From Hexactinellida sp. DTS-2022 (lineage: Eukaryota; Porifera; Hexactinellida): DNA of 64,000 bases. A program made the translations under genes and the position numbers. The stretch covers positions 9,610,001-9,674,000 of the forward strand of contig JAPNXP010000002.1 of assembly GCA_028753945.1 (NCBI GenBank), written 5' to 3'. Below, in pieces: positions 1 through 64,000 of the stretch. Position 1 is the first letter of the stretch. Every line of letters begins with the position of its first letter. The notes beneath the pieces were generated by a model. It had not been told where the DNA came from and ran no database searches. It was given only the letters and a program-made list of their open reading frames with translations.

Positions 1-96
1 ATATTTAAATTCCATGTATGTTTAATGCTATTTTCACTGGAAAAATGAGAAATACAAGCTAGTTGGGTTGTAATAACTAATTCAATGTTTCGTTAA

Positions 97-162
97 CAGT
101 GGTGAAGAGGGCCCCTCGATTCTAACTGCCCCAGGGCCCCATGAGACCTTAATCCGCCGCTG
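97..162. mobile_element. Possible short hAT-like MITE remnant
   Basis: A 66-bp GC-rich patch begins CAGTGGTG and ends CCGCCGCTG, so its ends are imperfect inverted repeats. It contains GGGCCCC blocks like the MITE at 4848-5015. No clear target duplication is visible, so this is a weak call. Confidence 0.25.
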
Positions 163-164
163 TT

Positions 165-500
165 TATTTTCAGGGTTTATAGTGAGAATTGTTCAGAGGA
201 TTACCACTGTGTAGACACCTTGGTTGGTTGTTGTTGTTTGCTACCATCGAATTCCCTATTCAAACTCGAATCCCTTTTTCATATGTTCAGCTTCAACCCT
301 GGTCATTTCAAATGACCGATAAGAATTTATGAAAATTGCTTGCAATATATCCAGATTTATAGTGTTGTTCAGAGAATACCACTGTGTAGACACCTTGGTT
401 CGTTGTTATTGTTGTCCACCAATGAATTCCCCTTGCAAATTCATCTCTTTTTATCATTCGTTCAGCTTCAATACTGGACATTTTCAAATGAACAATGAAA
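165..500. repeat. Two-copy tandem direct repeat, ~175-bp unit
   Basis: The block around 172-325 is repeated about 175 bp downstream. Both copies carry CCACTGTGTAGACACCTTGG, a TTGTTGTTGTT-like run, GAATTCCC and GTTCAGCTTCAA. Each copy differs by scattered substitutions and small indels, so the duplication is old. No coding function is evident. Confidence 0.6.
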
Positions 501-1588
501 CCAATTTAGAACGAATATATGCAATCCGATTTTCCTGTATTAATAATATATATATTTCTATCTACGGTACACACTGGACGCAAGAGGAATGCGAGATCCT
601 CCTAAAGCTTTGTAGGGAATGGAAACCTCGAACTGAAATTTGTCGGTAGGTGGGCCGTCGTTGGCCTAATTTCCGCATGAAACTTAACTAAAAAACTATA
701 CCACCGAATGCTCCCAAATTGGAATACTTAATCATTTTAACTAGACTTAAAAATGCAACCATTATAGGATATGTGAGATTTGTACCATTACCATGGTATC
801 ATGACAACTGATAAGAGGTGTAAGACACCCCAAATCTTGATATTTTGACACCTCAACAGATCTATGGATTTGATATAACAGTGCCTTATGGCAGGGAATA
901 GACCAATTATTGAGGTCTGTATTATTGTGTTTTCCAGCTTGCTTAAAGTTATTTGATTTACATAGTGTTCTAAATTTCAAATTTCCAGCTTATCTAAAGC
1001 CTACAAGTATATAAAAATTGCCTTCAAACTTTGCAGTAATTTAGTTCCATTTGCGGTTTTGTTGGAATTTGAAATAAGGTATTCTACTTAGAGTCAATTT
1101 TATTATGGCAATTTTTTGTGTGTACTAATTTAGATTAGTAATTTAAGTATTCTGAAACTGTATTTTTTAATCATAGTAGTGTAGCTTAAATATTTTTCCA
1201 AGAAAATATTCTTTTTAATATCACCCGTAAAATTAAAAAATTGTAACAAATCTAGATATCAGAAGTGTGCGGAAACACCATTATGCAAAGAAATGCATAT
1301 TGAATATACTTTCTGAAAATCAATTAATGTATGTAGAGTTAGTATACAAAGTCACAACCTCCGTTTCGCTCCGGATATAAAAATATATACTATATTCCAA
1401 TGTGATCAATTGGTTACTATTCAAGATTCCAAGTTTCCTTTTGGTAACTGTGCAATTCAATATTCATTGTAACCACCAAGTTATTTGATACTTCTGTTTC
1501 ATATGTGATATATATATATATTGTTTAAGATAGTAGTGACCATAATTCACGTCAATTTTCATTCATTTCCTTTGTGTATTTATCTCAA
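501..1588. other. No gene recognised; weak Myb/SANT-like scrap near 560-680
   Basis: The plus strand near 565-650 reads THWTQEEC, then LCREW and TEICR, followed by a TAG stop and then GRRWPNF in the same frame. The spacing of tryptophans resembles a Myb/SANT-type helix-turn-helix of the kind found in transposon proteins, but the piece is too short to be sure. The rest is AT-rich with short AT-microsatellites near 1510. Confidence 0.25.
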
Positions 1589-3685
1589 ATGGCAGCTAGA
1601 GATCGGAATATCCCCAAGACCCGACTTGATTTGGCAAAGATTTTGAAGTCACATGAATTCAATATTCAAGCAGCAATGACTGAAATTGAAGAGTCTGTTG
1701 GCACTAATAATGGTGTCTTGCAATCATTGCTATGGAGGGTTCGTAATAATGTGAGGAAAGGAAGGAAGTCAGTTGACGAATTGGATGGAGAATGGTGGAA
1801 TTCTCAAATCGATTTTAATTATGACTTAAAAAAGAGTCGTCTATCAACTCCAGCTGACTGTACTACGTCCTCTGTGCCTGATGAAAGTAGACCTATCCAT
1901 AGAAAGAGTCTCGATAGTGTTTCTTTGAAACATCTGAGATCACGCCTCTCTAAATTACTGGAGTGCATTAAATAAATTGCAGACATTGAAGACATGTCAT
2001 AAATTTCAATCGCAGCTATTGCTCTACAATTGCTATCCAATCAAGACGATAACCGTCAGTCAGCTCAGATTTCCAAAAATATTGCCTATGCTGGAGATTT
2101 TAGTGATGCGATAACGAAAGAAGTTCCGATTGATAAGTCGTTGTTTCTTCTTGATTATTTGGAAATTGGTAAAAGGAAATATACGAGCTTAAGTCAGCTT
2201 TTAATTCCAAGTGGTATTGAATTTCCTGCTTATCAGAGAATAGTAGAAGAAAGGAATGTTATCGTCCTACGACCATTTATTCAACATTATCCAGATCCAC
2301 AGGCACCAATAGGTATTTTTATCCCTTATATTCATTTAGTCAGACACAGGTTAGAAAGAATACTCTCAACTGTACAGCCTGTACTAACTGAAGAATATCG
2401 TCTTACGTTTCAATTTGCAGATGGCCTTGATGGTTCTGGCAGTCATGTTATCTACAATCAATCCATGACAAATAGAGAAACTAAGTATTATATTCTTTTT
2501 TGCTTTAAACCACTATCAGTGACAAATGTTGAGAACAATGTAATTTGGCAAACAACTTCTCCAAATTCTCCATTTTCACAAAGACCTGTGTTTCTTTGTG
2601 CTACCAAAGAGTCTGAACAAAACATTCTTAAGTTAATGTGTGATCTTATCAACCCTGATACAGATCTCATGAAAAAAGAAGGAAATGCATTACTTGGAGG
2701 ACTTGTACATATTAATATCGTTCGTTCTCTGATTGATGGAAATGGCAGTGATTCTCTCTGGCGCCGGAGGGGCAAGATGCCAAATGTGTACAGCAACTCA
2801 CAATGATCTCACAGACCGCGACTTAATATTAGAGGGATTTCCCATAAACAGGCACATATCAGATGCGATCGAATTGTTTGGAGAGCTCGAAGATATTGAA
2901 CATTTCTATCACATTCATCTAATCAACGTTATAATCTAAGTCATATACCGATTTCCACCATTGATATCAATCCTGCATCGCCCCTTCTTTCCCATACTTG
3001 TTTGTTTCGATGGTTTAATCTCCTGGTTTATCATTTAAATATCGGGAAGAAAAAGTGGGGCCCAACCAGTCTACAAATAAAAACATCCATGCAATTCGTT
3101 CGGAATCTTATCGAAGAGAAAACAGGGCTTAGAATTGATCAGCCCGATTCCGGGGGGAAACAAGTTCTACAAGAAACGTTGCTAGACAGAATCCAACTAT
3201 ATTAAATGCGTTTTATGACTTGTTGATGACACAGCGATTCACTTTTACAGATACACACAAATATATCGGCTATCTTACGAATAATTAATTCTAGCCAGAA
3301 AGTAAAAACGGATCTTCTTGGTAATATATGTAAAGATACATATATCATGATTCTGGACAATTCTCCATGGGCAAGTATCACACAGACTCTTCACAAGGTC
3401 TTAGCTCATTCTGAAGAACTCATTAGAGAGTCCAATTCAAGTTTTGGGTTGAAAAATATTTCTGAAGAAGGATCTGAATCGTGTAATAAACTAATTCGTA
3501 GGTATCGCGAGAATTAGTCAAGAAAGATCAGCTTTGAAGCAAATATATCTGACATTTTTGTTAGATTACTATCTGAAAGCGACCCTATATTAATCAGATT
3601 CCGTTCAAAGGTAGTGTGTGAAAAATGTAATACTATCGGACATACAAGTAGAGCAAAGTGCTGCAGGAAGAAGATTCAAAATTAA
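1589..3685 (+). pseudogene. Transib/RAG1-like transposase, decayed
   Basis: A broken coding region reads through most of 1589-3685 on the plus strand. The first ATG is at 1589. Around 2420 it has ADGLDGSGSH, matching the DG-containing block that holds the first catalytic aspartate in Transib and RAG1. A C-x2-C finger (ARCQMCTATH) lies near 2778. DINPASPLL and GLRIDQPDS follow. Near 3395-3490 it has HKVLAHSEELI and SEEGSESCNK, matching the RAG1/Transib C-terminal block that holds the catalytic glutamate. A small C-x2-C/H/C knuckle ends it. Damage: in-frame TAA at 1973 and 2000, frameshifts near 2740, 2925 and 3155 (a G run), and TAG near 3517. No RAG2-like partner and no CACWRTG-type termini were found nearby. 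The LLSESDP tail favours Transib over vertebrate-type RAG1. Non-functional. Confidence 0.7.
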
Positions 3686-3689
3686 AAAT

Positions 3690-4723
3690 ATTGAAATTAT
3701 TGTAAATAGTGTATTAAATAATTATTAAACCTATTTTGAATGAATTAAGGCAATAAGTTAATTAATTTTCTAAGCAATTCCGAGGTACAGTCGACATATA
3801 ATTGCAAAATATTAATTTAAGGGGTGAAATTAATTAATACCAGAAATTAAAAAAAAAACACACGGTTGCATGACGTCATAACTAATACATCTGGAGCCAT
3901 AAAGAAATTTTTTATATGTCAAAATATGCATAGGCACCGATAACCCATATGTAATTAATTCATAGTACAACGCTAACTCTAAAGATATAGCGGATTTCAG
4001 AATTTCAAAAAAATAAGTAACTTCATCATGACGTCATAACAGACAAAGTATGAGGTGTAAATAAATTTTGATATGACCATCATTTTCGAAACATCGAATA
4101 ACGCATATGCAATTAATACATTATAATAGGCTAAAGTGCACACAGATATCTATTCCCTACCAACTGCGATTTTAAGCCACTGTGGATATATTCATTATTT
4201 TGTACCTTACATAGGTTGTGTTTGTTGGTTAGTACTAATTAGTGCCCTAAAACTTTCAAGTACTCATAATAAATATTTTTCAAGATAGAAGTCTGAGAGT
4301 GCCTAGAAACCATGTTCTTGGAAAAATGATGTTGAAAATCTAGCATAATCTTCCAGGATATTCAATAAATAATGCAATTTGGCATTGAATTCTGTTAGTG
4401 TTGCATTGCGTGGACTGCCTTTAACCCATAAACATATAATTAGCTTCAATTAATCGAATTAAATGCAAGTCTCTGTCATATTAAGCAATTATTTCTCAGT
4501 TGAGCAACAATCCCGATTGCACAACACGGATTCTTAGGCACAACCCACCTTATTCCAGCTTTAAACAATTATTTCTCCTTAATAATTAATTAATGCCTCT
4601 TAAAAGTAATTAATCGCTACGTGAGTCAACGGGGTGGTAATAATAGACCTATTAGAAGTTATGTATCGAATTAGAACATTCTAGAACAAGTATGAATCAG
4701 TTTACGAATGCATATAAACTATG
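3690..4723. other. No gene recognised; AT-rich flank
   Basis: AT-rich sequence with no coding stretch or clear inverted termini. TTAATTAATT-type runs are common. GACGTCATAAC occurs twice (about 3872 and 4028), suggesting an old local duplication, with nothing else to identify. Confidence 0.4.
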
Positions 4724-4847
4724 TCTTATAGCAGTGGTTCCCAACCTTTTCCAACAAATGTCACGATATTACCCCCTAACATATATTTTTGCTATAATTC
4801 CTCCCCAGCACTACAATGTACTATTTTGGTATTGAAATACTGTTACT

Positions 4848-5015
4848 CAAGGCCGCATTAAGGGTCGTCTGGGCCCTGGTACTGTCCAAATTTCAGGGCC
4901 CCTATTTGTCTTATACTATCTGGAGGCACGCTACGCGGGCCCCTAATGGGCCCCTCAGGCCCTGGGCCCTGGTGCAGCAGCACCCATAGTCCCCCCCCCC
5001 CTTAATGCGGCCTTG
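4848..5015. mobile_element. Nested 168-bp hAT-like MITE
   Basis: Perfect 16-bp inverted ends CAAGGCCGCATTAAGG / CCTTAATGCGGCCTTG surround a GC-rich core with many GGGCCC blocks. Flanking 8-mers CTGTTACT and CGGTTACT match at 6 of 8 positions and look like a worn target duplication. It lies inside the MITE 4732-5607. Confidence 0.75.
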
Positions 5016-5147
5016 CGGTTACTGAAAAACTAAGTGAAAATATAAATAGTACTGTTAATGAGAACAGTCAATATTATCAATACTAGGTATTTTTAATTAC
5101 TCAGTGATTAAATCATTCAGTGAGACAAAGTGATCCAGAAAATTTCA

Positions 5148-5525
5148 TAATACGAGCCCTTCGATCTCGGTCACTTTCGACAGATCTGTGCTATACAATA
5201 CAAGTTAACGGCCGCTACGCGGCCTTACTCCTCGCTAAACAATTGATTACCTTATTGGTAATATTTGTCATAGTTATATACTTATAATACCGGTTGAATG
5301 CCAACTTCTAGGTTTATTATGAATTTTCACTAATTTGTTTACCTATTTGTGTAAATAACAACAACAAAACTCGTATTATAAATTTATAAACGCGAAATTC
5401 GTGTTCAGGATACTTGGAAGTTAGTTTCAATCAAAATTATAAATGCGGTTTCTTTTCCCCCATCATTTTATTACAATCCGGATTAACGCACAAACAAACA
5501 CAACAATCGAGATTTAACAATATAG
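5148..5525 (-). mobile_element. Helentron-like non-autonomous element, short copy
   Basis: Read on the minus strand it starts CTATATTGTTAAATCTCG, passes a degenerate CA/TTTG-rich microsatellite, one or two ~145-bp units containing AACACGAATTTCGCG-like words, and ends with stem-loops (GGCCGC..GCGGCC) and AAGGGCTCGTATTA. The same order is seen in the copies at 16334-17254 and 21283-22476. Both ends abut T, consistent with T^T insertion of Helentrons. No Rep/helicase gene is present. Confidence 0.55.
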
Positions 5526-5815
5526 ATATCTAAGTAGGTGGAATTCCTCCCCGAGGATGGCCAAATTCCTCCCCAGGGAGGAATTCCTCCCAGGTTGGGA
5601 ACCACTGTCTTATAGGATAGACGCTCTTATTCTTATATAGAAAGAATTTATACTTAGCCACAAAAATTTGTCCTAAAGTATATTACTGACTTCTAAGTTA
5701 TGCTCATCCCAGCCCTCAGTGATACTTCACTAATGGAAATAAATGCTCATTTGGATAATCCTTTCATTAATCAAAAATACTTGTCCTTGGACACCGTTAA
5801 AATGCATATTTCTCT

Positions 5816-6325
5816 AATATAAACCCACACTTCAACAAGCACAACCGGCCACGGGGAGTGTGAGTCTGTCCACTTAGTATATTGTTTGACGGGGTCAACT
5901 TTTGTTTTACATCAAATTATGTTTATTTCACTAATATTGACCACTCTTCAACATGCACAACCGGCCTGGGGGAGGGGGAGACTGTCCACTTAGTATATTG
6001 TTTAACGGGATTAACTTTGTTTTGCCTCAAATTTTGTATTTTTCACTAATATAGACACACACTTGAACAGGCACAACCGGCCAGGGGGAGGGGCAGACTG
6101 TGCACTTAGTATATTGTTTAAAGGTTTCCACTTTGTTTTGACTCAAAATTGTATTTTTCACATAGACCCCACACTTCAACAGGCACACCCTACCAGGGGG
6201 AGGGGAGCCTGTCCACTTAGTATAGTATTTGAAGGGATCCACTTTGTTTTACTCAAAAATGTTTATTTCACTAATTTTGACACACTCTTCAACAAGCACA
6301 ACCGGCCACACGGTGGTGTTTCTGT
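5816..6325 (+). repeat. Diverged satellite array, ~113-bp unit, about 5 copies
   Basis: Five head-to-tail units begin with CACTTCAAC near 5828, 5948, 6058, 6172 and 6287. Each contains an ACCGGCC(A/T)GGGGGAG-like core followed by CTGTCCACTTAGTATATTGT. The unit order and several words match the large arrays at 30-33.7 kb and 40.8-51.1 kb (there CATCAACAGG, ACCGTCCAGGCGGAGGAGC, TTCACTTAGTGTATTG). This is therefore an older or separately evolving array of the same satellite family. Short reading frames inside it are by-products of the repeat. Confidence 0.8.
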
Positions 6326-6711
6326 GTCAAATAACTTGAAAAAATTTACGGCCATAGATTTTATGAATTTTTTGTAGTATGTACCCTTGTGGAACAGGAA
6401 CCAACAATATTTAGTCTATAGAAGTGCACGATTCAAAAATATCGCTTGTCAATCTCTCTGGAACGAGTTCAAAATTATTTGTCCGTACCATCAGCCAATC
6501 TCTCAATAATTTCTAATTTGTGCTTACTAGTTTATAGCATATGCTATTTTATGTTTGCAAACACTTAAGTTTACTCTCAAACCTCGCAGTTCCCAACCTC
6601 TAATAAACGGGGAACTTCCTCAACCTTGCACCCTTATTGTTTTAAATCCAAGCTTGATATGTTTTCATTTAACCTATTATGGAGTTTAATGACAAAATTA
6701 TAAAACAATAC
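6326..6711. other. No feature recognised
   Basis: AT-rich sequence between the diverged satellite and the MITE at 6713. No coding stretch, TSD or inverted terminus seen. Confidence 0.4.
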
Positions 6712-6712
6712 A

Positions 6713-6976
6713 TACCGTATTTACTCGAATAGTAGCCTAGGCGATTATTGTTTTTTACTCCATTTTTCGACCAATAATTTTGAGCAATTTTCTAGAATAT
6801 CACATTTTATTACAATTCAATTATGATAATCTGTTGATAATCGTATTGTGAGTTATATTAGATATAAATGTTCACTCCGGGTAGCAGTAATAAATTTTTA
6901 TTTACTACTTTAGGGGGGCGATTATTGGAGGTAGGCGATTATTCGTATAGAGGCCTCTATTCGAATAAATACGGTA
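6713..6976. mobile_element. TIR MITE, ~264 bp, TA-flanked
   Basis: The ends TACCGTATTTACTCGAATAG and its near-complement TATTCGAATAAATACGGTA face each other. Subterminal GGCGATTATT words are repeated in opposite orientation on both sides. The terminal TA may be a 2-bp target duplication, as in Tc1/mariner-type elements; the superfamily is not certain. No coding capacity. Confidence 0.65.
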
Positions 6977-7535
6977 TCTTAAACTATCCAAAACCAGTTA
7001 TTAATTTCAGTTTTGATTTTTGAATAAATCTTGCAAATAGGGATTATACAATTTGGTAAACTAGGCATTGTATTTCTGAGATCTGGGCAAATTGGAAGTT
7101 GCTGGCACCCTCCGGACCTCAGTCCCAGGATAAGGGAGGTTTGAGTGTACTTGTGAATTCGACTTTTCTCTATTTAATTGTATTTTTTTTCCAATGGGTT
7201 GAATCAAACAAAATACAGTGTTGTAATTCGTTTCACTTTACTGAATTTAATTTAGTATTGATGATATTTACAAAATAACTACTTTATATTAAATACATGG
7301 TAATTTTTGCATAACTAAAGCTTATTTAATTTCAATTAATTAACCAAAGCTGGCGCAGAATGTGAATACTGAAACTAAATGTTAATTCAATTTCAATTGA
7401 GAATAATAATGAAGTGAATTTGATATCTTAATGTGTCTATCTTCTGAGCAACTATCCCGAAGGCACAATCCACCTTCTAAGGCACAACACACCTTACATC
7501 AGCTTTTAAACCGATATCATCTTCTGAGCAACTAT

Positions 7536-7692
7536 ACCGATCGTAACAAAATCTTATAATTTACAAGATGCACAATTTCGTTAGTTACTCAATTATCAAC
7601 TTAATTACCCAACTGTTACAAATCTTTCAATTTATAAGATGTTACAATTTCGTTTATTACTCAATTATCATTTAATTACTTACAACGCGTAT
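7536..7692. repeat. Dispersed ~70-bp repeat (TTACTCAATTATCA family)
   Basis: Two imperfect units carry GTTACAA..TTTATAAGATG and TTACTCAATTATCA..TTAATTAC. The same words recur at 13391-13444, 20842-21000 and 23705-23825. The TTAA elements at 7697 and 13449 lie directly beside copies. It is a degenerate tandem family of unknown origin. Confidence 0.5.
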
Positions 7693-7982
7693 TTAAGGAT
7701 GCTCAGGCCGAAAATATAGTGAAATTAATATAAAATATAAAAATTGAGTTAGTAACGAAATATTAAGCAGAAATATCATGAAATTCATTCTGAAGTGAAT
7801 ATCAGAGAAAATAACATCCCAAAAAGTTATACACATCATTTTAGTGACGTCTTATCTGATGAATTTAGCTTATTTTTGACTAAAACTATAGATTTTTAAA
7901 TTGTGCTTTATAAATAATTTTTTTAGTTATATTTATGTAGCATTGAAATAAACCAATCATATTTTTATAATTTTATTATGTA

Positions 7983-8050
7983 CGATCAGTGTAGTGGTAA
8001 GGTATTGGGAATCGAAGCTGGTTACTACGGGTTCGAATCTCGGACTTCAC
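7983..8050 (+). other. tRNA-like Pol III promoter pair (A/B-box), not a real tRNA
   Basis: GTGTAGTGGTAAGG resembles an A-box and GGTTCGAATCT, 39 bp later, is a near-perfect B-box. A T-arm with loop TTCGAAT can be drawn. The acceptor strands do not pair and no sound anticodon arm forms, so this is more likely the head of a SINE or a tRNA pseudogene. It lies ~300 bp upstream of the transposase ATG inside the transposon. Confidence 0.35.
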
Positions 8051-8349
8051 CTTTGTTTTTGTCAAAAATTCTTTTTCAATCAGCTGATTTCTTATTGCAT
8101 TACAAACTTTACTAATTTTAAATATGTAATTACGTTATGGATGCTGATAACCAGATTTCCAGGCACATTTAGGTTGTGTTTTTAGCAAAATACTATAACC
8201 CGTTTTTATTCATACGAATAGTTTTTTCAAAACTATTAGTATAAATAAATTCATATGGAATTTACATTTCAACTTCTTACTTTGTTTACTGTAAAACTTA
8301 TTTGTTTTTGTAATTCCTTGTTTTCTTTTAGATTGACTTAGATTGTTTT

Positions 8350-10799
8350 ATGGCATCTTCCGACACCTCTTTATCTTCTCGATCAGAGGGTCTAAATATA
8401 ATGTGGGAGCACGGAGACGGCTACACCGACTACGATCCCCATTCTGATCACTCCCCAATTGAAAGCCCTATTAGTTCGCCACCTATTTCGCCTGTTTGTT
8501 CCCAACCAACCACTCCGGGAGTCACATCTCCGATGACAAGAATGGATATTTCATCCCAGTCCCCCATCTTTTTTCCAGAGTCCTCCTCTGATCCAAAAAT
8601 AGGACGTCCTAAGAAGGTCAGGAAATTCCGCGGAAACCAACACTCCTCCCAAATATCCTCCCTGGAAACCTCCGTGGAACTATCTCCAGCACCGCACAAA
8701 CGAAAACGACCTGCTTTGAAGATAACAAAACGTGGATATTGTTGCTTCTTTTCCAACCCTCCTAAAAGCAAAAGAGGATTTGTGACCTTCAGGTCCACCG
8801 AAGAGTCTGTCACATCCAAACGCGCTGCTATCCCTACAGGAATGCGGCTTCTCGATATAGGAATCCTCTCTGAAGCCATGATGAGATTGAAATGCAGCGA
8901 ATGCTCTTCCCCACTGATCCTGTACGAGACTGATAATAGCCATGGATGGCAAACTACATTCTCCATCAAGTGCAGCAGATGTCATCAGTTACTTGTACAA
9001 TTCCCTTCTTCTAAACCGATGGATTTGCCTCCTAAAACTTCGTGTATCAACTTGCACACTTCGGAACGATCCATGAATCAAGTCACAATGCGCTCAGTTT
9101 TGGCAGTCCATTGTTCAGGCTTTTCATGGAGGGACCTGCACAAATTTGCAACGGTCTTTGATATGCCAGCACCTGTTGGTCAAATGCCTGGACGCTATCT
9201 CAATAAGATCGAGACCACTGTTGGAAAAGCTTGTGATATCAGCATGGATGCAGCAGCAAAGGAACTGCACAATAATATCAATGCGGTACATTCACCTGTT
9301 CCCAAATGCGTCAATATTGCTGTAAGTTTCGATAGTTCTTGGAAGACGCGCGGTTTTTATTCGAACATTGGATTTGGTTCTGCGATTTCGGCAACTACCA
9401 AGAAGGTTCTGGATTACGCTCTCCTAAATCGCATTTGCGAAAAGTGCAATAAATGGAACGATAAACGTATCCAAGCTAACCCAGAGGCGTACCAACTGTG
9501 GTACGAGAGCCACAAATCTAACTGCCTGAAGAACTACACCGGATCAAGCCAATCTATGGAACCCGCTGCTGCCAAAATCATTTGGGAAAGATCTGTAGCT
9601 AAACATCTACTGTGTTACTCTACATTCATTGGCGATGGTGACTCGAAATCGTACCAACAGGTTGTTAGCATGAATCCGTACCCACTTGTTCCTATTCACA
9701 AAGAGGAGTGCCTTGCGCACGTGTCGAAAAGGATAAAAAAACTCTTTGCCGAATAAAGAAAAGTACGAAGGCTCATTGTTACATCCAACATAAACTACCG
9801 GAGCCAAAAGCCGAATATGTTTCTTCAAACTTTTCTACTGTGATTTTACAAAACCGAGGTAAATCAGCAGCGCATATGGCTAGAGGACTTGAGATCCTAT
9901 TCTCTCACTTGAGTGGTGAGCACGATTCTTGTCCGATCGACTCTTGGTGTAGATGGAGGAAGACTGCAACCACCTCACAACCAACTCCTGTATCGAAAAC
10001 TAACTACACCTCCCAGGATATTGCTAAAGTGAGGGAAGTTTTCAATACATTTGCCTCTGAAGAATTCTGTAGACATCTCACAATGGGTATGACCCAAAAT
10101 GCAAACGAGTCGTTGCATAATACAATCTGGAATTTTTGTCCAAAAGCGAAGTACATATCTCCACAAAGCGTTCGAATCAGTACTGGCATCGCCATCTTAT
10201 GCTTCAACGATAGCGAACTCAGTTTATTCGGTATCCTCTCAGATCTCAAACTTGATCCCTCTTATACATCCTTTAGGTTTCTCTGTAAACGAGAGAAAAC
10301 GAGGAAATTGCATCTTGCTGCTACCACCAAGAAGAATATTGACAGGAGAACTCGAAGACAACGAACAATGAGGGAACGCCGGGAGAGAGACCTGCTCAGA
10401 AAGGAAGGAGGACGCAGTTACAAGTCCAGTTCATTCGGAGCTGAAGTGGTGCCGATAACATCAAAGAAAACACCAACTAGGCCCAGAGGAAGAGGAAGGG
10501 GTTCGCGAGGTAGCTGCAGAGGAAAAGGAGTCAAACGCCGACTTATACCCAGTGATTCCCCCAATTCTTCAAGCGAAACCGACTTGTCCTCTTGTAGTGG
10601 AAGTTCTGATGGGGTCTGTGATATATGTGACGCAAGACAACCTCCCCCCCAAACACACCGCACGATCTATGGAAAGGCAACAGTCCAGTGGATTAGATGC
10701 GACAATTGTGATCGATGGTTCCATCAATGTTGCACTGAATTAGATGAAGATGTCGACGTGAGTTTGATAGATTTTAAGTGCTTTCATTGTACTTCCTAA
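8350..10799 (+). CDS. DDE transposase with C-terminal PHD finger (frameshifted)
   Basis: The product would cut and paste the surrounding TTAA element. The ATG at 8350 opens a Ser/Pro-rich basic tail. A zinc ribbon (CSEC..CSRC, residues ~180-220) follows. Then come the catalytic-core blocks: SFDSSWKTRGF (first Asp, ~330), FIGDGDSKSY (second Asp, ~425), CLAHVSKR (C-x2-H) and NANESLHN with the likely Glu (~585). An Arg/Lys-rich stretch precedes a complete PHD finger (CDIC..CDNCDRWFHQCC..CFHC) that could read chromatin. Pfam-style searches call such cores Mutator-like, yet the element duplicates TTAA. The frame changes near 9730-9740 at an A-run: the upstream frame stops at 9756, while the downstream frame is open through to 10799. 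That is a single indel, either a real mutation or a sequencing error. Otherwise the ~815-residue protein looks intact. Confidence 0.75.
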
Positions 10800-11290
10800 T
10801 TTATGCACATTGGTCTACCCCAATAAGCATTTTTTTTTTTTTTAAAATGCTTGGTAGATCAATTGATAATCGCTATGACGGAATTTATTCCTGAACTTTA
10901 ATTATCTCACCTCTTGATTGATAATTTAGAAATAAATCATTCAAAAGATAGGTGGTGTATTAAGCGAAATGTAGCTTAACTGAGGAATCCATACCGGGAT
11001 GAAACACACAATATTTACTCGATTCGTACAAATAAATCGAAAAAACTTTAACCTTTACTAGCTCAAAACTAGATTTTTTGTCCTTGCATGAATTTTTTTA
11101 CATAGTAGTTCTCGAGTAATCATTCTACAAATTTCAGATATATCAATACATGGTATAAGTAATATTTTCCAAGCTCATTGAAGCAAACGAACAATTGGTG
11201 TGTGTACTGTTTCCGAAATACTACAAAAAAATCACAATATTTCGATTTATTTGAGAGATTTTAGCATTTTGGCCAAGATCCAAGGTTTAA

Positions 11291-12008
11291 GGTTAAATTA
11301 CGGCAGATTCACCCAAAAAACACATGAATTTAGTTTTGAAGGTGGGAGTTTGAATTTCACATATATGATGGAAGAGATTATAGCTATATCGAAACTGAAA
11401 ACGAAATCTAATTATCTTCTATAAATTCGAAATTATTGGGCTTGCAGTATTATGCTAATACAAAAGTCCCATAGGGGGATTTTTTCGACTCCACCTGATA
11501 AGTGTGTAGTTTGCAAGATCATTATTTGCTAAAGACCTGTACTGTGTGATCTATCAGAAAGATCATCGTTATGGGCGGTTGGTGAGTGGTTTAGAATTTT
11601 GATAAGATCTAAATAAAAAATATTGCGACCTTTTGAAACCAAAAAATGAATAAAAAGGTCATCTTTTCATGCGAAATTTGATAAAATGCTTGATAAAAAA
11701 AATTCCAAGTCGTAATTCAAAAATGTAAACCGTCTACCTACTCCGTACGCTTATAATCTTTAAATATTGATTCTGATGACAAACATTGATAATTGCATTG
11801 CCAAATTACCGCATAATATCGACCACCACTTTTGGAAATCGCCCTATGGGAGATTTGTAATAGCCAAATTTTGAAACCGACAAAAAATAAAAAGTATAAT
11901 AGATAGGGACATTTTCTTTTTGGTTTATTGATTTGTATCGTATAGGTATATATTTCTCACAATTACAGATTAATACAAGAACTTTCATTCACGTGGGGTA
12001 ATTTAACC
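11291..12008 (+). mobile_element. TTAA MITE family 2, copy A (718 bp)
   Basis: Flanked by TTAA (11287-11290, 12009-12012). Ends are GGTTAAATTACGGCAG and GGGGTAATTTAACC. Landmark inner words: CCCATAGGGGGATTT, TTATGGGCGGTTGGTGAG, CGACCTTTTGAAACCAAAAA. Related copies lie at 21344-22063, 23843-24562 and 63402-64000. No protein; short frames are incidental. It lies in the 3' part of the Kolobok-like element. Confidence 0.85.
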
Positions 12009-12394
12009 TTAATGCGTGTTATGAACTTGATCTACTAAGCATTTATAGTATTACTTGTGATGAAGTTATTACTTCAAAATATTGAAATAAATCTTCAATA
12101 CTTTTCATAATAAAATTCGGCTAATTTACATTGGATAGTGTTACAGAGATAGGAAGCCTTTTCCTAAGTAATTCAATACAATTCTTAAAATAGATTAAAG
12201 GAAGTTCTAAAGTTATTTATTTATTCTTAGTTAGACTATTACAGAGCAGGCTGGAGAATTTCACTTCAATATTCACAATAACATTGAAACCACCCACATC
12301 GCTAATACAAATTTGGGCCTGAGCATCCTTAAGAAAAGCTTTCTATCCTCAGGTACTCCCATCACAATACATTGCATAACACCATATAGGAATA

Positions 12395-12543
12395 CACTAG
12401 AACCTCGTTAGTACCAACTCCAGGGGGACCGTCAAAATGCGCGCGTTCGCCTTATCTTGAATTGGTATCAACCAGTTCATTGTATAATTAACTTGCATTG
12501 CAGGGTAATGAAATAGTGTTCGTACTAACGAGCTTCTACAGTG
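12395..12543. mobile_element. pogo-like MITE, 149 bp
   Basis: Inverted ends CACTAGAACCTCGTTAGTAC and GTACTAACGAGCTTCTACAGTG-like are flanked by TA on both sides (12393-12394, 12544-12545). The termini and TA duplication are typical of pogo/Tigger-type Tc1/mariner relatives. Non-coding. Confidence 0.75.
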
Positions 12544-12669
12544 TATAAACAATACGTATATGAATCTTTTTCGTCGATTCAGAGGTATTCTTATATGTGT
12601 ACTGTAACAATGATGCATGATAATTACTGTTACATAATTATATTCTAGTATCTTCATTGGACTTATCGC

Positions 12670-13110
12670 CTCTGAAGGTAGTGATCCTGTGAATTTTCCT
12701 GGTGATCTATTTACCCCGATTAATGCTACAGCTAAAAAACGTGACGCGAGAAAACAGGATGCAAAATATGCTGTATAATCTGCAATAAATCAAGATGTTA
12801 AAATATAGGCGTGATTTACTTGGTCATGTGGAATCTGGGGAACTGTCGGCTGATAGTATCAATCAGATTATTTTCCGATATAAAGGAGCACAACGTAGGG
12901 AATAATCGCATTGGATTTCTATGCAATTTTTCTAATGATTCTAATGAAGTGTGTAACAAAGTGGTTCAGGATCTTAAACGTCACCTTGTCTTTGTTCATA
13001 AGCTTGATAGTTGTTGTTCTAAATTTGAACAGTTGATTAAGGACCCTTCTACCGTTGAACGTCATGTTGGTGTAAAATCTGTAAGTTTGTCTGAAGCAGT
13101 TGCAAGTTAG
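12670..13110 (+). pseudogene. Unidentified decayed coding fragment
   Basis: Three short stretches in different frames look protein-like: FPGDLFTPINATAKKRDARK (about 12690-12760), RDLLGHVESGELSADSINQI (about 12810-12880) and VQDLKRHLVFVHKL (about 12965-13005), the last with H-x4-H spacing after two cysteines as in a zinc finger. Stops and frameshifts separate them. I do not recognise the family; a transposon or zinc-finger protein relic is possible. Confidence 0.35.
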
Positions 13111-13660
13111 GGAAATACGAAGAAGATTAGGAAATGGTCACACTCAAAATTCCAGTAATCTTCACTAACCGAGTAATCAACAGGACATATTTATGATTTT
13201 GAAACTGAATCGATATCGGGGTTGTAACCGAATAGTTGAAAATTCAATTTAACCAAATAATATTTGGGAAATAGTTGATATTCGGTTATTGTACATTATT
13301 TTGTGACTATTTTAATTACTCCATTGTTGTTCACTTCTACTGTGGACTAATTGTTTGAATTTGGTTAAGTACTATATTATTAGTATATTTAGTATTTACC
13401 CAACTGGTACAAATTCCTGCGATTTACTCTTTGCTTCAAATGGTTTAAGGTTCAGGTATACTCTACAAAATCCCAAAATTTCGATAAACCCCATACTATG
13501 GTAAATCTCGTTTTTATTGCATTTTCGGATTGTGTTGATACCCATGTGGACTTTGACGAAATTTCAAAGAAAAATTCCAATTATTTCTCCTGTTTGACTC
13601 ACTTCGAGTTTTGAAAGAAATATTGGGGTTCTGGTGTTGGTAGCCGGTTGCAGTATTATA

Positions 13661-13961
13661 CGGGGAATCTGACAGAAAAATCTAGCAATGTTCGCTGTCA
13701 AGTTTTTCTCTTCAGATTATTATTATTCATCATCTCAGGTTCAAAATGTAACCTGGTACCTTGTTAAAAATTTCGCCGACGACGTCCTATTTAACAAAAG
13801 CGATGACGTCATATTTAATGGTGATAAAAAATTAAATTTGATCGTATACTTAATCTAAATAGCTCATTCGAAAGAGATAGAAGAGGAGAGTGATTTTCAT
13901 ATAGGAACTACACATGTTATACTAAAGAGTCAAAAGTTACGATCGTTTATATATGTTTATT
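13661..13961. repeat. Left ~300-bp terminal inverted repeat of Academ-like element
   Basis: Reverse complement of 19862-20163, up to the ATATATGTTTATT inner border. It includes TGACGTCATATTTAATGG and the ATTATTATTATTCATCATCT run. The C-terminal coding end of the transposon gene abuts it at ~13960. Confidence 0.9.
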
Positions 13962-14331
13962 ATGGTTCCCATTCATCGCCAGAATCCTCAGATGAGGAAA
14001 AGTCTGAAACTTCACTTGTACTTGCATCTGAACTACTATCATCATGGTCTTCTTCCACATCTGTCTCTGAATCATTGTCTTCACAGTCTGCAGCTGCTTC
14101 ATATGTATCGTTTGTTATGTCTTTTCTAAATTTTGGCTTTTCAATGTTCTTGTCAATTTTAGTATCTTTGGTTATTTTGTTTGCTTTTGTCAAGTATCGA
14201 CATCGCTTTTTTTTTGGCTCCTGTACATCCCTATCCGAACATTCATCGTCTGCAACCATATCACAACTTGTACTTTCGCCTTGGGTTGCTTCTTTTGCAA
14301 TTTTGGAGGCATCTGTGGGCCAATAAACCAA
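13960..14331 (-). pseudogene. Acidic C-terminal tail of the Academ-like protein
   Basis: Open frame of ~120 residues ending exactly at the inner edge of the left terminal repeat. It has a basic patch (PKKKRCRYLTKANK), a possible nuclear signal, and a very acidic Ser/Asp/Glu tail (DVEEDHDDSSSDASTSEVSD). Which of the two overlapping frames is the original end cannot be settled here. Confidence 0.45.
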
Positions 14332-14700
14332 TGCGGGACCATTTTCTTTGCATTGTTATCCCACTTCCATCCATATTGTTCTGGATTAAGCTGTTTGATC
14401 GCAATCTCCCCGCATTGTTGCCAAATAACTGTTTGTATTTGCGCTCTTTTTAATGCTTGTAGGAGAGAATCTGGATAAAGTGGCAAGGACACAGAGGACT
14501 TCTCCTTTTGTTGTTGATACAACCGAATTCTGGTTTGAAGATAGCTTTCACTCTTATTATCACTATACATAATTGTAGATATGAATTGCTTCAAATCTTC
14601 GATATTCTGCTTGCACAGTGGCTCTTCCTTTTGCAGATTATGTGATATATAGCAATTGTGTGGAGCCTTTAATAACTTATTAAAACCCGAACTTTCCAAA
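14190..14700 (-). pseudogene. Academ-like protein, frameshifted continuation
   Basis: From FNKLLKAPHNC onward this frame continues the nuclease protein with LYQQQKEKSSVSLPLYPDS, WQQCGEIAIKQLNPEQYGW and VPHWFIGPQMPP. It overlaps another open frame (13960-14331), so a second indel near 14300-14335 is likely. Confidence 0.55.
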
Positions 14701-16333
14701 CTCTGAAAAAATATGACGTTGTGTCGCATCCGGTTAACGAATGGAATGCTGGGAGAATGGCGCATACTGTATTTCCTAAAAAATTGACTATTAAGCCAAT
14801 ATCAGCAAACTTTTCGTGGTCATATTTCATATACCATTTGTTAGTAATAGAGAAATGGCTGTATACCCACACAAGAAGAATCAAAACGTCTGTGTCCTTT
14901 GATACCACTACCACATCTTGCTCTGACAGGATTGCATGCAGTACAAGTCGTGTATCCGCCTCTTCGTGATTGCAATCGAAAAGCAAACTATTACCAAGAC
15001 TATCTATCCTGAATGTGTGCTCTTTGGATGTGACGATAAAAGGACATGTCAATTTAGATCTTCCCTCTGGTGATTGAAGAAATTCTGAAATTATCGCTAT
15101 TAGATCCTCCTTGTTGTCGCCTCGATGAAGAAATTCTTCCCAGCGCAAGCCTTGGAGCATTTTTTGGTCGACACTTTGAATGTGGACTCTTGGACCTTGC
15201 TCCCCTCTCTCTTGTCGTGTCCCTTCTTTCACGCTCGTATCTTTGTAAGTGTCGTTGATGATTCCTATGCAAGATGGTTTTGTTTCCTTTTGTGGTGTGA
15301 CAAAATGAATGAGGCTCAGTATAAATTCTTTTAATGTTGTCCTTGGTTTCATTGATCTTATAGCAGCCATTCCATCAACAAACCATGCACAATGCTGAGG
15401 AATGCTGTTAGTACACGACTGTGATGCAGATATCAAATGATTTCTGAAATGAGCTTTGTCTGACTGCCTAAGACTGCATTCAGTTGTTGCAATTGCCAGT
15501 GGAACGGTTGTGAGCGGATAATTGAATGCTTCTTCCATGTTCACATACTTTGAGACAATCAATCCAAAAGCTTGCCTATCTTCTTTTAAGACCTGGATTG
15601 TCTTTGGTGCTTTCTTCCTTTTCTCTAATCCGGTACAAACCTTGTTTCTTACAATTGGCTCAAAATAGCCCTTACTTCCATCAACAAGGCATTCTTTCAG
15701 GAAATTTTCATACTGTTTGCTTCCGAGTTTTGCAGCTCCCATCATATCATTCACTATATTCGATGGAATTTCAACTCCAGTGGCAAATGATCTTGGCTTG
15801 TCATATGAGAACGGATCTATGCCATATAGAACAAGTTGTTTCTTTAGTTTTGTCACGTGTTTACTGTGAATTTTCTTACTTCCATTGCACAGTTCCTTAT
15901 GCTTTGAGGAAGTTTTCAATGCAACCATATTGCCAAATTTTTCACGCAGTTTACAGTGCACATGAATAGTACGCACCCATGTGTTCACAGCAGAAATGTC
16001 ATTGCTAAATCCAGCACGGAATGGACCTGCAGTATCCTTTGTTAGTTTGTTAAAAAGCTCCGTAATCAAGTCTCCGTGAATTGATGTAAACCTTTCCCCG
16101 GAGACGCTTGCACCAAAACCCCGTTCTGACAAGTGTTGAAAAGCTTGTTTGTTATCTGTGGACATGTTCTGGAGAAAAACATGCTGGTAACTACAGTAAC
16201 GGGCATAATTTTGGTGATTGAAAGCAAAGGTAAGGGAGAGCATTTCACGCTCAGCCTCAATATGCCTGCTCAGATTTCCTTCTCGCACTGCAGATATCAT
16301 CGCCAGCATTGTGGATACATCTTTAAGGTACAT
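14697..16333 (-). CDS. XPG-nuclease-like domain of the Academ-like protein
   Basis: This is the rest of exon 3. Early blocks: EAEREMLSLTFAFNHQNYAR and ERFTSIHGDLITELFNKLTK. The C-terminal third holds the nuclease signature: CNHEEADTRLVLHA (compare the EAD motif of XPG/FEN1), VVVSKDTDVLILLV (compare SEDSDLL) and HSLTGCDTTSYF (compare GCDY). These acidic residues bind metal in XPG/PIN-fold nucleases. Near 14697 the frame is lost by a single indel: the expected FNKLLKAPHNC continues in another frame. Truncated at its start by the insertion 16334-17254. Confidence 0.75.
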
Positions 16334-17254
16334 CTATATTATTAAATCTCGATTGTTGTGTGTTTGTGTGTTTGTGTGTTTGTTTGTGTGTTTGTGTGTT
16401 TGTGTGTTTGTGTGTTTGTGTGTTTGTGTGTTTGTGTGTTTGTGTGTTTGTGTGTTTGTGTGTTTGTGTGTTTGTGTGTGTGTTTGTCCGGATTGTATTA
16501 AAGTGATGGGGGACTAGAAACCGCAATTAATATTGGGATATAAACTAACTTTCAAATGTTATAGTAATAGGTAAACAAATGTTATTAAGGTAAACAATTA
16601 TGCTGAACACGAATTTCGCGTTTATAAATTTCTCATATTAATATTTGTTGTTGTTGTTTACACAAAATAGGTAAACTAATTAATGAAAATTCAAAATCAA
16701 CCTAGAAGTTAGCTTCCAACGGGTATTATAGGTAAACAAGTATGCTGAACACGATTTTCGCCGTTAAAATTTTCTAATATGAATATTTGTTGTTGTTGTT
16801 TACACAAAATAGGTAAACAAATTAATGAAAATTCAGAATCAACCTAGAAGTTAGTTTTCAACGGGTATTATAGGTAAACAAGTATGCTGAACACGAATTT
16901 AGCGTTTAAATTTTCTAATATGAATATTTGTTGTTGTTGTTGTTGTTGTTTACTCAAAATAGCTAAACAATTTAATGAAAATTCAAAATCAACCTAGAAG
17001 TTAACTTTCAATAGGTATTATAAGTAAACAAGTGTGCTGAACATGAATTTCGCATTTATAAAATTCTAATATGAGTATTTGTTGTTGTTGTTGTTGTTGT
17101 TTACACAAATAGGTAAACAAATTTATGAAAATTAGATAGCTATCTACCATTTCCATGGTAGAAAATGTGAGGAGTAAGGCCGCTCAGCGGCCGTTAACTT
17201 GAGGTGCGTAGCACCGATCTGTCGCAAAGCGACCGAGACCGAAGGGCTCGTTAT
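16334..17254 (+). mobile_element. Helentron-like non-autonomous element (HINE) in the Academ gene
   Basis: Starts CTATATTATTAAATCTCG, then a (TTTGTGTG)n microsatellite, four ~145-bp tandem units (each with GCTGAACACGAATTTCG-like words and a GTTGTTGTTG run), then a run of hairpins (GGCCGCTCAGCGGCC, GGTGCGTAGCACC, GTCGCAAAGCGAC) and AAGGGCTCGTTAT. Precise removal restores the host reading frame if it inserted between two T residues, as Helentrons do. Core tandem repeats plus microsatellite plus 3' hairpins match the layout of Helentron-derived elements such as DINE-1 and the mollusc pearl elements. No Rep or helicase gene. Confidence 0.6.
16356..16488 (+). repeat. (TTTGTGTG)n microsatellite
   Basis: About fifteen units of an 8-bp TTTGTGTG/TGTTTGTG motif. 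Apparent peptides on both strands (CVCVFV.., THKHTNTQ..) are artefacts. It is part of the Helentron-like element; degenerate versions are in the copies at 5148 and 21283. Confidence 0.9.
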
Positions 17255-17843
17255 TGTGAAATGTCCTTCAGTGCCATCTTTGAAACTAAGAACATCAGCG
17301 ACCAGGGCACTGAAAGAATCATGGCATAAAACCTGATTCAAGGATTCTTTGCTTGGATTTTGTCTAAGAATTTTGATATTTTCTTTTAAGTCAGCATCAA
17401 TTTTTGTGTTCTGCTTTGTAATCTGTTCAATGCGGAACTGAACTAATGCATCAAAGCATTCTTTATGTATACGCATGCATCGGTAATAGTGACGTCCCTC
17501 AAACGCTTGCTCTGCAGAGCCCTTGGCGATTATATCTGCATCAACACACCATTGTTGCATACCTCTGCAATGGTAACGCTTGTATAATAATCGTTGCATC
17601 ACTCGTAATTGGTGAAATCCACCCATCAACAATAAAATATTCTGGTAAAGTTCTTTGTGCCTCCACAGTATGTGGCAAAGCTTGGCGTAGACTGCCTCGT
17701 CAGCATGAACAAAGACATGGTCAATCTCTAAATCCTTGATTAAATCTAGCATGGAATCCATATACTCTTTGAGCACAGGATAGTCTGGATAGTTTAACTG
17801 GTAGGTACTCTTGGATGCATTTCGTTGGCATATAGTCAGATAC
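17255..17843 (-). CDS. Academ-like transposon protein, exon 3 upstream part
   Basis: Follows an acceptor near 17843 (exact start uncertain by a base or two, because the open frame is one base off the simplest join). Conserved blocks are HVFVHADEAVYAKL, which carries an invariant Asp in this family, ILLLMGGFHQL, and FEGRHYYRCMRIHK. The reading frame runs into the Helentron-like insert at 17254; the natural continuation FKDGTEGHFT..YLKDVSTML resumes at 16333. Confidence 0.6.
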
Positions 17844-18010
17844 CTATAAAATATGCAAAAATATTTGATAAGATTCTAAAAACCTTGGGAATATTCACAC
17901 AGTGGATGCCGGTTCTAAGAACACCCTTGGGAGTAAGCAATAGATGTTATTATAATCGGCAACTACTTTACAAAAATTTAAGAGTGACTGCAAGTGACTA
18001 TTATTATTAC

Positions 18011-18546
18011 CTGCTTGTTGAAGGCAGTCCACGAGCCAAGTGGGTCAAAATCATCAGAAATGTCTGCTACGCATCCTGCTACTGACCAAGCTATGTCTTT
18101 CCGGAGATACCGTTCTAATTCTCCTGTGCAATCCGTTTCAACGTGATTCTTAAATAAAGGTGGTTTTACTTTTTTTCCAATCATGTAAGGGGCAGTTTCA
18201 TTTGATAGATCTTCAGCTGCACTTGAAAAAGCTAGTGGGAATTCAATTTGCTCACCAAAAGTTGGCAATATCTCTTCTGTCTTGGATGGTATTTGGAATA
18301 ATTTTACATTTGTATCGTGTGTTGTTCCCGAACCTGTTAATGTATTTTGACGGCCATCATTATTATCAAGAGTGCTGTGACATACTACACCTTTCCGCAT
18401 ATTTGGATACAAACATCCTCCTGCAATTACCATTCTGGCCCAAGCCTGATTCTGAAGGCGGATAGAAGTGTACGATGCAGAATGATTGCATTTGTGTAAG
18501 TAATCAATAGTTTCCTTGCTTCCAGTCATCCTGTGAACAACCAAAC
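18011..18546 (-). CDS. Academ-like transposon protein, exon 2
   Basis: Begins after the acceptor TTTTCCTTTTCAG and keeps the phase of exon 1 (940 + 536 nt, a whole number of codons). It encodes LVVHRMTGSKETIDYLHKC, then SIRLQNQAW and a long acidic linker. It ends ...SWTAFNKQ at the donor AG|GTAATA. No catalytic motif is recognised here; it is the linker between the zinc-binding part and the central domain. Confidence 0.65.
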
Positions 18547-18662
18547 CTGAAAAGGAAAATATTTGCATTAACAATTTATCGATTTCGGCTCACTCATCTC
18601 TTTTCTAAATTAAATATATGAGAAAAGTAATGGAAAACAACAGCACAAAAAACAAGACTAAC

Positions 18663-19602
18663 CTAGAATGGCTTGTTTTGGAGAAGGTTGCTTTGTGATC
18701 AACGATTGCCAGTCACTAGCAAGAGACCAAATTTTGGTTGCTGCCAATTTTGTGCTTGTAACACAATAGCCATATTCATTTTTCTTCGCATTATCCTTAA
18801 GTGTATGATATATAGCGTTATAAATCTCAGGAAGAGGTCCCTTGTCCAGTTCTTGCATAAATTCGTCAATAGACAGTGGCAGTCTTTTGTCACTTTCTTG
18901 TCTGTGCTGCATTTTTCTCCGAATCATTCGACCGAATGCTCTCACTAAATCTTCATCCCTCAACCCACATCCGTGAAGAGCAGCAATTGTATAATTCCAA
19001 GGGTTTGTGTCAGATGCATATACAAGAAGATACTTTGAGACGGCCTTGAAAGAGATGTCTGATTTAAATTCTTTTTCAATGCGCCTCCTTAGGTTCCTCG
19101 TGTCCTTAATAACTGGCTCTTCAAATCCTGCCTCTTCGCTAAAGCTCATTATATCATTTAACAGTTCATGAAGGAGAAAAGCACATTTGTCTATTATGAT
19201 TTTTCGTTTGATGTCAACTAGGAAAGACTGGATGACCAGCTCTACTTCTCCGTCTTTGGATTTGCTTTCAACAGCAACGTAGGGATGTGCATAGGAAGAA
19301 TAACAATTTTTGTGGTAATATATATCAGCTGAGAAAACATCGCAAGCATCAACTTTCAAAATTGCGTCTAACCTACAAGAGGCCTGGTAATAGGGTTCGG
19401 CCTTTTCAAGTAGGTAGCATTCTTTCTGTTCCAAAATTCTTGCTTCTGCCCTACCCTCTGAACATCTGCCTAGCCCACCTTCGTTATATTTCAAGCCATC
19501 AGTGTTCTTTGTCTCATAGCAGATGAAACATATTTTCTTGTCATAGCTCACTTTCGAACGAAGAGTTTTCTTCACTTTCAATGTCCTTGGAGACTTGCTC
19601 AT
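18663..19602 (-). CDS. Academ-like transposon protein, exon 1 (zinc-binding N-terminus)
   Basis: Starts at ATG 19602 (MSKSPRTLKV). A zinc-binding pattern follows: CFICYETKN (C-x2-C, residue ~25), a later cysteine (CSEGRAEA), and YHKNCYSSY (H-x3-C, ~100). The remainder is helical and charged, with LLVYASDTNPWNY and HGCGLRDEDLVRAFGRMIRR, typical of this large family of transposon proteins in aquatic animals. It ends at AG|GTTAGT at 18663/18662, a good splice donor; the frame joins to exon 2 across ~116 bp. No damage in this exon. Confidence 0.7.
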
Positions 19603-19861
19603 ATCGTAGAGAGTAATTAGTAATTTTAGTTCCAAATTTTAATCTGCATGAATTGTGTACAGCACCATTGGCTTCAGTAAACCCTGAAATCCTCTCTAAA
19701 ACGGTAGTAAAAATGTGTGCCTTATCTTGATTATCTATGTTTAGTTCACTCCAATCCTTGGCATCTTTAAATTTTGAGCAGGTGATAGGATTACATACAA
19801 GTTATAGCAGTAAAGAAGGATTAAATTGCATTAATAATAGAATAAAATAGAAATTTTTTAG

Positions 19862-20163
19862 AATAAACATATATAAACGATCGTAACTTTTGACTCTTTA
19901 GTATAACATGTGTAGTTCCTATATGAAAATCACTCTCCTCTTCTAGCTCTTTCGAAGGAACTATTTAGATTAAGTATACGATCAAATTTAATTTTTTTAT
20001 CACCATTAAATATGACGTCATCGATTTTGTTAAATAGGACGTCGTCGGCGAAATTTTTAACAAGGTACCAGGTTCCATTTTGAACCTGAGATGATGAATA
20101 ATAATAATCTGAAGAGAAAAACTTGACAGCGAACATTGCTAGATTTTTCTGTCAGATTCCCCG
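19862..20163. repeat. Right ~300-bp terminal inverted repeat of Academ-like element
   Basis: Mirror of 13661-13961. The 5' end of the transposon gene (ATG at 19602) lies ~260 bp inside it, so this terminus likely carries the promoter. Confidence 0.9.
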
Positions 20164-20841
20164 TATATATACCATGGAAACTTAATAATTTCGGGACATT
20201 GCCACATATAGGTTTTATCTTATATTTGGATAGAACAGCATATATCGCATCTTAATTTCAAATATATTGGAAGAATATTGAAAACTCTCAATGATACAGA
20301 CTTTTTAGTGTCCTCTACCTAAGCCACTGCCATAGGGGACACTTTTTTTCATACCTCGCTATCACCAAACACAATTATTGCCATTGCGGAAGTCATATTA
20401 TGACTCATATGCCACCTAGAAACAAATTCTCAACGGTTTTGGACAGATCTCAATTAGTTCTATCATATGAGTGCAGCGATTTCATTTGTAACTTTTATTT
20501 TTATTTTTATTTAATTTATTGATGATGAAAAAAGTGATGTCCACATTTATTGATGAAAAATTTGACTCATAAGTGATTAAAAGAATTCTTGCACTCATAT
20601 GATAGTTTAGGAGTTTCTTAATGCAATGCAACAACAATCTACTCCTAATCATTAGCAGGAAAAAACCTATCCGTTCCGCAAAATACGATTTTATAGAAAA
20701 AAATTTTTTCACTGAGTTACCTAGATCGAATATTATTGCATTTTTGCCGGTTAGAAGATGAATTAAATCCGCTGTAAAAAAATTAATTAATTCGGGTAAA
20801 TAGTTTTGGTAGAAGTGCTCTAGAGTATACCTGAACCTTAA

Positions 20842-21000
20842 CTACTCAATTGTCATTTTAGTTACTCAACTGTTACATAATTCCTGCGATTTACTAGGTG
20901 TTACAATTTCGTTAGTTACTCAATTATCAATTTAATTACCCAACAGTTACATATTCCAGCGAGTACTCATTATCATTTTAGTTACTCAATTCTCTTAGTT
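20842..21000. repeat. Tandem ~75-bp degenerate repeat
   Basis: Two to three units of AGTTACTCAATT..TTAATTACCCAAC.GTTACA. Companion sequence lies left of the MITE at 13391-13444, so MITE family 1 landed in this repeat. Related: 7536-7692 and 23705-23825. Confidence 0.55.
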
Positions 21001-21282
21001 AGCATATGTTATGGGAAATGTTGTCAAACGGGTGGTGGTGTCGAATCGACGACATCTCCTGCTCGAGGTGTTGGCGATTCGATACCATCTCCCGTCACAT
21101 ATTGTGCTTTTCCACCAAAGTTATTTCATTTGCTTGTACTGATTCCTCATTCTACTAATTTGCCAATCAATCCCATTTTTCAGCTGAAATTCTATCCATG
21201 ACCTACTTGATACACGGCTGTACACTTCACGGAGAAGGCCAATAGTATATTTATTCTAAATGGAGTCCAATACATTTGATCT

Positions 21283-22476
21283 AATATGAATCCTTCGGTC
21301 TCGTTCGCTTTGCAACGGATCGGTGCTACGCACCTCAAGTTAAGGTTAAATTACCCCACGCTAATGAAAGTTCTTGTATTAATCTGTAATTGAGAGAAAT
21401 AGATACCTATACGATACAAAGCAATAAAACAAAAAGAAAATGTCCCTATCTATTATACTTTTTATTTTTTGTCAGTTTCAAAATTTGGCTAATACAAATC
21501 TCCCATAGGGCGAATTCCAAAAGTGTTGGTCGATATTATGGGGTAATTTGGCAATGCGGCCATCAATGTTTGTTATTAGAATCAATATTTAAAGATTATA
21601 AGCGTGCGGAGTTGGTAGACGGTTTACATTTTTGAATTATGACTTGGAATTATTTTTTTCAAACATTTTCTCAAATTTGTCATAAAATGATGACCTTTTT
21701 ATCCATTTTTTGGTTTCAAAAGGTCGCAATATTTTTTATATACATTTTATCAAAATTCTAAACCACTCACCAACCGCCCATAACGATGATCTCTATGTTA
21801 GATCACACAAAATATGTCTTTAGGTAATATTGATCTTGCAATCCCCACAGTTATCTGGTTGAGTCTGAACAAATCCCCCTATGGGACTTTTGTATTACAA
21901 TAAAACTGCATTCCCCATAAATTAAAATTTATAAAATATAATCAGATTTCGTTTTCAGTTTCGATATAGCTATAGTGTCTTCTATCATATATGTGAGAAT
22001 CAAACACCTAACTTCAAAACGAAATCTATGTGTGTTTTTGCATGAATCTGCCGTAATTTAACCTTAACGGCCGCTGTCCGGCCTTACTCCTCACCCTTTA
22101 TATCATGGAAAATGGTAGAAAGGGAAGTTTTATACATCCTTTTATAATATTATAAATTTATCAGTACGAAATTCGTGTTCAGCATACTTGTTAACCTATA
22201 ATCCCCGTTGAAAGCAATCATCTATGTTGATTTTGATTTTCAGTAATTCGTTTACTTATTTGTGTTAACAACAACAATAAATATTCATATTATATATTTC
22301 TAAATGCGAAATTCGTGTTCAGCATACTTGTTTACCTATTATAACATTTGTTACCAATTATAACATTTGACAGTTAGTTTATATCTCATATGTTAATTCG
22401 GTTTATATCCCCCCGTCACTTTAATACAATCCGGACAAACAAACACACAAACAACAATCGAGATTTAATAATATAG
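21283..22476 (-). mobile_element. Helentron-like element split by a TTAA MITE
   Basis: On the minus strand it starts CTATATTATTAAATCTCG at 22476, with a short CA/TTTG microsatellite, two partial ~145-bp units, and the GGCC(G)-hairpin region. The target TTAA inside that region (AGTTAACGG in other copies) is split by the MITE 21344-22063. After it come GGTGCGTAGCACC and CGAGACCGAAGG, ending near 21283. Confidence 0.6.
21344..22063 (-). mobile_element. TTAA MITE family 2, copy B (720 bp)
   Basis: TTAA at 21340-21343 and 22064-22067. On the minus strand it reads GGTTAAATTACGGCAG... as copies A and C do. It is very close in sequence to copy C and inverted relative to it, so the pair forms a ~720-bp inverted repeat around the PP2C pseudogene. 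Confidence 0.9.
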
Positions 22477-22489
22477 ATTTACTATACTG

Positions 22490-23560
22490 TTGTTAGACTC
22501 TTATACGTATAAGGTGACCACAAAAACTGAAGGTAGATCGTATCGAATAGGGAACACTATATTCCGCTATGGGACAGCTAGCATGCAAGGCTGGAGAAAG
22601 AAAATGGAGGACGCAGAGAACACGATTCCCTTCTGGACAAGAAAACATCGCTTTTTGCTGTATATGATGGGCACGGTGGTCCAGAAGTTGCACTTTACTG
22701 TGAGAACAATTTACTATCTAGAATGAAGGAGTGTTCTGAGTTCAAGAATGGTAATGTTGAAGCTGCACTGCGTGACGTATTCCAGCGCTTAGACGCCGAG
22801 GTTCGTACCACCCCGGCTATTCAAAAAATGACGGCACTATTAGTCGGTAATGAAATATTGAACAAGATAGCATTCCAGAGTGGAACCACTGCTACTGACG
22901 TACTGTTTGTCCTGAATTAGAGTAGCATTACTGTAGCTAATGTAGGAGATTCGCGGTGTGTGTTGTCTCGCCTGGGAAAGGCTTTTCCATTATCATACGA
23001 CCATAAGCTTACAGATGACAGGGAACATTTTCGGATTGTTCAGGCTGGTGGAAAGGTAGTCAATGGTCGTATCTATCCCGGGGTTGCCCTGAATATGTCA
23101 CGTTCATTAGGAGACCATGCCTACAAGGATAATCCTAATCTTCCTCCTGAAGAGCAGATGATAATTAGTTGTCCGGAAGTCCAAACCTCAACAATCATCG
23201 AGGGGGATAGATTTATTGTACTAACTTGTGACGGGATATTTGAGGTGATGAGTCGTCAAAAAGTGGTTGATTTCATCAATAAAATCTGGATCAGTACTCG
23301 GACAAGAAAAAGTAAGATGTTCAAGCAGTAATTGCCATCTGCCAAGCCCTATGTAATCGGTGTGTTGCCAGGAAATATGGGGAAAACAACTGGAAAGGCC
23401 ATGATAACCTCACAGTTGTTGTTATTGTGCTAGAGAGGTCTCTTTTAGCCTGTTTATCCCGCTTACCCCGTTTAGCACGCAAGGTTAAGAATCCCAAAAG
23501 ACGTCTCGAAAGCATCAACAGCGATGCGAAACGATCCAGGGATTCTTTTATTGGATGAAT
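22490..23560 (+). pseudogene. PP2C-type Ser/Thr phosphatase pseudogene (PPM1G-like)
   Basis: The only host-type coding sequence in the window. In order: YGTASMQGWRKKMEDAENTI (PP2C N-terminal block), a frameshift near 22645 after which FAVYDGHGGPEVALYC appears in another frame (metal-binding DGHGG), VANVGDSRCVLSR, YDHKLTDDREHFRI, NMSRSLGDHAYKDNPNLPPE, FIVLTCDGIFEVMS, then GHDNLTVVVIVLE near 23400 after another frameshift, and a basic tail. An in-frame TAG sits at 22918. The metazoan gene normally has introns; here the domain is continuous at the DNA level, suggesting a retrocopy. It lies between MITE copies B and C. Not functional. Confidence 0.8.
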
Positions 23561-23842
23561 AATGTCTTTTTGATTCTGAATTTATCCACTCAAATTAATA
23601 TCTTCAATGAATTGCGTGGTGAAGATAGTATTTCTTTTTTCTTATGCATTAGTTTGGGACTATGATAATTATTTATTTCTTGTTCACTCCTGCCCAAGTA
23701 CTAATTGATAAAATTTGGTTTGTTACTCAATTATAAATTTAATTACCCAACTGTTACAAACTCACACAATTTACTAGATGTTACTATTTCGTTAGTTACT
23801 CAAATATTATTTAGTTGCACAATCATCTCTTTGGCACATTAA

Positions 23843-24562
23843 GGTTAAATTACGGCAGATTCATGCAAAAAAACACATAGATTTCGTTTTGAAGTTAGGT
23901 GTTTGATTCTCACATATATGATAGAAGACACTATAGCTATATCGAAACTGAAAACGAAATCTGATTATATTTTATAAATTTTATTTTATGGGGAATGCAG
24001 TTTTATTGTAATACAAAAGTCCCATAGGGGGATTTGTTCAGACTCAACCAGATAACTGTGGGGATTGCATGATCAATATTTCCTAAAGACATATTTTGTG
24101 TGATCTAACATAGAGATCATCGTTATGGGCGGTTGGTGAGTGGTTTAGAATTTTGATAAAATGTATATAAAAAATATTGCGACCTTTTGAAACCAAAAAA
24201 TGGATAAAAAGGTCATCATTTTATGAGAAATTTGAGAAAATGTTTGAAAAAAATAATTCCAAGTCATAATTCAAAAATGTAAACCGTCTACCAACTCCGC
24301 ACTCTTATAATCTTTAAATATTGATTCTGATAACAAACATTGATGGCCGCATTGCCAAATTACCCCATAATATCGACCAACACTTTTGGAATTCGCCCTA
24401 TGGGAGATTTGTATTAGCCAAATTTTGAAACTGACAAAAAATAAAAAGTATAATAGATAGGGACATTTTCTTTTTGTTTTATTGCTTTGTATCTTATAGG
24501 TATCTATTTCTCTCAATTACAGATTAATACAAGAACTTTCATTAGCGTGGGGTAATTTAACC
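23843..24562 (+). mobile_element. TTAA MITE family 2, copy C (720 bp)
   Basis: TTAA flanks at 23839-23842 and 24563-24566; ends GGTTAAATTACGGCAG and GGGGTAATTTAACC. Same inner landmarks as copy A. Inverted relative to copy B. Confidence 0.9.
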
Positions 24563-24778
24563 TTAAATCTTTTTCATTCAGCATCTAGTATATTACCATT
24601 GCTATTGTTTGCTATCCTTTTGATGCCATTTTAATTAGATCTATGTTGATTAATTCATTTGAATAGAGGTACCTTTTCCCTGGAATCAATAATTCAGGAT
24701 TATTGCTAATTCCTATAATTCAATGTACTAGTAAACTGAATACTGCCGAAAGCTTTTTCATGAATTTCTAATTCACTC

Positions 24779-25033
24779 AGGGGCGGCATACCCGGTACGG
24801 CTGGTGCGGCGAGCGCCGTACCACTTTTCAGGATGGTCAGCTTTGCTGTACCACCAAAATTAACAATTCATCGATAATTTAATGATTTAATAATAGCTGA
24901 AAGTTATTCAAATAACTGTTGCAGCGTCGCCGGACCATATACGAATACCTGGTGCTGCCTCATTGGGCCACATACAAATATTGTAAAATACTCCGCCGAA
25001 ACCACTTTCCTAAAAGACTTGCCGCGCCTGCAA
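24779..25033. mobile_element. Possible hAT-like MITE
   Basis: Starts CAGGGGCGGCATACCCGG and ends CTTGCCGCGCCTG, roughly complementary over 11 bases. GC-rich, with GTACCAC repeated in opposite contexts. No convincing target duplication, so the call is tentative. Confidence 0.4.
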
Positions 25034-25684
25034 TACAATTCTTTTGAATCAAAATAATGAACTTTCATATTCAAAAGTCATCAAGACGTTCATATTTTGT
25101 CAACATTCAAATTTTTTTGCAAAATATTGTTCAATATTGTGTCCAAAATGGTGACAAAGAATTTTTCTTTGAAACGAAATATCCTGAGAATAAAGGAAGT
25201 TAATCTTACTTTGGAAACTACATCATGTGGAGCCATAATATTCCATTTGGATAACATATTTCAAACGATTCGGACGCATACTACTAAATCTACATCAATA
25301 TATTAAAACCACTAAAGTTTGTTTTTTTGAACCATGGATGACGAAAAAATGTTAGAAAATTCCGTTAGGTCCCACAACTCTATAAATATACGAGTAAAAC
25401 ATGCAAAAAAGGGTCTATATATATTGAATTCCATAACTAACATGTTTTGCACAGCCAAAGTTTACATTTATTATTTCTAATTGAGGTGGCATTCAAGTGG
25501 CAGATGACACTTTTATGCGATGTCATCAACTTGAAATTTCAAAAAAAGTTTTTTATAATCGAAATCGATAGAGTATATAAAAACATGTTTAAATCGAAAA
25601 CTTTTGAAATTTGGAGTTTATTTACTACGTTTTTTGACACTGCCACACTGTGTGGCGATTGGGCAGTCTACGGTTAATTAAGGA
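25034..25684. other. No gene recognised
   Basis: AT-rich sequence. Short open frames at 25097-25306 and 25447-25677 have no recognisable motif and biased low-complexity composition; I do not call them genes. Confidence 0.4.
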
Positions 25685-26230
25685 TATTTAATATCAGCAA
25701 AAAAATATTGTTTGTAGATATCCATCTTTTTACTGTAGAACACTTATACATATAGAATGATTACACCATCTCTTAAAATTTGATTTTCTAAATATTTTTT
25801 GATTTTTGATTTTTAAAAATTTTCTAATGTTAAATTTCTCTACCCCACAAACTAAAAGTGGGTTTACGCCAACATTTCCCCTGAATATACTTACAAAATA
25901 TTAAATTGAATCTTTTTCTATCGTATAGTTCATGAATAGATCTGTGATTTGTCGGGTTGTATAAGCTTTATCAAATTTAGAAGTTTTTTTTTTTATGTTA
26001 AAAATTTTTTCCGGACAGAAACCCCCACTTTTCGTGGATTTTCCCGGAATTCCGTCGCGATTAGGTCATAAAATGTGAAGAATGCATCCAAAAGCTCATA
26101 TAACCCGACAAATCACAGATCTACTCATAAACTATGCGAGAGAAAAGGATTTAACTTGATATCTAGTAGTTAAAACACTTGTTCCCAAAGTTTTTCCACA
26201 AATGCCTTTACACTCGTTATCCAGGCATCT
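25685..26230. repeat. Dispersed repeat R, copy 1, with internal inverted arms
   Basis: Homologous to the split copy at 36971-37135 + 40270-40640 (shared CTGTAGAACACTTATACAT, GTTTACGCCAACAT-like, ATAGATCTGTGATTTGTCGG). It contains two ~45-bp inverted arms (about 25927-25972 and 26092-26140; ATAGATCTGTGATTTGTCGG against its complement) separated by ~120 bp, able to form a hairpin. It lacks the hAT found in the other copy, so it is an empty site. No coding. Confidence 0.7.
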
Positions 26231-28357
26231 TTTCAGGAAATCGAATCCAAACTATAATACATTTTGGGACCATCAGACGCACGGTTTAGAAAATGGCCAT
26301 ATATGGGCAAGAATATGTGCCACATTTTGATGATGCATCATTTTTGTATTTCATCAACTATAGATAGTAGAGCTTAGCTCTAAACGATTATTCACATCCT
26401 TATGCCATGCATATACCATTGGAATAACAAATGAGAGTATAATCCAAATATTTACGATGCTACGAAGTCCAATATCATATATGGACGTGTTATGTGACCA
26501 TCACAGAAAATAATTAACTATATATAGCTAATACAATAAACTAAACAAATATAATCAGTAGAAATAATGGATTCACAGGGGGAAATCTCGCATTAATTTA
26601 ACCTGTTAACTTAATTTCCTTTAAAGTAGAAATGCTAGGTTCCATTGATTTATTTGTTTGTTTGTTATATTTATTTGTTTGTTTATTAGATTTTTTTGTT
26701 TGTTTGTTTACAAGATTTTTTTGGATAATTTGTTCATGTATATGTATTTGTTTATTTTTTGATGTTAGTTTTGTTTGTTTTTGGTATGTATGTTTATGAG
26801 ATTAATTACTATTTATGGGTAGTATATCAGTAAGTTAATATTCTCAACCATATGAACCCAAGTTAAATATTTTTTGAAACCTTACCTTTATATAGAGCCC
26901 TCTTTTGCCAAAAACCTGCTCCCATACTCTGTAATTCTTGACAACGTATCTGGAACTGGAATGAAGAACAGTTTAGAGTATAATATTATCATTTAAATAT
27001 TTCAAAAGAGAATCATAATTTTCAATCTCCATTGGACGAAAGAATTGATTAATTGATAAAAATAGAAATAAACAAAACTTTTGTAGGAGTAATGTATAAA
27101 GTACTAACTGTTAGAACACATTTGTAAACAAATCATCAATATATTATTGAATCTATAAAAATGTCATTCTACTAAATGACACTTTGGTGAAACAAGCATA
27201 GATATAGAAATCCATGGTTTGGGTGATAATAGCGTAGGGGTAAAAATAGCATGAAACAGCACAATATTTTGATTGTGTTTAATTCATAGTGTCCTCAGGA
27301 ACATGCTGTCGGCACAGGCTCAATTTTGGATAAATTATATAGTATAAAATTATCACCTTTAGATGAAGAATTCTCAGCTCAGGTGTGAAATTTTGAAATT
27401 ATTTTAACGCCATTTTTCTTGGCATAATAGTCTTACTTGATATCTGTAAAAACAATTTGCAAAACCTTTTAGTAATTTATACCCAGCACGACTACCCTTG
27501 ACATTATGATTTAGTGGTAACAAAGCGGTTCTACATTTCCAAAAATACAAAAAATGATGATTTAGGGATAGTATATACTAGATAGTTAGGGATATGTATT
27601 TGTCATATAGTAAGTTCATCCAAATATATTATTGGTCAAATGAATACATATTTGCTTCACTATATACACTAAAGATTCCCGGTTGTGGGAGGTACCCGAA
27701 GGTGTAGGGATCCGGTGTGAAGGGAATTTAATTCCCTTCACAACACAATTCCCTTTCTGTGGGAATTCCCAAGTATTATTACAAGTTGGTTTCTATCAGG
27801 ATTCCCATAGGTTAAAATAATTTCCATTCAAATCCCATGTTGGAAATCCCATGGGAATTCCCATGGGATTAACATACACTTGGAAACCTTGGCTATCTGA
27901 GAAGTCCGGATGTTCGAGGTTTGAGTGTTTAAACACAAGGTATTAAAATTTTTATTCGATGTTGATAATATTTAGAAACTCATCTATTGGTTTAATATGT
28001 GTTACTATGAGAATAGAACGTTTTTACGCGATTTCGTTTTACGCGGGCTTTATAGAAACGCATCTACCGCGTAAAAAGAGGGATACCTGTATTATAATTA
28101 TATAGGAATATGATATCCAGGTAGGCATGCACCCTCCAGAATTGTGATATGTCATCATCTGATGACGTTATGGTAATTTATTTCCTAATGTGCCATAACT
28201 CAAAAACTATGAATGTTATGTAAACTAGGCTGGTACTGATCTATCCGAAATTGGTAACTTCCTATTCATCGATAATACATTTTATAAGCCTAACTTCAGG
28301 CTAATCAATCTCAGAAAATAAAGTCAGAAACTATCACTGATTCTACAGTTTATTGCT
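26231..28357. other. Non-coding repeat-rich stretch
   Basis: No gene. It holds a CCATATATGG-bearing dispersed segment (26280-26500), a (TTTG)n-type low-complexity run (26645-26780), perfect palindromes at 27717-27741 (GTGAAGGGAATT around a central T) and about 27848-27871 (CCCATGGGAATTCCCATGGG), a half pogo-like end (CGCGTAAAAAGAGGGATACC near 28069), and a 28195-28310 segment repeated at 36780-36970. Confidence 0.5.
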
Positions 28358-28361
28358 TTAA

Positions 28362-30027
28362 GGATGCTTAGGGTGAAAAATGTATTAGCGGTATGGGTGG
28401 TTTTAGCGTCTTTGTAGATATTGAAGTGTAATTCTCCAATCTGCTCTGTAATTGCATAACTAAGCATAAAATGTATACAGCATGTCTAAGTCCAAACAAT
28501 TTTTCGAGTAACATTAAATTCTTTAGGAAATGCCTCCCCATTGGGGTAATACTGTTTTATTAGATTTCACTGAATTAAATATTATAAAGTATATTCTCTA
28601 TAGCTCCAAAAATTTGTATGATTGATCAGTACTATTAGCACTATATTTGCTTAGCTCACCAGACTCCTATCCCAAGTTTAACCAATTCTTAACTTACGAA
28701 ACCTAAAATTCGTCAAAAAAGAGGCCAAAAAGTGGTATTTTTGCTCCTTGCTTGGTCTCTACTCAGACACTAAGCGTTAGTTCGCTTCAATGAGCTTGCA
28801 AAATGATCTTTACACTATTAAGAACTATATCTGAATTTTTGAAAGCAATCCCATATGAACTTTAATAGATAAAATTCGGGATATGTCATAAAAACAATAA
28901 TTGAGTAATTGAAGGCTGAAGTTTTTTTAATGGGAAATGCATTTGTACTATTAAATTTGTCCGTATTATAACCGGATTTAGTTTCAATATACTAGATAAT
29001 TTTCATACTATATACTAAATATGTACTGAAACATCATAGTAAACAAACGACTTGATTAAATCAAATTCTGTGCAAGTTTCTGGCATACTAATGGAGTCCG
29101 CTTTCTTTTGGGACATCATTTTCAGCGATTAAATCATTGCAAACGTAGTGATTAATGCTCTAATGTGTATAATATGTCTACACTAGTTGGGATACAGTAT
29201 GAATATACTAATATATATGACAATTGAGTTGAATTATATAATATAGTAAATTAATCTGTTGGTGATGTATAAAAAAATACAAAAAATATGCAGATCAGAA
29301 TTTCTAGCCCATTATCAACTGGTTTTGGCAATATAAGCTAATCACTGAGATATTTGCGCATATAAATGTTAGTTTAAATCAAGGTTGCAACCGAATAGTT
29401 GACCGAATAGTTGCTTGCCGATTAGCTAAGAATCGGTCGCTTACCGAAACCCAGTATTATTTGTCATTTTGGACCGCATATATATTCATGTCTACAATTA
29501 CAAGTATTTGCTTCTCCTGATAATGATATTTTGTTGAATATATGTTAGTATTCGGTTGACAAATTTTACTATTCGGTCAACCGAATGATACTATTTGGTC
29601 AACCGAATACTAATATCAGATTAGCAAAATATTATCATCAGGTAAGCCAAATGCTTTTATTTAATGAGCTAAATACATCAGGGTTAATAAATAACCAATA
29701 AACCTGAATTTGGGTAAGCAACCGATTCTGAGCTAATCGGCAAACAACTATTCGGTCAACTATTCGGTTGCAACCTTGGTTTAAATACATAAAGTATATA
29801 AGTGAACGATATTGTACAATTAAAACCAAGGAATGTCAATTGAGATAATAAAAAAAGCTACATCATCAATAATGACATGATAAATTGACATTTTGAAGAC
29901 TTTGCAGAATATTTTTTTTAAAAATTTCACTTCTCACATAATTTTATGATACATTAGATTCACTTCACAGTATAAAATCAGATTTCAATTTTGTAACAAA
30001 AAACACTAAATTTCACCCTAAGCATCC
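28362..30027. mobile_element. Non-autonomous Kolobok-like element, 1.67 kb
   Basis: TTAA flanks at 28358-28361 and 30028-30031; inverted ends GGATGCTTAGGGTGAAA. Its first ~100 bp match the right end of the autonomous element 7697-12328, so the transposase encoded there is the likely mobiliser. No transposase gene of its own. A hAT-like MITE (29380-29778) is nested inside. Confidence 0.8.
29380..29778. mobile_element. Palindromic hAT-like MITE, 399 bp
   Basis: Exact 8-bp duplication GTTTAAAT on both sides (29372-29379, 29779-29786). Inverted ends begin CAAGGTTGCAACCGAATAG and extend ~80 bp. The middle repeats ATTCGGTCAACCGAAT-type words and has further inverted pairing (CTGATAATGATATTTTG against CAAAATATTATCATCAG), so nearly the whole element can fold back. 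A ~60-bp relic with the same words is at 13210-13265. Confidence 0.85.
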
Positions 30028-30031
30028 TTAA

Positions 30032-33000
30032 CTAAAGTTTGGTTAATTTATTTAATATTGAGCCAGACATCAACAGGCACTACCGTCCATGCGGTTGAGC
30101 AGAGTGTTCACTTGGTGTATTGCTTTTCTTAGCACACTTTGGTTAAACTAAAATCTACTATATTAATTTAATATTGAGCCACACATCAACAGCACTACCG
30201 TCCAGGCGGAGGAGCAGAGTGTTCACTTAGTGTATTGCTTGTCTTAGCACACTTTGGTTAAACTAAAATCTACTATATATATTTAATATTGAGCCACACA
30301 TCAACAGCACTACCGTCCAGGCGGAGGAGCAGAGTATTCACTTAGTGTATTGCTTGTCTTAGCACACTTTGGTTTAACTTCAATTTGTTTTTTCTATTTA
30401 ATATAGAGACACACATCAACAGGAACTACCGTTCAGGCGGAGGAGCAGAGTGTTCACTTAGTCTATTGCTTGTCTTAGCACACTTTGTTTTAACTTAAAT
30501 TTGTTTCATTTATTTAATATTGAACCACACATCAACAGGAACTACCGTCCAGGCAGAGGAGCAGACTGTCCACATAGTAAATTGTTTGACTTAGTCACTT
30601 TGGTTTAACTAAAATTTGGTGTATTTATTTAATACTGAGCCACACATCAACAGTAACTACCGTCCAGGCGGAGGAGCAGAGTGTTCACTTAGTGTATTGC
30701 TTGTCTTAGCACCCTTTGGTAAAACTAAAATCTACTATATTAATTTAATATTGAGCCACACATCAACAGCACTACCGTCCAGGCGGAGGAGCAGAGTGTT
30801 CACTTAGTGTATTGCTTGTCTTAGCACACTTTGGTTTAACTTCAATTTGTTTTTTCTATTTACTATAGAGCCACACATCAACAGGCACTACCGTCCAGGC
30901 AGAGGAGCAGAGTGTTCACTTAGTGCATTGCTTGTCCTAGCACACTTTGGTTTAACTCAAATTTGTTTTATTTATTTAATATTGAGCCACACATCAACAG
31001 GAACTATCGTCCAGGCGGTTCAGCAGAGTGTTCACTTGGTGTATTGCTTGTCTTAGCACACTTTGGTAAACTAAAATCTACTATATTAATTTAATATTGA
31101 GCCACACATCAACAGGATCTACCGTCCAGGCGGAGGAGCAGAGTGTTCACTTAGTGTATTGCTTGTCTTAGCACACTCTGGTTAAACTAAAATTTACTAT
31201 ATTAATTTAATATTGAGCCACACATCAACAGGCACTACCGTCCAGGCAGAGGAGCAGACTGTCCACATAGTAAATTGTTTGCCTTAGTCACTTTGGTTTA
31301 ACTAAAGTTTGGTTAATTTATTTAATATTGAGCCAGACATCAACAGGCACTACCGTCCATGCGGTTGAGCAGAGTGTTCACTTGGTGTATTGCTTTTCTT
31401 AGCACACTTTGGTTAAACTAAAATCTACTATATTAATTTAATATTGAGCCACACATCAACAGCACTACCGTCCAGGCGGAGGAGCAGAGTGTTCACTTAG
31501 TGTATTGCTTGTCTTAGCACACTTTGGTTAAACTAAAATCTACTATATATATTTAATATTGAGCCACACATCAACAGCACTACCGTCCAGGCGGAGGAGC
31601 AGAGTATTCACTTAGTGTATTGCTTGTCTTAGCACACTTTGGTTTAACTTCAATTTGTTTTTTCTATTTAATATAGAGACACACATCAACAGGAACTACC
31701 GTTCAGGCGGAGGAGCAGAGTGTTCACTTAGTCTATTGCTTGTCTTAGCACACTTTGTTTTAACTTAAATTTGTTTCATTTATTTAATATTGAACCACAC
31801 ATCAACAGGAACTACCGTCCAGGCAGAGGAGCAGACTGTCCACATAGTAAATTGTTTGACTTAGTCACTTTGGTTTAACTAAAATTTGGTGTATTTATTT
31901 AATACTGAGCCACACATCAACAGTAACTACCGTCCAGGCGGAGGAGCAGAGTGTTCACTTAGTGTATTGCTTGTCTTAGCACCCTTTGGTAAAACTAAAA
32001 TCTACTATATTAATTTAATATTGAGCCACACATCAACAGCACTACCGTCCAGGCGGAGGAGCAGAGTGTTCACTTAGTGTATTGCTTGTCTTAGCACACT
32101 TTGGTTTAACTTCAATTTGTTTTTTCTATTTACTATAGAGCCACACATCAACAGGCACTACCGTCCAGGCAGAGGAGCAGAGTGTTCACTTAGTGCATTG
32201 CTTGTCCTAGCACACTTTGGTTTAACTCAAATTTGTTTTATTTATTTAATATTGAGCCACACATCAACAGGAACTATCGTCCAGGCGGTTCAGCAGAGTG
32301 TTCACTTGGTGTATTGCTTGTCTTAGCACACTTTGGTAAACTAAAATCTACTATATTAATTTAATATTGAGCCACACATCAACAGGATCTACCGTCCAGG
32401 CGGAGGAGCAGAGTGTTCACTTAGTGTATTGCTTGTCTTAGCACACTCTGGTTAAACTAAAATTTACTATATTAATTTAATATTGAGCCACACATCAACA
32501 GGAACCACCATCCAGGCGGAGGAGCAGAGTGTCCACATAGTAATTTTTTGCCTTAGTCACTTTGGTTTAACTAAAATTTGGTTTATTTATTTAATATTGA
32601 GCCACACATCAACAGGCACTACCTTCCAGGCGGTTGAGCAGAGTGTTCACTTGGTGTATTGCTTGTCTTAGCACACTTTGGTTCAACTAAAATCTACTAT
32701 ATTAATTCAATATTGAGCCACACATCAACAGGCACTACCGTCCAGGCGGAGGAGCAGAGTGTTCACTTAGTGTATTGCTTGTCTTAGCACACTTTGGTTT
32801 AACTTCAATTTTTTTTTTCTATTTACTATAGAGCCACACATCAACAGGCACTACCGTCCAGGCAGAGGAGCAGAGTGTTCACTTAGTGCATTGCTTGTCC
32901 TAGCACACTTTGGTTTAACTCAAATTTGTTTTATTTATTTAATATTGAGCCACACATCAACAGGAACTATCGTCCAGGCGGTTCAGCAGAGTGTTCACTT

Positions 33001-33726
33001 GGTGTATTGCTTGTCTTAGCACACTTTGGTAAACTAAAATCTACTATATTAATTTAATATTGAGCCACACATCAACAGGATCTACCGTCCAGGCGGAGGA
33101 GCAGAGTGTTCACTTAGTGTATTGCTTGTCTTAGCACACTCTGGTTAAACTAAAATTTACTATATTAATTTAATATTGAGCCACACATCAACAGGAACCA
33201 CCATCCAGGCGGAGGAGCAGAGTGTCCACATAGTAATTTTTTGCCTTAGTCACTTTGGTTTAACTAAAATTTGGTTTATTTATTTAATATTGAGCCACAC
33301 ATCAACAGGCACTACCTTCCAGGCGGTTGAGCAGAGTGTTCACTTGGTGTATTGCTTGTCTTAGCACACTTTGGTTCAACTAAAATCTACTATATTAATT
33401 CAATATTGAGCCACACATCAACAGGCACTACCGTCCAGGCGGAGGAGCAGAGTGTTCACTTAGTGTATTGCTTGTCTTAGCACACTTTGGTTTAACTTCA
33501 ATTTTTTTTTTCTATTTAATATAGAGCCACACATCAACAGGCACTACCGTCCAGGCAGAGGAGCAGAGTGTTCACTTAGTGTATTGCTAGTCCTAGCACA
33601 CTTTGGTTTAACTCAAATTTGTTTTATTTATTTAATATTGAGCCACACATAAACAGGCAGTACCTTCCAGGCAGAGGAGCAGACTGTCCACATTGTAAAT
33701 TGTTTGCCTTAGTCACTTTGGTTTAG
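30032..33726 (+). repeat. Satellite array A, ~107-bp unit, ~34 copies, plus orientation
   Basis: Head-to-tail units of the form GAGCCACACATCAACAGGCA, ACCGTCCAGGCGGAGGAGC, TTCACTTAGTGTATTGCTTG, CTTAGCACACTTTGGTTTAA, then an AT-rich spacer. Unit variants (CATGCGGTTGAGC, CAGACTGTCCACATAG, AGTATTCACT) recur in order, defining a 1270-bp higher-order repeat (30031-31300 against 31301-32570) and a 693-bp one (32483.. against 33176..). Reading frames across units are repeat artefacts. The array begins directly at the TTAA of the element 28362-30027. Confidence 0.95.
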
Positions 33727-35000
33727 TCTAGGAATGGATTCTTTTAATATACAGTTATGTGCGTCTATTCAATATAACATAGGCATTGTCAAGCATCTAC
33801 TTAGTTTCTAATTGTTCTAGAATGTTCTCTAGCTCAATTTAACTATATAAAGGCCTAATCTTTCCAACCAGTGTCCAATAACATGTGATTTCGAAATTCC
33901 ATCAACGAATATGAAGGGGAGAGCGTCTGAAGGTAAGGATTTTTGATTGTTTATTTTATTTTGACATTGTTTCTCTCTTATTAGAAGAAGTTTGGTGTTT
34001 TTTGCTTATTCAATAACTACTTTTTAAATGTTAGTGGTATAGAACTTGTAGAAAGAATTTGAGCTCTTAACCTAACTTGATTTCGTCACACTCCGTGACA
34101 TTAGCCCCCTATCTCCGCCTGATAATTTTTTTGAGATTTCCTCGATCAAAGTTTACCCCCCCCCAACGGAAAAATCGATGGAATATATGACATTTTCCGG
34201 ACGCTTGTTTCTTTCGGAAATTGGCAACCAGGGATATCATAGAGTTTCAAAATGTGTTGAATGGTAAATTTTATTTTGGAAAATGACACTTTGAGACCTT
34301 GGAACAATAAATTGCACATGCCCATATATGGCGCAAGGTAATATGACGAATTGTGGGCGAAAATGGTTATTTTCAGAGTTACAGTGTTTTGATGTATTAG
34401 TTGTGTATAGTATATCATGGATTGCATACAAAATGCCGTTGAGAGCTAAGCTCTAGCTCAACGGAATCAAAAGTTAGCAAACACTTTTTAGTTTCTGTTA
34501 TGACCATATATGGGAGACAAACGCGCATATTGTCAATTTTTAGAGATACAACATTTTTGAGTATTATTGGGGTATAGTAATTCGATAATTTATATTCTAA
34601 AACTGTCGAGATCTGAACTCTAGCACTTCCGCTTCGCCGCGTACTAGATGTCGAAAAATACGATTACGAGGATTTCCATATATGGTATTTGTGGTTATAA
34701 GTCAGTGGGATGTTGTGATTTACACTTCAAAAAATTTATATATTGTCTAATGAAAATTTGCTTTCCGAAAATTTGAAAAGCTAATCTCTAGGACAAGAAT
34801 TCAAAATGACCATATACGGAAAACTACACTAAATAAGCGTTTTTGAAGACATTTTGAATTAGCGACACATATGAAATCATACATTCTAATTATTTTCATA
34901 ATATAGTTCTAGACGATAAGTTGTCCAATTTTATTAGTGGTGTACTTTAGAACACTATTGATACTTTCCAATTATCAAGTGTAGTTTCACATATATTATT
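33727..35000. other. No gene recognised; CCATATATGG-bearing segment
   Basis: Non-coding. CCATATATGG occurs at 34322, 34504 and 34676, and GAGCTAAGCTCT near 34442, echoing 26280-26400 and 51655-51740. A C-run lies near 34156. The 34146-34431 frames have no recognised motif. Confidence 0.45.
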
Positions 35001-35002
35001 AT

Positions 35003-35335
35003 GGCATGCTTTCAAATATCATTACTGTAGATTCGTTGCTCAGTTCAAATTTCAAGGTGGTTTCAAATATCATTATTACAAAGTGGTTGCTCAGTTCAAA
35101 TTTCAAAATGGTTTCAAATATCATTATTACAAAGTGGCTGCTTATTTCAAATTGAGAAGTGGTTTCAAATATCATTATTATATAGTGTTTGCAAAGTGAT
35201 TTCACAGCATTATTGTATAGTAGTTGAAAATATAGAATTTCTGAAATAGTTTCAAATAACACTATAGTTGTGTGGTTACTAAAATAGATTTTCTAAAGTG
35301 TTTTCAAATATCATTTAGTTTTGTGGTTGATAGGT
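35003..35335. repeat. Degenerate tandem repeat, ~58-65-bp unit
   Basis: Five or so units of GGTTTCAAATATCATTATTAC..GTGGTTGCTCAGTTCAAATTTC, increasingly diverged to the right. The minus-strand frame (35262-34999) simply translates the repeat. Confidence 0.75.
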
Positions 35336-36114
35336 TGTGAATTCAAAACGATTGCAAAGATTGTTCGTATAAAACTGTTGTATTTTCTAAATATATTTTT
35401 TATTGACAAAGAATACATTCATATTGTTCAGACAACATTCTGTGAAATTTTTGAATTAATCGGAATTTAATATTATTTTATCCTTTTACGGAGGTGTCAA
35501 AAGGTCATAAAAATGGTGATTGAAGGGGGTAAACCGAAATTTCGGATGGGGGCAATGAAACTGGGCTTATTTTGCTCATATTTTTATATTAAAAGTTTTT
35601 AACGGGGAAATTTATATTTTCGGCGATTTTCAAATAAGGGACACCGTAATAAATTGGTTACAATGCGACTTCTGTTAGCGCAATTATCACTTTCATTGCG
35701 CAGGCTTGGACGAAGCTGTTGAAGAAACTGAAACGGAATTCATGTGCGATCTTTGTCAACAAACCACCTGGAAGTTCAACATCTTCCAAAATTCTTTCCT
35801 TCCATCAACCGATTTCGCAATTCACTATAGACAAATGGACCGAAAAGCAAAATGACATCATAATACTAATTTACAGTTTTTCAAATAGAGTTATAGGATA
35901 CATAGTAGAAGAAAACATCAAAAATCGAAATCTACATAAATACATGAAATAACAAAGAATACAAAATATAAATCTATAAAAATAAATACATAACATAAAG
36001 ATTTACTAATAATTCAACGCTTGATCTGTATTCAAAATCAATATATAATTTAAACCATACTATACATGTTATATTCTTCACCGACATGATGAACTATTGT
36101 TGAATAACACACTA
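35336..36114. other. No feature recognised
   Basis: AT-rich; a 77-codon open frame at 35719 has no recognisable domain and no homologue that I know. Left uncalled. Confidence 0.4.
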
Positions 36115-36442
36115 CAGTACACCCTCGCTAATCCGAACCCTGCTAATCCGAACCTTCGCTAATCCGAATAGGAGAAACCAAAGTTTTTTCTAATAAATGT
36201 AGGAGAAAATCGTAAATTGCATGGAAGTATAAAAAATAACTCTCCGTCAAGTGTTTAAAGGAGTACACTAGATGTTTAGTGCCGATTAACAAGGTTTGTA
36301 CAAGTTTGTTCCGATTATTCGAGATTCTCATTCATAGATGCCCATAGAAAATGCACTACTTCACTAATCCGAACGAATTCACTAATCGGAAAAGGAGATC
36401 TTTGAATCGGAACACCTCAGTTGGGATAGAGAGGATGTACTG
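36115..36442. mobile_element. pogo/Tigger-like MITE, 328 bp
   Basis: TA on both sides (36113-36114, 36443-36444). Left end CAGTACACCCTCGCTAATCC, right end GAGAGGATGTACTG. Subterminal CTAATCCGAAC is repeated three times on the left and recurs near the right end. Typical of pogo-clade non-autonomous elements. Confidence 0.75.
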
Positions 36443-36884
36443 TAATATTATTATAAAACAGGACTGATCGGAGAATGATAATAGTGGTAATTTGATATGT
36501 CTTATGTTGGCGTCCGTGAATTTCAAATGTCTTTATGTTTTAAAGAGCTACAATTCTTTTGGTAGATAAATTTGTGATTATCTATACTATCTACAAGCAC
36601 CTAAATTAATTTTGCAATTTCATTATCAATAAATTAACATAGTTAAACGCGTTATAAATGTTCAAAATTGGAACATGGTTTTACCCAGAAGTAGTTGAAA
36701 AAATATATCGAAATTATAAATGGAATATTGACACATTCCTCGGTTGCCATGGAAAATGTATATTTCCTAAGATGTGCCTTTACTCAAAAACTATGAATGT
36801 TATGTTAACTAGGCTGGTACTGATCTATCCGAAATAGGTAACTTCCTATTCATCGATAATATAATACATTTTCTATGTCTAACT

Positions 36885-36965
36885 TAAATAATCTTTGAGA
36901 TAATGAGTCAATACCTAATAATGAATTAAGTGTTGATTATCTCATTATCTCAAAGATTATTTAAG
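36885..36965. mobile_element. 81-bp hairpin MITE in TTAA
   Basis: Left arm TTAAATAATCTTTGAGATAA and its complement TTATCTCAAAGATTATTTAA form a near-perfect palindrome with a ~30-bp loop, flanked by TTAA. The homologous segment at 28290-28310 (TAACTTCAGGCTAATC) lacks it, so this is a real insertion. Confidence 0.75.
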
Positions 36966-36970
36966 GCTAA

Positions 36971-37135
36971 TCAACCGCAGCAAAAAAATATGGTCTCAGC
37001 ATATCCATTGTTTCACTGTAGAACACTTATACATACATGATGATAACATCGTCTCGTGAATTTCGATTTTACAAATATTTTTTGAGATATTTGATTTTTT
37101 AGATTTCGCTAATGTTAATTTCCTATACCCTAGAG
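36971..37135. repeat. Dispersed repeat R, copy 2, left part
   Basis: Matches the beginning of copy 1 (25685..). Broken at CCCTAGAG by the hAT 37136-40261 and continued at 40262. Confidence 0.75.
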
Positions 37136-37599
37136 CTGTGGTTCCCGACCTTTTTTCGTCATTCGCCCAATTTTACCAAATTAGTTTACAAATCGCCCCC
37201 TTAGTTCTAATTGAGACATTTATACTGGTTTAATACTATATTGTAACATTATTAAATTAAAATGCTAGGATAATTCAGTATTAATATAAAGTCTCCGCAG
37301 TCAATGAGATGGCTGTGCTTGATGTTGCCTACATAAGTTTTCCACATCAGGCTTAAATTTTGTCAAAGCTAAACGTAGATCACCACCAGATGTTACGTTA
37401 AGCTTATTTCTTTTATTTGTCAATAGGCTGTTGACCTTACTGAAACCCATTTCAACTAGGTAAGACGTTGGGAAGGCAATCATCAGTAATTTCACCCTCT
37501 GCCACAACAATGGATATTTTGTCAAAATATCTGCATCATTCCATAAAGCATTATAACCACCTTTTTCGAATCTCCTTGTCGCATCCATGTCGTGCTTAA

Positions 37600-39200
37600 G
37601 GCCCCTCTTTACTCAAGATGGAAATCGACATTAGAGTATTTTTAGATAGGTCCCAGTATGGTCTAGCTTCACGGTAAATTCCAGGTGAATATGATCAAAA
37701 CTTTTTCAGTTGAGCTATTTTAAAGCTTAGGAATGTGTGCATCATCACCCAAAGGTCACTTTTCAAATGAAATATAATTTCCGGGCGCGCGCCCGGTCTC
37801 AGTTTTGCTCCAAATTTGTTGAAACCAAGTTTGAACTAAAGAAAACATATGTTCTGAGGTAAGGAACCTTGATTTATTCTCTACAATCTAAACTTTTAAA
37901 GTTATAGACCTTTGAAATTCGACTTTGACTGCCATTTTTCATAATTTTGACATATTTTCAAGAATTTATTGACTTGGCAGATAAAGTCTGACTTGAAAAG
38001 GCTGTGAATTTGAAAGTTTGAATTGTAGAGGTTAAATCAAGGTTCCTTACCTCAGAACATATGTATTCTTCAGTTTAGACTTGGTTTCAACCAATTTGGA
38101 CCAAAACTGTGACCGGGCGCGCTCCCGGAATCCTTTTTTTAATTTACTTTTCGCACTATTTGAAGATGATGAGAATGAATTTGTATTGTTGCAATCATTA
38201 AGATAATGGTTAAATTTGTTCTTCCAGGAATGTCTGCAATACTATATGTATGATTTAGAATTATATTTCTAAAAACTAGAGTATATTTATCAGGAGTTTT
38301 AAATTTGTAAAATCATCAAAAATTGTCACATTTCTATGCCCATATATGGTCATTTTGAAAACGAAGTTAGTTAGGGTCACAAAATGTATTATGGACTGAT
38401 AGGAAGTCGGATAGTGCGAACATTTTGGACACAAAATTGTTATTATAGGTCCACGGGTTTGTGAGAAACAATAATATATAATCATAGGGACCACCCAATG
38501 AGATTTACAAAAAATCGCATTTGGAAAAGTTTATTTGGTGTCAGGGTCACATATTTGGTCAAAATTTAATGAAATTAAGTGTAAAATAAGGAATACATAT
38601 CTATTTAGGGAATGATCCTATATCTAAACTTCACAATGCAAATTTTTAAAGTAAAAGCCCTTTGAAGTTAGATTTGTGAACTTGGCAATAGAAATCGAAG
38701 TTCAATTGGCTATAACTCAGAAAATCTGCATTGGAATGGTATAAATTTCGGTTTACACCCAAATTACAAATCCAACTATGCTAATGTTTGAATAACAACG
38801 TAAATGAGTGCAAATTGTGACTTGCGAGCCTACAAACCTATTAAAACATTAGAAAATACACCGTTCATGATGACCTTCACAATCCTGGCACTTATAATGG
38901 TCACTACAGCAAAACTAGAAGTTAGATTTACCTGAAATTTGCAATTTAGCTATACTTTAGAGGGTGCTATCCAAAAACAATCAAAACTCAATTTCTCTGA
39001 CGAGCATTGTAGGGCCGGAAAAATACTAACACTGAATTTGGCAAGATAACAGAAATTTATCGCTTTCAAAATGCCATAACGTGATAAAATCTTCTCAGAA
39101 TTGAAAAAAAAATTTCCAGTTGATCTCCCCGATAATATTACATATAATAATGAAATAAACTCAAAAATAATTATTTTGCAATCTTGAGTAAAGATCGGCC
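37600..39200. mobile_element. TTAA-flanked non-coding element, 1.6 kb, inside hAT
   Basis: TTAA at 37596-37599 and 39201-39204. Ends GGCCCCTCTTTACTCAAGAT and ATCTTGAGTAAAGATCGGCC are inverted repeats. Removing it with one TTAA restores the hAT frame. No protein of its own. It contains the hairpin 37781-38128. Termini starting GG after TTAA place it with the other TTAA families here. Confidence 0.85.
37781..38128. repeat. 348-bp inverted repeat capped by GC palindromes
   Basis: The arms start with the palindrome CCGGGCGCGCGCCCGG (37781-37796) and its slightly changed twin CCGGGCGCGCTCCCGG (38113-38128). About 80 bp inward on each side is complementary (e.g. TCTGAGGTAAGGAACCTTGA against its complement). 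May be a nested element or a secondary-structure module. Confidence 0.75.
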
Positions 39201-40261
39201 TTAATATCAGAAAATTCCTCTTGAATATCTATGTCTACAGAACTTGAATCAATTGAGAATGGATCTAAAATCCACGGTTGGATATGTAATTCTTTCAAAT
39301 CCCCGAAGCGTTTGAGCATATCCTGATGCAGAGATTGCAAGTGTTCTGAATATACTAACAGGGTATCATCAGTAATGCTGTCTGCTTTTTTCTTCAGTGT
39401 GGGAAACTGACTGAATTCACGTCGACTAAGGTTTTGCTTGTACAGTGATAGTTTGTCAATGAAGGACATGATAACACTCTTACACTGTATAAGATTAGTT
39501 TTTGCTCCCTGTAATTGTAGATTGACTCTATTGAGCTTCTCGAAAATATCAGTCAAATAGAAAGTGTCCTGTTCAATTGCTTTGAGCTTGGTACTTAGAT
39601 CACCGTCTTGTTCCTCTAAAAACTCTACAATTGTATCAAAGAGCTCAGAAACACGCTTCAGACAATTTCCTTTTGATAGCCATCTCACTTCTGTATGTAG
39701 TAATAAACGCTCGAATTCCTCACCATTTTCATGACATAGCTCTCGGAACATTCGATCATTCAATGAGCGGCTCTTGATCTTGTTGATAACCTTGATATTA
39801 TGTGGAGCCGGGATAAATCCGTATGTCAAATAATCAACAGAATACTGACGACATTTCCTCTTTGATATCATTATTTATTAACTTAGAAATTATAATCAGG
39901 ATATTATTTCAATTTATTTAATACAACTAAATAATATACAATTTTATACATGAATCATTATAAGCTATATGTTGACAAAATCACTATTTGAATCACAATT
40001 GATATGGCTTGAAATATAAAGAGAACACGAGATTTAATCAGTTCATAATTTGTTTACTATTTGACAAAATTCCGAATCTCAGAATTTTAATTATTCCCCT
40101 AAAGATAACAATTTGGAATAGACATTGTTAAAATAGTGTTTAAATAGCATCGCCCCTGAGAGAACTACATCGCCCCCCTTCAAGTATGTGCCGATTTTTC
40201 GCCCCTCCAAAAGCGATAATTGCCCCCAGGGGGGCGATATTGCCCCCGTTGGGAACCACTG

Positions 40262-40640
40262 CCCTAGAGGGTTTGCGCCAACATTCCCACAGAAGTGTAA
40301 ATACAAGATGTCAAGTTGAATGTTATTCTATCGTATAGTTCATGAATAGATCTGTGATTTGTCGGGTTGTATAAGCTCTAACAAAGTTAGAAGTATTATT
40401 TTTTTTATGTTTAAAAAAAAATCGGTCAAAAAAGCCCTCTTTTCTTCGATTTTCATGAAATTTCGTCACGATTAGGTCATAAAACGTGAAGAATGCATCA
40501 AAAGCTTATACACCTCGACAAATCACAGATCTATTCATAAACTATACGAGAGAAGAGGATTTAGCATGATGTCTGGTACATAAACTTCTGGGCGAATGTT
40601 GGCGCAAAAACTCACTTTGTCCGTTTTAGTGATTTTTTGA
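40262..40640. repeat. Dispersed repeat R, copy 2, right part
   Basis: Continuation of 36971-37135 after the hAT insertion; carries the inverted arms ATAGATCTGTGATTTGTCGG (near 40341) and its complement (near 40508). Confidence 0.75.
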
Positions 40641-40770
40641 AAAATTTCGTCATAATAGGGGTTAATATTAATAAAAAAAGCAAAAATACCAAAAATTTAG
40701 TTCTAGACCGATTTTAGTAATTTCTTTTTCTGGTTCTATATACTACATATATAGAAGTAGTGTTTAAACC

Positions 40771-42838
40771 AAAGTGACTAAGGCAAACAATTTACTATGT
40801 GGACAGTCTGCTCCTCTGCCTGGACGGTAGTGCCTGTTGATGTGTGGCTCAATATTAAATTAATATAGTAAATTTTAGTTTAACCAGAGTGTGCTAAGAC
40901 AAGCAATACACTAAGTGAACACTCTGCTCCTCCGCCTGGACGATAGTTCCTGTTGATGTGTGGCTCAATATTAAATAAATAAACCAAATTTTTGTTAAAC
41001 CAAAGTGACTAAGGCAAACAATTTACTATGTGGACAGTCTGCTCCTCTGCCTGGAAGGTACTGCCTGTTTATGTGTGACTCTATATTAAATATATAATCA
41101 AATTTAAGTTAAACCAAAGTGTGCTAGGACTAGCAATACACTAAGTGAACACTCTGCTCCTCTACCTGGACGGTAGTGCCTGTTGATGTGTGGCTCTATA
41201 TTAAATAGAAAAAACAAATTAAAGTTAAACCAAAGTGACTAAGGCAAACAATTTACTATGTGGATACTCTGCTCCTCCGCCTGGACGGTGGTTCCTGTTG
41301 ATGTGTGGCTCAATATTAAATTAATATAGTAGATTTTAGTTTTACCAAAGTGTGCTAAGACAAGCAATACACCAAGTGAACACTCTGCTCAACCGCATGG
41401 ACGGTAGTGCCTGTTGATGTCTGGCTCAATATTAAATAAATTAACCAAACTTTAGTTAAACCAAAGTGACTAAGGCAAACAATTTACTATGTGGACAGTC
41501 TGCTCCTCTGCCTGGACGGTACTGCCTGTTGATGTGTGACTCTATATTAAACATATAATCAAATTTAAGTTAAACCAAAGTGTGCTAAGTCAAACAATTT
41601 ACTATGTGGACAGTCTGCTCCTCTGCCTGGACGGTAGTTCCTGTTGATGTGTGGTTCAATATTAAATAAATGAAACAAATTTAAGTTAAAACAAAGTGTG
41701 CTAAGACAAGCAATACACTAAGTGAACACTCTGCTCCTCCGCCTGGACGGTAGTTCCTGTTGATGTGTGTCTCTATATTAAATAGAAAAAACAAATTGAA
41801 GTTAAACCAAAGTGTGCTAAGACAAGCAATACACTAAGTGAACACTCTGCTCCTCCGCCTGGACGGTAGTGCTGTTGATGTGTGGCTCAATATTAAATTA
41901 ATATAGTAGATTTTAGTTTAACCAAAGTGTGCTAAGAAAAGCAATACACCAAGTGAACACTCTGCTCAACCGCATGGACGGTAGTGCCTGTTGATGTCTG
42001 GCTCAATATTAAATAAATTAACCAAACTTTAGTTAAACCAAAGTGACTAAGGCAAACAATTTACTATGTGGACAGTCTGCTCCTCTGCCTGGACGGTAGT
42101 TCCTGTTGATGTGTGGTTCAATATTAAATAAATGAAACAAATTTAAGTTAAAACAAAGTGTGCTAAGACAAGCAATACACTAAGTGAACACTCTGCTCCT
42201 CCGCCTGGACGGTAGTTCCTGTTGATGTGTGTCTCTATATTAAATAGAAAAAACAAATTGAAGTTAAACCAAAGTGTGCTAAGACAAGCAATACACTAAG
42301 TGAACACTCTGCTCCTCCGCCTGGACGGTAGTGCTGTTGATGTGTGGCTCAATATTAAATTAATATAGTAGATTTTAGTTTAACCAAAGTGTGCTAAGAA
42401 AAGCAATACACCAAGTGAACACTCTGCTCAACCGCATGGACGGTAGTGCCTGTTGATGTCTGGCTCAATATTAAATAAATTAACCAAACTTTAGTTAAAC
42501 CAAAGTGACTAAGGCAAACAATTTACTATGTGGACAGTCTGCTCCTCTGCCTGGACGGTAGTTCCTGTTGATGTGTGGTTCAATATTAAATAAATGAAAC
42601 AAATTTAAGTTAAAACAAAGTGTGCTAAGACAAGCAATACACTAAGTGAACACTCTGCTCCTCCGCCTGGACGGTAGTTCCTGTTGATGTGTGGCTCAAT
42701 ATTAAATAAATAAACCAAATTTTAGTTAAACCAAAGTGACTAAGGCAAACAATTTACTATGTGGACAGTCTGCTCCTCTGCCTGGAAGGTACTGCCTGTT
42801 TATGTGTGACTCTATATTAAATATATAATCAAATTTAA
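40771..42838 (-). repeat. Satellite array B1, minus orientation, ~19 units
   Basis: Same satellite as array A but inverted (GCTCCTCCGCCTGGACGGT, CTGTTGATGTGTGGCTCAAT). It shares the rarer variants of array A in the same relative order, including CTCAACCGCATGGACGG. Ends at the TTAA of the next MITE. Confidence 0.95.
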
Positions 42839-44044
42839 GGTTCAGGTATCCTCTAGAGCAGTGTTTCTCAAAGTGGGCCGTAGAGCCCCCCGGGGGGCGC
42901 TGAAATGTTGTTGGGGGGCGGCGATGCAGCAAGGGGGCGTTGGGGGGGCGCTAAGGGGTTATAGAATGCGAAACAGAAATACGATCTCACATCAAAACAG
43001 CGATGACATGTTCCTAAATATTAAGTAACTAACAAAAACTATATAAAACTGCAAGGATCAGAACCTTAACAGTGGTAATTACTATTGTATTGATTAACGA
43101 AAGCCCGTCCTCTCTATAATTTCAATATAAATACGAAGATTACGAACAGATCTAAACGAATAAAATTGATAAACTCGATTGAATAAATGAATAGTAAAAG
43201 AAATGTAGACTATAGTGCTGATTCATTAAATCAAATACGGATTTGTTAATTAAACTAGTCCAAATTGTAATATTGAGACTTTGTGGAGGGGGGGGGCGGT
43301 ATCGAGGATAAATTGTTGTCAGGGGGGCGCTGTACTAAAAAGGTTTGAGAAACACTGCTCTAGAGTACTTCTACCATAAGTATTTACCCGAATTAATTAA
43401 TTTTTTTACAGCGGATTTACTTCATCCTCAGGATGCCAAAAATACAATACTATTGGCAAATAAACTAATAGAGGAAAAAACTTTTTTTAAATTTTACCAT
43501 TTTTGCGGAATAGATCAATCAGAAAAGATAAACAATACCAAGAATATTTTTGATAAAATGTGTTTAGCTGGATGTAATATAACTTTTGAGTGCAGGAATT
43601 GTGAATATCTACATTTTTCTGGATTTCAAATACTTTTATGTGATGTCGATTTTCAAATGAAGATTTTCCTTATCCAAAATCTAAAAAACAGATGAACTAT
43701 TCATATTAGGGTAAATCGCAGCACTGAAAAGTTGTATCTTCACGAGATCTCTCCGAAACCATTGAGTTTTTGATTCTACGACCAAAATTGACAAAATGAC
43801 TTCTTCCGCAATTCTGAAAATGTTAGTTTTGAGTTAGCGGCTTTTGAAAAAAAAATTTACAGCAATTATTCCTAAATTGAGGTGACCAAAGTGTGTCAAA
43901 CTGGAAAAATAATACGAATCTTTCTTAGAAATCTCTTGAGAGTACTCATTGGTATCAATACAATCCCAAAATGCAATAAAAGATTAATAGACAATGATTT
44001 GGATTTTATCTAAATATTCGAAATTTGTAGAGTATACCTGAACC
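42839..44044 (-). mobile_element. TTAA MITE family 1 with nested hAT MITE
   Basis: TTAA at 42835-42838 and 44045-44048. Ends GGTTCAGGTATCCTCTAGAG and AGTATACCTGAACC. Split after 20 bp by the hAT MITE 42859-43357. Nearly identical to 47635-48333, which lacks that insertion. The 116-codon frame inside it is not a recognised gene. Confidence 0.9.
42859..43357. mobile_element. hAT-type MITE, 499 bp
   Basis: Ends CAGTGTTTCTCAAAGTGGGC and TTTGAGAAACACTG; 8-bp duplication CTCTAGAG (42851-42858, 43358-43365). The duplicate locus at 47.6 kb shows the empty CTCTAGAG site. G-rich subterminal blocks (GGGGGGCG). Confidence 0.9.
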
Positions 44045-44087
44045 TTAAGTTAAACCAAAGTGTGCTAAGACAAGCAATACACTAAGT

Positions 44088-44895
44088 CAGGGGTCGGCAA
44101 CCCCCGGCCCGCGGGCCAGATCTGGCCCGCGAGGCGAAATGTTCCGGCCCGCTGCTCTCTATAAATATGCTCATCATGACCTCCGATTTGTTCATTCAAA
44201 TAAATCCAAATACAGTACACCCTAGTCCCTAGCTATCCGGAAGAGAGGTGTTCCGATTTAAAAAAATTCTGTTCCTATTTGTGAATTTGTATGGAATAGT
44301 CAACTAATATGATTATATAAGCTTCTATAAATGAGATCCTGAATTCTTGATAATCCAAACCATACAGTCCAGAGCTTTTAAATCCTAACTAAACAGTTAA
44401 CATGGTAGGTTGGATGCCGGGTATAAGCACATCATCGGGAACTGCACTTAATGTGCTTATAACTGGCATGTTCTTATAACTGACATAAATTATATAGGGT
44501 AAATGTCAACCGTTTTCCAAATAGTGTTCTTAGATCCGATATGTTCTTATAACCGGTGTGCTTATATTCGACATCTAATGTACTACCCAAATACTTCTCT
44601 AAGACATTTTTTCACAATTCCAATGTAATGTTCAAAAAAATTCCAAATTTTACGAATTATAATTTTGGATCTGCTGTTCGGACTAGCGAGGTTCGGAAGA
44701 GGGAGGGTGAACAATATTTTTATAAATTATAGTGTGGTAACATTATTGTTATATGTCAATTCAAATTTTCTCATTATCAACAATTCTACAATGGAACAAT
44801 TCGGAGTAAGACTAAAGGATGGTAAATCGCTTGGCCCGACTAATGCGGTAAATTAATCAATCTGGCCCGTAGGTTCAAAAGGTTGCCGACCCCTG
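44088..44895. mobile_element. hAT-type element, 808 bp, copy 1
   Basis: Ends CAGGGGTCGGCAACCCCCGG and GGTTGCCGACCCCTG; 8-bp duplication CACTAAGT (44080-44087, 44896-44903), which is a satellite word, so it inserted into the array. Inner part holds a pogo-like end (CAGTACACCCTAG, 44213) and inverted TATAAGCACA words (about 44422 and 44555), perhaps further nested MITEs. Confidence 0.9.
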
Positions 44896-47634
44896 CACTA
44901 AGTGAACACTCTGCTCCTCCGCCTGGACGGTAGTACCAGTTGATGTGTGGCTCAATATTGATTAAATGAAACAAATTTAAGTTAAACAAAGTGTGCTAAG
45001 ACAAGCAATACACTAAGTGAACACTCTGCTCCTCCGCCTGGACGGTAGTGCTGTTGATGTGTGGCTCAATATTAAATTAATATAGTAGATTTTAGTTTAA
45101 CCAAAGTGTGCTAAGAAAAGCAATACACCAAGTGAACACTCTGCTCAACCGCATGGACGGTAGTACCAGTTGATGTGTGGCTCAATATTGAATAAATGAA
45201 ACAAATTTAAGTTAAACAAAGTGTGCTAAGACAAGCAATACACTAAGTGAACACTCTGCTCATCCGCCTGGACGGTAGTGCCTGTTGATGTGTGGCTCAA
45301 TATTAAATTAATATAGTAAATTTTAGTTTAACCAGAGTGTGCTAAGACAAGCAATACACTAAGTGAACACTCTACTCATCCGCCTGGACGGTAGTGCCTG
45401 TTGATGTGTGGCTCAATATTAAATTAATATAGTAAATTTTAGTTTAACCAGAGTGTGCTAAGACAAGCAATACACTAAGTGAACACTCTACTCATCCGCC
45501 TGGACGGTAGTGCCTGTTGATGTGTGGCTCAATATTAAATTAATATAGTAAATTTTAGTTTAACCAGAGTGTGCTAAGACAAGCAATACACTAAGTGAAC
45601 ACTCTGCTCCTCCGCTTGGACGGTAGTTCCTGTTGATGTGTGGCTCAATATTAAATAAATAAACCAAATTTTAGTTAAACCAAAGTGACTAAGGCAAACT
45701 ATTTACTATGTGGACAGTCTGCTCCTCTGCCTGGAAGGTACTGCCTGTTTATGTGTGACTCTATATTAAATATATAATCAAATTTAAGTTAAACCAAAGT
45801 GTGCTAAGACAAGCAATACACTAAGTGAACACTCTGCTCCTCCGCCTGGACGGTAGTACCAGTTGATGTGTGGCTCAATATTGAATAAATGAAACAAATT
45901 TAAGTTAAACAAAGTGTGCTAAGACAAGCAATACACTAAGTGAACACTCTGCTCATCCGCCTGGACGGTAGTGCCTGTTGATGTGTGGCTCAATATTAAA
46001 TTAATATAGTAAATTTTAGTTTAACCAGAGTGTGCTAAGACAAGCAATACACTAAGTGAACACTCTACTCATCCGCCTGGACGGTAGTGCCTGTTGATGT
46101 GTGGCTCAATATTAAATTAATATAGTAAATTTTAGTTTAACCAGAGTGTGCTAAGACAAGCAATACACTAAGTGAACACTCTACTCATCCGCCTGGACGG
46201 TAGTGCCTGTTGTTTTGTGGCTCAATATTAAATTAATATAGTAAATTTTAGTTTAACCAGAGTGTGCTAAGACAAGCAATACACTAAGTGAACACTCTGC
46301 TCCTCCGCTTGGACGGTAGTTCCTGTTGATGTGTGGCTCAATATTAAATAAATAAACCAAATTTTAGTTAAACCAAAGTGACTAAGGCAAACTATTTACT
46401 ATGTGGACAGTCTGCTCCTCTGCCTGGAAGGTACTGCCTGTTTATGTGTGACTCTATATTAAATATATAATCAAATTTAAGTTAAACCAAAGTGTGCTAA
46501 GACAAGCAATACACTAAGTGAACACTCTACTCATCCGCCTGGACGGTAGTGCCTGTTGATGTGTGGCTCAAAATTAAATTAATATAGTAAATTTTAGTTT
46601 AACCAGAGTGTGCTAAGACAAGCAATACACTAAGTGAACACTCTGCTCAACCGCATGGACGGTAGTGCCTGTTGATGTCTGGCTCAATATTAAATAAATT
46701 AACCAAACTTTAGTTAAACCAAAGTGACTAAGGCAAACAATTTACTATGTGGACAGTCTGCTCCTCTGCCTGGACGGTACTGCCTGTTGATGTGTGACTC
46801 TATATTAAACATATAATCAAATTTAAGTTAAACCAAAGTGTGCTAAGTCAAACAATTTACTATGTGGACAGTCTGCTCCTCTGCCTGGACGGTAGTTCCT
46901 GTTGATGTGTGGTTCAATATTAAATAAATGAAACAAATTTAAGTTAAAACAAAGTGTGCTAAGACAAGCAATACACTAAGTGAACACTCTGCTCCTCCGC
47001 CTGGACGGTAGTTCCTGTTGATGTGTGTCTCTATATTAAATAGAAAAAACAAATTGAAGTTAAACCAAAGTGTGCTAAGACAAGCAATACACTAAGTGAA
47101 CACTCTGCTCCTCCGCCTGGACGGTAGTGCTGTTGATGTGTGGCTCAATATTAAATTAATATAGTAGATTTTAGTTTAACCTAAGTGTGCTAAGAAAAGC
47201 AATACACCAAGTGAACACTCTGCTCAACCGCATGGACGGTAGTGCCTGTTGATGTCTGGCTCAATATTAAATAAATTAACCAAACTTTAGTTAAACCAAA
47301 GTGACTAAGGCAAACAATTTACTATGTGGACAGTCTGCTCCTCTGCCTGGACGGTAGTTCCTGTTGATGTGTGGTTCAATATTAAATAAATGAAACAAAT
47401 TTAAGTTAAAACAAAGTGTGCTAAGACAAGCAATACACTAAGTGAACACTCTGCTCCTCCGCCTGGACGGTAGTTCCTGTTGATGTGTGGCTCAATATTA
47501 AATAAATAAACCAAATTTTAGTTAAACCAAAGTGACTAAGGCAAACAATTTACTATGTGGACAGTCTGCTCCTCTGCCTGGAAGGTACTGCCTGTTTATG
47601 TGTGACTCTATATTAAATAAATAATCAAATTTAA
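44896..47634 (-). repeat. Satellite array B2, minus orientation, ~25 units
   Basis: Continuation of the minus array. Contains locally amplified runs of one variant (CTACTCATCCGCCTGGACGG, three adjacent copies around 45370-45500 and again 46060-46200), evidence of recent unequal exchange. Confidence 0.95.
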
Positions 47635-48333
47635 GGTTCAGGTATCCTCTAGAGTACTTCTACCATAAGTATTTACCCGAATTAATTAATTTTTTTACAG
47701 CGGATTTACTTCATCCTCAGGATGCCAAAAATACAATACTATTGGCAAATAAACTAATAGAGGAAAAAACTTTTTTTAAATTTTACCATTTTTGCGGAAT
47801 AGATCAATCAGAAAAGATAAACAATACCAAGAATATTTTTGATAAAATGTGTTTAGCTGGATGTAATATAACTTTTGAGTGCAGGAATTGTGAATATCTA
47901 CATTTTTCTGGATTTCAAATACTTTTATGTGATGTCGATTTTCAAATGAAGATTTTCCTTATCCAAAATCTAAAAAACAGATGAACTATTCATATTAGGG
48001 TAAATCGCAGCACTGAAAAGTTGTATCTTTACGAGATCTCTCCGAAACCATTGAGTTTTTGATTCTACGACCAAAATTGACAAAATGACTTCTTCCGCAA
48101 TTCTGAAAATGTTAGTTTTGAGTTAGCGGCTTTTGAAAAAAAAATTTACAGCAATTATTCCTAAATTGAGGTGACCAAAGTGTGTCAAACTGGAAAAATA
48201 ATAGGAATCTTTCTTAGAAATCTCTTGAGAGTACTCATTGGTATCAATACAATCCCAAAATGCAATAAAAGATTAATAGACAATGATTTGGATTTTATCT
48301 AAATATTCGAAATTTGTAGAGTATACCTGAACC
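47635..48333 (-). mobile_element. TTAA MITE family 1, uninterrupted 699-bp copy
   Basis: TTAA at 47631-47634 and 48334-48337. Clean reference copy of the family; differs from 42839-44044 (minus its nested MITE) by only a few substitutions. Confidence 0.9.
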
Positions 48334-48376
48334 TTAAGTTAAACCAAAGTGTGCTAAGACAAGCAATACACTAAGT

Positions 48377-49184
48377 CAGGGGTCGGCAACCCCCGGCCCG
48401 CGGGCCAGATCTGGCCCGCGAGGCGAAATGTTCCGGCCCGCTGCTCTCTATAAATATGCTCATCATGACCTCCGATTTGTTCATTCAAATAAATCCAAAT
48501 ACAGTACACCCTAGTCCCTAGCTATCCGGAAGAGAGGTGTTCCGATTTAAAAAAATTCTGTTCCTATTTGTGAATTTGTATGGAATAGTCAACTAATATG
48601 ATTATATAAGCTTCTATAAATGAGATCCTGAATTCTTGATAATCCAAACCATACAGTCCAGAGCTTTTAAATCCTAACTAAACAGTTAACATGGTAGGTT
48701 GGATGCCGGGTATAAGCACATCATCGGGAACTGCACTTAATGTGCTTATAACTGGCATGTTCTTATAACTGACATAAATTATATAGGGTAAATGTCAACC
48801 GTTTTCCAAATAGTGTTCTTAGATCCGATATGTTCTTATAACCGGTGTGCTTATATTCGACATCTAATGTACTACCCAAATACTTCTCTAAGACATTTTT
48901 TCACAATTCCAATGTAATGTTCAAAAAAATTCCAAATTTTACGAATTATAATTTTGGATCTGCTGTTCGGACTAGCGAGGTTCGGAAGAGGGAGGGTGAA
49001 CAATATTTTTATAAATTATAGTGTGGTAACATTATTGTTATATGTCAATTCAAATTTTCTCATTATCAACAATTCTACAATGGAACAATTCGGAGTAAGA
49101 CTAAAGGATGGTAAATCGCTTGGCCCGACTAATGCGGTAAATTAATCAATCTGGCCCGTAGGTTCAAAAGGTTGCCGACCCCTG
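48377..49184. mobile_element. hAT-type element, 808 bp, copy 2 (by segmental duplication)
   Basis: Offset exactly 4289 bp from copy 1, with the same CACTAAGT flanks. It was copied with its surroundings, not by a second insertion. Confidence 0.9.
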
Positions 49185-51112
49185 CACTAAGTGAACACTC
49201 TGCTCCTCCGCCTGGACGGTAGTACCAGTTGATGTGTGGCTCAATATTGATTAAATGAAACAAATTTAAGTTAAACAAAGTGTGCTAAGACAAGCAATAC
49301 ACTAAGTGAACACTCTGCTCCTCCGCCTGGACGGTAGTGCTGTTGATGTGTGGCTCAATATTAAATTAATATAGTAGATTTTAGTTTAACCAAAGTGTGC
49401 TAAGAAAAGCAATACACCAAGTGAACACTCTGCTCAACCGCATGGACGGTAGTACCAGTTGATGTGTGGCTCAATATTGAATAAATGAAACAAATTTAAG
49501 TTAAACAAAGTGTGCTAAGACAAGCAATACACTAAGTGAACACTCTGCTCATCCGCCTGGACGGTAGTGCCTGTTGATGTGTGGCTCAATATTAAATTAA
49601 TATAGTAAATTTTAGTTTAACCAGAGTGTGCTAAGACAAGCAATACACTAAGTGAACACTCTACTCATCCGCCTGGACGGTAGTGCCTGTTGATGTGTGG
49701 CTCAATATTAAATTAATATAGTAAATTTTAGTTTAACCAGAGTGTGCTAAGACAAGCAATACACTAAGTGAACACTCTACTCATCCGCCTGGACGGTAGT
49801 GCCTGTTGATGTGTGGCTCAATATTAAATTAATATAGTAAATTTTAGTTTAACCAGAGTGTGCTAAGACAAGCAATACACTAAGTGAACACTCTGCTCCT
49901 CCGCTTGGACGGTAGTTCCTGTTGATGTGTGGCTCAATATTAAATAAATAAACCAAATTTTAGTTAAACCAAAGTGACTAAGGCAAACTATTTACTATGT
50001 GGACAGTCTGCTCCTCTGCCTGGAAGGTACTGCCTGTTTATGTGTGACTCTATATTAAATATATAATCAAATTTAAGTTAAACCAAAGTGTGCTAAGACA
50101 AGCAATACACTAAGTGAACACTCTGCTCCTCCGCCTGGACGGTAGTACCAGTTGATGTGTGGCTCAATATTGAATAAATGAAACAAATTTAAGTTAAACA
50201 AAGTGTGCTAAGACAAGCAATACACTAAGTGAACACTCTGCTCATCCGCCTGGACGGTAGTGCCTGTTGATGTGTGGCTCAATATTAAATTAATATAGTA
50301 AATTTTAGTTTAACCAGAGTGTGCTAAGACAAGCAATACACTAAGTGAACACTCTACTCATCCGCCTGGACGGTAGTGCCTGTTGATGTGTGGCTCAATA
50401 TTAAATTAATATAGTAAATTTTAGTTTAACCAGAGTGTGCTAAGACAAGCAATACACTAAGTGAACACTCTGCTCCTCCGCTTGGACGGTAGTTCCTGTT
50501 GATGTGTGGCTCAATATTAAATAAATAAACCAAATTTTAGTTAAACCAAAGTGACTAAGGCAAACTATTTACTATGTGGACAGTCTGCTCCTCTGCCTGG
50601 AAGGTACTGCCTGTTTATGTGTGACTCTATATTAAATATATAATCAAATTTAAGTTAAACCAAAGTGTGCTAAGACAAGCAATACACTAAGTGAACACTC
50701 TGCTCCTCCGCCTGGACGGTAGTACCAGTTGATGTGTGGCTCAATATTGAATAAATGAAACAAATTTAAGTTAAACAAAGTGTGCTAAGACAAGCAATAC
50801 ACTAAGTGAACACTCTGCTCCTCCGCCTGGACGGTAGTTCCTGTTGATGTGTGGCTCAATATTAAATAAATAAAACAAATTTTAGTTAAACCAAAGTGAC
50901 TAAGGCAAACAATTTACTATGTGGACAGTCTGCTCCTCTGCCTGGAAGGTACTGCCTGTTTATGTGTGACTCTATATTAAATATATAATCAAATTTAAGT
51001 TAAACCAAAGTGTGCTAGGACTAGCAATACACTAAGTGAACACTCTGCTCCTCCGCCTGGACGGTAGTACCAGTTGATGTGTGGCTCAATATTGAATAAA
51101 TGAAACAAATTT
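49185..51112 (-). repeat. Satellite array B3, minus orientation, ~18 units
   Basis: Parallels B2 at a 4289-bp offset until about 50450, where B2 has one extra unit. The array ends in AAACAAATTTAATTAATATC at ~51112. Confidence 0.95.
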
Positions 51113-51824
51113 AATTAATATCGTTTCTAGCTGATGTAGCTAGTGTAGTATTAGTAATTAATTATTTCTATTTTAATTCACGCTAAGTCCTCGTGAAAGA
51201 AAGAAATTCATCATAGATAAAATATATTACACCAAAAATCTTTTCATTTTTATAAAGAATACAATACTATGATGTAAACTACCTGGATTTGAAACTTTTT
51301 AACCTATATTCACAGAGTTATCATCGATTATGTTGCCGAAAATGGTATATTTCATGGGGACCTTCGATTTTGAACTCTGTAAAAATTGTATTACATCCGA
51401 CAAATAATAATCACTTGGTGAGTAGTATCCATGGATGGAATAGAGTGGATCGCCACACAAATGAGCTGAAATAATTACTTTTTCGTGATATAGTATGCAA
51501 TCGAACAATATCAAGGGTACGGATTCTTAATTGTCGAAATAACTCAAATTATATAGAGAATAAATTATATACAACTTCAATTGTGTTCTTTTAAGCGACT
51601 TCTAATAAAATTCTGAAAATAAAATCTATAAATCACGTTAACAGAAGTTTTTCACCATATATGGGCATAGTAATGTGCCAACTTCTGATGATTAAGCAAA
51701 ATGGCTATCTCCTGACCCAATAACTCTAGATCTTAGCTTTAAAAGCCAACACATCATTAGAGCTAGTAAATTAATTGAAATGAGAAATTTCAGGGTTGTA
51801 ATAAATCATTTATTATTTCTCAAA
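51113..51824. other. No gene recognised
   Basis: AT-rich. Holds a CCATATATGGGCA segment (51655) similar to 26297. The overlapping frames at 51289-51514 have no known motif. Confidence 0.4.
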
Positions 51825-52375
51825 ACAAATCAAATCCAATCTTTACATTTAAAATATTTCAAATCAAATCATTTCAAATCAAATCAAATCAAATATTTGA
51901 AATTTGAAACTATTTAAATCAAATCAAATCAAATATTTGGAATATTTGAAATTGAATTGAAAATGACGTGAAATTATATTTAAGCGATCTGGAAACGATT
52001 TGAAAATGTTTTAAAGAATATTATTTGAAAATGATCTAAAACTGATTTGAAAATGATTTGAAAATGATTTGAAAATGATTTGAAAAGGATTTGAAAATGA
52101 TTTGAAAAGGATTTGAAAATGATTTGAAAATGATTTGAAAATGATTTGAAAATGATTTGAAAATGATTTGAAAATGATTTGAAATAATTTCAAATCAAAT
52201 CAAATCAAATCATGTGGGAATTCAAATATTTTCAAACCAAATCAAAGTAAATCATTTTAGGATTCAAATAATTTCAAATCCAAACAAATCAAATCATTTT
52301 AGAATTCAAATTCTCTTTAATCAAATCAAATCAAATCAAATATTTGAAATATTTGATTTAATTTACAACACTGAT
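51825..52375. repeat. AATCA microsatellite and 12-bp minisatellite
   Basis: (AAATC)n runs on both sides enclose about thirteen copies of a 12-bp TGATTTGAAAA unit (52030-52185). TTTGA/TCAAA words on the two sides are complementary, so the block can fold. The FQIIFKSFSNH-type minus-strand frame is the minisatellite translated. Confidence 0.9.
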
Positions 52376-52807
52376 GAGAATTATTATCTCTGCTATATCA
52401 AGAAGTCATTCTAGATAAATAATGCTCATATATGGTGGTGGGAGGTGGCTGACAATAATTACTCAGCACAAATTCACCTATTGAAACAGAGATTCTATAA
52501 CTTAGATCAAAGTTCCCATTAGGAATCAAATTCTAAATTATAGTCAATGGATCATATAGCATAGTTTGGAAATGCATATGAGTGCGCTAATTAATTAAGT
52601 TCAGCTTCTTTTAAATGGTCATAATTCCATTTATTATTTCCCAGCCAGAGTGGACCATGGGTCGATGGGTCATGGGCATAGGCGTCGAACTTTCCAATTT
52701 TTCTTAAAATCTGGGGAGGGCAGCCAGCGAAGATTTAATAAAAGACATTATTTTTATGTTGTAATTATAAGGTAATAAATAACAATAATTTTAATTTTAT
52801 AACGTAA

Positions 52808-55800
52808 TTATTGCGTCTTGACATCTCCCTGATGAAACTTATTTATTCTCACAGTTGATCTTTCGATAAACTCCTGCATCAAGTCTTCGATATTTAGGAC
52901 CGTTCGAACCAAGTACCTGTTATAGTTTAGAAATGCAAGGCTGCTCATACGTTCTTGACCTTGAGTTGACCTCAAGTAAGTGTGCAACCTTCGTAACATG
53001 CTGAAAGATCTCTCAGCTTCGCATGTCGTTATAGGGAGGATAATATACAAAACTAGAGCAGTGTGTAACCCAGGGAACATGGCCTTCATTGCTGGTTAGG
53101 ACCTGAGTTTCTCCTGTAGAGATTGGTAGGACGTTTCGAGACCTTCAAGGCTGCAACGCTGAAACCAAGCCTGCCTTTCCCACCTTAGTTGCGCAAACTC
53201 TGGAAGGTCACCTTCATAGAATCCCGCCAGCTCATTTAAGTCCTCGTCTGCCATTTTCTTATCCTCTAAGGAGCATCTCAAGAGCTCAGCCACATGAAGA
53301 TCTTGTTTAGAGTACCGGCTGAATAGAGCCGAAGCTGCTGATCGGAATACCTACATAGAGCCACTAATTAATTGTGTGTTAGTAAATTATAAATGAAATG
53401 AAAGTTTGAAACCCGATTATATTGTAAACATCCTACTAACCTGCTTGTATATTTCTATATAACGTTGTTGGATCTGAACCTCCACATCTTGTGTGTCTGT
53501 AACCCGTGGGATCGCCCTTTCCACTGTTCGCTCAGCTCTTGTCAGTCGCAGAGGCCTAGGTTGGTCAATTCTAAGATTTACTGCTGCAGCCTTTACTTCT
53601 TTGAAAAAAGCCTCGGCGTTGACATCACAATAAGCTTGACTATTTAGAACATCCATGAGGCTATTAACCCAATTTCTGACATCACCAACTGTTACCTCTC
53701 TACCCTGACACATAGTATGGATAGGGTTTGTCAGGGACAACATCTTCTTGAATACCATAATTCCAAAATACGTCTCGAATGATTCAAGAGAACGCAGAAA
53801 TGAGCGGGATTCGGCACGCTTTTCAGCTTTGAGGCTTCTATCATCTTGTAAAAATTCGAGCAGCTCAAGAACCGTAGTGTAGTGCGCTAACAGACTTTCC
53901 ACACTAGGGAGTCTTATTACCCACCTCGTCGGACAAAGCGGCTTCAACTCCCGCTTGTTAAGGTTGGGGTTATCCAAAGCTGCTGCAGCTACCAACTGTT
54001 TGAACACTCCATATCTTTTAGGGGACGTTTTAATGAAGTTTATTACTGCATGCAGCTTTTCTAGTGCGTTTTCCACCTCTCACACTGATTGCATACTCTC
54101 TTGCACCACTAAATTGAGATTATGGCCAAAACAATATATCCACAAGGCTTTAGCGTTCTCAGCTCGCACCTTGGTTTGGAGACCACCGTGAACTCCAGAC
54201 ATATTAGCTGCCCCGTCATATCCCTGCCCCCTCATCGAATCGAACGGTAAATTCAGAACAAGGAAGGCATCTTTAAGGATAATCATTAAAGTATCTGCGT
54301 CTGTGGTCTCTGTTGTCCTAAGATCACTGTCAACGTGGCGGATGCATACACTGACCTGCTCACGCCCCCTGATATCCTGAGTCTCATCCATTATAATTGA
54401 ATAGAAGAAGCGGCGCTGCTTATTGGCTTCCCCAGCAGTAGAATCATGCTTGATGAGAGTAATAATGTGTTTGGCCAGTCTGTCTCTCATTAATTGTATA
54501 ATTTCGTTCTGAATTTCTGGGCTCATAAATTTCAACCGCGAATCTGCAGTAAAATGTTTTTACAACCTCGTTGAACCTCGAGATAAGAAAGGCAAGGTTC
54601 CAGATATTTGAGGTCTATTTTTCATCCCTGTGCCCACGAAGAGCAAGCCCTTGTGTAGCACAGGTCATGACACAATCGAATATTGCTCTGAGAGCAGTCC
54701 TGTTAAGGTTCAGGTATACTCTACAAATTTCGAATATTTAGATAAAATCCAAATCATTGTCTATTTCTCTTTTATAGCATTTGGGATTGTATTGATACCA
54801 ATGAGTACTCTCAAGAGATTTCTAAGAAAGATTCCTATTATTTTTCCAGTTTGACACACTTTGGTCACCTCAATTTAGGAATAATTGCTGTAAATTTTTT
54901 TTTCAAAAGCCGCTATCTCAAAACTAACATTTTCAGAATTGCGGAAGAAGTCATTTTGTCAATTTTGGTCGTAGAATCAAAAACTCAACGGTTTCGGAGA
55001 GATCTCGTAAAGATACAATTTTTCAGTGCTGCGATTTACCCTAATATGAACAGTTCATCTGTTTTTTTGATTTTGGATAAGGAAAATCTTCATTTCAAAA
55101 TAGACATCACATAAAAGTATTTGAAATTCCAGAAAAATGTAGATATTCACAATTCCTGTACTCAAAAGTTATATTACATCCAGCTAAACACATTTTATCA
55201 ATAATATTCTTGGTATTGTTTATCTTTTCGGATTGATCTGTCCGAAAAAATGGTAAAATTTCAAAAAAAGTTTTTTCCTCTATTAGTTTATTTGCCAATA
55301 TTAATGTATTTTTGGCATCCTGAGGATGAAGCAAATCCGCTGTAAAAAATTAATTCATTCGGGTAAATACTTATGGTAGAAGCACTCTAGAGGATACCTG
55401 AACCTTAAGTTCAATGTCTTCACGTTTGATTCTATCAAATCTATCATCGATTACTGGTTTATTTAGCTCCATCAGATATACTGACCAAGCGTTGTGGTGT
55501 TCAGATTGGTTTCCTCCCATATGCCTATCAAGTGAATTTTTCCTTTCTTGATGTCTTTCCATCCTTCACCATCGCATGTCTTGAGCCACTTAGAGGTGCC
55601 TTGCGTTTTGGCCTTCTCAACGGGTCGAATGGGGTTATTAGTGATAGCCCACAAACAGACGGCGCAATGACACGTATCCATGTCTTCGTTGAGTTTGAGC
55701 CACTTGTAGTACACGAACCACTGCTTCTGCATGTATCTCCTATAATTTCTATCGCTCTCAAAAGGCATTTGTTCAGGAAGTTTCTTGATATCCTGAAGGA

Positions 55801-56070
55801 AAGGAAGCACACAATTCTTAATGTTTGGATCGTTGAATAAAGTATACGACATACTGGAATTCTCACAAGCTGAAAGTGAGAAGGGGGCGAGGCATTCTAG
55901 CTGTTGGGAAATTTCTTGGTAACCTTTTGAATGCTGTTCAACTGATGATAGACTGTGTGCTAAGGATCCCGATGGTCTAGAGTATAATTCTGAACCTCCA
56001 GTGACCTCTCCGTCAGCATTATCATCTTCTGTAGCGGTTAATCGCGTTTTCTTGACTGTGAAGAAAGAGT
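52808..56070 (-). pseudogene. hAT transposase (ZMYM1/TTF-finger type), dead
   Basis: From the right: a variable N-terminus from ~56066 (after TTTCTTCACAG), a TTF-type zinc-finger region (WFVYYKWLKL, CHCAVCLWA, GTSKWLKTC, 55740-55560), then after the MITE RGHRDEK, EIQNEIIQLM, SIIMDETQDI (Asp of the core), GQGYDGAANMSG (second Asp), CFGHNLNLVV (C-x2-H), LCPTRWVIR, and near 52990 ITTCEAERSFSMLRRL (the catalytic Glu/dimerisation block). A standard intron lies at 53440-53353 (AG|GTTAGT..ATGTAG). In-frame stops: TAG after RGHRDEK, TGA near 54077, TAA at 53096. With the MITE insertion it cannot make a product. Confidence 0.85.
54707..55404 (+). mobile_element. TTAA MITE family 1 inside hAT transposase
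   Basis: TTAA at 54703-54706 and 55405-55408. Length plus TTAA is 702, a multiple of 3, so the hAT frame is the same on both sides, although the MITE itself contains stops. Confidence 0.9.
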
Positions 56071-56763
56071 TTATTAAGACTTGCTGTTCGATCGGAAGAG
56101 AGACGTTGCGCTTTGACGTAGCTAGTTATGGAAGTGTAAATTATATAATTATATATATACAGTATTGTATTGGAAATAAAACTTGTGATATGATAGGAGT
56201 ACAAAATGTAACGAAGCGATATAAACGTACAATCGCTTCAGCAGGAATGCCTCTAAGGAAAAATTTAAGCGAGTTATTCCTTGTATAATAAGACAAATCA
56301 TAAGTAAGATTTATGGTAATTCATAACAAAAGGACAAGGGATACACCATGCGAAGAACGAATAAAGTGGGGTGTATGAGCTATAAGGCATCCCCATTCAC
56401 AGTGAAGGGAAATATATTCAAAAGATTACAAGGGATTTACGCCGTATTTAATCTAATATCTATATTTACTGAGAAAGATTTATGCACCTGGCAATTAAGG
56501 GTCATGTTAAAAAGCAAATATATTTCAATGTTTACAATAAATTTCAAAGGAAACACCAGCTACGGAGACAAAATCTGGGGGGGGCGAGACTTATGCTGCC
56601 CCCCCCCCGATATTTTTCCCGGGGGGGCACGCCCCCCCCGCTCCCCCCGCAACGACGCCTATGGTCATGGGTCTATGGTTCAATGGGTCATGGGTCACAA
56701 ATTGCGATGGGTCAAATGGGTCATGGGTCACCAATGTTGACCCATGGCCACTCTGTTCCCAGC

Positions 56764-57937
56764 ATACATGACTTTATCAAAATATTTTCCAGGAAAGAAT
56801 AAGTATGATATAATCTTGAAAATTTCAAGGCGTATTTACCATATTTATACCCTAAATAAACATGTTTTTGATTAGTGATTCAAACAGCTCAAAATCATTT
56901 TGCATATACCTTTTCTCGAAAAACCCTTAATATCTTCGGAAATAGGTGATTCCTGGTCCAATATGGTCAGAAAAATTGTTTGAGCATTGTTCAGGCTAAA
57001 AGAATTAGTAGGAAAACAATCTAGACATGTTACTATATGCCTATATGCTTTTCAATCATTTCCACACAATATCAACGTCTGGAAATTCTTTTAGCGTTGT
57101 ATAATTTTTATAAAGGCTAAATTTAGTATTTAAAATTTTAGACAATAGAAATGTGGTGCATAAAATTAAATATATTTAAAAATACTTTGATAATTTATTA
57201 GCATATCACCATGCTTGCTTAGTTAACACAATACTGTTATATAATACAAAGTCCTATGTTGCTGGAGTGCAATAGCGTTAAAAACCAGTTTCTTTGTAAA
57301 TTGTTTACTTTCCTATTATAATTAATCGAGTGGTCGCTATAAGATTATAAAACTGGATAAACGGAGGAATTGGCTTCGGATATTTTTGTTGATCTAGTTC
57401 CAGGTATTATGAAGAACCCTAAGAAAGTAGTTGGTTTCCAATGTACCTAAAACTTTTTTTGAAAAAAAGCAAACAATATTAACTTTATCTAAAAAAATAA
57501 TTTAAACTCACTTGATTCCATAGGTATATATATATATCACTTACCTAGTTGTTGTCATAAATTATTACCTGATAGATTACAGCTCGTCACTCGCCACTGG
57601 GAATGTGCCGTTGCAGCTCGCGTTTCCATTATCTGGGCTCACCATGATAAAGATTGCGTTGCCTGGATAACCTATAGATAGGTCCCCACAAAGTTCGATG
57701 TACCTATTCTTTGAGCGCATTCGAAAGAGTGATGTCAGTTGTTATTACATTGTTAGGACTTCATCTATGATGGTTTCATGCATCGGGATAGGAGATTTCA
57801 GCATTGATACAACAGGTTCATAATATAGGACGAAATTTTTGATGTGAAGATTGGCAGTTGGGCTGTTAGTAGATCTGAGCAAGCTCCAAAGCACATGACG
57901 ATTTACAGACCCTGACATTCTATAATCGATATTTGCA
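56764..57937. other. No feature recognised
   Basis: AT-rich, with a (TA)n run near 57526. No coding stretch, TSD or inverted terminus could be supported. Confidence 0.4.
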
Positions 57938-57945
57938 ACGTAGAT

Positions 57946-58340
57946 TAGGCCGGATCAAGAAAAGTACAATTGGTCGGATCAACTTCTACCTAAGGGAAAA
58001 GTTGCCTTTACTCCTTTCTAGGATTATAAGAAATTTAGATCCGAAAAATATATTGATTTGACCCTTGCGGTTTAATAGTTTTGCTGTGTCACTTTCACAT
58101 AATTGACCTTAAATCCTCCGAATTTTCAAAATCCTTTGACTTAGCCCCTTTAAATGTATTAATTAGTAATAGTAAGTCGCCAATTTGCTGTCGAATAGTA
58201 TATAAAGCTAATCTCCATCTATTAGGATACTAAAGTTATGAAGAAATTCTTTGTATTTTCGATCATACCCTAATAATATCACCCCCCCCCCTCCTTCCCT
58301 CCTTTTTTCCCAAAATTTGAAAATGCATAACACTAGCTTT
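57946..58340. repeat. Left 395-bp TIR of the unclassified transposon
   Basis: Reverse complement of 61486-61880. Includes a ~10-bp C run (TATCACCCCCCCCCC region, 58279-58291) and CACTAGCTTT at the inner edge. The gene's 3' end (58392) is ~50 bp inside. Confidence 0.9.
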
Positions 58341-58391
58341 TTGATCAGTTGTTGAATAAAGCAAGGTTCAATTATATTATATGCAGTTAAT

Positions 58392-61275
58392 TTAACATGT
58401 ATAATCTTTTTTTGACTCAAAAGCAGGCATTTGTTCTCTCGAGGTTAGTGTTGTAAGAATTAATCCATGTCTCGCCTCTTCCCCTGTTACTGATGATGAA
58501 GCTTTTGTAACCAGTTGAATAGTTCTTTCAACAGCTTGTGTATGGCATGGATATCCTGGTATTTCTATAGGAGTATACACACTATTAAGTAGTACTTCTT
58601 TTGAGAGGTGTTTTGTCAAAGGCGGTTCTGTGATAAGAGATGTTTCCCAATCAATCATATCCACGTATGTTTCAGCAGTGAACCTTATTGAAGGAAGCTT
58701 AAATGGGCGAATTTCATTCTGTCCAAATGATGAATTGTTGGTGCGGATATCTAAAATAGTGTTCACTGCCTTTTGTCTAATTTGCACATCATTGTCTGCA
58801 AGCATCGATAACAGAAGGTTTTCTGGATGACAAAAATATGCATTTCTCTGTAGCACATCACAAACTACTTCTTGATCGTAGTCCGGTAACTCTCGCAGTA
58901 AAGATATTGCATAGAATAGGTTTCTAGGTCCATCTGTGCATATAGAATTACTCTTAATTCTAAACCAAACTGGTGCATAGTAATTGACGATAAAATAGAC
59001 AATTCGGGATAATTCAGGTGTAGGATGGATCGTTGAAATGCAAGATCGAAGTAACCTATTGGCTAAAGTTGTCCATCTAGCATGATGTATAGGGCCAGGT
59101 TGCATCGATGCAAGTTCAGATGAGCAGTTACCAGACTGAACTGCATGACATATATTATATAGATATTTCTGATCTGTACTTAAATTGTTGAGAATCTCGC
59201 AATTGATGTACTGACTTTTACCGCATATAGGATTATAAACCGCGATTGGCTTGCTAGCAAAATCAGAATTAAGTTCTTTTCCAATTACTCCTTTAAAACT
59301 ATTGGGTCCACTGGTTTTCCCATCTATTCTCTCAAAGAGATGCCTCAATGGAAGTTCATTACTGTGTAATTGGCAAATAAACCAGTGGAGTGGTTTTGAG
59401 AACTCTAGTTCAAGGAGTCTAATACATCCATTATGGATTCCAGTGTTAACTCGAGCTCCATCAGCTCCAACAGCCTTTAAGGTTCAGGTATACTCTGCAA
59501 AATTCGAAAATTTATATAAAATCCAAATCATTGTCTATCTCTCTTTTATTGCATTTTTGGATTGTATTGATACCAATAAGTACTCTCAAGAGATTTCTAA
59601 GAAGAATTCCTATTATTTTTCCAGTTTAACACACTTTGGTCACCTCAATCTAGGAATAATTGATGTAAATTTTTTTTTTCAAAACCCGCTATCGCAAAAC
59701 TAACATTTTCAGATTTGTGTAGATAAGAAACTTTTTCAGTTTTGCACGTAGAATCGAAATCTCAACGGTTTCGGATAGATCTCGTCTAGATCCATCCTGT
59801 ATCGTTTGCGATTTATTAAATTAGAAATATTTGCAGAGCTTTGCGGATTTTGGATAGGAAAATTTCGATTAAAAAGTTGACATCAAGTAATAATCAAGAA
59901 AATTAAAAATATATTAAATTTGAACAATCCCAGACGATGCAGGATAAACAAGATATAGATAAACGCATTTAAACAGTATTTACTATTGTAAGGTTTATTA
60001 TTACTAAAAAATCTCTTACACAAATGGGTAAAATTTGAAAACCTAAAATTTCACAGTTACTTGTCATTGAAATATTATTGCATTTTTGCAAATTGAAGGA
60101 TGATTCAAATCCGCTGTGAAAATTTCAAGTAAATGAGGTAAATATTTTTGGTAGAAGTGCTCTAGAGTATACCTGAACCTTAAATCTGAATTCCGCTCCC
60201 TGCAAAGATCAACCAATTCCCTTGCTATATCTTTTGATTTACCAGAACTAGGTGTTACATGGGCAATATACTGATTTCCTGGTTCAGATAAGACGGTGTA
60301 ATGTTCTTCATTCACAGTATCCTGGTGCAGATTTCCATCCTCTCTCTCTACCATCACTCGAGTTTGATCTTTACGGCCATCAAAATAAATCGCAGTGATA
60401 TCCGTGATATTCTCGTGAGCTTCGTTAGCTAGAACCCTTCTCACTGAAAATCTCGATCTACGTAGTTTGTTTCTATCAATAATTATACTATTTTCATCTG
60501 GTGTGATAATACCGTAATCCTGGAGTACTGCGTTGGCTATAGCTGCGCCTGCGCGATCGCTTATCTGATATCTATCACACATTATGGCTAAATTTCGAAA
60601 TTGATTTTGATTACGTGTATGCTTGTGACTATTCAATGTATTTGGGTCGTAAGATTCAAACTCTTCAAGGTCACATTCTAAAAATTCCTGCGAAGGTTGA
60701 TCAGGTTGTTGTCTCTTCAGTTCGCTTTATTCTCTTTCATATTGTGCCTCTTTTCTCTTTTGAGCAGCAATATTTTTTGAGGTGGTCGAGCGATCCAAGC
60801 TGGATAAAAATAATTTTCTAGCGTTTCGCTGATCAAGGAGAAATGGCCACTCGCGGCTTGGTATCTTTTTATCGAAAGAGCAAAAACATTTGCCTTCTTC
60901 AATCGGGCATTTACAACTCGAGACGTCGAACAGAACATTGAATTCGGAAATTATAGGTTGGACACGGTCAGGTTGTTGCTTGTTTTGGATACTTTTTCCG
61001 TGGTATTTAGCTCTCTCAATAATACCAGAATTGATGTATTGTTTTATTTTGATCTCAGATATTGTTGGTATAGAAGACTTTTCATAGATGCGCACTATTA
61101 TTTGTGTAAGTTCTTTCGCAATATCGTCTCTAGTGAATTTCGAATTTTCATTTCTAAGCATTCTGTAATGATTATACAGATCTAGTTTTGTTGGGAGTTG
61201 ATTTTCTGGTATAGGTCCAGGGTAACCGAACACAGGATGAAATATTTTACCACGCGTGTATTCTGCCATATTCAA
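58392..61275 (-). pseudogene. DDE-type transposase of unassigned family, split
   Basis: One frame runs from 61275 to 58392 when the MITE 59481-60179 is set aside: ~725 residues. N-terminal part: MAEYTRGKIFHPVFGYPG, helical, with a Cys-rich patch CKCPIEEGKCFC (~130-145). An in-frame TAA at 60727-60729 interrupts it. Then DRYQISDRAGAAIANAVLQD, IIDRNKLRRSR, ITAIYFDGRKDQTRV (likely first Asp), EEHYTVLSEPGNQYIAHV. Past the MITE: VGADGARVNTGIHNGC (likely second Asp), FICQLHSNELPLRHLF (a C-x2-H..E motif as in RNase H-fold transposases), HHARWTTLANRLLR, and YPCHTQAVERTIQLVTKAS (candidate Glu). Very similar uncharacterised proteins are, to my knowledge, widespread in insects and aquatic invertebrates. 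The first in-frame start is alternative (MNMAEYTRG at 61275). Dead copy. Confidence 0.7.
59481..60179 (+). mobile_element. TTAA MITE family 1 inside the unclassified transposase
   Basis: TTAA at 59477-59480 and 60180-60183; ends GGTTCAGGTATACTCTG and GAGTATACCTGAACC. More diverged than the 47.6/54.7-kb copies. It separates DLCRERNSDLR from KAVGADGAR. Confidence 0.9.
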
Positions 61276-61485
61276 AGATCAATAAATTATAGGAATAAAA
61301 ATACTCTAAAGGGTTGATCTGATCAGAGTATTTATGAAGATACAATAATTAACCATAAATTCCATATTAGATAAATGGTAACTAAGTTAAATGCATGGGT
61401 TAAGGAATGTGTATGAAATATCTTTAAACCAATTTAATGATGAATTTAGATTTAGACACAGAAATCAACTATGTTTGACAATTAT

Positions 61486-61880
61486 AAAGCTAGTGTTATG
61501 CATTTTCAAATTTTGGGAAAAAAGGAGGGAAGGAGGGGGGGGGGTGATATTATTAGGGTATGATCGAAAATACAAAGAATCTCTGCATAACTTTAGTATC
61601 CTAATAGATGGAGATTAGCTTTATATACTATTCGACAGCAAATTGGCGACTTACTATTACTAATTAATACATTTAAAGGGGCTAAGTCAAAGGATTTTGA
61701 AAATTCGGAGGATTTAAGGTCAATTATGTGAAAGTGACACAGCAAAACTATTAAACCGCAAGGGTCAAATCAATATATTTTTCGGATCTAAATTTCTTAT
61801 AATCCTAGAAAGGAGTAAAGGCAACTTTTCCCTTAGGTAGAAGTTGATCCGACCAATTGTACTTTTCTTGATCCGGCCTA
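61486..61880. repeat. Right 395-bp TIR of the unclassified transposon
   Basis: Mirror of 57946-58340, with a G run at about 61537-61546. The gene start (61275 or below) is ~210 bp inside, so a promoter is expected here. Confidence 0.9.
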
Positions 61881-61888
61881 ACGTAGAT

Positions 61889-63397
61889 ATCGGCATTCAG
61901 AATAGTATAAGCAGGCATAATTTCAACATCATTTCAAGATAGAGATTCACGGTAGATAGTGTTTTCGGCGTGAGGTAATTACACGGTGTCGTTTATTTTG
62001 ATTTAACCAAAGCTTTCAAATGTTTGATTCATTTGTGATCTCGAAACTAGATCTTTAAGGTTTTAGGGAAGGGATAAATTCAAATAGACCTGGAAGCTCG
62101 CAAATTTTTTAAGAAGTAGCTCTATATATTACTAGTTAATCGTTCAAGTATAAGCTTTCTTCTATTCAAACTAAAGACTATATAAACAACAATGTTAAAT
62201 TTTCAGTACTAATGCTATATAGTCGCCTGAGAACGTTTCGATATGTAAATCCATTTTTTCTCGATATACCTGAATTAGAAAATGATCCTTACCCAAAGAT
62301 AAAAGTAACTGGATATATTCGGAATGGATATAATTCGCGTGCTAAAAGAAAATTGCGAAATAAAAAATTCGTTAAAAAAATATAATATATTTTTCTAAAA
62401 AATTATTATCTCATAAATGCTAAATTGCAAGATGCTCTAACCCACCCAGTTACCTTATACGTCATGTTTGAAAGATTTTTAACAATCACATCCTTAATTA
62501 ACCGTACACTTGCTAAATGATACACCTTGTAACAGCTGGAATACTGGTCGATAAATTATTCAAATGTAGTGAAAATTAGGATTTAGACATGGTTTCCATT
62601 CTCTATCGATTAATTACATTCAAAAAGTCAAAATTTTCAGAATTTGTAATGATTACGTAGCATAAAGGTGAACTGTTCCACTTGCCTGCCATTTGCTTTT
62701 TCATGCAGGAAATGTGAAAATTTCTTCATGGAATTAACTCTGATAATATTAATATTTATATTATCATTTGAGATATTGGGTTGTGCTAAGATAGAGTTGT
62801 GATAAATATTACTTAAATATCTGTATTACCGTAATCCATAGTTCATCAAAAACATATTTGTCGATTCTTATATAATGACGTAACTTTCGTTACGGGTGTC
62901 TGAATGGTTCAAATTTTGATATCTGAAAACTAATGATATAGTCGATTTGTTTATGTTTAGAAAGAAAGGATTTCTTATTTTGTATGGGTGTTATATCGAT
63001 TTGAAGAAAAAGTACGTGTCATCATTTTCTGTCAAAATCATTGAAGAATATTTTTCAAAAATTATAACATGATCATATATTAAAGTGCTCTTGCTGGATT
63101 TCAAATTACAGTGTTCTTAATAAAAAATACAAAGAACTACAGTGTATACTATTTAGGAAAATCACTCCGGTAGTTTACGGTTAACGCTTTATATTGTGCA
63201 ATTTATGCATTTATAATTTTTCTATGCATCAAGCAAAAGAGAAGGTAAAAGATAGTTTTAGAGACATTTTTTCACCTGTGAAAGATATTTTTAAGGTTAA
63301 CATTATTGGCGCTTGGTGTTTAGTACCTGAGATCTGTGAAGGTTAGTTGCTGGGAAATGCCGTGATTTACTATTGACAACCAGACACTGCCATAGGT
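61889..63397. other. No feature recognised
   Basis: AT-rich. No coding stretch, tandem repeat or terminus that I can support. Confidence 0.4.
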
Positions 63398-63401
63398 TTA
63401 A

Positions 63402-64000
63402 GGTTAAATTACGGCAGATTCTTGCAATAAAACACATAAATTTCGTATGGAAGTTAGGTATTATATTTGTACATATATGATAGAACACATTATAGCCAGA
63501 TCCAAACTGGAAACGAATAAAATTATCTTCTAAAACTTCGATTTTATGTGTCGTACAGTTTTATGCTAATACAAAAGTCCCATAGGGGGATTTCTTTAGA
63601 CTCCACCGGATAGAAAACTGGATTTGAGAATCTGTATTTGCTAAAAACATATTCTGAGCTATCAATCACATAGATCAACGTTATGAGCAGTTGGTGGCCG
63701 GTTTAGAATTTTTATTTGACCTAAATAAATAAAAAAGCGACCTTTTGAGCGCAAAAAACGATTAAAAAGGTCATTTATGCGATATTAGATAAATGATTGA
63801 AAAAAAAATTCGGAGTCATAATTAAAAAAACTATCCGACTACCAACTCCGTACGTTTATAATCTTTCAATATTGATTCAAATAACAAACTTAGATAGCCG
63901 CATAGCCAAAATACCGCATATCAACGACCACCACTTTTGTGAATCGACCTTAGGATATTTGTATCAGCCACATTTTGAAAACCACAAAAAATAGAAAGTA
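63402..64000 (+). mobile_element. TTAA MITE family 2, copy D (cut by window end)
   Basis: TTAA at 63398-63401, start GGTTAAATTACGGCAG, inner landmarks CCCATAGGGGGATTT and GCGACCTTTTGAGCGC. The most diverged copy of the four; the right end lies outside the window. Confidence 0.85.

Follow-up and report, generated by a model that had tools for sequence, protein, structure and literature searches.

The hAT transposon Hermes of the house fly has terminal inverted repeats (TIRs) of 17 bp and a target preference of nTnnnnAn, according to PMC10368747. Within hAT, the hATm elements are described in PMC6004678 as having TAGGGTG/CACCCTA termini and target site duplications (TSDs) of 8 or 9 bp; this paper also counts over 74 Repbase entries, gives TIR lengths of 417 and 575 bp for two members, and reports PF05699 in hATm-6, an element of Rhodnius prolixus and Cotesia vestalis. 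This study compared these systems with an element in the window, a stretch of 64,000 nucleotides from Hexactinellida sp. DTS-2022 (contig JAPNXP010000002.1, positions 9,610,001 to 9,674,000). Proteins of the type encoded by this element are common in invertebrates. Our findings indicate that the element is very probably a cut-and-paste DNA transposon of the hAT type, most likely of the published hATm lineage; it is probably a new member of hAT, a relative of a known group of jumping genes rather than a new one.

The element and its boundaries were located as follows.
57946-61880, gene on the minus strand: whole element, 3935 bp
57938-57945, no strand: left TSD, 8 bp, ACGTAGAT
61881-61888, no strand: right TSD, 8 bp, ACGTAGAT
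57946-58340, plus strand: left TIR, 395 bp, with the tip TAGGCCGG
61486-61880, minus strand: right TIR, 395 bp

The two TIRs differed at 2 positions over their 395 bp. The left TIR, used as a query against the window's own assembly (112,398,167 bases, 18 contigs), gave 35 matches. Both ends were present in 11 of the 18 regions fetched, and these regions together with the window copy constitute 12 near-complete copies with pairwise identities of 98.9-99.9% (ungapped columns). The 11 other copies were 3229-3241 bp long, compared with 3935 bp for the window copy, and exact 8-bp TSDs flanked all but two (L034 and L040) of the 12. The recurrence of identical ends and a near-identical length in 11 further copies is far beyond chance. 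An earlier note on this DNA had proposed a complete element with exact termini, an 8-bp TSD, and near-identical TIRs of approximately 395 bp; the measured repeats, the TSD on both sides, and the genome search for copies with the same ends all bear this out. Two TIR fragments, L043 (C11:6210812) and L044 (C11:8998006), both ended at approximately base 167-169 of the TIR and adjoined other AT-rich sequence; they are possibly non-autonomous derivatives. The GC content of the window was 31-39% in 4-kb blocks.

The joined flanks of the 12 copies were compared with the sequences collected for the analysis, and they matched across the junction for four copies (the window copy, L035, L039, and L041). 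One of the matched sites lay in the window itself.
2027-2346, plus strand: paralogous empty site of copy L041, with a single TSD, ATATACGA, at 2179-2186

The joined flanks of L041 differed from this site at 11 of 320 positions across the junction, which is convincing evidence from sequence comparison that the site represents the empty paralogous counterpart of the L041 insertion. For the window copy, the joined flanks matched L050:4014-4280 across the junction at 186 of 268 positions (69%), which supports a weaker and presumably older empty site. A 267-aa open frame at 2003-2806 forms part of a repeat, and it was another copy of this repeat, on the same contig, that took the L041 insertion of the transposon.

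The transposase gene of the window copy was found in two parts.
60730-61269, minus strand: 5' part of the gene, from the ATG at 61267-61269
60727-60729, minus strand: in-frame TAA stop codon within the gene
59477-60183, no strand: nested non-coding element, flanking TTAA included, which breaks the gene
58392-59476, minus strand: 3' part of the gene, which lies downstream of the insert, begins near residue 367, and ends with the stop codon at 58392-58394

The nested element proper comprises 699 bp (59481-60179) with 16-bp inverted ends, GGTTCAGGTATACTCT, and is bordered by TTAA duplications at 59477-59480 and 60180-60183. It yielded 45 genome matches; counting the one in the window itself, 40 of them were almost full-length, at 88-100% identity. 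The alignment revealed that the insert is missing from L031. It is a young TTAA-type non-autonomous family. Reading the gap at 59477-60183 as an intron was rejected because the gap consists of a repeat family with TTAA duplications that is absent from other copies. The single long gene reported earlier is thus split in the window copy by the nested element, which occupies the gap between the two translations listed in the earlier note, and by the in-frame TAA. Because of the stop codon and the nested element, the window copy cannot make the enzyme. The full 724-aa open frame is kept in three other copies (L031, L039, and L041); the window copy is therefore dead as a gene, yet it belongs to a young, recently active family of near-identical copies. 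Its ends look complete, and it could in principle be mobilised in trans.

Residues of the transposase were numbered according to the intact relatives P0001-P0003, and conservation was counted over the rows bearing a letter at each site in the 28-row alignment A5.
60379-60381, minus strand: first catalytic Asp, D297, in IYFDGRK; D in 15 of 17 rows
59460-59462, minus strand: second catalytic Asp, D369, in GADGARVN; D in 17 of 19 rows
59364-59375, minus strand: CxxH motif, CQLH, with C398 (C in 19 of 20 rows) and H401 (H in 19 of 19 rows)
59073-59075, minus strand: Trp of the RW motif, W498, in HARWTT; RW in 17 of 17 rows
58527-58529, minus strand: proposed catalytic Glu, E680, in TQAVERTIQ; E in 16 of 16 rows

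The four motifs that had been noted previously (YFDGRKD, GADGARVN, CQLH, and AVERT) were all located at D297, D369, C398/H401, and E680, whereas the statement that a hAT-type RW motif was missing did not hold, since W498 lies in HARWTT. The order D, D, CxxH, RW, ER is common to the families studied here and to hATs. The distance between the first and second Asp was 71-79 in family A and 65-66 in family B, the two families of relatives described below, and 63-66 in seven of eight hATs; the distance from RW to E was shorter (183-194 vs 234-281 in the eight hATs). An NTG motif after the second Asp was family-specific, and an N-terminal CxC..CxC cysteine cluster in the 5' part of the gene occurred in family A only.

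The transposase query produced 64 genome matches, which included near-identical copies as well as relatives sharing 22-60% identity. In family A, L049 (41% identity) had a TIR of 363 bp and the TSD ATGCCCAC, and L051 (38% identity) had a TIR of 408 bp and a decayed TSD. Family B was larger, with 72 genome matches when P0005 was the query, and the two families were homologous over their whole length (hhalign 99.8%, 656 columns; reversed control 0.1%). TSDs of 8 bp were found in family B members L050, L061, L063, and L059. TIRs of approximately 50-140 bp at 70-80% identity were found in L050, L061, L062, and L063, and no TIR was found in family B members L059 and L060. Among the eight relatives examined, TAGGGTG was present at both ends in five (L049, L050, L051, L061, and L063) and at one end in two (L059 and L062), and the ends of L060 gave no reading. 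The dN/dS ratios of 0.19 (L061-L063) and 0.27 (L041-L049, with a saturated dS of 2.45) suggest purifying selection, and those of seven near-identical comparisons, ranging from 0.37 to 1.65 with two above 1, say little.

Hermes is represented by the structures PDB 6dwz, 4d1q, 2bw3, and 8edg. The predicted core of the sister family B folds like Hermes, helical insertion included, and Hermes scored clearly above all other folds; the global Foldseek TM-score to Hermes was 0.41, with an rmsd of 13, and the identity over the structural alignment was only 8-10%. This good model is that of family B, whereas the family A model was poor (pLDDT 49); the RNase H fold and the likeness to Hermes are thus observed for the family B core. 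At the matching places, Hermes carries TIDLW, CSSH, TRWNS, and ASERTFS. We take the Hermes residues to be W319 and D180/D248/E572. Hermes has a BED finger and a PF05699 region, whereas Pfam detected neither in the families studied here: the BED zinc finger was not found in full-length P0001-P0006 at E values up to 10, and the PF05699 dimerisation domain was not found in P0001-P0006 and the 28 rows of A5. None of these proteins matched any Pfam family. The earlier suggestion of an RNase H-type DDE transposase is supported.

For profile comparison, the reference was a set of eight hATs from this genome in which PF05699 was matched. The A+B profile scored 35.4 against these hATs and the A5 profile 32.1, scores that were reached by none of 150 column shuffles in either case, and the aligned stretch was the region containing the second Asp and CxxH. 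When the hATs were taken singly, L076 scored highest (33.8), and the other seven ranged from 14.9 to 23.2. The controls scored 17.1 for three P-like proteins (reached by 67 of 150 shuffles), 16.2 for a Mutator-like protein, and 18.1 for a DUF6589 protein, and the comparison of hAT and P profiles scored 26.2. The C-terminal region profile showed no likeness to hAT (score 11.6, reached by 40 of 150 shuffles). The hhalign probability to hAT was 8.9% for A+B, 3.1% for A alone, and 0.2% for B alone (score 19.6). The profile check returned no significant match to hAT, although the A+B score lay above all 150 shuffles.

The 15 exactly readable TSDs (10 from the window family and 5 from relatives) carried T at position 2 in 9 cases and A at position 7 in 13, jointly 22 of 30 (binomial p 7e-6, background 0.33). 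The 8-bp TSD with T2/A7 is shared with Hermes, as is the motif order; the 395-bp TIRs of the window element differ from the 17-bp TIRs of Hermes. In the hAT reading, the single gene encodes a transposase of approximately 724 aa that combines CxxH and RW with a DDE core of the RNase H type (D297, D369, and E680), in which an all-helical insertion is predicted between the fifth strand and the Glu-bearing helix. The enzyme may bind the long inverted repeats and excise the element, as for Hermes, and excision would leave hairpins on the flanking DNA, as for hAT. Insertion at T2/A7-preferring sites, into cuts staggered by 8 bp, would then yield the 8-bp duplications, and the family may be currently active.

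The TAGGGTG...CACCCTA tips of most of the relatives examined and the 8-bp TSD agree with hATm, as compared by its published description rather than by sequence, and so do the long TIRs of family A (363, 395, and 408 bp). The differences are that the window family has the tip TAGGCCGG instead of TAGGGTG, that the TIRs of family B are short or diverged, and that the PF05699 of hATm-6 was not detected by Pfam in the proteins scanned. Because the relatives match hATm in termini, TSD, and TIRs, although Pfam detected no PF05699, the element appears to work like a hAT, most likely of the hATm type. The earlier verdict that the element is not hAT and of "no recognised superfamily" is not supported, given the Hermes-like core of family B, the hAT motif order, and the termini and TSD. 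The refuting condition set in the earlier note, a match to an established superfamily with the same TSD and termini, has thus been realised in part: the element matches hAT by fold, termini, and TSD, but no significant sequence-profile match was obtained.

A separate superfamily sister to hAT, that is, an independent lineage outside hATm with an RNase H core with insertion and an 8-bp cut, seems rather unlikely. The missing Pfam match, the low hAT profile probability, the undetectable PF05699-like C-terminus, the NTG motif, and the shorter RW-to-E region are consistent with it, but published hATm elements are recognised by TAGGGTG tips, long TIRs, and an 8-bp TSD, and all other folds scored clearly below Hermes. 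We also consider it doubtful that the element belongs to a deep Hermes-fold lineage, sister to hAT and distinct from published hATm, of two ancient families, A with TIRs of approximately 400 bp and CxC..CxC and B with short TIRs, which have the fold and 8-bp chemistry in common with hAT but in which the BED/PF05699 signature was lost or never present. A lineage of this kind would deserve a superfamily name and a Pfam model of its own. A P-element-like transposon is very improbable: the P element and THAP9 share the 8-bp TSD and an RNase H core in which an insertion precedes the Glu, but no profile similarity was seen, the Pfam scans found no THAP domain, and the structural score was lower than that of Hermes. 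A KDZ (Zisupton-type) transposon, likewise with 8-bp TSDs (reported for Zisupton in PMC12730594), is scarcely credible, as PF18758 was unmatched in every member scanned and none of its seven matches in the genome fell on the copies studied.

With the hAT reading, most likely hATm, an orphan protein family of an invertebrate type, unseen by Pfam, is tied to exact ends, an 8-bp TSD, and a Hermes-like fold; such orphan genes can therefore be annotated as transposases of the hAT type rather than as unknown proteins. hAT-type enzymes can fall outside the PF05699 and BED profiles, the usual means of finding hATs.

Other features were observed in the window. The Mutator-like transposase at 8332-9756 (PF20700, E 5e-46) may continue in the overlapping frame 9669-10799. 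Long minus-strand frames are clustered at 14190-19638, one of which matches DUF6589 (PF20231, E 9e-10). Remains of another hAT-like gene lie at 53417-56125; one piece of them gave a DUF4371 (PF14291) match that fell short of the curated threshold (E 5.5e-6). The genome is very rich in DNA transposons, with at least 150 matches each for PF05699 (hAT) and PF21787 (P-like).
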